Source: Candidatus Aenigmatarchaeota archaeon
Lineage (GTDB): Archaea; Aenigmatarchaeota; Aenigmatarchaeia; GW2011-AR5
Assembly (NCBI GenBank): GCA_018304585.1
Contig: JAGVVY010000029.1
Span: 1-49,896 of the forward strand
Length of the DNA stretch: 49,896 bases
Direction of reading: 5' to 3'
A program made the position numbers and the translations under genes. Below, piece after piece: positions 1 through 49,896 of this stretch (positions within the stretch are counted from its first letter, which is position 1; every line of letters starts with the position of its first letter). The notes beneath the pieces were generated by a model. That model saw only the letters and a list, made by a program, of their open reading frames with translations. It did not search any database and was not told the DNA's origin.

Positions 1-1
1 G

Positions 2-106
2 CGCTTTCTCTGGGCCAACTACCGCAAGGTCTTCCCCTCGGACTTCAAGTTCACCGTAACCGACGCGCCGGAACGCGAGATACGGGACTTCTGGAAAAAC
101 GGTTAG
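2..106 (+). CDS. C-terminal end of a truncated CDS (window edge), unknown product
   Basis: Open frame from the window start ...RFLWANYRKVFPSDFKFTVTDAPEREIRDFWKNG ending in TAG at 104-106. Confidence 0.4.
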   Translation, partial: RFLWANYRKVFPSDFKFTVTDAPEREIRDFWKNG

Positions 107-489
107 CGATCGATAAAAAAGAACTCCGGAATTTCAGGAAGTTCTGGATTGTGACAGAGAATTTGACGGGATCTGGTCATGTAATCACTCAGACCCCGGT
201 GATTCCGTTCCCAGCTTGAAGCACTAAGAATCCTATATAGTTCAACAACACGTTCCCTTGTTACGCCTCCCTCTTCCCGAATACCATGATATGCAAGAAG
301 CCTTGAGTACCCATCCAATAATTGTTCTTGCACAGCTCTAAAATCCGGCAGGAATATCTGTCGGCTATTATCGTTATCTGGAGGGTTAATATTTGCCGCA
401 TCGGCCAGAACATAGACAGACCCTAACGAACGGTCTTCAATTCCTCTAATAGCATCCTTGTAGCTTCCAAAGCTTTGCGGCATTTCCAT
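103..489 (-). CDS. hypothetical protein
   Basis: 128-aa ORF, AT-rich upstream region, no recognised family. Confidence 0.5.
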   Translation of the reverse strand: MEMPQSFGSYKDAIRGIEDRSLGSVYVLADAANINPPDNDNSRQIFLPDFRAVQEQLLDGYSRLLAYHGIREEGGVTRERVVELYRILSASSWERNHRGLSDYMTRSRQILCHNPELPEIPEFFFIDR

Positions 490-537
490 CTTTTAGAATG
501 CCCACCAAAACTTAAATCTTTATTTCGTTACCAAATT

Positions 538-933
538 TTATTTAATAGCGCATAAAAAATTCTCAGTCGGAAAAAATAATGGTTTAGGCAAATCATTGGG
601 CGAAAACCATCCTATAGCATCACATTTATCATTTTCCCCTATAACAGCCTCTCCTTCGTCCCATTCTGCAAGCATGAATATCGTAACATAATGCTTCCCT
701 TCGGGAAAAATATTGTTTGTCGCAGAAGCGAATCTGACATTCTTTATTTTTATTCCGCCCTCTTCAAGCGTTTCACGCTTGGCGCAGGCTTCGAAAGTTT
801 CGCCATATTCAAGATGCCCGCCGGGAAAGCACCATGTGCCGCTTCCGTGTGCGCCTTTCCTTTTCAGAAGAAGAACTTTGTCATTTTTCTTTATCATGAC
901 TCCCAAACCAACCATAGGAAATTTGGAATCCAT
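538..933 (-). CDS. NUDIX hydrolase (MutT-like)
   Basis: Nudix box GGHLEYGETFEACAKRETLEEGGI. Confidence 0.9.
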   Translation of the reverse strand: MDSKFPMVGLGVMIKKNDKVLLLKRKGAHGSGTWCFPGGHLEYGETFEACAKRETLEEGGIKIKNVRFASATNNIFPEGKHYVTIFMLAEWDEGEAVIGENDKCDAIGWFSPNDLPKPLFFPTENFLCAIK

Positions 934-947
934 AACCAGACCATGTG

Positions 948-1322
948 TTATTTCACGAATTCTACGTTGTTCATATCTTTGAACTGAATATCTCCGGTAA
1001 GAAATTTCACGTTTTTCCGCATCGCGGCCATATATCCTATAGCATCTATGTAAGAGATCTTTCTTGCCTTATGATGCAATTTGAACATCATGGCTTCTTT
1101 TATTGTTTCGTCATCTATGTCAACCACAAACTCAAGGAATCTCTGAAAAGCTATCCCTGCGGACTCCTTTCCATAGTCTTTCAGGATTCCATAATAGAGT
1201 TCCATCAGATTCAGTTTCGTGGTCATAACAGCCGTGTCCGTGATAAACTCTGAATAAGCCGGATTTTTATTAAGGATTTCAAAAAACGCATAGGTATCAA
1301 AGAAGAGCGTCTTCATTCCCAT
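948..1322 (-). CDS. PIN-domain ribonuclease, VapC-like toxin
   Basis: N-terminal FFDTYAFFE and acidic residues in a PIN arrangement; overlaps the AbrB-type ORF upstream. Confidence 0.75.
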   Translation of the reverse strand: MGMKTLFFDTYAFFEILNKNPAYSEFITDTAVMTTKLNLMELYYGILKDYGKESAGIAFQRFLEFVVDIDDETIKEAMMFKLHHKARKISYIDAIGYMAAMRKNVKFLTGDIQFKDMNNVEFVK

Positions 1323-1522
1323 CCCTCGCGGATCATATCCTTGAATTCCTGCCCGCTTCTCCTCCTCTTTAGCATCCCAAATACGTCTCTCAGGTCTGCC
1401 TCCTTCACTACCTCTATCAGTATCTTTTCATCCGCTTTGATGCCTTTCTGCCTGACGAATTCCTTTGGCAATATGACGCCTAAGGAATTGCCTATTCTTC
1501 TGACTTCAACTTCTGTCGACAT
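1313..1522 (-). CDS. AbrB/MazE-fold antitoxin, VapB-like
   Basis: MSTEVEVRRIGNSLGVILPKEFVRQKGIKADEKILIEV is typical AbrB swapped-hairpin sequence; overlaps the PIN gene. Confidence 0.8.
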   Translation of the reverse strand: MSTEVEVRRIGNSLGVILPKEFVRQKGIKADEKILIEVVKEADLRDVFGMLKRRRSGQEFKDMIREGWE

Positions 1523-1534
1523 AGTATCACTTAT

Positions 1535-1552
1535 ATTTAACATATGTTAAAT
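1535..1552. promoter_or_regulatory. Perfect 18-bp palindrome ATTTAACATATGTTAAAT upstream of the VapB-like gene
   Basis: Sequence equals its own reverse complement; lies directly upstream of the likely antitoxin start. Confidence 0.55.
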
Positions 1553-1602
1553 TAATATTTAAAGCTTGTCAGCGACCAATCTGAAAGGGACTATATGGCA
1601 GG

Positions 1603-2112
1603 GTGAAACTCCTATCTTATCGTTATTTTTATATCTCCATGATTAATAATGCTTCTATGAAAGATCATGCAAAAGAAATGTTATTCTTAATATTCCTTAT
1701 GTTTCTTATAATGGGATGTATCACTTACAATGCAGACAAACGCAATGACGAAACGCGCTATGAGACTAATCCTTACGGAGGCAACTTCTCGTCCATGAGA
1801 GAAATTACTGCAGGCAGAAATGAAGTTACATTCTCCGTCACACCCAAACAAGACATAGAAAATACGACCATCAGATTCTTCTTCCCGCCTCAGATACAGC
1901 TTTTGGACGGCGATGCCGAATGGTCTGGAAACCTTTATGCGAATCAAACCCTATCTTGGACACTCATGGTCAACGTGACAGAGACGGGTGGCATGATAAA
2001 GGCCGAAATTCATTCCCCGATCAATTCTTATGCCCATTACTTTGATGCGTTCATTGAAAAAATGCCGATGCCTTCCGGAGCAGAACAACCATTGCGGGCT
2101 TTATCGGAATAA
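1603..2112 (+). CDS. hypothetical membrane-anchored or exported protein
   Basis: Hydrophobic N-terminal segment MLFLIFLMFLIMGC followed by a polar domain. Confidence 0.5.
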   Translation: MKLLSYRYFYISMINNASMKDHAKEMLFLIFLMFLIMGCITYNADKRNDETRYETNPYGGNFSSMREITAGRNEVTFSVTPKQDIENTTIRFFFPPQIQLLDGDAEWSGNLYANQTLSWTLMVNVTETGGMIKAEIHSPINSYAHYFDAFIEKMPMPSGAEQPLRALSE

Positions 2113-2658
2113 GCATTTAATTCTTCAGGCGCGGCAGGTCTTCTGAAAAATTATTTCGCGGGCAGGGCGCTTCTCACGAAAGAGCCGACAGACGGGCTGA
2201 TCGGCGGGCTGATAAAATCGTGCCTGCGCCATGAATGGAAGACTTCTTCTCTTGCGCTGCAGATGCTCTTTGCGGCTGACAGGGCGCATCATCTTGACAA
2301 GGAAATAGAGCCGGCGCTCAAGGACGGAAAGATAGTGATATCCGACCGTTATATTCTTTCAACTTATGCCTTCGGAAGCGTTGACGTCAGCCTTGAAATC
2401 ATAAAGAAAATAAATTCGACGTTCAGAAAGCCTGACCTGACATTCTTCGTTGATACCCAGCCTGAGATATGCATGGAACGCATAGGCAAGAGCCGCCAGC
2501 ATATCGAACTTTTTGAAGAAATAGGCAAGCTAAAGAAGATACGCGAGAACTATCTTTCACTGCTCAGGGAATTTCCTAATTCCCATATCGTGAACGGCAA
2601 CAGGAAGATGGAAGAGATACACAAGGAAATCGTTGCAATAATAGAAATCTCTCCCTAA
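2113..2658 (+). pseudogene. tmk: Thymidylate kinase, 5'-truncated (P-loop missing)
   Basis: In-frame ...GLLKNYFAGRALLTKEPTDGLIGGLIKSCL...LFAADRAHHLDKEIEPALKDGKIVISDRYILSTYAF; TAA at 2110-2112 lies before the P-loop would be reached. Confidence 0.65.
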
Positions 2659-2686
2659 AATAAACATTTAAGCCCGCCAAATTCTT

Positions 2687-2956
2687 ATGATTATGCCGCA
2701 GTACCCTATCGACATGAAAGCACAACTGCTGCTGGAATATATGTTCACAGACGATGGCATCAGAACGATTGCTTACAGGAATGGTATAAATCCAGAAATA
2801 TCACTTTCAATTTTGTATAGGCAAGATGTCATAGATTACATATGCGAGCATGTCGCATACGATGGCAAACTCACCACGCAAGACCTTCATGGGTTATATC
2901 AGAAAAAAACTGCGGAAAGGCTGAAAGACAGGCGAAATTCAAGAAAAAATGCCTAG
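2687..2956 (+). CDS. hypothetical protein
   Basis: 89-aa ORF. Confidence 0.45.
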   Translation: MIMPQYPIDMKAQLLLEYMFTDDGIRTIAYRNGINPEISLSILYRQDVIDYICEHVAYDGKLTTQDLHGLYQKKTAERLKDRRNSRKNA

Positions 2957-3019
2957 ATATAAGCATATGACATAAATTTTGTTAGAAAACTAATGCCTTC
3001 CCCTATAGTCCAGTAATGA

Positions 3020-4843
3020 TTATCCTAACGCCCCTCGCCCCGCAGGAATCATGGCATCTATCCTTGCGCCTTCTATCAAAGTCTGCTCAGGTTTCGAGCA
3101 GATTTCTTTCAGCTTGTCCATGACGCGCTTCGCAAGCCGCCGCGCCTCGGTATCGCCGGGCATTATGACGACGTGCTTCGGCGTCTTTCTGACTGCGGTT
3201 TCGAGCGGCACGACTGCGACTGCACCGTCGATTATCCCGCACGCCAGCGCAAGCCGCGTGCCTTTGAGGTAGTTCTTCTTCCCGTGAATCATGAAAGAGC
3301 CTTTTGAAAGATGCTCGCCCGTGTTAGGCGTTTTGTCCACCTGTTCCGGCGTCACCCAGTAGACGTCAACCGAGCCCAGGCCCATCGCCCATGCCTTGGA
3401 GTAGCAGGCCGCGAACTGCGCCGCCTCTTTTATCGACTGCTCGCTTGGGGCGGGCGCATCGCCGGCTTTTATCACGGTGAATGCCGCGCCATGTATCTCC
3501 GCGTGCAGGACCGTGTCCTTCTGCTCAAGGTGCTTCTTCACAAGGCTCTCGTTGGTCGCTGCATCCTTGCCGGACACGACAAGGAAGCCGTCTGAAGTGA
3601 AGAAATGCCTGTATTTGCCGTACCACTTGTTTCCATGGACTTTTGCTTCCCGCCGTTTCTGCTTTATTTCAAGAATATTCATCCTGTCAAGAACCTTGCC
3701 CATCTCCTTGGCTATGTTCTCCGTTTTCTTCCTGTAGAACTTGGCCTTCTCGTGATAATCCGCCACGTTCTTCTGCAGCGGCTTTGACAACGAAAGCTCT
3801 ATGTCTTCCGACTCAAAACGCACGGTCAGAGACGGCTTTTTCGCGCTCACGGCCGCGATCCTTGGGCCCAGAAGGGCTTGGGCTTCCGCCAGTTTTCCCG
3901 CCTTCCTGAGCGCGCCGGCATCACTCAGCAGCACTTCGGCGTCGGCGTAATTCCTTTCTAGTATTTCGGCCTTTCTCTTCTGCTCCTTTTCCTTGGCTGA
4001 AAATTCCTCGGCCTTCTTCTTCTGCTGATCGAGTATTCTTTTTTCGGCCTCCATGCGCTTCTCGGAAGCGCTGCCCTCTTTTGCGCGCTGGCGCGATATT
4101 ATTTTTTCAAGCGCCGCAGAAAAGCTCGGCGCCTCCTTCATGCGGCCTTCGTACATCTTCATCGGGAACGGTATCGCGTCCTCGTAGCCGCCGGAGCCTT
4201 GCACAAGCCGGGCATCGGTCCGCCTTTCAAAAAATGAAATCACCGTCTTGGAAAGCCGGGAGAGCGCGACTTCGTCCGGCACCCCTGCCGTCACGCCCGA
4301 TTCGGCCAAGGCCTCCTTCGCATACTTGCCTATGCCGTTCATGACAAGCGTTCTTTCGGCGCCGTTCGCCGCTTCGCCGCGCAGCACTTCCGGATTCCTT
4401 ATGTCTCGGCTCTCGGGGAACCTGTAAATTTCCTTTGGCACTATAGCCCTGTCCTTCCAACGCTGGAATTCCATGGGCATAATAATCTTCCATTCGCGGT
4501 CGGTAAGTATGAAATTTCCCTTGTGGAACATCTCCATTACAAGAAAAGCGTTTTGCGCCTGCAGGACTGCAACGCGGTCGCTGCCGTGCTGGTAGATCCT
4601 CTCGATTATTTTTCCTTTGAGATGCTTGCGAAGAAGCATGGCAAAATTCGTAGGCGTCTCGAAGCCTTCCTTTTTTGAAAGCAGGAAGCACCCGCCGGGA
4701 AACGCATACAAGTTCCCCGCCTTGGAGGATATTACCAGCTCCCTGCCTGCATGATATATCTTTTCTATATGCGAGCCCTCAAGAGACCGTATTTCCCTCA
4801 GCGAATGCGCTATCTCAAAGCCTGCAAGCGTCTTCTCACTCAT
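3020..4843 (-). CDS. rqcH: NFACT/RqcH family protein (ribosome quality control)
   Basis: 607 aa; N-terminal NFACT-N, coiled coil, and WYGKYRHFFTSDGFLVVSGKDAATNE NFACT-R motif. Confidence 0.9.
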   Translation of the reverse strand: MSEKTLAGFEIAHSLREIRSLEGSHIEKIYHAGRELVISSKAGNLYAFPGGCFLLSKKEGFETPTNFAMLLRKHLKGKIIERIYQHGSDRVAVLQAQNAFLVMEMFHKGNFILTDREWKIIMPMEFQRWKDRAIVPKEIYRFPESRDIRNPEVLRGEAANGAERTLVMNGIGKYAKEALAESGVTAGVPDEVALSRLSKTVISFFERRTDARLVQGSGGYEDAIPFPMKMYEGRMKEAPSFSAALEKIISRQRAKEGSASEKRMEAEKRILDQQKKKAEEFSAKEKEQKRKAEILERNYADAEVLLSDAGALRKAGKLAEAQALLGPRIAAVSAKKPSLTVRFESEDIELSLSKPLQKNVADYHEKAKFYRKKTENIAKEMGKVLDRMNILEIKQKRREAKVHGNKWYGKYRHFFTSDGFLVVSGKDAATNESLVKKHLEQKDTVLHAEIHGAAFTVIKAGDAPAPSEQSIKEAAQFAACYSKAWAMGLGSVDVYWVTPEQVDKTPNTGEHLSKGSFMIHGKKNYLKGTRLALACGIIDGAVAVVPLETAVRKTPKHVVIMPGDTEARRLAKRVMDKLKEICSKPEQTLIEGARIDAMIPAGRGALG

Positions 4844-4859
4844 CGTCTTCGCTTCCCTT

Positions 4860-5333
4860 CTATTTAGCCATCTTCTTAATCTCTTCGGCGCGGGCGCCGA
4901 AGTATTCCTCGAAATGCTTCGTAGTGGAAAGCGCCTGGGTCCTGGACTTCTTCTCCTTTTTCACGAAGCCTCGCGTCGTGAGCTCCCTCACGTATTCATA
5001 CGTCCTGTTGCCTATGACTTTGACGATGTCCGCCTGCGAGATGGGCTGGTAGTAAGCTATCACGGAAAGCACCCTTAGCAGCCCGCGCGAAAGGTCGGCG
5101 TGCGGGGTCAGGTTTGAAACGCTTTGCATGTATTCCTGCTTCACGACAAGCTTGTAGCCGCCCGCCTCAAAAAGTCTTATCCCGTGGCTTTCGTCCCCGT
5201 ATTTCTTCTTCAGCTCTTCTATCGCCTCAAGTATGTCCTTTTTGCCGAGCCTAGATATTTTTTCGAGTTCCTCAAGCGACAGGGGATTCATGGTCGTGAA
5301 GAGCATTGCCTCGATGAGGGCGGTCTTGTTCAT
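4860..5333 (-). CDS. scpB: Segregation and condensation protein ScpB
   Basis: Tandem wHTH protein; IAYYQPISQADIVKVIGNRTYEYVRELTTRGFV; directly downstream of scpA. Confidence 0.9.
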   Translation of the reverse strand: MNKTALIEAMLFTTMNPLSLEELEKISRLGKKDILEAIEELKKKYGDESHGIRLFEAGGYKLVVKQEYMQSVSNLTPHADLSRGLLRVLSVIAYYQPISQADIVKVIGNRTYEYVRELTTRGFVKKEKKSRTQALSTTKHFEEYFGARAEEIKKMAK

Positions 5334-6007
5334 GCCTGCATCGCCCTTATTTTTATGTCGCCGAACATCTCTTCCTGCTCGCAATAAATCTTGCTGCGGG
5401 CCACCAGATACAGCAGCGGCATGAACGCCTCAACTATCTCCTTCCTCTCCCAGCGCGGCACTATGTCGCGGAACGTCATCTCGCCCCCTTTGGCGATTAT
5501 CCTGCTCATGACGCGGAGTATCCTGTCCTCTATGTCCTCTTCCGGCTCTATCAGGTTCTCGACCCTGCTCATGAGCGTGAGCTTCTTCGTCTCCTTCCTT
5601 TCGCGGAATTCAAAAGCCTTGTTCAGGGCGCTGACAAGTTCGGAAAGCGTGACGCTTCGCGTGGATTTTCTCATCATAGGCGGCAGCAACCGCGGCGCAT
5701 TGCTTATGTCAAGAGGCGGGATTTCCTCGCCCACTATATCTTCCTTCTTTATCTCCTGCTCCAGCATGGCTTGGCACTTCATCCGAAGGAGAATGGATGC
5801 GACAAGTATGAACCTGCCCGGAATGCGGAAGTCGAATTCGCGCAGCCGCGTAAGGTAGACCATGAAGCTGTCTGCAAGCCGCGAGATGTCTATGTTCAGC
5901 GGATCCATCCCGTCGTCCATGACTATCGTAGTCAGGACCTCCTGCCAGTCCTGCCCTGCAATGATCGTGCTTATCAGCCTGCCTTCGTCTATCTCAATTC
6001 CGCTCAT
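5330..6007 (-). CDS. scpA: Segregation and condensation protein ScpA
   Basis: Kleisin-type protein between smc and scpB, overlapping start/stop codons. Confidence 0.88.
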   Translation of the reverse strand: MSGIEIDEGRLISTIIAGQDWQEVLTTIVMDDGMDPLNIDISRLADSFMVYLTRLREFDFRIPGRFILVASILLRMKCQAMLEQEIKKEDIVGEEIPPLDISNAPRLLPPMMRKSTRSVTLSELVSALNKAFEFRERKETKKLTLMSRVENLIEPEEDIEDRILRVMSRIIAKGGEMTFRDIVPRWERKEIVEAFMPLLYLVARSKIYCEQEEMFGDIKIRAMQA

Positions 6008-8433
6008 TCTGCGGCACCTCCGGGCAGCTTGAGGCTGAAGACCTTGGACACGCCGTTCTCCATGCTCACGCCGAATATCTTGTCCGCTTCCTGTATGGTG
6101 AAATCATTGTGCGATATCACTATGAACTGCTTGGCCTTGGAATATTTCTTGACAAGCTCCACTATCTTCTTGGTGTTGGCCTTGTCCAGCGCGGCATCCA
6201 CTTCGTCCAGAACGTAGAAAGGCGAGCCGTAATGCTCCATCACCGAGAACAGAAACGCAAGCGACGTAAGCGTCTTCTCGCCGCCGGACATTATGTCGAG
6301 GTTGAGTATCTTCTTTCCTTCGGGCGACGCCTCTATGACCAATCCCGAGTCTATATTCCCCGACTCCTCAAGCCGGAGCTGCCCCAAGCCGCCAACAAGG
6401 TCCGTGTATATGCGCGAGTAATTCCTGCTTATCTCGCTGAACGTTTCCATGAACTTGTCGTGCCTCCTCTTTTCCACTTCCTCGACGACCTTGACGACAG
6501 ATTCCTTCTCCTTGAGCAGCTTGTCAAGCTTTTCCTTCATGACGTCAAACTCGACCGCCACCGCATTGTAGTCTTCGATGGCCTTCATGTTGATCATGCC
6601 AAGCTTGTTTATCTCGATCTGGCATCTCCTAACCCTTTCCTGCAGTTCCTCTTCGGTCTGGTCGTAGAATTCGGTGACGCCCTTGTATTCCTGAAGGTCA
6701 AGATTGGCGTTGTCCAGCACGGCTTCCAGACGGGCCTTCTCTATCCTCATCCTGCTAAGGCTGCTCTGGACCACGCTTCTTTCGTTGTAAAGGGAGCCGC
6801 GCCCCGACCTGAGCTCGTCGAGCCTTTTCTCCAGCGCCAGCTTCCTGTCCTGCAGGCTCCTGACTTCGTCGGTCTCCGCCTCCAGTTCCCCCTTCAGCTT
6901 TTCAAGCTCCTCGCGCATGACGCGCATTTCCTCTTCCAGCGCGGCATTTTCCTCCTCCAGCTTCCTTATATCATCGGAATAATTCAGCGCGCCCCTCCTC
7001 TTTGAATAGAAACCGCCTATCATTGCCCTTGACATCTCGACCAGGTCGCCGTCAAGCGTGACCACGCGGAAGCCCTTTATCTTTTTGCCCTCGTCAATGC
7101 TCTTCGCAGCAACTGTGTCGCCGAGCACGTAGGCTATCACGTTGAAGTATCTTTTCTCGTATTTGGTTATCTCCATCATGTGCTCGGCTTCCCTGCACTC
7201 CCTGACGGGCTTTGGATGTATGGAATCAAGGGGCAGGAATCTTGCCCGCCCGAGCTTGCGCTCCTTGAGGAATCTTATGCATTTCACTGCAACGTCTTCA
7301 TTCTCCACGACTACATCATCAGCATGCTGGCCTATCGCGACTTCAAGAGCGGTCGAGTACTTGCCGGGAATCGATATGAGCGATGAGAAAGTGCCTATGA
7401 TGCCGCTTATGCCGCTGCGCAAAGTTTCCTTGACCGAGATGCTTGACACCTCGTGCGACGTCGCGCTTTCCATGCGCACTATCTCCCTTTCGTTGTTGTC
7501 GATCCTGTCACGCTTCCTGAGCATCTCGGACTGCAGCCTGTCCGCATTTCGGGACGTTTCGTAATTGCGCGACTTCTGTATTATCTCGTCCGTTATCGAG
7601 CGTATCGAATTCTCCGTGTCCTTCTGCTCTTTTTCTGTTTCTTCAAACTTGCCGCTCATTTCCTCGAATTTCCCGGACTGCTCGTCTATCTCGCGGTCCA
7701 GGCTTTCCATTTTCTCAAGCGTGTTTTCATGCTTCTTCTTCGCCAGCGATGCCTTGGATTTTATAAGGTCCCCGCTAAAGCTGACGTATTTTTCGGCAAT
7801 CTCTTTTTCCGCCTTGAGCCTCTGGACGAGGCGCTGCTTTTCTGAAATGACTATCATGTTTTCCCTTACCCGCTCTTCAACGTGCTGCAGTTCTTTCTGC
7901 GACTTCTCTTTCTTGTCATCGAACTCCGCTATTCCCGAAATCTCGTCTATTATGCCCTTCCTCTCCTTCGGTGACATCTCTATTATCTTCGTGACGTCGC
8001 CCTGCATGATTATGTTGAAGCCGTCGGAGGAGAGCTTTGCCAGAGCCAGCATCTCCAGGACTTTCGACCGCGTATAAGGCTTGCCGTTGACGTGGTAAGA
8101 GCTTACGCCGCTCCTCGTGACCCTTCTGCTTATCTTGACTTCCTTGTCCTCGCCTGGTATGTCGCCGCCGGCATTGTCCAGGTATAACGAAACCTCGCAA
8201 TAATCGGCGGGCTTCCTGTCCTTGGCCCCGTTGAATATCAGGCTCTCCAGTTTTTGCGCCCTTATTGACCGGGCGGACGTCGTGCCGAGGATGAATATCA
8301 GGGCGTCTATGCAATTGGACTTGCCGCTGCCATTCGGGCCCGCTATGACATTGAAGCCTTCCGGCAGGGGAATCGTCACCTTGCCGGCGAAGCTCTTGAA
8401 GCCGTTCATCGTTATCCTGTCAAGCCTTATCAT
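6004..8433 (-). CDS. smc: Chromosome segregation protein SMC (compact, 809 aa)
   Basis: Walker A GPNGSGKSN, hinge ISGIIGTFSSLISIPGKYSTALEVAIG, signature LDIMSGGEKTLTSLAFLF, Walker B PFYVLDEVDAALD. Confidence 0.97.
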   Translation of the reverse strand: MIRLDRITMNGFKSFAGKVTIPLPEGFNVIAGPNGSGKSNCIDALIFILGTTSARSIRAQKLESLIFNGAKDRKPADYCEVSLYLDNAGGDIPGEDKEVKISRRVTRSGVSSYHVNGKPYTRSKVLEMLALAKLSSDGFNIIMQGDVTKIIEMSPKERKGIIDEISGIAEFDDKKEKSQKELQHVEERVRENMIVISEKQRLVQRLKAEKEIAEKYVSFSGDLIKSKASLAKKKHENTLEKMESLDREIDEQSGKFEEMSGKFEETEKEQKDTENSIRSITDEIIQKSRNYETSRNADRLQSEMLRKRDRIDNNEREIVRMESATSHEVSSISVKETLRSGISGIIGTFSSLISIPGKYSTALEVAIGQHADDVVVENEDVAVKCIRFLKERKLGRARFLPLDSIHPKPVRECREAEHMMEITKYEKRYFNVIAYVLGDTVAAKSIDEGKKIKGFRVVTLDGDLVEMSRAMIGGFYSKRRGALNYSDDIRKLEEENAALEEEMRVMREELEKLKGELEAETDEVRSLQDRKLALEKRLDELRSGRGSLYNERSVVQSSLSRMRIEKARLEAVLDNANLDLQEYKGVTEFYDQTEEELQERVRRCQIEINKLGMINMKAIEDYNAVAVEFDVMKEKLDKLLKEKESVVKVVEEVEKRRHDKFMETFSEISRNYSRIYTDLVGGLGQLRLEESGNIDSGLVIEASPEGKKILNLDIMSGGEKTLTSLAFLFSVMEHYGSPFYVLDEVDAALDKANTKKIVELVKKYSKAKQFIVISHNDFTIQEADKIFGVSMENGVSKVFSLKLPGGAAE

Positions 8434-8566
8434 CCTTCTTCCTCAGCTTCTCGTATATCGCCTTGTTCACGAACGCGGCAATGGACGGGTAATCGTACCG
8501 GCTGTCGCCGTCCACCAATTTCTTCACTTCCCTGAGCAGCTTCTCGTCAACGCGCACTACAGCCAT
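8420..8566 (-). CDS. Small ribbon-helix-helix-like protein
   Basis: Translated by hand: MAVVRVDEKLLREVKKLVDGDSRYDYPSIAAFVNKAIYEKLRKKDDKA; stop overlaps the smc start; absent from the ORF track. Confidence 0.65.
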   Translation of the reverse strand: MAVVRVDEKLLREVKKLVDGDSRYDYPSIAAFVNKAIYEKLRKKDDKA

Positions 8567-8617
8567 GCCATCACTTTCATTATTATATGTTACATTTCAT
8601 AATATTAAATAACACAT

Positions 8618-9247
8618 TCATTTGCTCTTTGACACCCCGTTTTTGGGGCAGATCCCCGCGAGGGCGCACCGCGAGCACAACGGCACCGGCGCCTTGCATA
8701 TTGCCCGCCCGTGCTCTATCAACAGGTACGTCACCTTGTTCCATTCGCTTCGCGGGAACGCTGCCATGAGGTCTTTTTCTATCTTTTCCGGATTTGAGTT
8801 TTCCGTAAAACCCAGGCGAAATGCAAGGCGTTTTACGTGGGTATCGACGGCGATCCCTTCGTTCTTGCCGTAAGCGTTGGACAGCACGATGTTCGCCGTC
8901 TTCCTTGCGACGCCCGGCAGCTCGAGCAGCCCCTCCATCGTATCAGGGACTTTTCCGCCGTGCTTCCCAACGATGATTTTGCAGGCATCTTTTATGTGCT
9001 TTGCCTTCGTTCGGTAAAATCCGGCGCTTTTTACCATGCCTTCCAGGCCCCGTATATCGGCAGAGGCGAAGTCTTTGGCGGTCCTGTATTTCGCGAATAA
9101 CGCAGGCGTGATCCTGTTTACCATCTTGTCGGTGCACTGGGCGGAAAGCATGACCGCAACCAGAAGCTGCAACGGGTTTGCGTGCCGGAGGGCTATTTTC
9201 GCAGAAGGATATAGTTTTCTTAGCTCCTGTATAACTTTACTTTTCAT
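8618..9247 (-). CDS. nth: Endonuclease III (HhH-GPD, 4Fe-4S)
   Basis: LPGVARKTANIVLSNAYG...AVDTHVKRLAFRLGF and C-terminal C-X6-C-X2-C-X5-C cluster (CKAPVPLCSRCALAGIC). Confidence 0.95.
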   Translation of the reverse strand: MKSKVIQELRKLYPSAKIALRHANPLQLLVAVMLSAQCTDKMVNRITPALFAKYRTAKDFASADIRGLEGMVKSAGFYRTKAKHIKDACKIIVGKHGGKVPDTMEGLLELPGVARKTANIVLSNAYGKNEGIAVDTHVKRLAFRLGFTENSNPEKIEKDLMAAFPRSEWNKVTYLLIEHGRAICKAPVPLCSRCALAGICPKNGVSKSK

Positions 9248-9335
9248 GAACCAGTATGCCCTCTTTTTGCCGCCATAATTGAGTATCCGTATTTCCGCCG
9301 GTATAACTTTACTTTCCATGAACCAGTATGCCCTC
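9229..9335. repeat. Unit A: 35-bp direct repeat (9229-9263, 9301-9335; 1 mismatch) around a 37-bp insert
   Basis: gtataactttactttTcatgaaccagtatgccctc / gtataactttactttCcatgaaccagtatgccctc. Confidence 0.9.
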
Positions 9336-9370
9336 CAAAGCAATTAAAGAATTTCCTGCGTTATACGCTC

Positions 9371-9952
9371 ATGAAAAAGCTCTTTACAGGCGCCGAAGCC
9401 GTGATATACGAGAAAGACGGCAGCATAGTCAAGGAGCGCATCAAAAAAGGCTACAGGATTCCGGCAATAGACTCGCTCCTCAGAAGCAGAAGAACGGCAT
9501 CAGAAGCGCGCCTGCTCCGGGAGGCCAGGCGCAACGGCGTAAACGTCCCTTCTCTTGCCGAAGAAGGCCGATATTCGCTCACTCTCGAAAGGATTAACGG
9601 AGAAAAACTTAAGGATCGTGAGCTCACGCCTGATCTTGCCAAGTCTGTTGGCGAATCCATGGGCCGTCTGCATGCCGCCGGCATAATCCACGGCGACCTC
9701 ACCACAAGCAATATGCTCCTTGCAGGGGAGAAGCTCTATATTATAGACTTCGGGCTGGCTTTTTTCTCGCAGCGCGATGAGGACAAGGCCAACGACCTTT
9801 ACCTTCTGAGGGAGAACCTGAAGGCGCTGGGCCGTGAAAAGGCGTGGCCTGATATTGAGCGCGGCTATCATGCCCGCTACGAAGGCGCAATGAAAGCTAT
9901 TAAAACATTATTGAAAATAGAAAAAAGACGCAGATACTCAAAAGGTGAATAA
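9371..9952 (+). CDS. bud32: KEOPS complex kinase Bud32
   Basis: GEKLKDRELT..., IIHGDLTTSNMLL, IIDFGLAF motifs. Confidence 0.95.
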   Translation: MKKLFTGAEAVIYEKDGSIVKERIKKGYRIPAIDSLLRSRRTASEARLLREARRNGVNVPSLAEEGRYSLTLERINGEKLKDRELTPDLAKSVGESMGRLHAAGIIHGDLTTSNMLLAGEKLYIIDFGLAFFSQRDEDKANDLYLLRENLKALGREKAWPDIERGYHARYEGAMKAIKTLLKIEKRRRYSKGE

Positions 9953-9962
9953 TATCGCAAGA

Positions 9963-10400
9963 ATGCATTCGAGAAAACACGGAAAACACGGCTCCAAGAA
10001 GCCCGCCAAGAAGATCAATCCGGCATGGCTGGCTTACGACAGGAAGGAGACTGAAAAACTCATAGTCAAGCTTGCCAAGGAAGGCAAAAGTTCCAGCGAG
10101 ATAGGATTCATTCTCAGGGACCAATATGGCATACCGGACGTCCGCTATTTCGGCCTCCGCATTCTCAAGTCCATGGGCGAGACGCCCAAGGGCGTGCCTG
10201 AAGACATGTACAACCTCATGGTGCAGGCCGTGAACGTCCACAAGCACATGGCCGCCAACAAGAAGGATTCCAAGGCAAAGCATGGGCTGGAACTGCTGGA
10301 AAGCAAAATCCGCCGCCTCGGCAAGTATTACGCAAGAAACGGCAGGCTTCCTGAAGACTGGAAGTACAACGTGGAAGACGCCAAGCTGCTTGTCAAGTAA
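9963..10400 (+). CDS. rps15: 30S ribosomal protein uS15
   Basis: MHSRKHGKHGSKKPAKK... LAYDRKETEKLIVKLAKEGKSSSEIGFILRDQYGIPDVR. Confidence 0.97.
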   Translation: MHSRKHGKHGSKKPAKKINPAWLAYDRKETEKLIVKLAKEGKSSSEIGFILRDQYGIPDVRYFGLRILKSMGETPKGVPEDMYNLMVQAVNVHKHMAANKKDSKAKHGLELLESKIRRLGKYYARNGRLPEDWKYNVEDAKLLVK

Positions 10401-10444
10401 GCGGTTTCTTCGTTTTATATGTTCTATAACAGACTTATTTTTCT

Positions 10445-11119
10445 ATGCAGCCCGAAGAAGTCCTTAGAAGGCTGAAGCACATATCCAGGCCGGAAGTGCT
10501 TGCAAGCATGGCGTCCTTCGGCATCCGCGCCGAGAAGGCCTACGGAGTCACCGTCCCTCTCATCAGGAAGATGGCCAAAGAGCTGGGGAAAAATCACATG
10601 CTCGCCCTGCGGCTTTGGGACACCGGCGTTCACGAAGCAAGGATACTTGCAACCATGCTGGCAGAGCCTGAAAAGATGACGGAGAGGCAGATGGAAAGAT
10701 GGGTGTCGGAAATCGCTTCGTGGGACGTAGGGGACCATTTTTGCGGCAACCTTATGGTAAAAACCCCTCTTGCATACGACAAGGCGTTTGATTGGAGCTC
10801 GAGAAAAGACGAGTTCGTCAAGCGCGCGGGCTTCGCCCTGATGGCTTATCTTGCCGTCCATGACAAGGCCGCGCCTGACAGGGCAATGGAAGCGTTCTTT
10901 GCCCCGATACGGAAGCAGTCCGGCGACGACAGGAATTTCGTGAAAAAGGCCGTCAACTGGGCGCTGAGGCAGATCGGAAAAAGAAACACCCATCTCAACA
11001 AGCTGGCCATTCAAGTGGCGCATGACATAGGACTTATAGACGCGCCCGCGACAAAATGGATAGCTTCCAACGCCCTCCACGAACTGCAGAGCGACGCGGT
11101 GAAGAAACGCCTGTCATGA
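10445..11119 (+). CDS. DNA alkylation repair protein (AlkD-like, HEAT-like)
   Basis: 224 aa; YGVTVPLIRKMAKELGKNHMLALRLWDTGVHEARILATML...SWDVGDHFCGNL. Confidence 0.9.
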   Translation: MQPEEVLRRLKHISRPEVLASMASFGIRAEKAYGVTVPLIRKMAKELGKNHMLALRLWDTGVHEARILATMLAEPEKMTERQMERWVSEIASWDVGDHFCGNLMVKTPLAYDKAFDWSSRKDEFVKRAGFALMAYLAVHDKAAPDRAMEAFFAPIRKQSGDDRNFVKKAVNWALRQIGKRNTHLNKLAIQVAHDIGLIDAPATKWIASNALHELQSDAVKKRLS

Positions 11120-11390
11120 ATAATAGTTGGCAAATTCTTCTTCACTGATTTTTGCCAGCTTAAGAACGGATTTGAGAGTTCTAGGATCTAGGTAGTACTA
11201 TGTAAGGTTTCTTATCCTGCATTCGTTGGGCGTGGATTTGAGAGTTCTAGGATCTAGGTAGTACCCAACATAAAGAGGTAGCCGACACCGTTTTTCCGCA
11301 AACCGGATGGCTTCCTCTTTGCCGTACGACTTTGAACCCGAATTTATTGCAAAGAATTATAATGCACTCGCTTCCGGAAACCAATTTAAG
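11114..11390 (-). pseudogene. hicA: HicA-like toxin, disrupted
   Basis: Hand translation: LVSGSECIIILCNKFGFKVVRQRGSH ... (other frame) YYLDPRTLKSVLKLAKISEEEFANYYS*; interrupted by repeat unit B and a frameshift, no ATG start. Confidence 0.7.
11168..11264. repeat. Unit B: 31-bp perfect direct repeat (11168-11198, 11234-11264) around a 35-bp insert
   Basis: ggatttgagagttctaggatctaggtagtac twice; insert tatgtaaggtttcttatcctgcattcgttgggcgt. Confidence 0.95.
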
Positions 11391-11598
11391 CCTGTGCAAC
11401 TTCCGCCACCTCAAAAGTGGTCAAGATGGGATGCGCTGATTTTTCTGCCGGAAATTCTTCAAGATACAGTTCCGTGGCTTCCTTCAGATTCTTCAAGGCA
11501 CCCTCTATTATGGAACCTTGGCTTGCCGTCCCTACCTCGGGGCATTCGGCTACATACATATTATCTTCTTTGTAGAGTATGGCCGTAAAAGTCTTCAT
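11386..11598 (-). CDS. hicB: HicB-family antitoxin
   Basis: MKTFTAILYKEDNMYVAECPEVGTASQGSIIEGALKNLKEATELYLEE. Confidence 0.85.
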   Translation of the reverse strand: MKTFTAILYKEDNMYVAECPEVGTASQGSIIEGALKNLKEATELYLEEFPAEKSAHPILTTFEVAEVAQA

Positions 11599-11754
11599 GC
11601 TAATAGATAATCGTTTGTCATTAAAATGCATTACATCCGCTTGTCGCATTATGGCCGAACTTATTTTGCCGCTTGGGGGGGGGGTTCCAATTATCGGGTG
11701 GCTACAAAATCCATGCATATAGTCGCCTATTGAGCATTTTCTTCAGGCTTAAAT

Positions 11755-11794
11755 AATCCTATATATAGGATTAAACAATACTAAAAATAGGATT
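11755..11794. promoter_or_regulatory. Candidate operator: palindrome AATCCTATATATAGGATT (11755-11772) plus half-site aaataggatt (11785-11794)
   Basis: Perfect 18-bp palindrome with an extra half-site just upstream of the HTH-nucleotidyltransferase pseudogene. Confidence 0.5.
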
Positions 11795-11801
11795 GATAGA
11801 T

Positions 11802-12364
11802 ATGCTGAAAAAGGGCACGAAATCATGGCCGTGTTTGCCAAAACACCATGGAAAAAGTTCACGTTCAGGGATATCAAGAAATTGACAGGGAAAAAATCGG
11901 AAAGCTACGTATATGATTCGCTAAAAAAATTTGTAAAAACCGGCTGCTCAAGGAAGAGAAAGCGGGCAATGTCGTGCTTTACACGCTTAATTTTGAATCC
12001 CTGAAAGCACGGGCATATGCGGGCTTTGTTTCCGAGCACGTTGCATGGAGCCAGAAGCATATACCGTACAGGGACATAGAAAAGGTTTCAAAAGGCATCC
12101 CAGGATTCAGATCTGGACATGGTAATAATATGTGATGATTCGCTGAATCCGAAAAGAATACAGGCAGACATAAGCCAAGACTGCAACCTGAACATACTGC
12201 CAATACATCTTTACGTTTTCAGAAAAAAGGAATTTCTTGAAATGCTGACAAACAAGGAAGAAAATTACGGCAAAGAAACGGCAAATAATAATCTTATATT
12301 TTCGGGCGGGAAGGAGTATTACGGCATAATCAACGAGGCAATCCAAAATGGATTCAATGGTTAA
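11802..12364 (+). pseudogene. wHTH-MNT nucleotidyltransferase (antitoxin-like), frameshifted
   Basis: MAVFAKTPWKKFTFRDIKKLTGKKSESYVYDSLKKFVKTG / LLKEEKAGNVVLYTLNFESLKARAYAGFVSEH / DSDLDMVIICDDSLNPKR in three frames; GSxxxG segment not found. Confidence 0.65.
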
Positions 12365-12816
12365 ACTGTTCATAGAAAGGGCGAAAAACGAACTGAAAAT
12401 AGACGAAGTTCTTCTCAGGCTTTCCGAAGACAATAGCACAAAAAAGACCTTTGCCGTCAAGGAAAATATGACATTTTACAGCGGCACAATAACCCATGCA
12501 TACTACTGCATATTCTATTCAGCAAAGGCTATTCTGGCTACAAAAAACATAAAGACTGGCGCCCCGGAAATCCACAAAAAGCCGTTTGATTCGTTCAAAA
12601 AGCATTTCGTTGATACGGGCATAATCGATGCGGAACTTCTCAAGATATACAGGTCAATGATAATCCGTGCGGACGACTTACTGGAAATATTCAGCATTGA
12701 AAGGCCAAACGGGGAAACTTCACCTATAATACCATATACCGCAGGCAAATAGAAAGCCGGCAGAAGAATCCCTCAGAAATGCGCAGACGTTTGCAATGCA
12801 TATAATCAAGAAGTGA
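12348..12816 (+). pseudogene. HEPN-domain protein, probable C-terminal frameshift
   Basis: FYSGTITHAYYCIFYSAKAILATKNI HEPN; ORF stops at 12752 but KPAEESLRNAQTFAMHIIKK* continues in a shifted frame. Confidence 0.6.
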
Positions 12817-12822
12817 CTGTAA

Positions 12823-13077
12823 ATGACAGGGAAAGAAGACGAATTCTGGGAAAAAGGCAGCTTTGCCGAGACTGTAGGCTCGGACGACATGAAAAAGAAA
12901 ATGAGAACTTTCGGCATGAAGCACGACGAGGAGATGAACTTCGCCTGCAATAAATGCAAGAAGAATATATCCGCGCACAACAATGATTGGCACGGCGGCA
13001 TGTGCGACGACTGCTTCAACGCAACGCATTTTCCGGAGGAGCAACACGCACACGTGAAAACGCCGAAGAAGCTTTAA
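12823..13077 (+). CDS. Small zinc-ribbon-like protein
   Basis: FACNKCKKNISAHNNDWHGGMCDDC. Confidence 0.55.
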   Translation: MTGKEDEFWEKGSFAETVGSDDMKKKMRTFGMKHDEEMNFACNKCKKNISAHNNDWHGGMCDDCFNATHFPEEQHAHVKTPKKL

Positions 13078-13100
13078 TAAAATCGCCGCATAATAACCGC

Positions 13101-14459
13101 ATGAACCGACTTGAGGTTCTTGAATATTATGCACGCGAGGACATAGTAAAAGAGCTTGTCAGGAACGCGGCTTACCGCGAGGTCGCGGGCGCGCATATTG
13201 ACGGCAAGTACGACGCCCGCCCCAACATCGTGCAGTTTCCCTCCGATATCATGCAGATGGCCAAGAAAGGCGTCGTCTCCTTCCACTACTCCGTCGAGCA
13301 TTGGGCAAATCCCATGGCGCTCGGCAAATCAACAGACAACTACCAGTCCCTGCGCACGGGATGGGATATGTTGCTGGACATTGATTCAAAGCTCGGCATA
13401 GAAGAAGCGCAGATTACTGCAACATTGATTGCGAAATTCATAGAAAAATACGGCGTTAAAAACTACGGCGCGAAATTTTCCGGGCGGCGCGGCTTCCACA
13501 TCGTGATGCCGTGGATAATGTTCCCGAAGCAGGTCAATTTCCGCCAAACCAAAGAGCTTTATCCTGAGATACCGAGGATAGTGTCGCGCTTCATTTGCGA
13601 GGGGATTTCCCACGAACTCATGCAGGAACTGATAAAATCGAAGGGCAGCATGAAAACCCTCCAGGATATACTCGACAAGCCCATGTCGGAAATAAGCCCT
13701 TACTATTTTGTTGAAGTCGAGCGCAACTGGGGCAACCGGCACATGTTCCGGGCGCCCTATTCGCTCAATGAAAAAACGTGGCTTGCGTCCGTGCCGCTGG
13801 CCCGCAGCGAGATTGCATCCTTCAAAAAAGAAGACGCTTCGCCCGACAAGGTCACGATAAAGCCGTTCTTTGTAGGCGAACAAAACGAAGCGGAATCGCT
13901 GCTTCTGGATGCGCTGGACTGGCACGCTTCGCTCCAGAAGGAGCCTGAAAAGAAAAAGGAAGAAAAGAAACGCTCGTACGAGAACAAGATTCCTGAAGAG
14001 CTGTTCCCGCCGTGCATCAAGCTGATTTTTGCCGGAATAAAGGACGGCAGGAAAAGGAGCATCTTCACGCTCATTAATTTCCTCCGCATGTGCAACTGGA
14101 ACTGGCAGGAAATAGAGTCGCGCCTGATGGAATGGAACAAGATCGTCCCGCTTCCGGCGAACACGATAATGACCCAGATACGCTGGGCGCAGCAGAACGC
14201 GCGCACTGCGCCCAACTGCGACAACGTCCATTACTTTGCCGACATCGGCATATGCCAGCCGGACGCCACCTGCAAGGGCGGCACTGACCGCATTACCGTG
14301 AAAAACCCGATAAACTATCCTTTGAGAAAAATTGACTTCCGCAGGGAAAAACCGGAACGCCCCAAGGAGGTCTACTCCTGCAGCCGCTGCAAAAAGCAGT
14401 TTGAAACCATGAAGGGCCTGACGATTCATCTTGGCAGGACTCACGGGATAAGCGATTGA
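13101..14459 (+). CDS. priS: DNA primase, apparent PriS-PriL C-terminal fusion with a C2H2 zinc finger
   Basis: LLDIDSKLG..., FSGRRGFHIVMPW (PriS); PPCIKLIFAGIKDGRKRSIFTLINFLR...NCDNVHYFADIGICQPDATC (PriL-CTD-like); YSCSRCKKQFETMKGLTIHLGRTHG (C2H2). Confidence 0.88.
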   Translation: MNRLEVLEYYAREDIVKELVRNAAYREVAGAHIDGKYDARPNIVQFPSDIMQMAKKGVVSFHYSVEHWANPMALGKSTDNYQSLRTGWDMLLDIDSKLGIEEAQITATLIAKFIEKYGVKNYGAKFSGRRGFHIVMPWIMFPKQVNFRQTKELYPEIPRIVSRFICEGISHELMQELIKSKGSMKTLQDILDKPMSEISPYYFVEVERNWGNRHMFRAPYSLNEKTWLASVPLARSEIASFKKEDASPDKVTIKPFFVGEQNEAESLLLDALDWHASLQKEPEKKKEEKKRSYENKIPEELFPPCIKLIFAGIKDGRKRSIFTLINFLRMCNWNWQEIESRLMEWNKIVPLPANTIMTQIRWAQQNARTAPNCDNVHYFADIGICQPDATCKGGTDRITVKNPINYPLRKIDFRREKPERPKEVYSCSRCKKQFETMKGLTIHLGRTHGISD

Positions 14460-14527
14460 ATATCTTGTCCGTTTTCCTTGAATCACGGCTCCCGCAAGCC
14501 TTACGCTTAAAAGCATAACTACGCTTT

Positions 14528-14902
14528 ATGATTATGGAAATACCGGCAGTCAATGAGCTTCCGCCGGATAATGCCAGACCCTATAAATTTGTTCAATTCG
14601 AGGTGAACGGGAACCCTTACATGCGCACGGCACAACAACCAAGCTATCATACCGATATCGTAGCAGAATTTTGCAGAGAAATAGAGTGCAAAACCTACGA
14701 AGATAATCGTAAAATATATCCTAGGGACCCTGCCGTCACGCTGGTAGGAGCCGGTTTTATATATAAGGGCGGCAATGTGTACTATTACGGGGGACGAAGC
14801 GCGAGCTACCGTATAACGCCAGACAACACGCACATGGAAAAAATAGCAGCGCTATTTCCAGAAAATAGGTTCGTGTTTGACGAATTCGTAGAACTTCGAT
14901 AA
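14528..14902 (+). CDS. hypothetical protein
   Basis: 124-aa ORF. Confidence 0.5.
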   Translation: MIMEIPAVNELPPDNARPYKFVQFEVNGNPYMRTAQQPSYHTDIVAEFCREIECKTYEDNRKIYPRDPAVTLVGAGFIYKGGNVYYYGGRSASYRITPDNTHMEKIAALFPENRFVFDEFVELR

Positions 14903-14957
14903 ATATCGCGCATGGCATTCTTCATCGTTTTTAATGTTTTATCCGGCTATTCTTTTC

Positions 14958-15587
14958 ATGCTCACTTTTGAGGCCATCCGCGATCTGGAGCGCGGCGAGG
15001 CCGAAAGCAAGACTCTGCAGAAGCTGCCGTTGACTTTTCTTGACGAACTGCGCGAGTACATGGCGCGGAAAGAAAACATGAATGACAAGACCTCTGCGGA
15101 CCTGCACGAAATAGAAAACGTAAAGCGAAGCATACGCAGGCTCCTGGAACTGAGGGAAAAGAAGCTTGTCGAGCAGGCGCTTTACACCGTAAGAACGGGG
15201 TATCCCGCCGAGAACGTGGCCGCGGCCGAAGAGAGGCTCTACCACTTCCTTGTTGAAGAAATAAAGAACTACAGGGAAAGCTTTTTCCGGCTTCTTAGCT
15301 CCCCGATGGATTCCGCGCCTGTCATGGCCGAAGAACCGAAACCCATTGAAGCTGTAAAAGAGCCCTTGCCGGAGCCCCTCAAAGCGCAGGAAATACAGGA
15401 ACCGGCCCCTGCTCCTGCGGTCGAAGCCAGGGCGAGATACCGCGTAACAAGGGCGATGCCCAGGTTCGTGGGTCCTGACATGAACGTTTACGAACTGAAG
15501 GAGTCCCAAACCGTGGAAGAGGGGCAGATTCCAAAGCCTTTAAATGATTTGTTATTAAAAAAGGGTCTGTTAGAGGTAGTCCTATGA
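14958..15587 (+). CDS. GINS complex subunit (Gins15/51-like)
   Basis: Helical A domain plus C-terminal PRFVGPDMNVYELKESQTVEEGQIPKPLNDLLLKKGLLEVV. Confidence 0.85.
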   Translation: MLTFEAIRDLERGEAESKTLQKLPLTFLDELREYMARKENMNDKTSADLHEIENVKRSIRRLLELREKKLVEQALYTVRTGYPAENVAAAEERLYHFLVEEIKNYRESFFRLLSSPMDSAPVMAEEPKPIEAVKEPLPEPLKAQEIQEPAPAPAVEARARYRVTRAMPRFVGPDMNVYELKESQTVEEGQIPKPLNDLLLKKGLLEVVL

Positions 15588-15865
15588 TAATCCCAAAAAC
15601 GCAGCAGAGATATTGTCCTTTCTGCAGGAAGCATACCGAACACAAGGTGGAAGAATCCAAGAGAAAGCCCAGAAGAGAGTCTACAAAGGGCCAAAAAAGA
15701 TACCGAAGGAAACTCAAGGGCTACGGCTCGTTCCCAAAGGAAAACCCCAAGGGAAGGGAAAAGCCGACCAGAAAGAGCGATTTCAGGTACGTCTGCTCCG
15801 TGTGCAAGAAGAAGCATCCCATAGGGAAGGGCTTCAGGGTCAAAAAGATTGAATGGCTGAAGTAG
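15584..15865 (+). CDS. rpl44e: 50S ribosomal protein eL42 (L44e)
   Basis: MIIPKTQQRYCPFCRKHTEHKVEESKRK... CSVCKKKHPIGKG. Confidence 0.95.
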   Translation: MIIPKTQQRYCPFCRKHTEHKVEESKRKPRRESTKGQKRYRRKLKGYGSFPKENPKGREKPTRKSDFRYVCSVCKKKHPIGKGFRVKKIEWLK

Positions 15866-16522
15866 ATGGGCATAATTCCTTTCGTCACGGCGCCTATAAT
15901 TGACGTTTTCCTGTTCTCCGGGCTGATGGCGCTCATCCTTTCCCTTTCCCAGAAGTTTCTCGTAAACCAGGATGAAGCCAGGCGGTTGAAGGACAGGATG
16001 GCTTCCCTGAACAAGGAAATGAAGGCGAAGCAGAACGACAAAGAAGCTTACAGCCGCATAATGGACGACTACATGAAAGAGAACAGCGTCCTCATGCGCA
16101 TGAGCATGAAGCCGTCCCTGCTTGCATTCGTGCTTTTCATATTCATATTCATCCCCACGCTTGAGCACAGCTACGGCGACCGCCACGCGATACTGACCGA
16201 AGGCATCGGCAACGTGACACTCGGCGCAGTTTCTTACGCGGTCTCTTATGCCGACGGAAAAGCGTCAGTAGACGGCGCAGAGTGCACGGTCCCCTGCGAA
16301 AAAGAAGTCAACGGCATCGGCTGGGAAATGCGGCACGAGCCGCCGAGCACGGCTCTTTTCGTGATTCACACGCCGGAAAGGATGGTATTTTCCCGGGTCA
16401 TAGCAAGGCTGCCCATAGCGCTGCCGCTTGCCGGAGAAAACGTGAGCTGGACCGGCTGGTATCTAATATCGTTGATTCCGTTCGTCATGCTTTTCAGGAA
16501 AATCATGAAGATCTCGCTATGA
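15866..16522 (+). CDS. DUF106/EMC3-TMCO1 (Oxa1 superfamily)-like membrane protein
   Basis: N-terminal TM, charged coiled coil, further TMs including MSMKPSLLAFVLFIFIFIP. Confidence 0.7.
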   Translation: MGIIPFVTAPIIDVFLFSGLMALILSLSQKFLVNQDEARRLKDRMASLNKEMKAKQNDKEAYSRIMDDYMKENSVLMRMSMKPSLLAFVLFIFIFIPTLEHSYGDRHAILTEGIGNVTLGAVSYAVSYADGKASVDGAECTVPCEKEVNGIGWEMRHEPPSTALFVIHTPERMVFSRVIARLPIALPLAGENVSWTGWYLISLIPFVMLFRKIMKISL

Positions 16523-17454
16523 GTTTCATCACAAGGTCTGCCGAACTGCCGCGATACGGGAAATACCCGGGCGCCCGGCCGATAGGGGAGCTCCTGGAAA
16601 ACGGCATAGTCGTCCTTGACAAATGGCCGGGTCCGACTTCGCACGACGTAGCTTCCATGGTCAAAAACGTCCTTGGCCGCGCAAAGGCCGGCCACGGCGG
16701 CACGCTTGACCCCATGGTTTCCGGGGTTCTTGTAATCACGCTGGACAACGCCTGCAAGGTCATTCCGGCATTGCAGGGGCAGGACAAGGAATACGTGGGA
16801 ATAATGCGACTCCACCGCGATGTTAGCGGGAACGAACTTCTTGGTGCAGTGAAGAAATTCACCGGGGAAATAACGCAGCGCCCTCCCGTCAGGAGCGCCG
16901 TGCTGAGGCGTGAAAGGAAACGCACCGTCCACGGCTTCGAGATCCTTGAGCACAAAGACCGCGACGTGCTCTTCCGCGTCCGCTGCGAAGCCGGAACTTA
17001 CGTTCGCGTTCTTTGCCATAAGATAGGCGAGCTTCTGGGAGGCGCCCACATGAAGGAGCTCCGCCGCACCGCGGCGGGCCGCTTCACCGAAGCGGACGCG
17101 GTGCGCATCCACGACATCGCAGACGCTTACGCGGACTGGAAGGAAAAAGGCTCGGAAGACATCAGGAATTACGTGCTCCCCGTCGAGGCCGCTGCCGAGC
17201 ATCTTGGAAAGATAATAATCAAGGACTCCGCGGTTTATTCGGTAGCTAACGGTTCTCCGCTATATTCAACCGGCATATCGCGCATAGAGGACACGGTGAA
17301 AAAAGGCGGCATGGTCGCGCTTCTTACGCTTCGCGGCGAATTCGTCGCCCTAGGCCGCGCGGAAATGGACGCAACTGACAAGAGAAAGGGCGTCGCGGCG
17401 AAGATTGACAGGGTAATCATGAAAGAGCCCTATCCTAATAGCAGGTTCAAATAA
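16519..17454 (+). CDS. cbf5: tRNA/rRNA pseudouridine synthase Cbf5 (TruB family, PUA domain)
   Basis: GIVVLDKWPGPTSHDVASMVKNVLGRAKAGHGGTLDPMVSGVL; C-terminal PUA. Confidence 0.96.
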   Translation: MSFITRSAELPRYGKYPGARPIGELLENGIVVLDKWPGPTSHDVASMVKNVLGRAKAGHGGTLDPMVSGVLVITLDNACKVIPALQGQDKEYVGIMRLHRDVSGNELLGAVKKFTGEITQRPPVRSAVLRRERKRTVHGFEILEHKDRDVLFRVRCEAGTYVRVLCHKIGELLGGAHMKELRRTAAGRFTEADAVRIHDIADAYADWKEKGSEDIRNYVLPVEAAAEHLGKIIIKDSAVYSVANGSPLYSTGISRIEDTVKKGGMVALLTLRGEFVALGRAEMDATDKRKGVAAKIDRVIMKEPYPNSRFK

Positions 17455-17528
17455 TATCGGAACTTTTGGCACGAACCTGCTATACAGTATGTTCGGCATA
17501 AAATATTCTGAAATCGGGCGAACATACT
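17439..17528. other. Two consecutive inverted repeats downstream of cbf5
   Basis: TAGCAGGTTC(17439-17448)/GAACCTGCTA(17473-17482); AGTATGTTCG(17486-17495)/CGAACATACT(17519-17528). Confidence 0.8.
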
Positions 17529-17561
17529 ATAGATTTAAGTCGTTTCGCCCCAACTAAGCTT

Positions 17562-17729
17562 ATGCTTCCCGAGGAGCTTCTAGAGATAATGGCATGCCCG
17601 AAGTGCAAGAGCGACCTTGAATACGACAACGCCGCAAACAAGCTGACTTGCAACGCATGCCGCCTGCGCTACGCGGTGCTTGACGGCGACATCCCCAACA
17701 TGATAATAGACGAAGCCGAGAAGTTCTGA
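17562..17729 (+). CDS. Trm112-like zinc-binding protein
   Basis: MLPEELLEIMACPKCKSDLEYDNAANKLTCNACRLRYAVLDGDIPNMIIDEAEKF; absent from ORF track. Confidence 0.8.
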   Translation: MLPEELLEIMACPKCKSDLEYDNAANKLTCNACRLRYAVLDGDIPNMIIDEAEKF

Positions 17730-17758
17730 TTTTTAAGCCTTCGTTGCATTCCATTGTT

Positions 17759-18589
17759 ATGGGCATTGCATATCTTGGATTCAACGACGCCCTCTCTCCG
17801 CATGCCCAGATGGCCGCGGATGAGGCGATGCTCGTTTGTCAACCCGCGCTGAGATTTTACGGCTACAAAGATACGGCCGTCATTCTCGGGAGAAACCAGC
17901 ACCCGTCTATTGTATCCGATGACGCATATCCTCTGGCAAGAAGAATTACCGGGGGCACGGCAACACTGGAAAAACCTGGCGATGTCCGGTGGGCGTACTC
18001 GTTTCCGAGCGAATCGTCCCTACGGGAAATGAATCGGCATGTTTGCGGGCTCCTGACGCAGTCGCTGCAGAACGCGGGAATTCCAGGCGCATATGCTGAC
18101 CCGGAAACTTCTACCGTCAAGCTGGACGGCAAAATAATCGGGGGGCATGCCAGATGCATAAAGAACGGCATGGCATTTGCGCACGGCATCATAGCGGTTA
18201 CGCCATATTCCCCGCTGCAAGTGGGCCGGGCAATACGCATGAGGCCCGGTGAAGAACAGCTCATGCAAAATATGCCGGATTTGTCTCTGGCCATGGGGGC
18301 GGCGCCCCAAGAGGCCGCTGCAACCATAAGGGCATCAATGCTGGAAACCGTGTCAGGAGGCAGATATGACATGGCCTGTTTAGCCGAACTTATGTCAACT
18401 CCGGAGTATCGTCAAGCCCTTAAAAAGCACGAAAGCCCCGCGTGGATAAAAAACGGCAGCCCGCTTCCTGCACTCCCGGATTCCGATGTGCTTGTAGTTG
18501 ACGAAGATGGCATAACACAGCTCCTCACGAAAACCGGACATTGTTTCTATTCCATGTACAAGGACTCAGAGGTCGCGGCATTGCAGTGA
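17759..18589 (+). CDS. lplA: Lipoate-protein ligase A-like (BPL/LPL fold)
   Basis: ADEAMLV...LGRNQHP...LARRITGGTATLEKPGDVRWAY. Confidence 0.8.
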   Translation: MGIAYLGFNDALSPHAQMAADEAMLVCQPALRFYGYKDTAVILGRNQHPSIVSDDAYPLARRITGGTATLEKPGDVRWAYSFPSESSLREMNRHVCGLLTQSLQNAGIPGAYADPETSTVKLDGKIIGGHARCIKNGMAFAHGIIAVTPYSPLQVGRAIRMRPGEEQLMQNMPDLSLAMGAAPQEAAATIRASMLETVSGGRYDMACLAELMSTPEYRQALKKHESPAWIKNGSPLPALPDSDVLVVDEDGITQLLTKTGHCFYSMYKDSEVAALQ

Positions 18590-18690
18590 GTTTTATAACC
18601 GTTCCATAAGGTAGTATTTTAGCGTTGGTTTTATTCAGAGCTATTTTTTTGTCATTGCAGTGAGTTTTATAACCGTTCCATAAGGTAGTA
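18579..18690. repeat. Unit C: 38-bp perfect direct repeat (18579-18616, 18653-18690) around a 36-bp insert
   Basis: cattgcagtgagttttataaccgttccataaggtagta twice; insert ttttagcgttggttttattcagagctatttttttgt. Confidence 0.95.
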
Positions 18691-18699
18691 AATACAAAT

Positions 18700-18812
18700 G
18701 CCGAGATGGCGGAGCTTGGTCCAACGCGCACGCCTGGAAATTCATGATGCGTCATGAACGAAGAAAGCGTGTGAGCCTTGTGCTCGCGCAGGTTCAAATC
18801 CTGCTCTCGGCG
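18700..18812 (+). tRNA. tRNA-Ser(GGA) with an intron at 37/38 (about 26 nt)
   Basis: GCCGAGA...TCTCGGC acceptor, long variable arm, GCAGGTTCAAATCCTGC T-arm, anticodon loop CTGGAA^intron^A. Confidence 0.9.
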
Positions 18813-18852
18813 CTCTGTTCTTACTTTAAATAAATCACGGAAAAATCAAAAG

Positions 18853-19125
18853 ATGAAAATCGGCATATTCAACGGCTTTAAAGACGGCTTCTATGCCGGC
18901 CTTGATCCTTTGGGCGCATTGGTTCCGAGGGATGCGCCGACATTGGGAAGCGAAGGACTTTGTAGAAAGGCTGCAGGGGATAAAATCGGATACGAGCGCT
19001 CGAAATATTGCGGATTGGCCGCAGGCCTTGCCTTTAACGTTGCCACCGGCGGCTGCATACAGTATTTCATGGAATTGCGCCGCTATGCCACGGGCGTGAA
19101 ACCTTTAAGAAAGTTGTCCGATTAA
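18853..19125 (+). CDS. hypothetical protein
   Basis: 90-aa ORF starting at ATG 18853. Confidence 0.5.
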   Translation: MKIGIFNGFKDGFYAGLDPLGALVPRDAPTLGSEGLCRKAAGDKIGYERSKYCGLAAGLAFNVATGGCIQYFMELRRYATGVKPLRKLSD

Positions 19126-19140
19126 GGATAGCTGATAATT

Positions 19141-19683
19141 ATGGCATCGTTAAGACCCGGAAGATGTTACAGAAGGCTCGAACGCCCTTACACAAGGCAG
19201 AGCATCCGCGTGCCTGCAAAGGGCTACGTCAAGGGAGTCCCCAAGTCCAAGCTCGTTGAGTTCGAGCACGGCACGAAGGGCAAATACGAAAGCAGCGTTT
19301 ATCTCGTTTCCAAGACCGACGTGCAGATAAGGCATAATTCCCTTGAATCTGCAAGAGTCGCCGCCGTTTCCTATCTTGAGAGGAATATGCTCAAGGGCGC
19401 GGCGTTCTTCATGAAAATCCGCGTCTACCCGCACCACGTCATAAGGGAAAACGCCCTGGCAACTGGCGCAGGAGCGGACCGTTTTCAGCAGGGCATGCGC
19501 GCTTCCTTCGGCAAGCCCGTCGGCGTCGCGGCCAGAGTCCACAAGGACCAGAAGATGATAGAGATACAGTCCCCGAAATCCATGATTCCCCTTGTCAAGA
19601 AGGCGATGATGCAGGCCAAGTACAAGCTTCCCACGACCTGCAGGATTCTCGTCGAAGAAAAATCCGGCGCCGGCGCCGTTTAA
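19141..19683 (+). CDS. rpl10e: 50S ribosomal protein L10e (uL16)
   Basis: MASLRPGRCYRRLERPYTRQS... MKIRVYPHHVIRENALATGAGADRFQQGMR. Confidence 0.97.
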   Translation: MASLRPGRCYRRLERPYTRQSIRVPAKGYVKGVPKSKLVEFEHGTKGKYESSVYLVSKTDVQIRHNSLESARVAAVSYLERNMLKGAAFFMKIRVYPHHVIRENALATGAGADRFQQGMRASFGKPVGVAARVHKDQKMIEIQSPKSMIPLVKKAMMQAKYKLPTTCRILVEEKSGAGAV

Positions 19684-19728
19684 TTTCTGAGAATACACTT
19701 TATAATATTTCTCGTTGTTAATTGATGC

Positions 19729-20679
19729 ATGTTAGAGTACGCGCTCCTTGCGGCAGGCATTATGCTTCTTTCCAAAGGCGCCGATTGGCTTGTCGACGGC
19801 GCATCTTCGCTGGCAAAAAAGCTTGGCGTTCCGACTCTTGTTATCGGGCTTACGATAGTTGCCTTCGGAACATCACTGCCTGAGCTCATAGTCAATGTGA
19901 TAGCCTCCATGCAAGGCAGCTCTGACATAGCAATAGGAAATGTAGTTGGCAGCAATATAGCGAATATCCTCCTTATTTTAGGCATATCAGCCCTTTCCCG
20001 AGCTCTGAAAATTCATAGGTCTACGGTATGGAATGAAATACCGCTTTCTTTGCTTGCTGCCATTGCCCTCTTTGCATATTCTTCCCGGACATTTCTTGAT
20101 GACGCATCAGCAGTTATTACAAAATCCGATGGAATCATTTTGCTTCTCTTCTTCGGAATATTTCTCTATTATGTCGCAACCATGGCATTGAGTACAGGCT
20201 TGAAAGCTGACAAGGAAAAAACCGGGACTATGCCCCGTTCTATAATTGCAATAGCATTAGGTATAGTCGCGCTTTATTTTGGCGGAAGATGGGTTGTTGA
20301 AGGCGCTGTCATATTGGCATCCAGCATGGGCGTTAGCGAATATTTAATATCTGCAACAATAATTGCAGTAGGCACGTCACTGCCAGAACTCTTCACTTCA
20401 ATAAGTGCTGCAAGAAAAGGAGAAGATGACATGGCGGTAGGAAACATAGTAGGCTCCAATATTTTCAACATATTTTTCATACTCGGCATTTCCGCTTTGC
20501 TCAATCCCATAACAATGTCAATTCATGCATCTGCAGATATTCTTATTCTTCTTTTCGTAACAGCCTTGCTGTTCGTATTCATGTTCATAGGCAAGAGGCA
20601 CACGCTTGAAAAAAGTCAGGGAGCGATGTTCCTTGTTCTGTACTTATGTTATATAGCATTCCTGATAATACGCGGCTAG
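19729..20679 (+). CDS. Na+/Ca2+ exchanger family (CaCA, YrbG-like)
   Basis: Two alpha repeats: VAFGTSLPELIVN...GNVVGSNIANILLILG and AVGTSLPELFTS...GNIVGSNIFNIFFILG. Confidence 0.95.
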   Translation: MLEYALLAAGIMLLSKGADWLVDGASSLAKKLGVPTLVIGLTIVAFGTSLPELIVNVIASMQGSSDIAIGNVVGSNIANILLILGISALSRALKIHRSTVWNEIPLSLLAAIALFAYSSRTFLDDASAVITKSDGIILLLFFGIFLYYVATMALSTGLKADKEKTGTMPRSIIAIALGIVALYFGGRWVVEGAVILASSMGVSEYLISATIIAVGTSLPELFTSISAARKGEDDMAVGNIVGSNIFNIFFILGISALLNPITMSIHASADILILLFVTALLFVFMFIGKRHTLEKSQGAMFLVLYLCYIAFLIIRG

Positions 20680-21242
20680 ATTATTCCTGCCGCATTTCTA
20701 GAGCGAATTATGCGGAATGTCGCATAGCCGCCTGCAGCAAGCGATAAAGCTGTCAATGCTATTGGCATATAATTCGCTGCAGGATTTGATGCGGGAACTT
20801 CTCTTGCGGCTTCCATTATTGTAGCAGACTTGGATGTCATGTCTTCTGCCGCATATCCTTGCATGCCAAGCATTTCGCTTAGCCCGAAGAATATGCCGAA
20901 TATCGATATGGTCAGCACGACTACCCACGAATAATATTGCGGCTTGAACAGCTTCTCGCCTTTGCCGCTCAGTCTATAATATAGCCACTTGTTGCCCGTG
21001 TCGTTCTTCTCTATGATGCCGGATTTGCAGAGCGTATCGAGATGTTCGGATATCGTTGTCACATGCTTCCCGGTTATTTTGGAAAGTTCGGAAGCGGTGT
21101 AGGGCCTTGCTTTCAGCAGCTTGACGATATCCTGCCTCGTCCCGGCGCTCAGCGCTCTGAGCGAATCCTTGTCGAGCACTTCGGGCATAGAATTAACTGC
21201 CTGCCGCATTAAAAAGGATTTCGGTTTGTTAGGGGGGGTCAT
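20676..21242 (-). CDS. ArsR-type HTH protein with C-terminal transmembrane segments
   Basis: wHTH ALSAGTRQDIVKLLKARPYTASELSKITGKHVTTISEHLDTLCKSGII followed by two hydrophobic segments. Confidence 0.75.
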   Translation of the reverse strand: MTPPNKPKSFLMRQAVNSMPEVLDKDSLRALSAGTRQDIVKLLKARPYTASELSKITGKHVTTISEHLDTLCKSGIIEKNDTGNKWLYYRLSGKGEKLFKPQYYSWVVVLTISIFGIFFGLSEMLGMQGYAAEDMTSKSATIMEAAREVPASNPAANYMPIALTALSLAAGGYATFRIIRSRNAAGII

Positions 21243-21300
21243 CCTGCTAGCGCCTGCAGGACATATAAAGGCTTCTGCGAGTTTAGAGCAGGCTGGGAAA

Positions 21301-21753
21301 ATGGCAAGGAACTATATCGTCTGCGGACAGTTCATGCATACCCGGCGATCCTTGCGGTTTTTGTACCAAAATGCGGCTGCGCTTGAAAGCAGGGCGGCTG
21401 ATGGAATTGCGAATTATGCTAACATTCACGAACTTCCTAATACGGACAATGCTTTTCGCATTTATCGGGCAGTGCTGGAAACGAAGACGCGCCTGCATGA
21501 AATGCAAAGACACCCGGGGCATTTCGCGCGCCTTCCGGCGGCGCTTCTCGCATCGTATCTGGATGCCTCCGACAAATGGGCGACCCTGCCCGTGGAATGT
21601 TTCTTCTTCGCGAATGCAGAAACATCCGAAACAGGCGAACCGCCGGGCTGGATGACGCCCCAAGCCCGCGAAGAGGTTTTGGGCGGCCTCATTGGCGTCA
21701 TGCAAGGAATTGCCGCAATATATGAAAATAGCCCCCTAAACAAGAATTATTAA
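21301..21753 (+). CDS. hypothetical protein
   Basis: ORF from ATG 21301 preceded by TATA-like acatataaagg. Confidence 0.45.
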   Translation: MARNYIVCGQFMHTRRSLRFLYQNAAALESRAADGIANYANIHELPNTDNAFRIYRAVLETKTRLHEMQRHPGHFARLPAALLASYLDASDKWATLPVECFFFANAETSETGEPPGWMTPQAREEVLGGLIGVMQGIAAIYENSPLNKNY

Positions 21754-21780
21754 CCTGAAAATTTCCGATGCGGTCAGAAA

Positions 21781-22437
21781 TCAGGCTTCCTTCTCGCCTT
21801 CTTCCTGCTCGGCTTCGGCACCTTCTTCCCTTGCAGCGGGCCTCAAGGCATCCGTCTCGTAGCCGAAGTCTTCCATCTTTGCGTCAAACGCTTCACCGCG
21901 CTTTTCCTTTATCAGCCTGGCAAGCAGCCAGAAGATCAGCGCAAGGGACTTCTTGCCCTTGTTGTTGCACGGCAGCACAAAATCAATATAAGACGTTTCG
22001 TTGAACGTGTCCGCCAGACCCACGATGGGTATGCGCATCTGCAGGGCTTCCGTTATTGCCTGCTTGTCCTCAAGCGGATCCGTGATTACCAGCATATCCG
22101 GCTCGTAGAAGTCCTTGGACTGCGGGTTCGTCAGCGTGCCGGGCATGAACCTGCCCGTTATGGCCATGGCGCCGACAATTTCTGCGAACTTGCTGACGGC
22201 CTGGGAGCTGCTTTCCTTTTTTGAAACGACGAGTATCTTGCCCTTTTTCGCGAGCATATTTGTTATTATGCTTATCCTCTTGTCAAGCATGCCCACGTTC
22301 AGCACTGCCAAGCCGGAAGGCCGAATCTTGTATATGAATTTCTTCATGTCCGCGGTCTTCGTGGTCATGCCTATGTGGACTCCTGCGGACAGGTAGACCT
22401 CTCTTGGTACAATAAGCTTTTCTTTCGATTTCGGCAT
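21781..22437 (-). CDS. rps2: 30S ribosomal protein uS2
   Basis: YLSAGVHIGMTTKTADMKKFIYKIRPSGLAVLNV...FMPGTLTNPQ. Confidence 0.96.
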   Translation of the reverse strand: MPKSKEKLIVPREVYLSAGVHIGMTTKTADMKKFIYKIRPSGLAVLNVGMLDKRISIITNMLAKKGKILVVSKKESSSQAVSKFAEIVGAMAITGRFMPGTLTNPQSKDFYEPDMLVITDPLEDKQAITEALQMRIPIVGLADTFNETSYIDFVLPCNNKGKKSLALIFWLLARLIKEKRGEAFDAKMEDFGYETDALRPAAREEGAEAEQEEGEKEA

Positions 22438-22484
22438 ACTATCAGCATCAATTTGCATCAAAAAACCTTTTAAAACTTCCCCGT

Positions 22485-22679
22485 TTATTCCGCCCTCTTG
22501 GGCATCATCCTTTTGACGGTTATGGGAAGTATATTCATATCGAATTCTTTGCGCGCTATGTCCTGCGGCATCAGCGACTCCGTCCTGATAAGCGGAGGAG
22601 CGCCCATTGAAAGTTGCAGTGTTCTTGCGGAAATTATTCTTGTAGTTTCAAACCTTGTAAAACCCGGATATTCAAACAT
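22485..22679 (-). CDS. rpoK: DNA-directed RNA polymerase subunit K (Rpb6)
   Basis: GFTRFETTRIISARTLQLSMGAPPLI...ARKEFDMNILPITVKRMMP. Confidence 0.92.
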   Translation of the reverse strand: MFEYPGFTRFETTRIISARTLQLSMGAPPLIRTESLMPQDIARKEFDMNILPITVKRMMPKRAE

Positions 22680-22701
22680 TTTGTCACCTTTTTATAGAGG
22701 C

Positions 22702-23469
22702 TCATCCTATATAACGGACGTCGTCCTTGGATTTCGTCACGTCCTTGAGCAGATTCTTATGTATTTCCTCTGTCTTTTTAAGCCTATCTTCAAGCTCCTT
22801 GACCGTGTTTTCCAGCTTGCCGAGGTCAAGGCTTATTCCAAGAATGCGTATGAGCGAATGCAGAGTCCTGTCGGCGGCTTTGGGATCCATCACGAACGGC
22901 ATGCCCATGGTTTCGCCCATGAGAACAAGGCCGGACATGCCGTACCTTTCCGCCATCCCTGCCAGCATGCCGGATGCGCCGACTATCGTCCCGATAGGAT
23001 GGTCCTTGCCGAAATCTATCTTGTGCTTCTCGTATTTCTTCTTCGTCGCCTTGCTGTCCGCCGCGCCTATGACGCGCGGCTCCTGGGGCGCCTTTCCGTC
23101 GGAGAAGCCGCCTATGGTTATTATATCCTTCACGCCAAGCTTCTTCGCGTATTCCAGCACGCTCTCGCAAAATTCGTAATGCCCCTCGGTCGTGACGCTC
23201 TGCGTGTCTCCGGTAAGCACCACGATATCGCTCTTCTTCCCTTTAATGTAATAGAAGTCGCACCTCAGCAGCCTGATCGTGTCGCCTTCTTCAACCACGA
23301 CAAGATGCAGGAAATGCGGGGAATAAAGCTCGGCCATTTTCTTCATCCTCAGCTCCGCGACCATGTAACCCGCAGCCACCCTGCCCACGTTTCCCACGCC
23401 GGGAAGCCCGACTACCATTACGGGCTTCCTAAGCTTCGGCTTCTCGATAATTTTTATGTAAGAGTTCAT
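22702..23469 (-). CDS. PAC2 family protein (proteasome assembly chaperone-like)
   Basis: VMVVGLPGVGNVGRVAAGYMVAEL...TIGGFSDG...GASGMLAGMAERYGMSGLVLMGETMG. Confidence 0.88.
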   Translation of the reverse strand: MNSYIKIIEKPKLRKPVMVVGLPGVGNVGRVAAGYMVAELRMKKMAELYSPHFLHLVVVEEGDTIRLLRCDFYYIKGKKSDIVVLTGDTQSVTTEGHYEFCESVLEYAKKLGVKDIITIGGFSDGKAPQEPRVIGAADSKATKKKYEKHKIDFGKDHPIGTIVGASGMLAGMAERYGMSGLVLMGETMGMPFVMDPKAADRTLHSLIRILGISLDLGKLENTVKELEDRLKKTEEIHKNLLKDVTKSKDDVRYIG

Positions 23470-23480
23470 TTAATCACTCA

Positions 23481-23639
23481 TTAACTATTGCTTCCCGTGT
23501 AATTAAAACTTTTGGCCATTCTCCTGTACTTCCCGTACTTGTCTGCAGGAGAGAATTTCGGAGGCTCGGCCGGCGCTGGTTTGCCGCCGCATGCGCACCG
23601 GATCAAGACATATCTTCCGCACGCGGAGCATTTGAGCAT
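23481..23639 (-). CDS. nop10: H/ACA RNP component Nop10
   Basis: Hand translation MLKCSACGRYVLIRCACGGKPAPAEPPKFSPADKYGKYRRMAKSFNYTGSNS; absent from ORF track. Confidence 0.88.
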   Translation of the reverse strand: MLKCSACGRYVLIRCACGGKPAPAEPPKFSPADKYGKYRRMAKSFNYTGSNS

Positions 23640-23644
23640 TCTGT

Positions 23645-24406
23645 TCACTCGATCATTTTCGCGGAAGTTTCCACTTTCTTTGACGTGGATTCAAGTTTTT
23701 CAAGTATCTGCTGGAATTCGCGCTCCCCCTTCTTAGCGTCCTTCGTCCTGAATTTGAGCATATAGCGCGGGGCGGACACGTAATGCACATCCACTCCCTC
23801 CTTCTCCGCGTTTGCCAGCAGATCCTTTATTGCGCCAAGGCCGTCCTCGTCATAGCTTCTCAGCGTCAGCTCGGCCCTGAATTCAAACTCCTTCTGCACT
23901 ATGCTCTTGGATGCCACCTCGGCTATTGCCTCCGCCCATTCGGCCGGGATGCCGCGGGAAGTAAGGCCCTCCGCGCCTGATGCCGCCTTCTTGAAGGCCT
24001 TGAACAAGGAACCGAAACTTTCCTGAAGCGTGAACCCGACTTCCTTGTATGCCTGATCCAGCGTTTTTTTCCTTTTTTCGGCCGCCATTCCGAGCATCTT
24101 CTCGGCCTTCTTGTCGAGGTTGTATTCCTTGAGTTTTTCCTTTTCCTGCCTGCTGTCAACGCGCTTCAAGGAAAGCGCGATATAGCCTTCGGCCTCGTTG
24201 ACGCGTATGACTTTGGCGACCCCTGTCTGGCCGACCTTTATGTGATCCTTTATGTTTCTGACCCATCCGGTGACTATCTCCGAGATGTGGACCATTCCGT
24301 CCATTCCGTATTCTTCCAGAAAAACGTCCGCAGAATTAGGATTCAGCCTCTTGACGACACAGATAACAAGCTCCCCCTGCATCGGGAAGCCTCTTTTCTT
24401 CGCCAT
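23645..24406 (-). CDS. Translation initiation factor aIF2 subunit alpha
   Basis: S1 domain GELVICVVKRLNPNSADVFLEEYGMDGMVHISEIVTGWVRNIKDHIKVGQTGVAKVIRV. Confidence 0.95.
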   Translation of the reverse strand: MAKKRGFPMQGELVICVVKRLNPNSADVFLEEYGMDGMVHISEIVTGWVRNIKDHIKVGQTGVAKVIRVNEAEGYIALSLKRVDSRQEKEKLKEYNLDKKAEKMLGMAAEKRKKTLDQAYKEVGFTLQESFGSLFKAFKKAASGAEGLTSRGIPAEWAEAIAEVASKSIVQKEFEFRAELTLRSYDEDGLGAIKDLLANAEKEGVDVHYVSAPRYMLKFRTKDAKKGEREFQQILEKLESTSKKVETSAKMIE

Positions 24407-24410
24407 TATT

Positions 24411-24575
24411 TCAGAGCTCCTCGGCTTGAGCCAGAATACGGGCGACGCCGCCTGCAGGCTGCACGAGCTGCTCGCCGCATACAAGGCATGTTACTATTGT
24501 CGAGGCCTTGCTGTAAGTGATCTGCTCGTTCTTGCATTTCCCGCACTTAACTTTCAGGAACCTGCTGGTTTGCAT
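24411..24575 (-). CDS. rps27e: 30S ribosomal protein eS27
   Basis: FLKVKCGKCKNEQITYSKASTIVTCLVCGEQLVQPAGG. Confidence 0.95.
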   Translation of the reverse strand: MQTSRFLKVKCGKCKNEQITYSKASTIVTCLVCGEQLVQPAGGVARILAQAEEL

Positions 24576-24742
24576 GGGATTTAATTGCAGCAAACCTATA
24601 AATATCTTGAGCCGGACGCCGAAATATTTTATGAAGGTAATTCAAGCCCTGCGTTCAGATGAAATAACAGCGCGAAAAAACATTATAATACCAACTGAAC
24701 ATGACGATAAACAGTATTCTTCCCCTTCATTTTCCATCAAAA

Positions 24743-24761
24743 AACCCTTTAAAACATTTTC
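24743..24761 (+). promoter_or_regulatory. BRE/TATA-like promoter element for the rpl7ae operon
   Basis: aaccctttaaaacattttc, near-identical to 27087-27105 upstream of rpoD. Confidence 0.5.
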
Positions 24762-24782
24762 CCCCCTTAATAAAGAGAGTAA

Positions 24783-24845
24783 ATATTTCGGGCCAAGCCC
24801 GAAGTATTTGCAGCGCGAGTCAACGGCGATAAAAGGACTCCTGCG
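24783..24845 (+). promoter_or_regulatory. Two-hairpin leader upstream of rpl7ae
   Basis: ATATTTCGGGC-CAA-GCCCGAAGTAT (24783-24807, one T.G pair) and CGCGAGTC...GACTC-CT-GCG (24814-24845). Confidence 0.6.
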
Positions 24846-24867
24846 ATAAAAAGCGAGGTGCATACCA

Positions 24868-25182
24868 ATGACCAAACCGGAAGAAATTTTTGAAATAATA
24901 GAAGCTTCCCGCGAAACGGGCAAAATAAGAAAGGGCGTAAACGAGACAACAAAAGCCGTGGAAAGGGGCTTGGCCAAGCTTGTTGTAGTTGCCGAAGACG
25001 TTACTCCTCCCGAGATTGTCATGCATCTTCAGCCACTGTGCGACGAGAAGAAGATAACGCTCGTGAAAGTTCCTACAAAATCCGAGCTGGGCAGGGCCGC
25101 GGGGCTGCAGGTCCCGACCGTGTCTGTTGCAGTGCTCGACGCAGGCGAAGCAAAAGCGAAACTTAATTCAATAGTCAAGTGA
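24868..25182 (+). CDS. rpl7ae: 50S ribosomal protein L7Ae
   Basis: KIRKGVNETTKAVERGLAKLVVVAEDVTPPEIVMHLQPLCDEKKI. Confidence 0.97.
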   Translation: MTKPEEIFEIIEASRETGKIRKGVNETTKAVERGLAKLVVVAEDVTPPEIVMHLQPLCDEKKITLVKVPTKSELGRAAGLQVPTVSVAVLDAGEAKAKLNSIVK

Positions 25183-25186
25183 TAAC

Positions 25187-25393
25187 ATGTCAGACGCCAC
25201 CCCTGCCGAAGTCATCAACATAATAAAGAGATCCGGAGCCAAGGGAGTCGCCGTAGTCAAGTGCATACTCACGGACGGCCGCGACAAGGGCAAGGTTCTC
25301 ACAAGAAACGTGATGGGTCCTGTGGCCATCGGCGACATACTGATGCTCAAGGAAACGGAAATGGAATCCTCCGAATCCTACGGAAGGCGATAA
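25187..25393 (+). CDS. rps28e: 30S ribosomal protein eS28
   Basis: GVAVVKCILTDGRDKGKVLTRNVMGPVAIGDILMLKETEMES. Confidence 0.96.
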   Translation: MSDATPAEVINIIKRSGAKGVAVVKCILTDGRDKGKVLTRNVMGPVAIGDILMLKETEMESSESYGRR

Positions 25394-25396
25394 TGA

Positions 25397-25573
25397 ATGA
25401 AATGCTCTTTTTGCTCAAGGCAGATGGAAGAAGGCACGGGCCTCCTGTTTGTGGACAAGAACGGGAAGATATTTGCCTTCGACTCGAACAAATGCGAAAA
25501 GAACATGCTCAAACTCGGCCGCGACCCGAGAAACTTCAAGTGGGCAAATCCCGCGCAAACATTAAAGCTTTAG
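25397..25573 (+). CDS. rpl24e: 50S ribosomal protein eL24
   Basis: Hand translation MKCSFCSRQMEEGTGLLFVDKNGKIFAFDSNKCEKNMLKLGRDPRNFKWANPAQTLKL; absent from ORF track. Confidence 0.95.
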   Translation: MKCSFCSRQMEEGTGLLFVDKNGKIFAFDSNKCEKNMLKLGRDPRNFKWANPAQTLKL

Positions 25574-25597
25574 GTATAAAGAAATAATCCCGGTGTA

Positions 25598-26095
25598 TTG
25601 ATGTCAGAACTCAGAAAAATCGTAAGATTCATGGATACCGACATAGACGGCACTCTAAAGACCGGAAAGGCCCTGCGAAGAATAAAGGGCGTCGGCTTCA
25701 CGTTCTCAAGAATTTCCTGCATGAAAGCCGGCATAAGCGAGGATCGTAAGATAGGCGAGCTGTCTGCTGACGAGCTGAAGACGCTTCAGAACGCGATAGC
25801 AAGCCCCGCAGTGCCTGCGTTCCTTCTCAACAGGAGGAAGGACATGGAAACGGGCAACGACGTTCATCTTACTAAAATAGCATTGGACTTTGCCAAAAGG
25901 GAGGATATAAACCTTCTGAAAAGGATAAAGTCCTACAAGGGCCTGAGGCACGAACTTGGCCAACCGGTGAGGGGACAGCGCACGCGCAGCTCGTTCAGAA
26001 CGAACACCAGCGTGGGCGTCAGCAAGAAGGCGGTGAAGGAGAAATCCGCGCCCAAGAAGGCGGAAGCCGCTGCGCCGGCGCCCGCGAAGAAGTGA
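25598..26095 (+). CDS. rps13: 30S ribosomal protein uS13
   Basis: ALRRIKGVGFTFSRISCMKAGI...GLRHELGQPVRGQRTRSSFR. Confidence 0.96.
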   Translation: MMSELRKIVRFMDTDIDGTLKTGKALRRIKGVGFTFSRISCMKAGISEDRKIGELSADELKTLQNAIASPAVPAFLLNRRKDMETGNDVHLTKIALDFAKREDINLLKRIKSYKGLRHELGQPVRGQRTRSSFRTNTSVGVSKKAVKEKSAPKKAEAAAPAPAKK

Positions 26096-26163
26096 TGATC
26101 AATGGGACATTTGTATATTTTGAACAATAAAATGCCGGCGAAGAAGTGATTATTAATGGGACA
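26080..26163. repeat. Unit D: imperfect 30-bp direct repeat (26080-26109, 26134-26163; 3 mismatches) around a 24-bp insert
   Basis: gcccgcgaagaagtgatgatcaatgggaca / gccggcgaagaagtgattattaatgggaca. Confidence 0.85.
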
Positions 26164-26674
26164 CCCGAAACAGCATACAAGAAAATACGCGACTCCTGTC
26201 AAGCCGTACGACAAGGAGAGGATAGAAAAAGAGAAAGGAATCCTCACGTCATACGGCCTCAGGAGAAAGAAGGAGCTCTGGCGCGCTGAAAGCATACTCA
26301 GAAACCTCAGAAGGAGGGCAAGAAGCCTTCAGGCGTCCCCGGACAAGCTAAAGGAGCAGGGGCTCTATGCCAAGCTTGCGATGCTCGGCATAAACGTCAA
26401 GACTCTTGACGAAGTTCTCGGGATACCGCTTGAGCAGATCCTTGACAGGAGGCTTCAGTCCGTTGTCGCAAAGAAAGGCCTTGCCAACACGATGAAGCAA
26501 TCGAGGCAGCTCATAATTCACGGCCACGTCATGATAGAAGGCAGAAAAACCAAGTGGCCAAGCTATCTTGTGCCCACGTCGCAGGAAGCTTCCATAAAGC
26601 TTGAAGAGTCGATAGCCGCCAAGATAATAGCTAAGATAAACGAAACTGACGCCAAGCCGGCAGAAGGTGCATGA
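26156..26674 (+). CDS. rps4: 30S ribosomal protein uS4
   Basis: [45 protein letters not shown]...[18 protein letters not shown]. Confidence 0.97.
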
Positions 26675-27063
26675 TGATGAAGCAGAAATTCGCAATAGCC
26701 AGCATATATTCTTCCATGAACAATACCATAATCCACATCACGGACGTTACAGGCGCCGAAACCATCGCAATATCCTCCGGCGGCCAGGTCTCGGACAAGG
26801 ACATGAACAAGGGCAAGGCGTTCACGGCCATGAAGGCCGTTAGGAAGGTCGCGGAAAAGGCCCATGCACAGGGCGTCACTAATCTGCACATCAGGATAAG
26901 GGCGCCGGGCGGCACGAAGTCCAAGATACCCGGTCAGGGCGCGCAGCCTGCTATAAGGGCGCTGGCGCGAAGCGGCTTCAGGATATCCTCAATTGAGGAT
27001 GTGACGCCGATGCCTCACGACAGCATGAGAAAGAAGGGCGGCCGCAGGGGAAGACGAGTATAA
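26671..27063 (+). CDS. rps11: 30S ribosomal protein uS11
   Basis: [31 protein letters not shown]...[22 protein letters not shown]. Confidence 0.97.
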
Positions 27064-27124
27064 GCGCAGCCAATGAATCGCGAATGAACCCTTTAAAAGA
27101 TTTTCATTCACATTAAATGTGATA

Positions 27125-27883
27125 ATGATGGAACTCAAGATTCTCGAAAAATCTCCGGAAGCCGTGAGGTTCATTCTTTCCGATTCCGACAACGGAATGG
27201 CCAACGCCATAAGAAGGACTCTTATCGGCGGCGTGCCCGTGCTTTCCATCGAGGAGGCTGACGTTGAAAACAACAATTCCGGGCTTTTCGACGAGGCGCT
27301 CGTCCGAAGGCTGAGCCTCATACCTCTTGTGTTTGATCCCAAGATGTACAACCTGCAGTCCGAATGCAAGTGCAACGGGGAAGGCTGCAGCCGCTGCCAG
27401 ATGGTACTTGTCGCGGAAAAGGAAGGGCCCTGCACGGTCAAGGCGGGCGACATGAAAAGCACCGACCCGACTGTAAAGGCCGCTGATCCTGACATCCCGA
27501 TAGTGGAGCTCCTTGAAGGGCAGAAGCTTAAGTTTGAGGCCACTGCGCGCATTGGATTCGGCAGGGACAAGGCGAGAAACCAGGCTGCAATAGCGGGCTA
27601 TCAGAATATTTATCTTGTCAAGGCCGAAGGCAAAGCCAAGCCTTGCGAAGCCCATACAATTGAGAAAAAAGGCGCCAACGTGAAGCTTGCGCCGATGGAC
27701 GGATGCGCGCAGTGCATAAAATTCCTTGAAGGCAATGAAGCCAAGCACGACGAGACGTCATTTGTATTCAATGTAGAAACGGCATCCGGCCTGGAGGTCC
27801 TGAAGATCCTCGACATGGCGCTTGGGCGCATAGAGCAGACCGCCGAAGAATTCATCGCCGAAGCGAAGAAATTAATAAAGTAA
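27125..27883 (+). CDS. rpoD: DNA-directed RNA polymerase subunit D (Rpb3)
   Basis: MANAIRRTLIGGVPVLSIEEADVENNNSGLFDEALVRRLSLIPL. Confidence 0.95.
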   Translation: MMELKILEKSPEAVRFILSDSDNGMANAIRRTLIGGVPVLSIEEADVENNNSGLFDEALVRRLSLIPLVFDPKMYNLQSECKCNGEGCSRCQMVLVAEKEGPCTVKAGDMKSTDPTVKAADPDIPIVELLEGQKLKFEATARIGFGRDKARNQAAIAGYQNIYLVKAEGKAKPCEAHTIEKKGANVKLAPMDGCAQCIKFLEGNEAKHDETSFVFNVETASGLEVLKILDMALGRIEQTAEEFIAEAKKLIK

Positions 27884-27986
27884 TTCGATTCTTTCTGCAA
27901 TCATGCAGGTTTTTGCGCATGAAGCATCACAGCTTCGGCGCTTGCTGATAATATTTTTGCCACTCGCGTATTACATCATCCCGCTT

Positions 27987-28187
27987 TCAGGGCATATACT
28001 GGTTTAGTTCCTTTAATTCTGCTAAACGCAGAGGCTCTATGCAGTCTATTATTCTCTCAATGCCGCTCGCGTCTCGCTGAGACTCCTCGAGTAAAATACC
28101 ATTCCAATAATATTCGTGGCGTGGTCTTCCGTGCCATCCAGAAATTGCGTCTTTATTATTTGCACCATTTAAATCAATAATATCCAA
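27987..28187 (-). CDS. hypothetical small protein
   Basis: 66-aa ORF. Confidence 0.4.
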   Translation of the reverse strand: MDIIDLNGANNKDAISGWHGRPRHEYYWNGILLEESQRDASGIERIIDCIEPLRLAELKELNQYMP

Positions 28188-28198
28188 TTAAAATGCAA

Positions 28199-28293
28199 GC
28201 GGGGGTTCCCGAGCGGCCAAAGGGGCAGGACTTAAGACCGTGAAGAAATCCTGTGGCTTAGTGCCTTCGCAGGTTCAAACCCTGCCCCCCGCA
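28199..28293 (+). tRNA. tRNA-Leu(UAA) with an intron of about 11 nt at 37/38
   Basis: GCGGGGG...CCCCCGC acceptor, CAGGA-CTTAAG^ACCGTGAAGAA^A-TCCTG anticodon arm, variable arm, GCAGGTTCAAACCCTGC. Confidence 0.92.
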
Positions 28294-28340
28294 TCACGGT
28301 GCAATGTGAATTACATACGGAGACGCGTACAAGTTTTATA

Positions 28341-28523
28341 GACAAAAAGAAGGCGGTAAACATGGTTGAAATGAAAGAAATAAACGGGGAGAAAATATCT
28401 GTTTGTCAAGAATGCGGACTCGGCTACAGGGAATCGCAATGGGCTGAAAAATGCGAAAATTGGTGCGAAGAACATCATAGTTGCAGCATTGAAATCACAA
28501 AACATGCCATTGATGTTAAATAA
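28341..28523 (+). CDS. small Cys-containing hypothetical protein
   Basis: VCQECGLGYRESQWAEKCENWCEEHHSC. Confidence 0.5.
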   Translation, partial: DKKKAVNMVEMKEINGEKISVCQECGLGYRESQWAEKCENWCEEHHSCSIEITKHAIDVK

Positions 28524-28560
28524 GTTCATTGAATAGCGTGTTCAAATATCTTGCACGGCA

Positions 28561-28995
28561 TTAACGATATGTGCCCGGCCCCAATGGGCAAACCAGATTG
28601 GTTGCCTCGGCATGTATCCTGTCTGCATCTTCTTCCAGAACCGGTCCTGCGAGCGTGAATTCCAAATCAAAAATGCCCGAGTCTTTGGCCCGGAAAATTA
28701 CCATAGAGCCGGACTGTGACGCATAGCCTGCTACGCCGCCCATTTGGATAGTTCTTATGCCTGTCGTCAGATTATCAAAGTATTCATCCCGACTCCTATT
28801 ATAAATCAGCCTGCAGTCTATATCCTCTATTATCATGGTCAGCGGCGGATATGGCGTGGGAGCATGATATGGAGCGGTTTTCTGCGTAGGTGAAATCGTA
28901 GGATACTGCGTCGGCACGGATTGCGCTTGGCCGCACGCTGCTGCCGCCATCGCGACCCCTAAAATCATTCCCGCCAAAGGCGTTTTGAAATTCAT
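28561..28995 (-). CDS. hypothetical secreted lipoprotein-like protein
   Basis: Signal-like MILGVAMAAAACGQ lipobox. Confidence 0.5.
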   Translation of the reverse strand: MNFKTPLAGMILGVAMAAAACGQAQSVPTQYPTISPTQKTAPYHAPTPYPPLTMIIEDIDCRLIYNRSRDEYFDNLTTGIRTIQMGGVAGYASQSGSMVIFRAKDSGIFDLEFTLAGPVLEEDADRIHAEATNLVCPLGPGTYR

Positions 28996-29105
28996 CTATA
29001 GCATCTCTCCAAAATGCATATAAAGTGTATATAATGTCGGCAATGCCAGACATGAGCAGCTGCAATGCATTTAAATCTTCTTGCGAAAAGTAAAGGCTGA
29101 TAAAC

Positions 29106-29510
29106 ATGATGATACTGGACGGGAAAAACGCCGTGCTCGGAAGGCTATCCTCTGCTGCGGCAAAGAGCCTTATAAAGGGCGAGGAAGTCGCGATACTCAA
29201 CGCAGAAAAGATAATAATAACGGGCCCGAGGAAAGCTATCAAGGGAAAATATCTTGAGCGGGCGCAGAGGGGCTCCAAGTATTCAGGCCCGTACTTCTAC
29301 AGGTCGCCTGAAAGGCTCGTGAGGCGCACGATAAGGGGCATGATGCCTTACAAAACCAACAAGGGCAGGGCAGCCATGAAGAATCTTTCAATTCACGTCG
29401 GCATGCCCGAAGAGTACAAGAGCAAGGAAGCGGTTAAGATGGAGAAGAACATCAAGTCTTCATTCTTATACATGGAAGAAGTGGCGAAAGCCGTCGGGTG
29501 GAGAGGCTAA
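29106..29510 (+). CDS. rpl13: 50S ribosomal protein uL13
   Basis: [36 protein letters not shown]. Confidence 0.95.
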
Positions 29511-29923
29511 TGGCCAAGAAGAAAAGCATGCTTGCCACGGGAAAGAGAAAGAAGGCCGTGGCAAGGGCCATCATAACGGACGGCAAGGGCGTTGTGAGAA
29601 TAAATTCCGTTCCTATTGAAAACATCCAGCCGCGATACAAGCGCATGAGGATGCAGGAGCCGCTGCTCCTTGCAGGCGACGCGGCAGGAGCCGTTGATAT
29701 TGACGTTTCTGTTGCAGGTGGCGGCGTCTGGGGGCAGGGAAATGCCGCCAGGACCGCCATAGGCAATGCCCTTGTGGAATGGACCAAGGACAAGAAGCTC
29801 AAGGAACTTTACGCCGAATACGACCGCTCCATACTTGTCTCGGATGCAAGAAGGACCGAGCCCCACAAGCCATCCCGCTCAAAGGACGGGCCAAGGGCTT
29901 CAAAGCAGCAGAGCAAGCGATAA
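29510..29923 (+). CDS. rps9: 30S ribosomal protein uS9
   Basis: [24 protein letters not shown]...GNALVEW...[24 protein letters not shown]. Confidence 0.96.
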
Positions 29924-29947
29924 ATATGGGATGGAACAAGTGATACC

Positions 29948-30139
29948 ATGATAATACCGATACGTTGCATGTCGTGCGGCAAGCCCATAGGCGGCTTGTG
30001 GCAGAAGTTCAAGGAGAGGAACGGCGGCGCCAATCCGGGCAAGCTGCTTGATGAGCTGGGCGTGAAGAGATACTGTTGCAGGGCGCTGCTCATGACGCAT
30101 GTGGACAAGTTGCAGGACATAGCCAAATTCAGGGCTTAG
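29948..30139 (+). CDS. rpoN: DNA-directed RNA polymerase subunit N (Rpb10)
   Basis: MIIPIRCMSCGKPIGGLWQKF...LLDELGVKRYCCRALLMTHVD. Confidence 0.96.
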   Translation: MIIPIRCMSCGKPIGGLWQKFKERNGGANPGKLLDELGVKRYCCRALLMTHVDKLQDIAKFRA

Positions 30140-30141
30140 AT

Positions 30142-30804
30142 ATGCGGAAGCTCCATCAGCATTTTCTTTCCGGTTCATCCATACTAAACGAAGAAGTTGC
30201 GCTCGCCCGCCTGAAAAAGGGGGATGTCGTTTTGGAAATAGGGGCAGGCCCCGCTTATCTGACCCGAAAGCTCGCGGCCAAGGCAAACGTCCTTGCGGTC
30301 GAGAAGGACGCAAAGTTCATTCCTGTTCTGCAGGGCATGAATAACGTTCAGGCCTTTCACGAAGACGCCCTCGCTTTCTTGAAGAAAGACCGCTCGTTTA
30401 ACAAGGTAGTGTCTAATATACCTTATTACATTTCCCAGCCGCTGCTTCTTTCCATTCTCAGGAAGAAATGGGAAATCTGCGTTCTCCTTGTGCAGAAGGA
30501 ATTCGCGGAAAAGGCGCTTTCGCACGACAAGCTGGGGCTACTGGTACAAGACTGCTGCGACGCGGAAATCGCCGGATTCGTGCCGGCTGAAGCGTTCGCC
30601 CCGAAAGGCATAGACTCCGCTTTCCTCGTCCTGCGCCAGAAAAAGCCCATGGACAAAAAACTCTGGGCGTTCCTCCGCCGTGCATATTCCATGAAGAACA
30701 AGAACGCAAGCGCCCTGCCCGGCTGCCCCGAAAACCTCAGGGTGAAGAAAATCCATATGCTTTCCCTTGACGAACTGAAGGAAATCGCGGCGAAGAACGC
30801 TTAA
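30142..30804 (+). CDS. ksgA: rRNA adenine dimethyltransferase KsgA/Dim1
   Basis: QHFLSGSSIL...VLEIGAGPAYLTRKLA...VVSNIPYYISQPLLL. Confidence 0.93.
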   Translation: MRKLHQHFLSGSSILNEEVALARLKKGDVVLEIGAGPAYLTRKLAAKANVLAVEKDAKFIPVLQGMNNVQAFHEDALAFLKKDRSFNKVVSNIPYYISQPLLLSILRKKWEICVLLVQKEFAEKALSHDKLGLLVQDCCDAEIAGFVPAEAFAPKGIDSAFLVLRQKKPMDKKLWAFLRRAYSMKNKNASALPGCPENLRVKKIHMLSLDELKEIAAKNA

Positions 30805-30828
30805 ATTTTCTTCGGATTATAGTGTTTT

Positions 30829-31869
30829 ATGGTATCTATTATACTAAGAGAAATCCCTAAGCAGATTGAAGATTCTCACATGCTTCCTGATATCATAACG
30901 GATCAGCCACGCTTCATGAGTACGCCTCCATGGGAAGCTCCTAAATCATATATATTCAGCGACGTCAGCTTTGAGCCCTATCCTATCGGCGGACCTGCTT
31001 ATATGGCGGGAAATGTTCTTGGAAGGGTAGTATACATTCCTTCCCATCCTAAGAGCTACAAACTGGATTCTTTACATAATCGATTTGCAGGTGCGGAAAT
31101 ATACATTCCCGGTATGCCGGAAGGAGAAGGCTATGTAATAGGGGGAATAAAACCGTCACCTGCTGCGCAAATCGGCAATTTTAATGATATATATCTTCCG
31201 CCTGTCCAGAAAGGCGAAGGCTTTCTCGCCGAAGAAGATTTTCGCGATTTAGGAACGCCTGCATGGCTTAATTTTCCGAGTATCTACAGTGCCGATAATG
31301 CAGTGCAGAAATATCTGGATGACGCAGCGGCTACGGTAAAAAATGAAGACAGGTTGGGGCTCAGGTCCCATCAGACCGGCAGCATAACGGTATATCCCAA
31401 AGAGAATGACGCTGCATTGGGCGTCACCGGAATAAGGATGGGACCAAAAGGCGCATACGCCGATTCCTTGGAGATAAATGAAGATATACTCAATGGCGCT
31501 ATAACGAATCCTGAAGTATACCTTGACGAGCTATACAGGGTCGCCAAACATGAACTACGGCACGTCGATTCAGCCGAGCTTGCAGGATATGCCGACGTAC
31601 CTGAGGATATATCAAGGATGGTCATGGAAGGCTATGCCGAGTATCGCGGCATGATAAATGGCAAGAATGTTCCAGAAGCGCTCTCGATTTTCAGGACAAG
31701 CCCGTACAAGCCCGAGATACTCGCAGCAGCGGAAATAGATCATGCATACGTGGGTCTGGACGGGAAAAACACCGGTTATAGGGCTTTCATCAATGACATA
31801 GTTGAACAAAAGTCAATGAGAGCAGGCCTTGCACAATTTGCCAGGTCAATAAAGTTTCACCAGAATTGA
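30829..31869 (+). CDS. Putative zinc metallopeptidase (HExxH) of unknown family
   Basis: LYRVAKHELRHVDSAELAGYADVPEDISRMVMEGYAEYRG. Confidence 0.5.
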   Translation: MVSIILREIPKQIEDSHMLPDIITDQPRFMSTPPWEAPKSYIFSDVSFEPYPIGGPAYMAGNVLGRVVYIPSHPKSYKLDSLHNRFAGAEIYIPGMPEGEGYVIGGIKPSPAAQIGNFNDIYLPPVQKGEGFLAEEDFRDLGTPAWLNFPSIYSADNAVQKYLDDAAATVKNEDRLGLRSHQTGSITVYPKENDAALGVTGIRMGPKGAYADSLEINEDILNGAITNPEVYLDELYRVAKHELRHVDSAELAGYADVPEDISRMVMEGYAEYRGMINGKNVPEALSIFRTSPYKPEILAAAEIDHAYVGLDGKNTGYRAFINDIVEQKSMRAGLAQFARSIKFHQN

Positions 31870-31895
31870 ACGTGATAGTTTTGCCGATAAAATGA

Positions 31896-31943
31896 CGTGA
31901 ATCCCGCTGCAGTCAAACCTGTAAGCAGGCGTCCTGATTCACG
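31896..31943. terminator. Possible bidirectional structured terminator between convergent genes
   Basis: CGTGAATC...GATTCACG with internal CCTGTAAGCAGG. Confidence 0.35.
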
Positions 31944-31953
31944 CGCAAAGAAA

Positions 31954-32136
31954 TTAACCGATTATTATTTTGTTCTTGCCCTTGAATTTTTCTCCCGTCT
32001 TGCTCAACTTGGGTATGTAACCCTGCTCAAGAAGCTGTATTTCGCGGGCGTCTTTTACCGGCCTCATGTCTTTGGACGGCCTTTCTTCTTCCTGCGCGTC
32101 TTCCAAAATCTCTTCTTTTTTATCCATCCGGAACAC
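31954..32136 (-). CDS. small hypothetical protein
   Basis: 60-aa charged ORF; C-terminal LSKTGEKFKGKNKIIIG. Confidence 0.5.
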   Translation of the reverse strand: MFRMDKKEEILEDAQEEERPSKDMRPVKDAREIQLLEQGYIPKLSKTGEKFKGKNKIIIG

Positions 32137-32250
32137 CGCACTAACTCCACGTTCAAACTATAAAAAGAAATGCCGGCACCGGGTGGGATTTTTCGTTTCC
32201 CATGTTATGTTATGGAGCGGCCGGACTTAAAGATTTAATAATTCGCGCCA

Positions 32251-33342
32251 ATGACACTCATGCTTCTGAAGAAATACGAGCCCGCTTCTCTGGACGGCAT
32301 AATAGGCAATGCCGAGGTGGCGCGGGGCGTGGAAAAATTCATACGCGAATGGAAAGGGGGGGCACTTATGATTTCCGGGTCGCCGGGCACGGGCAAATCC
32401 CTTTCGGTGAAGCTCGCATCCAGAGCCGCACGAGCGGAACTTGTGGAATCAAGCGCCGCAGACGACCGCTCTCTAAAGGGCATGCAGGGCACGCTGAAAA
32501 ACGCGGCCGGGCAGCAGAGCCTGATAGGCAGGAAAAAAGTCATCCTTATAGAGGATCTTGACATGATCGATTCCGTCAAGGCCGTTGAGGAGATATTGAA
32601 ATCATCGAAATTCCCTGTCATACTGATTGCAGCTGACCCTTATTCCAGGAAGCTACGGAACCTGAGAGCCCTTTCCTCTCCGGTCGCGTTCAAGAGGGTG
32701 CGCCACGACAGCATAGCGAAGCTGCTGAGGGTCATACGCGACAAGGAAGGGCTGAAAACCAGCGATGCGGCATTGTCTCACATATCGCGGGTGGCGGGCG
32801 GCGACGTGCGGGCGGCGATCATAGACATGGAATCGCTGGCAGACGAGAAAAACATCGGCCTCAGGGATTCCGAGAACGGCATATTCGAGACCGTGAAAAT
32901 AATTTTCAAGACGAGAAGCATGGAGAACGTTCTTTCCGTTCTTCGCAGCAGCGAGAAGCCTCCGGAGGACGTTTTGCTCTGGCTGGAGTGGAATTTGGCC
33001 GAAGAATACGAGAAGCCGGAAGAGATATGGAAAGCACTGGATTCCCTGTCGAAAGCCGACCTGATAGCGGCGCGCATAATGAAAAGGCAGGCTTGGTCGC
33101 TCGCCAAATACCCGGTCCTGGGGGCCGTGGGCGTGGCGCTGGCCAAGCGCGAGATGTACAAGAAGTTCATGCGCTACTCCTATCCGAGGGCGTATGCCCC
33201 GAGAAAAGATAATTCAAAACTTTCCTCGATCCTCCACATCTCCTCCCGCAGGGTCCGCGAATACGCGCCCCTGCTGAAGGCGATGGCGAAAAAATCAGCC
33301 CTTCCCGAAGGCATAGAAAAAGAGGATGTGGAAGGCTTATAG
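32251..33342 (+). CDS. rfcL: Replication factor C large subunit
   Basis: KKYEPASLDGIIGN, SGSPGTGKS, RVAGGDVRAAIIDMESL. Confidence 0.9.
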   Translation: MTLMLLKKYEPASLDGIIGNAEVARGVEKFIREWKGGALMISGSPGTGKSLSVKLASRAARAELVESSAADDRSLKGMQGTLKNAAGQQSLIGRKKVILIEDLDMIDSVKAVEEILKSSKFPVILIAADPYSRKLRNLRALSSPVAFKRVRHDSIAKLLRVIRDKEGLKTSDAALSHISRVAGGDVRAAIIDMESLADEKNIGLRDSENGIFETVKIIFKTRSMENVLSVLRSSEKPPEDVLLWLEWNLAEEYEKPEEIWKALDSLSKADLIAARIMKRQAWSLAKYPVLGAVGVALAKREMYKKFMRYSYPRAYAPRKDNSKLSSILHISSRRVREYAPLLKAMAKKSALPEGIEKEDVEGL

Positions 33343-33951
33343 GACGAACTGCCGTGTTCCCGTCAATACCACGCTTCGCAATACTACATAGTTCCCGCTT
33401 GATACCGAGCCTATGTCGAATTCGGTCGCGCCCGCCGGAACCGTGAATGTCTTGGAAGCGACAGACTCGCCTGCGACGCTGCTGTATACGTCAGCTTGGA
33501 CATTAAACTCATAATTTACCGGAATTCCGATTTCTGCCTTGCCCCTGCCTTCTTGTATAATCAATGACGACACGACAGGCCTCCGGCCTTCCCAGACTTC
33601 CATGTTGTCGGACTGCAAAAGCAGCAGTTTCTTGCTTATCGCATTGCTCGTACAATCCACGTCATATATCATCGCCAGCGCTATGCCTTTCGACATCATC
33701 TCCTGCGACATGAAATATTCCAGTTCCTCCATGTCCTTCTGCTTGGTCGCGCAATCCGCATTCGACGCATGGACGTTGGCTATAGACTCGTTGATTGAAT
33801 AGAAGTAATAGCTCTGGTCGTTTAGCTGCACGGCAGACGTGTCAGCGGCAAAATAGCCGCGGAAAGTGAATGATATGGCGAGCAGCGCTCCGGAGATTAT
33901 GACCGCGGATATTATGAACCACTGGCCTTTAGATGCGGATGACCTGCGCAT
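33337..33951 (-). CDS. Pilin-like/membrane-anchored hypothetical protein
   Basis: N-terminal KGQWFIISAVIISGALLAISF followed by beta-rich exported domain. Confidence 0.6.
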   Translation of the reverse strand: MRRSSASKGQWFIISAVIISGALLAISFTFRGYFAADTSAVQLNDQSYYFYSINESIANVHASNADCATKQKDMEELEYFMSQEMMSKGIALAMIYDVDCTSNAISKKLLLLQSDNMEVWEGRRPVVSSLIIQEGRGKAEIGIPVNYEFNVQADVYSSVAGESVASKTFTVPAGATEFDIGSVSSGNYVVLRSVVLTGTRQFVL

Positions 33952-34225
33952 GGGACACCCCTCCTATTTCAAGTACCATCGACTTGTCCACCGTGCCGTC
34001 CCTGGCAAGAAGCGCCACTATCCTCTTCCCGACGGCGTTTATCATCGCGGCACGGGATGCGAGTTCCGGAATCTCATCTTCGGAACACAAATTCCCGCCG
34101 TAAAAGTCATGCGTGACTTCTATTGAAAGCTCCCCTTCCTCGAACGCCTTGCCCACTACATCGTCATCGGCTATCGCCAGTATGCTCTGGCTTCCGGCGG
34201 CATGCAGCTTGTAAGAAAATGCCAT
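33929..34225 (-). CDS. DUF424-like protein
   Basis: GKAFEEGELSIEVTHDFYGGNLCSEDEIPE...ASRAAMINAVGKRIVALLARDG. Confidence 0.75.
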   Translation of the reverse strand: MAFSYKLHAAGSQSILAIADDDVVGKAFEEGELSIEVTHDFYGGNLCSEDEIPELASRAAMINAVGKRIVALLARDGTVDKSMVLEIGGVSHAQVIRI

Positions 34226-34231
34226 GAGATT

Positions 34232-34442
34232 ATTTCCCGAAGGGAATATAAAAAGAGGCTGCTACTATGGGCTTTGCACGAAAAGTAGCCAATGAACACA
34301 AGATGTTGCGATTTTAGAACGTCAAAATACAACCGGTTGACCGATTTTGGACTTTAGGTGCAAAGCCGCTACTATGCGCCCGTGCCATTATGAAATGAAT
34401 GGCATAAAAATTTCCCGGGGGAATATCAAAAGAGGCTGCTAC
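34232..34442. repeat. Unit E: direct repeat (34232-34265, 34410-34442); inferred insert 37 bp once the nested MITE is removed
   Basis: atttcccgaagggaatataaaaagaggctgctac / atttcccgggggaatatcaaaagaggctgctac. Confidence 0.85.
34270..34367. mobile_element. 98-bp MITE-like element with TIRs and 9-bp TSD
   Basis: TIR GGCTTTGCAC (34270-34279) / GTGCAAAGCC (34358-34367), extendable to 17 bp with 2 mismatches; TSD gctactatg at 34261-34269 and 34368-34376. Confidence 0.85.
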
Positions 34443-34837
34443 AGCTTCCTTCCCGTCTTCCTTGCGCCGCAGGCCTCGCATTTGATCGTGACTATCTTTC
34501 CTTCTTCGACCATGTTGGTGTCAGGCTTGCCGCATTCCTGGCAGAAGACGTATTCCTTTGCATACTCTTCTATTTTCTGCTTTATCGGGCCCGGGTAAAA
34601 CTTGCCCTGCAGCAGCAGCTCCGTGCCTCTCGTGCTTCCCGGCGCCGCCAGCTCCTTGAACAGGAACTTGGACAGGTGCTTGGGGTCCCTTCTCAGGGCC
34701 TTGGCTATCTCACTGAAATTTTTGATGGAAGTCTGCTTGCCCGTGGCCACGTCGGCCAGGGGAATCTCGAACCTTTCCTTGTTCTCCGCCTTCGGCATTT
34801 TTTCCCTTGCCCTTTTCAGCATGTCCGCATAATCCAT
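34439..34837 (-). CDS. Translation initiation factor aIF2 subunit beta
   Basis: SIKNFSEIAKALRRDPKHLSKFLFKELAAPG...CQECGKPDTNMVEEGKIVTIKCEACGARK. Confidence 0.95.
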   Translation of the reverse strand: MDYADMLKRAREKMPKAENKERFEIPLADVATGKQTSIKNFSEIAKALRRDPKHLSKFLFKELAAPGSTRGTELLLQGKFYPGPIKQKIEEYAKEYVFCQECGKPDTNMVEEGKIVTIKCEACGARKTGRKL

Positions 34838-34845
34838 ACGATCAC

Positions 34846-35217
34846 CTAAGCATAATCCTTTAAATTGGGATCGGCATATTTCTCCCTTGCCGATTTTATG
34901 GTTCCTGTGACGCCAATCGCCTTGATTATTGCGCGGGATTCCCCTACTATCGACACCATGGCCAATGCCGCCCGGACGTCTTCGACGTATGCGTTGCCGC
35001 ATCTCAAGACCCCTTTCTGCTTTCTTCCGTCATAAAGGTTGGGTATTATCCATATCCTTGCCTCGGATATGTGCGCTTCGCCCAGCGTGGAAAGGAACGA
35101 GTTCCACGCCGTCGCGGAAAATTCCTTGAATTCCACGGGCGATTCGGATATTATCTCGAATATTATATATCTCTTCTTGGGCCTCATGCTTGGCGGCAGC
35201 ATCCTCGGTTCATTCAT
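34846..35217 (-). CDS. rnp2: RNase P protein component 2 (Pop5/Rpp14)
   Basis: RPKKRYIIFEIISE...LYDGRKQKGVLRCGNAYVEDVRAALAMV; adjacent to Rpp30. Confidence 0.9.
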   Translation of the reverse strand: MNEPRMLPPSMRPKKRYIIFEIISESPVEFKEFSATAWNSFLSTLGEAHISEARIWIIPNLYDGRKQKGVLRCGNAYVEDVRAALAMVSIVGESRAIIKAIGVTGTIKSAREKYADPNLKDYA

Positions 35218-35887
35218 TGACGACCACCCCTTCCCACTTCTTTCCTGAAAGCCTTTGCCTGTTGCCCATCACTATCTGCTGCGGCACCGTGCTTGCGCTC
35301 GCTATGGCATCGGGCAGTTCCATGCCCACCATGGCCGCAACGGCAGCCAGCTCCCTGCCCGCGCGCATTCCCCATTTCGTTGCCGCGCCTGAAAACGTCA
35401 CCACGGGAGCCCCGAACTTTCTGCAGAGCAAAACGTTTCTTCTTATCCCTTCCAGAATCCTGACCCGCCTTTTCCTATAATTCTCAAGGATTTCCCGGAA
35501 GTTTATCTCTATGGCAACGTTGTTTTCCTTGGCCGCCTTCACGCACACGTGATCAAGGCCCGAATCCTTCCTGCCTTTGCCCGGATGGCACAAAACGTCT
35601 ATCATGGCGTTCTCGCACGCAGCCCTGTTGACCTCGTAATCGCCGCCGGAAACCATCAGCACCTCGTAAGAGTCCCTGTATCTTCTTGCCTCTTCCATGA
35701 GCTGCTGGGGGTTCTTGGCCTCTATAATATAGCACGAAACCATGTCCATCTCAGTTGCCGGCTTTTCGCGAAGGCCCTCAACGCCGATGCCGCGCAGGCC
35801 GAGCTTCCGCGCCATGGCTATCATCTCGTCCGTCGTATTCTCTCCTGTAGTCAGGGACGAATACGTATGCAAGTCATAGTAGTCCAT
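35210..35887 (-). CDS. rnp3: RNase P protein component 3 (Rpp30, PHP-like)
   Basis: MDYYDLHTYSSLTTGENTTDEMIAMARKLGLRGIGVEG...VLCHPGKGRKDSGLDHVCVKAAKENNVAIEINF. Confidence 0.92.
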   Translation of the reverse strand: MDYYDLHTYSSLTTGENTTDEMIAMARKLGLRGIGVEGLREKPATEMDMVSCYIIEAKNPQQLMEEARRYRDSYEVLMVSGGDYEVNRAACENAMIDVLCHPGKGRKDSGLDHVCVKAAKENNVAIEINFREILENYRKRRVRILEGIRRNVLLCRKFGAPVVTFSGAATKWGMRAGRELAAVAAMVGMELPDAIASASTVPQQIVMGNRQRLSGKKWEGVVVNE

Positions 35888-35932
35888 TAACCTACGCCTG
35901 ATAAAAGTAGTCAGGGAAGCTTAAAAAAGCGC

Positions 35933-36469
35933 CTAAACTTTCCTGCTTATTCCAAGCTTAGAGGGCTTCGGATATTTCTTGCCTGTCTTGCCCTTCCTGC
36001 CCTGCGATGTCAGGCCGCGGAAAGCCCTTCTCCTTTGCGACGTGATCCAGCTGATGTGCCTGTCATTCTTTATCACGGGATGGCTTCTGTCAACAAGTAT
36101 GATCTCATAGAACTTGTGCATTCCGGTCTCGCCGGCATAATAAGAGTTCAAAACTTCCATGTTCGGATATTTTCTGGCGGCCCTTCTTTCGAGAATGGCC
36201 TGCGCGCTGTGCTTTGGCGTGAAGAACGTGCCCATCTTGGAGGGCTTCCTGCCTTTCCTGGCCCTCGGCCTTATCCTGCCGCCTTTTCCTATTTTTGCCT
36301 TGACTATGACGAACCCCTGCTTGGCCTTGTATCCGAGCGCCCTTGCGCGATCCAGCCGCGTCGGCCTTTCGATGCGCTCAAAGCTCTCTTCTTTCATGGC
36401 TCTGACCGAAGCTTTGTATATTTGTTTTGGTTTCTTCCAGAGTTCCCTGACCGACGAATAAAGGCTCAT
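35933..36469 (-). CDS. rpl15e: 50S ribosomal protein eL15
   Basis: LGYKAKQGFVIVKAKIGKGGRIRPRARKGRKPSKMG...LNSYYAGETGMHKFYEIILVD. Confidence 0.97.
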   Translation of the reverse strand: MSLYSSVRELWKKPKQIYKASVRAMKEESFERIERPTRLDRARALGYKAKQGFVIVKAKIGKGGRIRPRARKGRKPSKMGTFFTPKHSAQAILERRAARKYPNMEVLNSYYAGETGMHKFYEIILVDRSHPVIKNDRHISWITSQRRRAFRGLTSQGRKGKTGKKYPKPSKLGISRKV

Positions 36470-36526
36470 GATATCACCATTAAGTAACCGTGTAAAGAAT
36501 ATAAAACTAACTTTCTATAGCATACT

Positions 36527-36778
36527 ATGCATTCCGCTGCCAAGATTCTGATCGGCATGCTTATTCTTGCCGCGGGCATCTACTGGTATCTTGGCCCGAT
36601 TCTCGGCCACTTCTCAGGGGACCCGGTATTTCACATAAGGCCGACGTACGCTTTTGCCGTGCTCTTCTCCGGTTTATTCGGGATGGGGCTCATATTCGTC
36701 GGCTTTGTCATAGCATGGATAGAATACGAGGACCTTAAATGGGCCAAGCAAACGAAAAGAACGGCAGGCAAGAGATAA
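36527..36778 (+). CDS. small two-TM membrane protein
   Basis: Two hydrophobic segments in 83 aa. Confidence 0.55.
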   Translation: MHSAAKILIGMLILAAGIYWYLGPILGHFSGDPVFHIRPTYAFAVLFSGLFGMGLIFVGFVIAWIEYEDLKWAKQTKRTAGKR

Positions 36779-36869
36779 TAATATTTTAACTACTTTTAAG
36801 GTATAAAAATACAAAGCTTTAAATATTCAAGACTGTCCTATAGATGTATGAAGCCAAAGAGGTCTTGTC

Positions 36870-37721
36870 ATGGCGGTCAATAATATAGAAGAGCATCATG
36901 CGCGAATAAAGGATAAATTTACTGTTCATAACGAAATAGTAAAAGCTTCCCTCCATGCCATAGGACATTACACCCTGCAATCTGAAAGACCCTCCCTCCT
37001 CGTCTTAGGCGGTATAGCACTTCAGCTTCATGCAATAGATGCATATCCCGGCCTCACCCGACCCACTCACGACTTGGATCTTGACATAAATACATCGCTG
37101 AAAAAAAGCGAATATAGGGCGCGCATAGGTGAGCCCCTCGCTGCCCGATTAAATGCCTACAATCCCCAAGTGAAAACTTCAGATACTTACACAGTGATGC
37201 TTCAGGATGCGGACGGCACGCCATTCTTCATTCACGCGCCGCATTATAATACATCAGGACTATATAATCGAAAGAGACCTGCCATTGAAAGACGCCTTGC
37301 AAACGCATCCAGCATACAGATTCCTGCCGAGTGGAATAGCGCGGAAAATGAAAGCGGATCCAGCGGCGCCTATAGAATCCGCATAGCGAGGCCTGAGGAC
37401 ATCGCCGCTGACAAGACAAGAAGGATCATTCAAAGCTCTGCTGTCATGCCCGAAAATCTCAACCATGATTATCATGCTCTTCTAAACAGGGATTGGGGCG
37501 CCCTTGCCGGGCAGGAACTCGCCGAAAAGCTCGATTCAACGATTAACATGAAACTCTCCCTCCCTGCATATCACGATGCCGGAAAATCCATATATCGCAA
37601 CGCGCGCATGCAATATAACGTGATGAAGGATTTGTTTGACATAGCCTTGATTTCAAAGCTCATGGCAGGAAAAACTATAGAATTCGATGAATTCTATTAT
37701 GACAGTATCCTGCATGAGTAA
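36870..37721 (+). CDS. AbiEii-like nucleotidyltransferase-fold protein
   Basis: LLVLGGIALQLHA...TRPTHDLDLDINTSL plus helical LNRDWGALAGQELAEKLD. Confidence 0.6.
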   Translation: MAVNNIEEHHARIKDKFTVHNEIVKASLHAIGHYTLQSERPSLLVLGGIALQLHAIDAYPGLTRPTHDLDLDINTSLKKSEYRARIGEPLAARLNAYNPQVKTSDTYTVMLQDADGTPFFIHAPHYNTSGLYNRKRPAIERRLANASSIQIPAEWNSAENESGSSGAYRIRIARPEDIAADKTRRIIQSSAVMPENLNHDYHALLNRDWGALAGQELAEKLDSTINMKLSLPAYHDAGKSIYRNARMQYNVMKDLFDIALISKLMAGKTIEFDEFYYDSILHE

Positions 37722-37783
37722 GTAACTATTCACATTCCCCCTGCAGTGTATGCCGCTTTATATTTTGAATCCAATCTTCATTC

Positions 37784-38929
37784 ATGGACGTCAAGTCAAG
37801 GACCGCACCGCCTGTCTTCGTTTCACTTGCCATAAGGAGCGCCTTGCAGGAAATGGGCGATTCGTTCTTCGGGCCGTCATCCTCCATATTCGTCGGCAAC
37901 CACGGCTATCCTGACGTGTTTGTAGGGCCGATGGCATCCATGGAATACTCTGCCGAACAGGATAATCCGGCCCAGTGGTTCGGGAAAGGCTATTATGACA
38001 TAATCAAGCTGCGCTCGTCGCTTCTCCGGAGCAAATACAGGCATTCGGTGCATACCCCGTCGAAGTTCGTTGAATACAACCAGGAGCTTGCGCTCGCCTC
38101 CTCGCCTACCGATGTGGAGCTTTCATTCCACGGCAAGCCCGGCCATAGGATGGCGATATCGTCTTACGTTCAGCCTATGGGGCCGTCCGTGACGATAGAC
38201 AGCATGCGGCTTGTGCAGAACCCAAAAATTTCCAGAAAAGTCGACGACATAGTTTCAGACGACCTGAAGGCCGCTGACGCGGGCTTTCTTCTTTACAAAT
38301 CCGGAATTGACGTTTACAGGCTTACCAATATACTGTCGTCCGGGGCGCTGGGCATCTCGAAAAAGATGGTCCCCACGCGCTGGTCTATCACGGCATCGGA
38401 TGATATAGTCGCCAAACAACTGATGAAAGAAATACGGCTGTTTCCCGAAATTGAGGAATGCCTTGCGTATGAATCAGAATATATGGACAATCGCTTCGTC
38501 ATTCTTCTCTTGCCCGGAGCGTGGGAATTCGAGAATTTCGAGGCATGGCATCCCGGGAGCAACTGGTCGTTTTCCGATGCCGTGGAAATAGCCGCGGAAT
38601 ACGAGCCCTTTTCCGGGCGCAAGGATTATGCAAGCACCGAAGCCGGAGGATATTATGCGTCGCGCATCGGAGTCGCTGAAGCGGTTCATGCCATGAAAAA
38701 GCAGTGCAAAGCCGTCGTGTTCCGGGAGATAGGCGGAGGCTATACTGTGCCGCTTGGTGTCTGGGTCGTCCGCGAAACGGTCCGCAATGCGTTCAAGGCC
38801 GGCCCCAAGCGATTCGCGTCAAAAGCAGAGGCTCTTGAATACGTTAAAACAAGAATACGCCTGCCTTTGGCGGAATACCTGAAAAGAAGCGTCGTGCTGC
38901 GCCAGAGAAGCGTGAAAGATTTTGTTTAG
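37784..38929 (+). CDS. nreA: DNA repair protein NreA-like
   Basis: SSSIFVGNHGYPDVFVGPM..., PTRWSITASDDIVAKQL, C-terminal PIP-like QRSVKDFV. Confidence 0.85.
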   Translation: MDVKSRTAPPVFVSLAIRSALQEMGDSFFGPSSSIFVGNHGYPDVFVGPMASMEYSAEQDNPAQWFGKGYYDIIKLRSSLLRSKYRHSVHTPSKFVEYNQELALASSPTDVELSFHGKPGHRMAISSYVQPMGPSVTIDSMRLVQNPKISRKVDDIVSDDLKAADAGFLLYKSGIDVYRLTNILSSGALGISKKMVPTRWSITASDDIVAKQLMKEIRLFPEIEECLAYESEYMDNRFVILLLPGAWEFENFEAWHPGSNWSFSDAVEIAAEYEPFSGRKDYASTEAGGYYASRIGVAEAVHAMKKQCKAVVFREIGGGYTVPLGVWVVRETVRNAFKAGPKRFASKAEALEYVKTRIRLPLAEYLKRSVVLRQRSVKDFV

Positions 38930-39261
38930 TCCATGTACAATGAATCAAGCTTTGTGCCGTCAGGCACTTCCTCCATGAACATGTCGAAATCTCCGATAAC
39001 TCTTTGACCCTGATAGCAAACGCCTATGAGGTGCTTCCTGTTCCCTTCATCCCCATACCGATCCGTCACCTTATAGGCAAACTCGCCGGCTGAAATAATG
39101 ATGTCCCCATTGCGCCCTAAACCGCCTTGGGCAATATAACTGCCGGAATCCGTTTGGATTGCACCCCAAGGCGGAACGCGATGATCTGAATCTATATGCA
39201 AAGTCCCTTGGAAAATTTCAGGCCCGTTTATGCCGTTGATTCTCCCGCCAATGATGTACAT
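38926..39261 (-). CDS. hypothetical protein
   Basis: MYIIGGRINGINGPEIFQGTLHIDSDHRVPPWGAIQTDSGSYIAQGGLG... Confidence 0.5.
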   Translation of the reverse strand: MYIIGGRINGINGPEIFQGTLHIDSDHRVPPWGAIQTDSGSYIAQGGLGRNGDIIISAGEFAYKVTDRYGDEGNRKHLIGVCYQGQRVIGDFDMFMEEVPDGTKLDSLYMD

Positions 39262-39321
39262 AGTTCTCACGTCTTTGATGAGAAAACTATTTATTATTTC
39301 ACTTCCGTATCTAAAATCTAT

Positions 39322-40770
39322 ATGTTGTTTTCTTCCGCCGCGGCGGAGTTCCCCGCGGCATCCGAGTGGCTCAATATTGACAGGCCTCTCAGCATGAAAG
39401 CCCTCGAGGGCCATATCGTCGTTCTTGACTTCTGGACATACTGCTGCATCAATTGCATCCACATGCTGCCGGACATCAAGATGCTGGAAGAGGACTACGC
39501 CGGCCGGCCGGTCGTGTTCATAGGCGTGCATTCCGCAAAATTTGAAAATGAAAACGACGTCAATAACATACGATCGGCGGTCCAAAGATATGAAATAGCG
39601 CATCCGGTTGTCGTGGACAGGGACCATCGCATATGGAATGCTTACAAGGTTACTGCATGGCCAACGATAGTGATAATAGGGCCTGACGGCAAGATCGCAT
39701 ACAAGCGGTCAGGCGAGGGGCAGTTGCAGGACATCGATGCCATGATAACCGCGCTTCTCAAGAGAAAGGACGTTGTCGGCGAAAAAATTCCGATAGCCAT
39801 CGCTCCCAAAGTAACGAAAGGCGTCCTTTCGTTCCCGGGAAAGATTGATTACAGGGACGGCGTCCTTGCGATAGCGGACTCGAACCATCACAGGATTCTG
39901 GTCGCCGAGCTGGCAGGCGCGACCGCGAAGGTCATCCACGAAATAGGCTCCACGACGGAGGGCATGATGGACGGAAGCTTTGCAAACGCCATGTTCAGCA
40001 GGCCCCAGGGCGTCGCCATCGGCAAGGACTGCATATATGTGGCCGACACCGAAAACCATGCGATACGCCTCATAGACCTGAAGACAAAGGCTGTGGAAAC
40101 GGTCGCCGGCACGGGAGAACAGTCGAAAGGCGAGCCCCGCAAAGGAAAGCTCAATTCCCCGTGGGACGTGCTGTTTCGCGACGGCAAGCTCTATATAGCC
40201 ATGGCAGGCTCCCATCAGATATGGGAAATGGATGCAGGAACGAGGCGGCTTGCAGCTTACGCCGGAACGTCGGCTGAGAACATAATTGACGGGCCCAGGC
40301 ATTCCGCGTTCCTTGCCCAGCCGTCGGGACTTGCAACCGACGGCGAATTCCTCTATTTTGTCGACAGCGAGGTGTCTGCCTTGCGCCGCGTCCGTTTCTC
40401 CTCCGGAGCCGTTGAGACGCTGATAGGAAAAGGCCTCTTCGTCTTCGGCCACGCCGACGGCACGTTCGGCAATGCCCTGCTCCAGCATCCGCTCGGCGTG
40501 GATTACGCGAACGCGAAGGTGTATGTCGCCGACACCTATAACCACGCAATAAGGGAGGTCGACCTCAAAAACCGCACGGTATCCACGCTGATAGGAAGAA
40601 AGCCGTCCAATGTCTGCACGGTAGCCGGCAGCGAATGCGATTCCCTCCCGCTTTACGAGCCGAACGACGTCGTCGCACTCGGCGACGCGCTGCTGATAGC
40701 GGACACAAACAACCATCTCATCCGCCTCTTCAGGGACGGCACGCTCACCGATGTGGAAATCGTTTTTTAG
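39322..40770 (+). CDS. Thioredoxin-like domain fused to NHL repeats (NHLRC2-like)
   Basis: VVLDFWTYCCINCIHMLPD thioredoxin-like; repeated RPQGVAIGKDCIYVADTENHAIRLIDL / HPLGVDYANAKVYVADTYNHAIREVDL. Confidence 0.9.
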   Translation: MLFSSAAAEFPAASEWLNIDRPLSMKALEGHIVVLDFWTYCCINCIHMLPDIKMLEEDYAGRPVVFIGVHSAKFENENDVNNIRSAVQRYEIAHPVVVDRDHRIWNAYKVTAWPTIVIIGPDGKIAYKRSGEGQLQDIDAMITALLKRKDVVGEKIPIAIAPKVTKGVLSFPGKIDYRDGVLAIADSNHHRILVAELAGATAKVIHEIGSTTEGMMDGSFANAMFSRPQGVAIGKDCIYVADTENHAIRLIDLKTKAVETVAGTGEQSKGEPRKGKLNSPWDVLFRDGKLYIAMAGSHQIWEMDAGTRRLAAYAGTSAENIIDGPRHSAFLAQPSGLATDGEFLYFVDSEVSALRRVRFSSGAVETLIGKGLFVFGHADGTFGNALLQHPLGVDYANAKVYVADTYNHAIREVDLKNRTVSTLIGRKPSNVCTVAGSECDSLPLYEPNDVVALGDALLIADTNNHLIRLFRDGTLTDVEIVF

Positions 40771-40848
40771 CCAATCCGCCGGGATATCTTTAAATAACTC
40801 GAAGTCCTCTAATTTTCAGCAAACAAAAACACAAGGAGGTAATCACAA

Positions 40849-41076
40849 ATGGTAGAATTTGAAACCATAACATCCGAGGAAATAAAATTCGGCGAGAACA
40901 AGTTCCTTGAAGTCGCCAGGAAAAAGGCCAAGACCGAAGAAGGCGAGAACGTCTTCATATCGCTGAGCAGGGGCTTCTTCACGAAGGAAGGCGAAAGAAG
41001 GTACAACAAGTCGTTCGCCATACCGGTTGACGAAAGCGTCATAAACTTCGTCGCGGAAACTCTGAAGAAGGTGTAA
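40849..41076 (+). CDS. small conserved-looking hypothetical protein
   Basis: 75-aa ORF preceded by aaggaggta ribosome-binding site. Confidence 0.65.
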   Translation: MVEFETITSEEIKFGENKFLEVARKKAKTEEGENVFISLSRGFFTKEGERRYNKSFAIPVDESVINFVAETLKKV

Positions 41077-41077
41077 G

Positions 41078-41551
41078 ATGCTTTTCTCCGAGGCCGTGAA
41101 AATAACCGGGGAAAGCGAAAAGGCCAGGCGCCTTGAAAATTATTTCCTGGGCTCCTTGTTCGCTTCTGTGCACGGAAGCATAGGCGAATGGACCCTCCAT
41201 TTTTATGATCCTAAAACCCATAAGACGGTGAACTGCACCGTCCATGAAAACCGCACGGTGGAACTGGAAGCCGAATCGCCTGCCTTGGGCAGGCTGGAGA
41301 AGCTCGACATCTCCCGGGTGAAAATATCCCCGGATGAGGCCGTGCAAGCCGCACTGGCGGACTACAGCATGCCCCCCGTCCAGACGCTTCTCACCCTCGC
41401 GATGAAGGCCGGGGCGCCCGTATGGACCGTGAGCCTTATATCGGCGGCGCTTTCCGTAAGTTCTTACGACGTGTCGGCCGAAGACGGCTCGATAAAGGAA
41501 AAGCGCATCGCAAGCATGATGCAAAGGTTTAATTCAGCGGGGCGCAATTAA
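41078..41551 (+). CDS. hypothetical protein
   Basis: 157-aa ORF following the preceding gene by 1 nt. Confidence 0.6.
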   Translation: MLFSEAVKITGESEKARRLENYFLGSLFASVHGSIGEWTLHFYDPKTHKTVNCTVHENRTVELEAESPALGRLEKLDISRVKISPDEAVQAALADYSMPPVQTLLTLAMKAGAPVWTVSLISAALSVSSYDVSAEDGSIKEKRIASMMQRFNSAGRN

Positions 41552-41556
41552 TAGAG

Positions 41557-42072
41557 ATGTTCACGCCCCAGGTTTACGGCTCATGGCAGGACGTCCAGTG
41601 GGAAAAATACGACGAGTTCCTGCGCATCATGGGGAGGGACTTTTTCTCGTCCATGCTTGAGAAGCGTGTGCTGGACATAGGGTCCGGTTCCGGCTATCTG
41701 GAGCGCTTTCTTGTCAGCAAGGAGTTTGACGTGAAGAACGTGATTTCCCTCGATATCCGCAGGGACTTCATGAAGAAAGTTGACAAGGAAAATCTGGTAG
41801 TCGGCGACGGAAAATTCCTCCCTTTCAAGAACGGCCGCTTTGACGCCGTGATTTCCGTGGACACCATGCATTTGGTAAAAGATACGGATTTTGCCCGCGT
41901 ATTGAAGCCCGGCGGCCTCGCGCTTCTCTCGGTCTTCTTCTCCCACGGCGTTTACGAAGAGAGAAGAAACCTGCTCCGTTCCCTCCTCGCCGATTTCCAG
42001 ATAATATTCGAGTTCGAGATCCACGGCAAGGAAAAGGAATACGTCATCCTCGCAAGGAAAGCGGTTCAATGA
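41557..42072 (+). CDS. SAM-dependent methyltransferase (class I)
   Basis: VLDIGSGSGYLERFL...FDAVISVDTMHLV...RVLKPGGLALLSV. Confidence 0.85.
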   Translation: MFTPQVYGSWQDVQWEKYDEFLRIMGRDFFSSMLEKRVLDIGSGSGYLERFLVSKEFDVKNVISLDIRRDFMKKVDKENLVVGDGKFLPFKNGRFDAVISVDTMHLVKDTDFARVLKPGGLALLSVFFSHGVYEERRNLLRSLLADFQIIFEFEIHGKEKEYVILARKAVQ

Positions 42073-42090
42073 TTTTGCATTGTATAGCCA

Positions 42091-42213
42091 ATGACAGAAG
42101 CATTCGGGCAAGATTCTGTCTTTGCTATGTGTAGAGAATGCCTGAAAACCAATGTCATCTGCTATAGAAAGCGCCGCTCGGAGGCAGCCAAAGCCGTGAA
42201 GATGATTCCCTGA
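42091..42213 (+). CDS. possible 40-aa small protein
   Basis: MTEAFGQDSVFAMCRECLKTNVICYRKRRSEAAKAVKMIP, not in ORF track. Confidence 0.25.
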   Translation: MTEAFGQDSVFAMCRECLKTNVICYRKRRSEAAKAVKMIP

Positions 42214-43875
42214 TCACATCTTTTCAAGCGGCTTTATTCCCAGAAGATTGAGGCAAATCCCGATGACGTTCTTGACCGCCGCGACTAAGGCAAGCTTTTC
42301 CGCTTCATCCTTGGAGCCGATTATTTTCTCATCGTGATAATAGGCGTTGAACATAGATGCCAATTCAAAAACGTAGTTTGCCACTATGTTCGGCTTCAGT
42401 TCCTCCGCGGCCTTCTGCGCAGCCCCGGGAAATTCCGCAAGCTTGCGTGCAAGCCCCGTCTCCTTCTCCGAAAGCCCGCCGGCCTTGGGCTCCTTCCCGG
42501 CCTTTCTTAAAATGGACGCGGCCCTTGCATGGGTATACTGAAGATAAGGGCCTGTATCGCCTTCAAGCGATGCCGCTTCCTTTATGTCAAAGGAAATTTC
42601 GGATGCAGTCCCGTACTTGAGGAAATAATACTTTGCCGCCCCGATTGCGCCCGCTTCGGCTATCTCTTCCTTGAGATTTTCATCGTGATCCTCTTTTGCA
42701 ACATAATTCCCCAGTATGGCCTTCTTTAGCTCTTGAAGCAGCCACTCGCCTTCTATGACGTTGCCAAGCCGTGAGGACATCTTGCCGTCCCGCAATTTTA
42801 CCCAGCCATAAGCCAGATGTAACTGTTTATCCTTGTATTTCTGGTCGAGGAGCTCTTCGACCTTGAACGTCACCTTGAAGAAGCTGGCCTGTTCAGGCCC
42901 GACTACATGTATGCACTTGTCTATTTTCCCAAACTCGGTAAATTCTAGCTCGGCGAGGCCAAGCTCTTTGGCTTCATATGTCGGAAAGCCCAGGCTGTTT
43001 ATGAATACGCGCTTGTCAAGACCATGCGGTTCGCCGTCAAATATTACTGCGCCATCGCTCTCTTTGAGTATCCCCTTCTTCAGCGCATCCTGGGATATCT
43101 TGAGCCCTTTTTCAGCAACTTCGGATTCGAAAAACAGCCTGTCATATCTTGTATAGACCCTCCCATATATTCTTGCAAAATAATCCAGGCTCCACTGGCG
43201 GGTTTCCTGCCAGAGCTTCATTATGCCCGGATCTTTCTTGTATATTTTCGCATTGATTTCTATTATTTCTTTTTTCGCGTTTTCATCTTCTTCGTATGAC
43301 TTGCTGCCTTTTGCATAAGCCTTGCCCAGGAAGCGTATCTTCTCGTCAAGGCCCTTTATCTTCTTTACGTCTTCCTTGCCTATGCCCCACAGGCATTTTG
43401 CTATATGCAAGCCCACGTCTCCCTGGTAGTTTGCCCGTATGACTTTCACGCCCGAATACTCTAGCATTCGCGCCACGGATTCACCGGTAATTATGTTCCT
43501 TAAGTGCCCTATATGGAAGAGCTTGTGCGTATTCGGATGCGCAAACTCCACAATAACCTTGCCCTTTCCATTTCCTTTGCCATACTCTTTTTCTGACGCA
43601 CTTGTTATTATTTCTTCCGATAGCTTGTCCCAGTTGGCGTAAAAATTCACATATGATCCTTCAGCCTTGATTTCTTTTATCAAGGTAAATTTGTTTTTTG
43701 AAAATTCTTTTGCGAGCGAAACGGCTATTTCCTGCGGCGCTTTGCGAAGTTCCCTTGCAAGCGAGAAGCACGGCATGGCCAAATCCGCCTTTATTTCCTT
43801 TGGAGGCGTTTCCAAAAGCGTATTGTAATTGCCTGCTATTTGCCTCGACTCTTCCCGGAATTTCTCGAGCGTCAT
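42214..43875 (-). CDS. argS: Arginyl-tRNA synthetase
   Basis: VEFAHPNTHKLFHIGHLRNIITGESVARMLEYSG; KMSSRLGNVIEGEWLL; C-terminal anticodon-binding domain. Confidence 0.97.
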   Translation of the reverse strand: MTLEKFREESRQIAGNYNTLLETPPKEIKADLAMPCFSLARELRKAPQEIAVSLAKEFSKNKFTLIKEIKAEGSYVNFYANWDKLSEEIITSASEKEYGKGNGKGKVIVEFAHPNTHKLFHIGHLRNIITGESVARMLEYSGVKVIRANYQGDVGLHIAKCLWGIGKEDVKKIKGLDEKIRFLGKAYAKGSKSYEEDENAKKEIIEINAKIYKKDPGIMKLWQETRQWSLDYFARIYGRVYTRYDRLFFESEVAEKGLKISQDALKKGILKESDGAVIFDGEPHGLDKRVFINSLGFPTYEAKELGLAELEFTEFGKIDKCIHVVGPEQASFFKVTFKVEELLDQKYKDKQLHLAYGWVKLRDGKMSSRLGNVIEGEWLLQELKKAILGNYVAKEDHDENLKEEIAEAGAIGAAKYYFLKYGTASEISFDIKEAASLEGDTGPYLQYTHARAASILRKAGKEPKAGGLSEKETGLARKLAEFPGAAQKAAEELKPNIVANYVFELASMFNAYYHDEKIIGSKDEAEKLALVAAVKNVIGICLNLLGIKPLEKM

Positions 43876-43908
43876 GGTATCACTTCTTTGGCAGTGTTTT
43901 TAATATTA

Positions 43909-44976
43909 TCAGCGCGAACCCAAAACAATATCCGATATCTCAGAAAGAGTATTTGTCCCACCAGACGTCAGCAAAACTATGACTTTTTTACCGGAAATGT
44001 TGAGCTTCCAGACGCCTGCAAATGCAGATGCAGACGTAGGCTCCATTACCAAGGATTCCTCAATTAACATATGCCTTAAGGCGCTCTTTATCTCACCTTC
44101 ATTCACCTCTAATACAGAACCCTTCGATTCCTTCAATGCACGCAATGCTTTTGGCGAAGAGTACGATTCGGTTGCTACGATACCTTCAGCAACGGAATCA
44201 GCAATGTTGCTTAAAATCTCATAATCATTTCCACTTTCCATGGCGCTTTTGAGCGGCGAAGCTCCTTCGACCTGCACTCCTATCATTTGCGGAAGCTTCG
44301 CGATTTTTTTCATCTGCGCGATTTCCTTGAAGCCTGACCATATGCCTGCAAGATTAGATCCATTACCGCACGGAACGATAATCTTATCCGGCATCCCTAC
44401 CTTTTCGTATATTTCCCAAGCGATTTTTTTGCTTCCTGCGGATTTGAACGGGTTTAAGGTGCAATTCCACCCCGAAATATTTTCGTCCAGAATTTTTCTA
44501 TAAACCGCTTCATATGTTCCTGCCATTTCCACTATTTTTCCTCCAAAAAGCTGTATCATTTTCTTTTTACCTTCGGATGCATGATCGGGGATATAGCACG
44601 TGCAACGTATTCCAGCCACCTTTGCGTATGCTGAAAGGGATATTGCGGCATTGCCGGACGATATTGCAAAAACATCCTTTATACCAAAATCAACCGCCTT
44701 GTCTATCAATACAGCACTCTCCCTATCCTTGAATGAGCCTGTCGGATTCTTACTCTCGTCCTTAACATATAATTCTTGGCATCCAATCATAGCTCCCGTC
44801 TTTTTTAATTTTACCATGGGGGTATTGCCTTGCCCCAGAGTCACTGTATTTTTTGCCGGCACTACATTCTTGTACTCAAGATAATCGTAATATTTATTGT
44901 GGATACAAGTAAGAGTTTTTATCGATTCTTCATATTTCTTTTTACACTTTACGCATTCAAGGTATCCTTGCATCAT
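43909..44976 (-). CDS. thrC: Threonine synthase
   Basis: LYVKDESKNPTGSFKDRESAVLIDKAVDFGIKDVFAISSGNAAISLSAYA, N-terminal zinc-ribbon-like region. Confidence 0.93.
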   Translation of the reverse strand: MMQGYLECVKCKKKYEESIKTLTCIHNKYYDYLEYKNVVPAKNTVTLGQGNTPMVKLKKTGAMIGCQELYVKDESKNPTGSFKDRESAVLIDKAVDFGIKDVFAISSGNAAISLSAYAKVAGIRCTCYIPDHASEGKKKMIQLFGGKIVEMAGTYEAVYRKILDENISGWNCTLNPFKSAGSKKIAWEIYEKVGMPDKIIVPCGNGSNLAGIWSGFKEIAQMKKIAKLPQMIGVQVEGASPLKSAMESGNDYEILSNIADSVAEGIVATESYSSPKALRALKESKGSVLEVNEGEIKSALRHMLIEESLVMEPTSASAFAGVWKLNISGKKVIVLLTSGGTNTLSEISDIVLGSR

Positions 44977-45670
44977 TTATCACCTCATTTTGGACAAGCC
45001 ATGACGCAACGTAGTCCTTTGAAGGTCGGCCATCAAAGAAAAACCTGTGTATCGCATGTTCATCTCCATATAACAGAGAAATTAGCCTATTGGCATTTTC
45101 TTCCACGGGACGATATTGCATAGGCAATACAACAACAGCGGCCTTCCCTTTATAATGGCGCAGCTCCCCAGTCGCATGATAAGGAACGTCCACAAGTCCC
45201 AATTGTGACAACTCTGAAACTGCAGCAAGGACCGGGCATTGATAATGCATGCCATGTCTTACCTTTATTCTTTTTCCGCCCGGATCCGAAACATACATAT
45301 TCTCACCTTTAAAATATTTACCCAAAAGATTTGCCCCGGGGGGAACTTCGCGCAAAGAATCGAGAAGTGTTTTTGCAGGCCCGACGCAATCGCCCTCCCA
45401 TACTATATGTGTCGGTTTCATTCCGAAGAATTCAAGATGCTTGGAATAAAAACTAGCGTATTCTTCCTTGCCTTCCCCAGAACGGTTATAGTCGTCTATG
45501 AGCACAAGCCTTGAGACGCCAACTCCAGCGTTTGTCGCAATGTCTTCAATGTCTTTCGCAATCGCTATTCCTGCTTCTTCTGTTGGCGGGTCTCCAAGAT
45601 ACGTGTGACCATACTCTATACTTATGCCGATAATCTTCGAGCCTTCTTTGATGATCCCTTTCCATTTCAT
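44957..45670 (-). CDS. hypothetical protein
   Basis: 237-aa ORF overlapping thrC start. Confidence 0.65.
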   Translation of the reverse strand: MKWKGIIKEGSKIIGISIEYGHTYLGDPPTEEAGIAIAKDIEDIATNAGVGVSRLVLIDDYNRSGEGKEEYASFYSKHLEFFGMKPTHIVWEGDCVGPAKTLLDSLREVPPGANLLGKYFKGENMYVSDPGGKRIKVRHGMHYQCPVLAAVSELSQLGLVDVPYHATGELRHYKGKAAVVVLPMQYRPVEENANRLISLLYGDEHAIHRFFFDGRPSKDYVASWLVQNEVINDARIP

Positions 45671-45711
45671 TCACCGAAGCATTTCTATCCCCCGGACAAT
45701 ATAAATAATTC

Positions 45712-45729
45712 ATGTCCAAAATAGGACAT
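45712..45729. promoter_or_regulatory. Inverted repeat ATGTCC-AAAATA-GGACAT in a divergent promoter region
   Basis: Perfect 6-bp arms between divergent genes. Confidence 0.5.
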
Positions 45730-45758
45730 TTTAAATAGTTTTTTGACATAAGATAAAC

Positions 45759-46334
45759 ATGGAAAAGCCTATAGCGAAGCGCGTTCATGCATGGATAAGG
45801 GAAAGACCGTATCTGGTCTGGGCCCTGAAGAGGGGCTTTGTCAACTTCTCTTCACTCGCCCGTGCGGCACAGCAAGAGCTGAACGTGAAGAACTTTGACG
45901 CCGTCATAGTGGCTGCAAGGCGTTTTGGCGACGAGGCAACTTCCGACGGCAAAAACATCATAAGCCTGCTGAAAAATAGCCGCCTTGAGATAAAAACGGG
46001 CGTGAATGTTTACATACTGAAATCCAGCAACATGGAGAGGAAAACGGATTATCTTCACGTGATAAAAGGCAGCAACGCAACAACCGTGATAACCGAAGAG
46101 CCGATGGATATACCATGCATGCGCAAGAACGAGAACATGCTGGAGGTCAGAATAATCAGCCCGGCGGAAATAGAGAACAATACGGGCTTCATGGCATACG
46201 TCTGTTCGGCCTTAGCCGAGCGCGGAATCAACATACAAGAAACGTACAGCTGCTACACAGACACCATATTCATCTTCGCCAAGAAAGACATGACTCGCGT
46301 CGTGGAAACGCTCGAATCGATAGGGATTAGGTAA
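45759..46334 (+). CDS. HTH plus ACT-domain regulatory-type protein
   Basis: N-terminal helical DNA-binding-like region; C-terminal NTGFMAYVCSALAERGINIQETYSCYTDTIFIFAKKD ACT-like. Confidence 0.65.
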   Translation: MEKPIAKRVHAWIRERPYLVWALKRGFVNFSSLARAAQQELNVKNFDAVIVAARRFGDEATSDGKNIISLLKNSRLEIKTGVNVYILKSSNMERKTDYLHVIKGSNATTVITEEPMDIPCMRKNENMLEVRIISPAEIENNTGFMAYVCSALAERGINIQETYSCYTDTIFIFAKKDMTRVVETLESIGIR

Positions 46335-46361
46335 GCAAAAACAAGAAAAGAAAAATCGGTT

Positions 46362-46793
46362 TTATCGCGCTTTGTAGGGGTCGGCCATGAACGATTTCAA
46401 TTCCTCGGGCTTAATCCCTATCGCTTTGGCAACTGACTCTCTTCCTACGACAAATGCAACGCCGTTGCCGTTATTGCCCTGTGTCATGTATTCCTGGAAA
46501 GGAATGCGACCGTTGGCAGGGGCATATCTTATTGCGCTTTTATCCTCAATAGATACTTTTATTGGGTATCTGATGCCCAAAACAGCACCGTTTTTAGGCG
46601 CATGATTGTCATAGCGCGTCCAGTTAAACGTCTGGAGATTTCCCACGATTGCATCTCCCGGAGGAAGTTCCACAGGCTTTCTTCTTGTATCGCCCATATA
46701 ACTACCGTTGGGCAGTATGGCCACAGGTTCACCATATTTTAGTCCGTTTTTAGCAGCCCAATCTGCAAAAGAAATCTCGCTGTTTTCTGCCAT
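46362..46793 (-). CDS. hypothetical protein
   Basis: 143-aa ORF. Confidence 0.5.
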   Translation of the reverse strand: MAENSEISFADWAAKNGLKYGEPVAILPNGSYMGDTRRKPVELPPGDAIVGNLQTFNWTRYDNHAPKNGAVLGIRYPIKVSIEDKSAIRYAPANGRIPFQEYMTQGNNGNGVAFVVGRESVAKAIGIKPEELKSFMADPYKAR

Positions 46794-46907
46794 CGTCTAT
46801 TTTTTATGTCAAGCTTTAAATTGCTTGATGCGCCATTCTGAGGTACTCGTATAGCCATTACCCATAAATTTAAATATTGCCCATGCTATTGATTATAGTG
46901 GGGTGAG

Positions 46908-47141
46908 ATGATGCCTATACTGACAACAGACGAGAGGAGAAGGATAATACTACCAAGGCACGCGGTGGAAAAATACGGCCAGAAGTTCGTGGCCATCGAA
47001 ACGGACAAAGGAATTTTGCTCAAAGCCCTTCCTAAAGATCCTCTAAAGGCGCTTGCGATGGAAGGAAGGAAACTACCCAAGGGCATCACGATGGAAAAGA
47101 TGAAAAAGGAAACGGAAGAGGAAATACTGAGGTATCTCTGA
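46908..47141 (+). CDS. AbrB-like antitoxin (VapB-like)
   Basis: LTTDERRRIILPRHAVEKYGQKFVAIETDKGILLK; start/stop overlap with PIN gene. Confidence 0.8.
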   Translation: MMPILTTDERRRIILPRHAVEKYGQKFVAIETDKGILLKALPKDPLKALAMEGRKLPKGITMEKMKKETEEEILRYL

Positions 47142-47521
47142 TGATATACGCCGATACCGACTTTTTTCTCGCCCTTATAAAGAAAAATGACTGGCTGAAG
47201 AAGAATGCAATAAGAGCGTATGAAAACCACAAAGGCAGCATAGAAAGTTCGGATATAACGCTTCTTGAACTCATGTTTGCGTCCAAGAAGTATTCACTGG
47301 ATGCGGAAGTTGTCGCCGGCTCTTTCTTTGAACTGACGGACAGCGTAAAAGGCATAACGCCCGAAGAAGGAATGAAAGTCGCATGGCTCGTCAAGGAAAA
47401 AGGATTTGGCCCGGCGGACGCGTTTCATTCCGTATTTTCAGCAGGGAATCCGGTGATTACATCGGAGCATAAGTATGCCGAGACGGGCCAGAAAATAATA
47501 GACCTGAAACGGCAAAATTAA
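47141..47521 (+). CDS. PIN-domain toxin (VapC-like)
   Basis: MIYADTDFFLALIKKNDWLKKNA...ESSDITLLELMFA...GPADAFHSVF. Confidence 0.85.
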   Translation: MIYADTDFFLALIKKNDWLKKNAIRAYENHKGSIESSDITLLELMFASKKYSLDAEVVAGSFFELTDSVKGITPEEGMKVAWLVKEKGFGPADAFHSVFSAGNPVITSEHKYAETGQKIIDLKRQN

Positions 47522-48522
47522 TCCAGAAACGCCCCGGCGACGATAAGCGGGAATATTATGGTGGCGTCCCCTGCGACCTCGACGGAATTCTTGTAAAAAG
47601 GCTCGAAGAGCTTGATCTTCCCCCACGTGTAAGCTTCATCGGGCTTGGCGCTTGACGTTGATCCATCCCATTCCGTGCCGCTTGATACGAAGACGGCGTA
47701 TTTCGTGCCGCCCCTGAAAATGTGGGCGTTAAGCACGTAATGCCTTGAAGCGCCGGCGCCAAGCGCTATGACGCCTGTTTCCTTGGCGTCAAGCGGCATG
47801 TCGTTCATCCGGTATATGTCCTCGGAAGAATCGAACTTGAAATCAGGATTTTGATGCTTGAAGAACCACACGATGTCGCCGATCGCGCCGTCGAGTATGG
47901 ACGGCGAAAATACGGGGATATTATTCTTATATGCCCAGTAAAGGAAGGACGACTCGTTGTTTATTTCTTTGCCCATCTCCTTTACCAACTCAATGCCGTT
48001 GAGTATTTTATTTTCCGCCAGCTGCCTCTTGTAGAACCTCTCAAGGAGCGCCAGCGTGAATTTCTCGAATTTTGCGTATATTGAGTCCGGAACGTAGATA
48101 TTGCCTGTCCTGTTCATGCCTTTGGCGTAAAGCTCTTTTGCATCCTTGTCAAAGTGACCCAGAACGAACGGGTCGTAGCACTTTAGTACGTCTTCCTCTA
48201 TGCCGCCGCCTGTCGTGCAAAGCACGTCCACGTGCCTGTTTTTGGCCAAAAAGGCTATGACGTCCCGTATGCCGGACGTCGTGAGGTTGGACGTGAAAGT
48301 AAGCACTATCTTGACCTTCTCCTTGCGCATCTTTCTTACAAGATCCACGGCTATTCCAAGGTTTGTCGCCTGAAATCCAGTGGCCTTGAAAGAATCTATG
48401 AACTCCTCCAGATTCATTTTCCCGGAAAAATCAGGCCCCTTTACCGGAACGAAATCCCTGACGTCGAGGGTCTTGCGGAAATCCAGGTCATGCGCCCTGT
48501 CCAATTGCTTTTTTGTTACCAT
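47518..48522 (-). CDS. dys: Deoxyhypusine synthase
   Basis: LTFTSNLTTSGIRDVIAFLAKNRHVDVLCTTGGGIEEDVLKC...GGTKYAVFVSSGTEWDGSTSSAKPDEAYTWGKI. Confidence 0.96.
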   Translation of the reverse strand: MVTKKQLDRAHDLDFRKTLDVRDFVPVKGPDFSGKMNLEEFIDSFKATGFQATNLGIAVDLVRKMRKEKVKIVLTFTSNLTTSGIRDVIAFLAKNRHVDVLCTTGGGIEEDVLKCYDPFVLGHFDKDAKELYAKGMNRTGNIYVPDSIYAKFEKFTLALLERFYKRQLAENKILNGIELVKEMGKEINNESSFLYWAYKNNIPVFSPSILDGAIGDIVWFFKHQNPDFKFDSSEDIYRMNDMPLDAKETGVIALGAGASRHYVLNAHIFRGGTKYAVFVSSGTEWDGSTSSAKPDEAYTWGKIKLFEPFYKNSVEVAGDATIIFPLIVAGAFLD

Positions 48523-48633
48523 GTCATCATCCCTTGCGCAGGAAGCCCTGCAGCCGGCCAATGATTGAGCTATCCCCAACAACGGTTAAAAAGTTATCTT
48601 AAAAAGTTAGCCTATCAGACTAATAGTGATTCC

Positions 48634-49095
48634 ATGAAGATATGCCGGTTTTGCAGGGGCACCAGCGTTCTGTGCCAAAGCTGCCTGAAGAACGTCCGGG
48701 AAGGGAAGACGACCCAGCTTGAGGTGGACGTTGCCAGGGCACTCCACTCGGTGGATCCGGAAGCCGACTATGAAAGCGTCACGGACGGCAGCCGCATCGT
48801 GATAACCGCGAAAAAGGGCGCTGCCAGCAAGATAATCGGCAAGGGCGGCAGGGGCGTGAAGAAGATGGAAGATGCCCTGAAAAGAAAAGTAAAGATACTG
48901 GAAGTTACGGACGACAGGAAAAAGATGGCCGAAGACATGCTGATGGTGCCTGTCATAGGCGTGAACGTCCTGTATGACGGAAAGGAGAAACTGAGGCTCC
49001 GCGTATCAAGGCGCTATGCAAGCCGCGTGAGCCGCGGCAGTCTGGATTCGCTCTCCAGGATATACGGAAAAGACCTTGACATAGTCTACGAGTAG
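48634..49095 (+). CDS. Zinc-binding plus KH-domain RNA-binding protein
   Basis: CRFCRGTSVLCQSC; KH motif SKIIGKGGRGVKKMEDAL. Confidence 0.75.
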   Translation: MKICRFCRGTSVLCQSCLKNVREGKTTQLEVDVARALHSVDPEADYESVTDGSRIVITAKKGAASKIIGKGGRGVKKMEDALKRKVKILEVTDDRKKMAEDMLMVPVIGVNVLYDGKEKLRLRVSRRYASRVSRGSLDSLSRIYGKDLDIVYE

Positions 49096-49124
49096 TTTTT
49101 ATTTCTAAGATTCAAGTGTTTAGC

Positions 49125-49896
49125 ATGAGAATAGCGGTACTTGACAACGAGCTTTGCAACCCGAAGAAATGCAGCTACGAGTGCATATCCGCCTGCCCGG
49201 TCAACCGCGAAGGCGAAGAATGCATCTATCTTGGGCCGGACAAGTTTCACCCTGAAATAAACGAAACCATCTGCATCGGCTGCGGCCTTTGCCACAAGAA
49301 ATGCCCGTTCAAGGCGTGGTATATAGTCAACCTGCCGGAAGAGAAGAAGGAAAGCCCGATAATGCAGTACGGGGTCAACGGCTTCCGGGTCTTCGGGCTT
49401 CCTGTGCCGTTCCAGGGCGTTGTCGGGCTGCTTGGCCCCAACGGAACCGGCAAAACGACTGCGCTTCGCATTCTTTCCGGCCAGCTTGCGCCGAACTTGG
49501 GCGCGGTTTCCGATGGAAGAAGCAAAAAAGAAGTCTACGAAAGCCTGATGAAAACGCACCGCGGCACGGAATTGCAAAATTATTTTGAGCGCCTCATGAA
49601 GGAAGACATGAAAAGGATGCGGACATATACTATTTTGACGAGCCATCGTCCTATCTTGACGTCCGCCAGAGGGTCAACGTTGCCATGGCGATAAAGCGCC
49701 TTGCCGAACGCAAGCTTGTCATGGTCGTGGAGCACGACCTGGCGACTTTGGACATCATGGCAGACAGGATACACATATTCTACGGCTCGCCGGGAGTTTA
49801 CGGCATAGTTTCCCAGCCCTATTCCGTGAGAAAGGGAATAAACAATTTCCTTGACGGCTACATACCCGAAGAGAACATAAAATTCCGTGACCCGCT
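49125..49896 (+). pseudogene. ABCE1/Rli1 ribosome-recycling ATPase, internally deleted and frameshifted as assembled; continues past window
   Basis: Fe-S domain CIGCGLCHKKCPFKAWYIVNLPEE, Walker A GPNGTGKTT, then after a frame change DADIYYFDEPSSYLDVRQRVN...VVEHDLATLDIMADRIHIFYG; signature LSGGE segment absent. Confidence 0.8.

What the first reader, a model, noticed from the sequence alone, without database searches (positions are those of the whole stretch)
11168..11264. Unit B: perfect 31-bp duplication with a 35-bp insert interrupting a hicA-like toxin gene
On the minus strand the repeat encodes YYLDPRTLKS of a HicA-like C-terminus. Removing one repeat plus the insert restores GYYLDPRTLKSVLKLAKISEEEFANYYS*. 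With the insert the frame reads LKSTPNECRIRNLT* (TAG). This is strong polarity evidence that repeat plus insert was added to a pre-existing gene, not that a tandem repeat partly decayed. It would inactivate the toxin while hicB stays open, although a further frameshift and a missing ATG show more decay.
Basis: partly seen in the sequence, partly recalled or inferred. Interest (0 to 1): 0.78.

Follow-up and report, generated by a model that had tools for sequence, protein, structure and literature searches.

The report
Stray CRISPR spacer inserted in hicA
A tiny archaeon's CRISPR memory-writing machinery most likely pasted a 35-base snippet of the cell's own RNA-polymerase gene into an unrelated toxin-antitoxin gene by mistake, and about twenty such misplaced insertions lie scattered over this genome and its sister genome.

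Summary
In detail: window 11168-11198 and 11234-11264 are identical 31-bp copies around a 35-bp insert, inside a hicA remnant. The insert is not mobile DNA. It is a 36/36 copy of this organism's own rpoB. A congeneric Aenigmatarchaeota genome (G002) has an intact HicA gene at the same place with one repeat copy and no insert, so polarity is settled. Unit B is not alone. The genome holds about a dozen dispersed repeat-insert-repeat units and G002 about seven more. Their spacing clusters at 65-68 and 71-78 bp, and nearly all have an empty site in the other genome. G002 carries a type I-B cas operon with a CRISPR array of 30-bp repeats and 35-41-bp spacers (spacing 65-71), which matches unit B as 30 + 36. 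The MAG itself shows no cas1, but two of its contigs end exactly at the borders of the missing cas region, in tracts about 99% identical to G002. Best explanation: off-target spacer integration by a CRISPR adaptation complex ('neo-CRISPR', a known but rarely reported natural event), with a self-derived prespacer. The larger spacing class, whose inserts begin or end with a T/A run, may come from a second adaptation module. Not proven: the integrase in this genome.

The parts
11168..11198 (.). Unit B, first copy of the duplicated target (31 bp; 30 bp if the boundary base is given to the insert)
   Evidence: exact repeat; single-copy equivalent in G002
11199..11233 (-). Unit B insert, 35 bp, copy of the organism's own rpoB (C22:1904-1939, coding sense = window minus strand)
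   Evidence: 36/36 identity; orthologous rpoB segments in G001 89% and G002 86%
11234..11264 (.). Unit B, second copy of the duplicated target
11114..11399 (-). hicA-like remnant interrupted by unit B, plus a separate frameshift; intact orthologue in G002 C1:260617-260835
   Evidence: alignment; G002 protein hits PF07927
11386..11598 (-). hicB-like open reading frame, intact, overlapping the hicA start
   Evidence: position next to hicA and open frame; only weak Pfam DUF7387 match
9226..9335 (.). Unit A: same architecture, 35-38-bp repeat (95-97% identical), insert 34-37 bp starting TTTTT; upstream of a Bud32-like gene
   Evidence: empty site in G002
18579..18690 (.). Unit C: same architecture, 38-bp perfect repeat, 36-bp insert starting TTTT; 10 bp upstream of a tRNA gene
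   Evidence: tRNA 18700-18812 by Rfam RF00005

Best explanation
Unit B is an off-target spacer integration ('neo-CRISPR' event). A CRISPR adaptation complex (Cas1-Cas2 with Cas4, type I-B) loaded with a ~36-bp fragment of the cell's own rpoB attacked a chromosomal site in hicA as it normally attacks the first repeat of its array. It joined the fragment to the two strands about 30 bp apart. Gap repair then duplicated the 30-31 bp between the nicks, leaving repeat-spacer-repeat inside hicA. Shown: insertion polarity, source of the insert, size match to a congener's array, and genome-wide recurrence. Inferred: that the integrase is Cas1-Cas2, that this genome encodes it in its unassembled gap, and the strand-transfer steps. 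The unit is probably a scar rather than a working array: its repeat is not the native CRISPR repeat, and its spacer would target the cell's own rpoB.
For: (1) Perfect 31-bp duplication around 35 bp; insert 36/36 identical to own rpoB. (2) The congener G002 has one copy and no insert in an intact hicA. (3) About 12 units in own genome and about 7 in G002 share the architecture. Exact repeat pairs (>=22 bp, gap >=15) with spacing 60-80 are 9 of 15 and 7 of 11, against 5.5% expected if uniform, P 2e-8 and 4e-7. Inserts are unrelated to each other, and flanks are continuous in the other genome for nearly all. (4) G002 has Cas7-Cas5-Cas3-Cas4-Cas1b-Cas2 and an array of 30-bp repeats, spacers 35-41 bp, spacing 65-71. 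Unit B spacing is 66 = 30 + 36. (5) Own contigs C14 and C12 end exactly at the two borders of the G002 cas region, in 98.9% and 99.3% identical tracts (genome average 83.8%), so the locus is probably present but unassembled. (6) Inserts begin TTT or end AAA in 7/8 large-spacing and 4/9 small-spacing units, against 5-6% of random 36-mers: a PAM-like selection. (7) No such unit in 295 kb of a family member without detectable cas1.
Against: No cas1, cas2 or cas4 is detected in the MAG itself; presence is inferred from contig ends. Resemblance of target sites to the native repeat is only marginal (unit B p 0.046, M 0.029; combined p 0.057 for the small class). The I-B array explains the 65-68 class but not the 71-78 class. 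Unit B itself lacks the TTT/AAA end. Most other inserts have no identified source.
Confidence: 0.86

Rival explanations
1. Repair of staggered double-strand breaks: ~30-nt overhangs were filled in and a stray short DNA fragment was ligated between them, giving duplication plus filler without any integrase.
For: The insert of B is self DNA, as filler DNA often is; no integrase is seen in the MAG.
Against: Tight, two-mode spacing and insert lengths across about 20 events in two genomes, PAM-like insert ends, and equality with the I-B repeat and spacer lengths are not expected of random breaks.
Confidence: 0.06
2. A small mobile element (MITE, casposon-like or other transposon) with a long target-site duplication.
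For: Dispersed insertions with target-site duplications.
Against: Inserts share no sequence with each other and no terminal inverted repeats; B's insert is a piece of rpoB. Casposon duplications are ~14-15 bp (own knowledge), not 30-38.
Confidence: 0.02
3. A functional CRISPR mini-array or CreTA-like ectopic CRISPR RNA guarding the TA locus.
For: Repeat-spacer-repeat at a toxin-antitoxin gene; ectopic repeats with such roles exist (PMC9458426, abstract).
Against: The repeat is former hicA coding sequence, not the native CRISPR repeat (no match within 8 mismatches of the G002 repeat in the MAG), and the spacer matches the cell's own rpoB perfectly.
Confidence: 0.02
4. Assembly or library artefact (chimeric reads joining rpoB to hicA).
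For: MAG assembled from metagenomic reads; raw reads not available here.
Against: The same architecture recurs in two separately held genomes with different inserts, exact spacer-like sizes and perfect duplications. A chimera would not duplicate 30 bp of target.
Confidence: 0.03

Closest known systems
Off-target ('non-canonical') spacer integration / neo-CRISPR loci (Nivala, Shipman and Church 2018, Nat Microbiol 3:310; paper not held, known from memory and as cited in PMC11788318 and PMC9456107)
   Same: Spacer-length fragment inserted outside the array with duplication of a repeat-length target; chromosomal source possible
   Different: Those were mainly forced by Cas1-Cas2 overexpression in E. 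coli, with a few natural cases (from memory: Yersinia pestis, Sulfolobus islandicus). Here about 20 natural events in two DPANN archaeal genomes, most with an empty site in the other genome, one splitting hicA, and two size classes
Canonical type I-B CRISPR array of the congener G002 (NC_groundwater_1116, JACQID010000006.1)
   Same: 30-bp repeat, 35-41-bp spacers, spacing 65-71
   Different: Unit B's repeat is hicA sequence, present twice only, with no leader and no cas genes adjacent
Ectopic spacer acquisition within an array (e.g. Streptococcus thermophilus, PMC7999890)
   Same: Integration at a non-standard place
   Different: That is inside a genuine array at existing repeats; here outside any array
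Casposon / Cas1-solo insertion
   Same: Cas1-family integration with target-site duplication
   Different: Requires element ends and gives short duplications; neither is seen

Membership tests
Off-target CRISPR spacer integration (neo-CRISPR) | Insertion into a pre-existing sequence (empty site in a relative) | tested here: met
   G002 orthologous hicA uninterrupted, single copy
Off-target CRISPR spacer integration (neo-CRISPR) | Target duplication equal to the native repeat length | tested here: met
   30-31 bp against a 30-bp repeat in the congener's array
Off-target CRISPR spacer integration (neo-CRISPR) | Insert of native spacer length, copied from other DNA | tested here: met
   35-36 bp, 36/36 copy of rpoB; native spacers 35-41 bp
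Off-target CRISPR spacer integration (neo-CRISPR) | cas1-cas2 in the same genome | tested here: inconclusive
   Not in the 82.5%-complete MAG; contigs end at the borders of the region that holds them in the congener
Off-target CRISPR spacer integration (neo-CRISPR) | Target resembles the native leader-repeat | tested here: inconclusive
   Unit B p 0.046, class combined p 0.057
Canonical CRISPR array | Several copies of one conserved repeat beside a leader or cas genes | tested here: not met
   Two copies only, no relation to the native repeat, no cas genes nearby
Transposon / MITE / casposon | Element ends (terminal inverted repeats) or repeated insert sequence | tested here: not met
   Inserts unrelated to each other; B insert is rpoB
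HicA toxin (PF07927) | Profile match of the undisturbed gene at this locus | tested here: met
   G002 orthologue E 3.6e-15, 56.3 bits against cut-off 27; the window copy is a pseudogene

The most novel reading that the evidence does not exclude
In these Aenigmatarchaeota a second, unidentified Cas1-family module (37-38-bp duplications, inserts starting with TTT that keep a PAM-like end) and the I-B module disperse self and relatives' DNA over the chromosome as a continuing mutational process at about one fixed event per 70-130 kb, so that CRISPR adaptation acts as a genome-shaping insertional mutagen rather than only as immunity.
Probability: 0.25. Interest if true: 0.82.

Novelty: new member of a known kind. 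Interest (0 to 1): 0.62.

Why it matters
Off-target spacer integration is well shown only with overexpressed Cas1-Cas2, and natural cases are few. Here a natural lineage carries about 20, most with an empty site in a sister genome. In one the source is exactly known (self rpoB) and the hit gene is a toxin. That gives natural data on target choice, prespacer choice (TTT ends), and the mutational cost and rate of keeping an adaptation module, and on how new CRISPR loci could begin. It also warns that such units can be mistaken for mini-CRISPR arrays or mobile elements.

Tried and rejected
Cas1 by Pfam in own genome: none; by tblastn with G002 Cas1/2/4: none; with Cas8/7/5/3: none. Exact 20-22-mers of three inserts (M, D, J) in IMG/VR: 0 hits each. 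Twelve inserts against phage records: only chance-level hits. Sixteen inserts against 19 family genomes: sources only for g, partly e and D. G002 array spacers against own and G002 chromosomes: no protospacers, so no PAM could be derived. Repeat-to-native-repeat similarity: only marginal. G001 lacks the B locus in its 70%-complete bin; only its rpoB matched. Literature: no paper found for Aenigmatarchaeota Cas1; Nivala 2018 is not held. Rejected: mobile element, decayed tandem repeat, functional mini-array. Weak units E, L, N, a, d (short or imperfect repeats, odd insert lengths) were not counted in the statistics on insert ends.

Full report
Observation. The two 31-bp copies (11168-11198, 11234-11264) are identical, and 35 bp lie between them. 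The sequence occurs only here in the 825,503-bp MAG, which has 33 contigs and is 82.5% complete; the window is contig C2. The window holds two more units of the same build: A (9226-9335) and C (18579-18690).

What the insert is. A search of the assembled own contigs found a perfect second place for the insert, C22:1904-1939, 36 of 36 bases (confirmed by an independent search). It lies inside rpoB (frame ...AVRTVTPNECRIRNLTYASP...). The rpoB segment is conserved in the two congeners (89% and 86%), so the direction of copying is rpoB to hicA.

Polarity. In the congener G002 (contig JACQID010000006.1, Candidatus Aenigmatarchaeota archaeon NC_groundwater_1116) the same place holds an uninterrupted gene matching PF07927 HicA_toxin (E 3.6e-15), with one repeat-equivalent and no insert. 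It most plausibly begins at a TTG overlapping hicB, and the window has the same TTG at 11399. The 'missing ATG' is therefore not decay, but a separate frameshift is.

Genome-wide recurrence. Scanning all own contigs for close direct repeats gave about a dozen dispersed repeat-insert-repeat units, with spacing 65-68 (B, G, H, I, J, K, M) or 71-78 (A, C, D, F, and weaker E, L). G002, read whole, has b and e (66-67), c, f, g, h (71-78) and weaker a and d. Among exact repeat pairs of at least 22 bp separated by at least 15 bp, 9 of 15 (own) and 7 of 11 (G002) have spacing 60-80, against 5.5% if uniform (P 2e-8, 4e-7). In 468 kb of control loci from other organisms there were two such pairs, both in one locus. 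Flanks of nearly every unit are continuous in the other genome with a single repeat copy, and both directions occur. Unit C is aligned on one side only. Unit M sits in a tract 99.7% identical to G002, yet only own has the insert. Inserts are unrelated to each other. Unit h of G002 is a 37/37 copy of a G002 gene (an FAD-dependent-reductase-like frame), and g is 94% identical to a Cdc6/Orc-like gene (gene names by eye, not by profile search).

Link to CRISPR. G002 has a type I-B locus: Cas7, Cas5 and Cas3 by Pfam, Cas4b, Cas1b and Cas2b by PADLOC and NCBIfam, and a large first frame in the position of Cas8 that no Pfam model recognises. Its array has repeat GTTTGAAGAGTACTTTTGTAGTATTGAAAT (30 bp) and 19 spacers of 35-41 bp, mode 37. 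Unit B, read as 30 + 36, has these dimensions. G002 also keeps a truncated second cas1 (C2:18017-18598). No other of the 19 family genomes shows cas1, and 295 kb of one of them (G012) has no unit.

Why the MAG lacks cas1. G002 C1:134697-151790, which contains the whole cas operon, array and TrpRS, has no counterpart in the MAG apart from a dispersed ~90-bp repeat. Contig C14 starts exactly at its left border, and contig C12 ends exactly at its right border, inside SerRS. Both contig ends lie in tracts 98.9% and 99.3% identical to G002, against an average of 83.8%. The simplest reading is that a ~22-kb tract with the CRISPR locus is shared by the two species and failed to assemble in this MAG. 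This is inference.

Signature of prespacer choice. Inserts begin with TTT or end with AAA in 7 of 8 clean units of the large class (P 1.5e-8) and 4 of 9 of the small class (P 0.001). Random 36-mers do so in 5-6% of cases, and genuine G002 array spacers in 1 of 19. The T-run was noticed before it was tested, so these P values are somewhat optimistic. Random break repair would not be expected to do this. It also suggests that the large class comes from a different adaptation module than the I-B one. Unit B belongs to the small class and lacks such an end. The resemblance of target sites to the native repeat is marginal (B p 0.046, M 0.029, h 0.020), and I do not lean on it.

Conclusion. The best account is off-target spacer integration by a CRISPR adaptation complex, with unit B carrying a self-derived prespacer from rpoB. 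The kind is known (Nivala et al. 2018, as cited in PMC11788318 and PMC9456107). The number of natural events, their empty sites and the DPANN setting are what is new. The unit disrupts hicA, but order relative to the frameshift is unknown. It is most likely an inert scar. The integrase in this genome is inferred, not shown.

Noticed in passing
own contig C19:14378-14542 (L024): Unit I has three identical 29-bp repeats and two identical 39-bp inserts, as if a neo-CRISPR unit had been duplicated by recombination between its repeats.
   Followed up: partly
G002 C1:144201-144289 (L061); own C29, C4, C1, C10, C23, C5: A dispersed ~90-bp repeat lies between cas4 and cas1 in G002 and in at least eight places of the own genome; possibly a MITE or small RNA element.
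   Followed up: no
own C12, C14, C29, C4, C23, C26 against G002: Seven alignments of 0.5-3.6 kb are 98-99.7% identical between two species that average 84%, including both sides of the cas locus: recent exchange or shared mobile DNA.
   Followed up: partly
G002 C2:18017-18598 (L063): Truncated second cas1 (C-terminal part only), possible remnant of another adaptation module.
   Followed up: partly
window 18700-18812: tRNA gene found by Rfam (RF00005) but missed by ARAGORN, probably because of an intron; unit C lies 10 bp upstream.
   Followed up: partly
window 11745-11794 and 11676-11685: A 22-bp imperfect tandem repeat (2.3 copies) and a run of G just upstream of hicB.
   Followed up: no
window 26084-26163: 26-bp repeat (92%) around 28 bp, spacing 54, absent in G002: an insertion of different size class.
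   Followed up: no

Follow-up and report, generated by a model that had tools for sequence, protein, structure and literature searches.

The window, the whole stretch of 49,896 nucleotides analyzed here, is the entire contig C2 of G000, an archaeal metagenome-assembled genome (MAG) of 825 kb in 33 contigs that is 82.5% complete. An lplA-like open reading frame (17759-18589, forward strand), whose product carries a lipoate-protein ligase A/B catalytic domain (Pfam PF21948, LplA-B_cat), is followed on the same strand by a gene for tRNA-Ser (18700-18812; Rfam RF00005, 46 bits). By inspection, the anticodon of this tRNA is GGA, and an intron-like insertion after the anticodon loop causes ARAGORN to miss the gene. 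Between the two genes lies a repeat-insert-repeat element termed unit C. It consists of a 38-bp target copy 1 (18579-18616; CATTGCAGTGAGTTTTATAACCGTTCCATAAGGTAGTA), a 36-nt insert whose first letters are TTTT (18617-18652; TTTTAGCGTTGGTTTTATTCAGAGCTATTTTTTTGT), and a 38-bp target copy 2 (18653-18690), all given for the forward strand. The perfect 38-bp duplication at 18579-18690 that had been claimed in an earlier note was confirmed: the copies match at 38 of 38 positions around the insert and their starts are 74 bp apart. Chance is excluded for a perfect pair of this length at such spacing. The duplication had also been said to span the lplA stop codon and a TATA-like element of the tRNA-Ser gene, and indeed the lplA stop codon TGA (18587-18589) is located within copy 1 and the TATA-like element TTTTATAACC (18665-18674, forward strand), a putative promoter element, within copy 2, about 26-35 bp upstream of the tRNA-Ser 5′ end. 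Judged by sequence, an intact lplA end and an intact TATA-tRNA unit remain, in line with the proposal that one copy closes lplA and the other serves the tRNA; both copies presumably work in vivo.

According to ribosomal protein L10e, the nearest relatives are Candidatus Aenigmatarchaeota MAGs, one of which, G002 (8 contigs), belongs to the same genus. The order lplA, tRNA-Ser and L10e in G002 matches that of the window, the syntenic lplA ortholog being 47% identical, and the target of unit C is present there only once (...TGCAGTGAGGTTTTTTAACCGTTAACTAAGGTAGAATAAT...) and without an insert. In G001, a third species of the genus, the TATA region likewise occurs once before tRNA-Ser, and the sequence upstream of it differs. 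The TATA-like element at this tRNA reads TTTTTAACC in G002 and TTTTAACC in G001. The earlier note had proposed to look for single copies in relatives, and these two sites decide between two views of unit C. Because the TATA element sits in copy 2, the duplication could be regarded as a conserved promoter architecture that is functional for tRNA-Ser. The single copies in G002 and G001 rule this out as a conserved feature, and since the same anatomy also recurs at unrelated loci, as described below, we hold this explanation to be extremely improbable. The locus is therefore better described as an insertion with target duplication. As the duplication keeps an intact copy for each gene, the event was apparently tolerated, a reading that had been put forward before and that is supported by the single-copy sites.

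A scan for direct repeats at all spacings of 20-400 was performed over the whole of G000 and about 714 kb of G002. It revealed 13 solitary units in G000, with periods of 65, 66, 66, 66, 66, 67, 68, 72, 73, 73, 73, 74, and 74, and nine in G002, with periods of 66, 67, 71, 73, 73, 74, 74, 75, and 78, and hence the insertions are the product of a repeated process in this genus of the Aenigmatarchaeota. The periods are narrow and fall into groups of 65-68 and 71-75, plus one at 78. Among the 30 repeat pairs with a score of at least 25 and a spacing of 20-400 in 1.5 Mb of both genomes, 18 had a spacing of 65-78; the other pairs, which were not classified singly, mostly resembled repetitive coding sequence or short tandem repeats. 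The duplication was near 30 bp long in about half of the units and 35-38 bp in about half, including unit C (43 bp in one unit), and the inserts measured 34-40 nt where their bounds were clear. Since the gapless scan shortened the repeats of some older units, these bounds are approximate; with one indel allowed, the repeat of unit 7 is about 37 bp long. The repeat sequences of separate units were unrelated to one another. Several units have diverged repeat copies, and one (L064:14378-14542) contains three repeats and two identical inserts. In a fragmented MAG such as G000, with 33 contigs and a completeness of 82.5%, repeats of this kind might be suspected to stem from metagenome assembly or strain mixing, but the units differ in sequence while having common dimensions and gene-edge positions, several of them have diverged copies, and G002 with its 8 contigs has the same kind of unit at other loci. 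An artefact is thus a very improbable explanation.

In about 500 kb of loci from other relatives, one candidate unit (L125) was found besides ordinary CRISPR arrays. No candidate was detected in the 97 kb of G005 that were scanned, and G009, a genome that is 93% complete, contains two in 200 kb (L162:15334-15443 and L163:8776-8874). The repeats of these two candidates are alike and both start with a TATAAT-like sequence, and neither cas1 nor cas2 was detected in G009. In the literature searched, units of this kind were not described for DPANN archaea.

In the empty-site comparison, the insert and one copy were removed from a unit and the joined sequence was aligned to the other species. Nine units of G000 (1, 2, 3, 4, 6, 7, 8, 10, and 13) proved to be single-copy and continuous in G002, and five units of G002 (b, e, f, g, and i) were single-copy in G000. 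These alignments were clean at the boundary for most units and weaker for units 2, 3, and 6 of G000 and unit b of G002. Insertions common to G000 and G002 were not seen. Pre-existing single-copy targets have thus been duplicated on both sides of an insert, and this holds in both directions between the two species. Two further units lie in the window. The first (9226-9335) is composed of copies at 9226-9263 and 9298-9335, which are 95% identical and have a period of 72, and of a 34-nt insert starting with TTTTT (9264-9297); its site is empty in G002, and the start of an endonuclease III-like gene is repeated by it, with the reading frame kept (72 bp). The second (11168-11264) has identical copies (100%) at 11168-11198 and 11234-11264 with a period of 66, and its joined site aligns with a single-copy locus of G002.

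With few exceptions, the units either cover a start or stop codon or occupy intergenic DNA at most about 150 bp from a gene. Selection would produce such a bias toward gene edges if the two neighboring genes are safeguarded by the duplication; a preference of the integrase may also account for it. Unit 13 of G000 is situated at the 3′ end of a gene for a 587-aa protein (L096:5404-7167; L112 in G002). This gene is 99.8% identical between the two species and is probably a mobile element, although it was not classified; the G002 copy is empty.

Three inserts were found to be copied from the organism's own chromosome. The 35-nt insert of the unit at 11168 (unit 3 of G000; insert 11199-11233) is identical at 35 of 35 positions to a sequence inside the rpoB gene of the same genome (G000:C22, L069:1905-1939). 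In G002, the insert of unit i is a copy (37/37) of a gene for an FAD-dependent reductase and that of unit h a copy (33/35) of an orc1/cdc6-like gene, both source genes being named by inspection of their translations. The insert of G002 unit f matched a G000 gene at 21 of 21 positions, and this gene is probably the ortholog of the source. Weak matches to the pyrB gene of G002 were obtained for the insert of G000 unit 4 (L038:8153-8188; 29/36) and that of G002 unit e (L143:13842-13883; 32/42), and pyrB may be considered an unproven candidate source of both. The PyrB proteins of G000 and G002 share only 69% identity. For most other inserts, no source was found in the genomes and viral contigs searched. 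The insert of unit C had no source in 817 kb of its own genome, in the G002 stretches searched for it or in the loci of other relatives. A protospacer search for it, which the earlier note had recommended, also gave no result: none was present in 195 genomes at up to three mismatches, and its 21-mer core had no match in viral contigs, nor did the cores of seven other inserts, in an exact search that would miss diverged protospacers.

The inserts share no sequence and no terminal inverted repeats apart from a TTT/AAA end. A TTT start or an AAA end was present in 11 of 17 well-bounded inserts, compared to 0.85 expected for random pieces of the genome; this pattern was noticed post hoc, and none of 20,000 simulations reached 11. 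None of the 17 showed the reverse pattern, with AAA at the start or TTT at the end. Among canonical CRISPR spacers of G002, only one of 18 started with TTT or ended with AAA. In type V-A systems, Cas4 selects a 5′-TTTN-3′ PAM and stalls at the poly-A complement (PMC13034035), and cleavage by the Cas4-Cas1-Cas2 complex takes place precisely upstream of the PAM (PMC6519985). A PAM-like motif that escaped trimming could account for the TTT end. A PAM is not defined by the flanks of the sources of the three traced inserts, which disagree with one another, and no protospacers from which one might be deduced were found for the canonical spacers of G002.

Errors of DNA repair or replication, in which a staggered break or a template switch copies a short filler and duplicates the flank, can produce a similar picture, and the inserts that are templated copies of chromosomal genes would fit such a process. 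Scattered lengths would then be expected, whereas the observed periods are confined to 65-78 and the inserts measure about 36 nt, like the CRISPR spacers of the genus. As the TTT end common among the inserts argues in the same direction, we regard repair error as an improbable origin of the units.

G002 possesses a complete type I-B CRISPR-Cas locus with Cas6-, Cas8-, Cas7-, Cas5-, and Cas3-like proteins, Cas4, Cas1b, and Cas2, of which Cas6, Cas8, and Cas5 were assigned by position. The array contains about 20 copies of the 30-nt repeat GTTTGAAGAGTACTTTTGTAGTATTGAAAT, separated by spacers of 35-41 nt, which gives a period of 65-71. In the G000 assembly, with its completeness of 82.5%, we found no cas genes, cas1 and cas2 included, and no sequence resembling the I-B repeat at up to eight mismatches. 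The G000 contigs C14 and C12 end at the opposite borders of the G002 I-B island, and the gene for tyrosyl-tRNA synthetase, which is encoded in the same gap of about 17 kb, is also absent from the G000 assembly. The flanks of the island (G002 L088:2854 to L099:5380; G000 L057:1-1843 and L055:13311-16900) are about 99% identical between the two genomes, compared to about 82-89% for most neighboring stretches, which makes a recent exchange of the island between the two species likely. Based on the contig ends, the nearly identical flanks, and the missing synthetase gene, we infer that the G000 organism probably has a near-identical I-B island that was lost in an assembly gap.

Taken together, these data make it likely that unit C arose by CRISPR-style spacer integration outside any array, catalyzed by an integrase of the Cas1-Cas2(-Cas4) type. 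Such an enzyme would join a prespacer of about 36 bp to both edges of the target by staggered strand transfer at positions separated by about 30 or 37 bp, and gap filling would then duplicate the target and give the order target-insert-target. In the case of unit C, the target would have been the point where the lplA stop codon meets the promoter of tRNA-Ser. Among the known enzymes, it is the Cas1-Cas2 integrases that fit a staggered joining of a spacer-length fragment followed by gap filling. The agreement of the insert length (34-40 nt) with that of the canonical spacers (35-41 nt) supports this origin, and the periods (65-78) are close to that of the G002 array (65-71). The type I-B adaptation module of the genus, represented in G002 by cas1b, cas2, and cas4, is presumably the agent. 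Against off-array integration stand the lack of cas1 and cas2 in the G000 assembly, the G009 candidates in a genome without detected cas1 or cas2, and the dissimilarity of the targets to the I-B repeat, since none of the duplicated targets resembled this repeat more than random genomic DNA at p < 0.05.

In vivo, Cas1-Cas2 has been reported to integrate spacers outside the array (Nivala et al. 2018, as cited in PMC11788318 and PMC9456107), and off-target integration has been described for a type V-C Cas1 (PMC13034035). Like the off-array insertions by Cas1-Cas2, the units are solitary, hold an insert of spacer length flanked by direct copies of a chromosomal sequence that was there before, and include self-derived inserts. 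They differ in that about a dozen of them are present in one natural archaeal genome, in targets that lack likeness to the native repeat, in the two duplication lengths, and in a TTT end not shared by canonical spacers. In E. coli, off-array integration reportedly prefers targets resembling the native leader-repeat, although this likeness does not strictly define them. The work of Nivala, Shipman and Church from 2018 on 'neo-CRISPR' events reportedly relied on overexpressing Cas1-Cas2 in E. coli, alongside a few putative natural cases. Units of a canonical CRISPR array can be ruled out, as the unit repeats are unrelated to each other and to the cas-linked array; unlike the G002 array, the units have neither a common repeat nor a leader, and TTT ends are found in 11 of 17 inserts versus one of 18 spacers. 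Insertion sequences, MITEs, and casposons were likewise rejected, because the inserts are unrelated and without terminal inverted repeats. Casposons and other Cas1-family transposons resemble the units in that a staggered, Cas1-like strand transfer duplicates the target, but they have terminal inverted repeats and encode their own Cas1, whereas the inserts of about 36 nt contain neither terminal repeats nor genes.

The duplications near 30 bp, in about half of the units, agree with the 30-nt repeat of the resident I-B system, but those of 35-38 bp do not, and therefore either a looser ruler or a second integrase is needed. The latter is the main rival explanation: another, unrecognized integrase, or a further CRISPR adaptation module whose repeat measures about 37 nt, would make the 35-38-bp duplications including that of unit C, and the I-B module those of about 30 bp. 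The separate groups of periods speak for it, as do the downstream flanks, which read C|CC in several of the roughly 30-bp units and |A in most of the roughly 37-bp units (small numbers), and the candidate units of G009, where cas1 and cas2 are lacking. A broken second cas1 in G002 (L031:1201-1803, G002:C2) also favors it; its C-terminal half is open and stops occur upstream. This gene adjoins a 400-aa open reading frame without NCBIfam match. On the other hand, insert length and TTT end are common to both duplication classes, and the scanned parts of G000 and G002 contain no second cas1-cas2 pair and no array with a 37-nt repeat. We therefore consider a second integrase possible, though unlikely, and the Cas1-Cas2-type agent of the 35-38-bp duplications is a candidate. 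A more far-reaching and rather doubtful idea is that a dedicated or regular write activity pastes fragments of about 36 bp, own genes included, into gene borders chromosome-wide, that the two duplication lengths indicate a pair of integrases of which one is no recognized Cas1, and that some of the pastes could become regulatory or guide elements.

Off-array integration by a Cas1-Cas2-type enzyme, our preferred explanation, would leave most units probably as near-neutral scars ('neo-CRISPR' seeds), because each repeat is unrelated to the others and should not be recognized by a repeat-specific processing enzyme. Alternatively, a unit might act as a functional neo-CRISPR whose insert is transcribed from a neighboring promoter into a guide RNA acting on a target. 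The repeat-spacer-repeat anatomy and the growth of the unit at L064:14378-14542 to three repeats with two identical inserts are in accordance with such a role. A repeat-specific Cas6 would not process units whose repeat differs in every case, and inserts from own genes would target the organism itself. The unit C insert, moreover, is located upstream of the TATA element serving the tRNA, and no target was found for it. A guide function thus appears unlikely from sequence, and we judge the functional reading as a whole to be distinctly improbable. The anatomy, in which a single spacer-like element is flanked by two repeats close to a gene, also recalls the CreTA mini-CRISPR as described in PMC8501985. 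In that account, however, the CreA repeats are degenerate CRISPR repeats, whereas those of the units are plain target duplications. Identity with CreTA was rejected because the unit repeats are unrelated to the resident I-B CRISPR repeat.

While off-array integration itself is known, mainly from experiments that overexpress Cas1-Cas2 and from a few putative natural cases, its natural density, the reciprocal empty sites, the self-derived inserts, and the TTT end are new here. The data suggest that an enzyme that records CRISPR memories has frequently placed fragments, some of them from own genes, outside its proper array. Some dozen insertions that are specific to one species, found in a single natural genome and matched by empty sites in a sister species, would make off-array integration a natural mutational process of DPANN archaea that can be measured. 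If this is true, the process writes self DNA into gene borders and can seed new CRISPR arrays. The TTT end signature may report on PAM processing, and genomes in which no CRISPR array is detectable may preserve, in scars of this kind, traces of earlier adaptation.

Two other repeats of the window are of a different kind. A 24-bp direct repeat (34242-34265 and 34419-34442; 96% identity) has its copies 177 bp apart and falls outside the size class of the units. At 11745-11794, a 22-bp short tandem repeat with 2.3 copies precedes an open reading frame whose product resembles, by eye, a DNA-binding protein.
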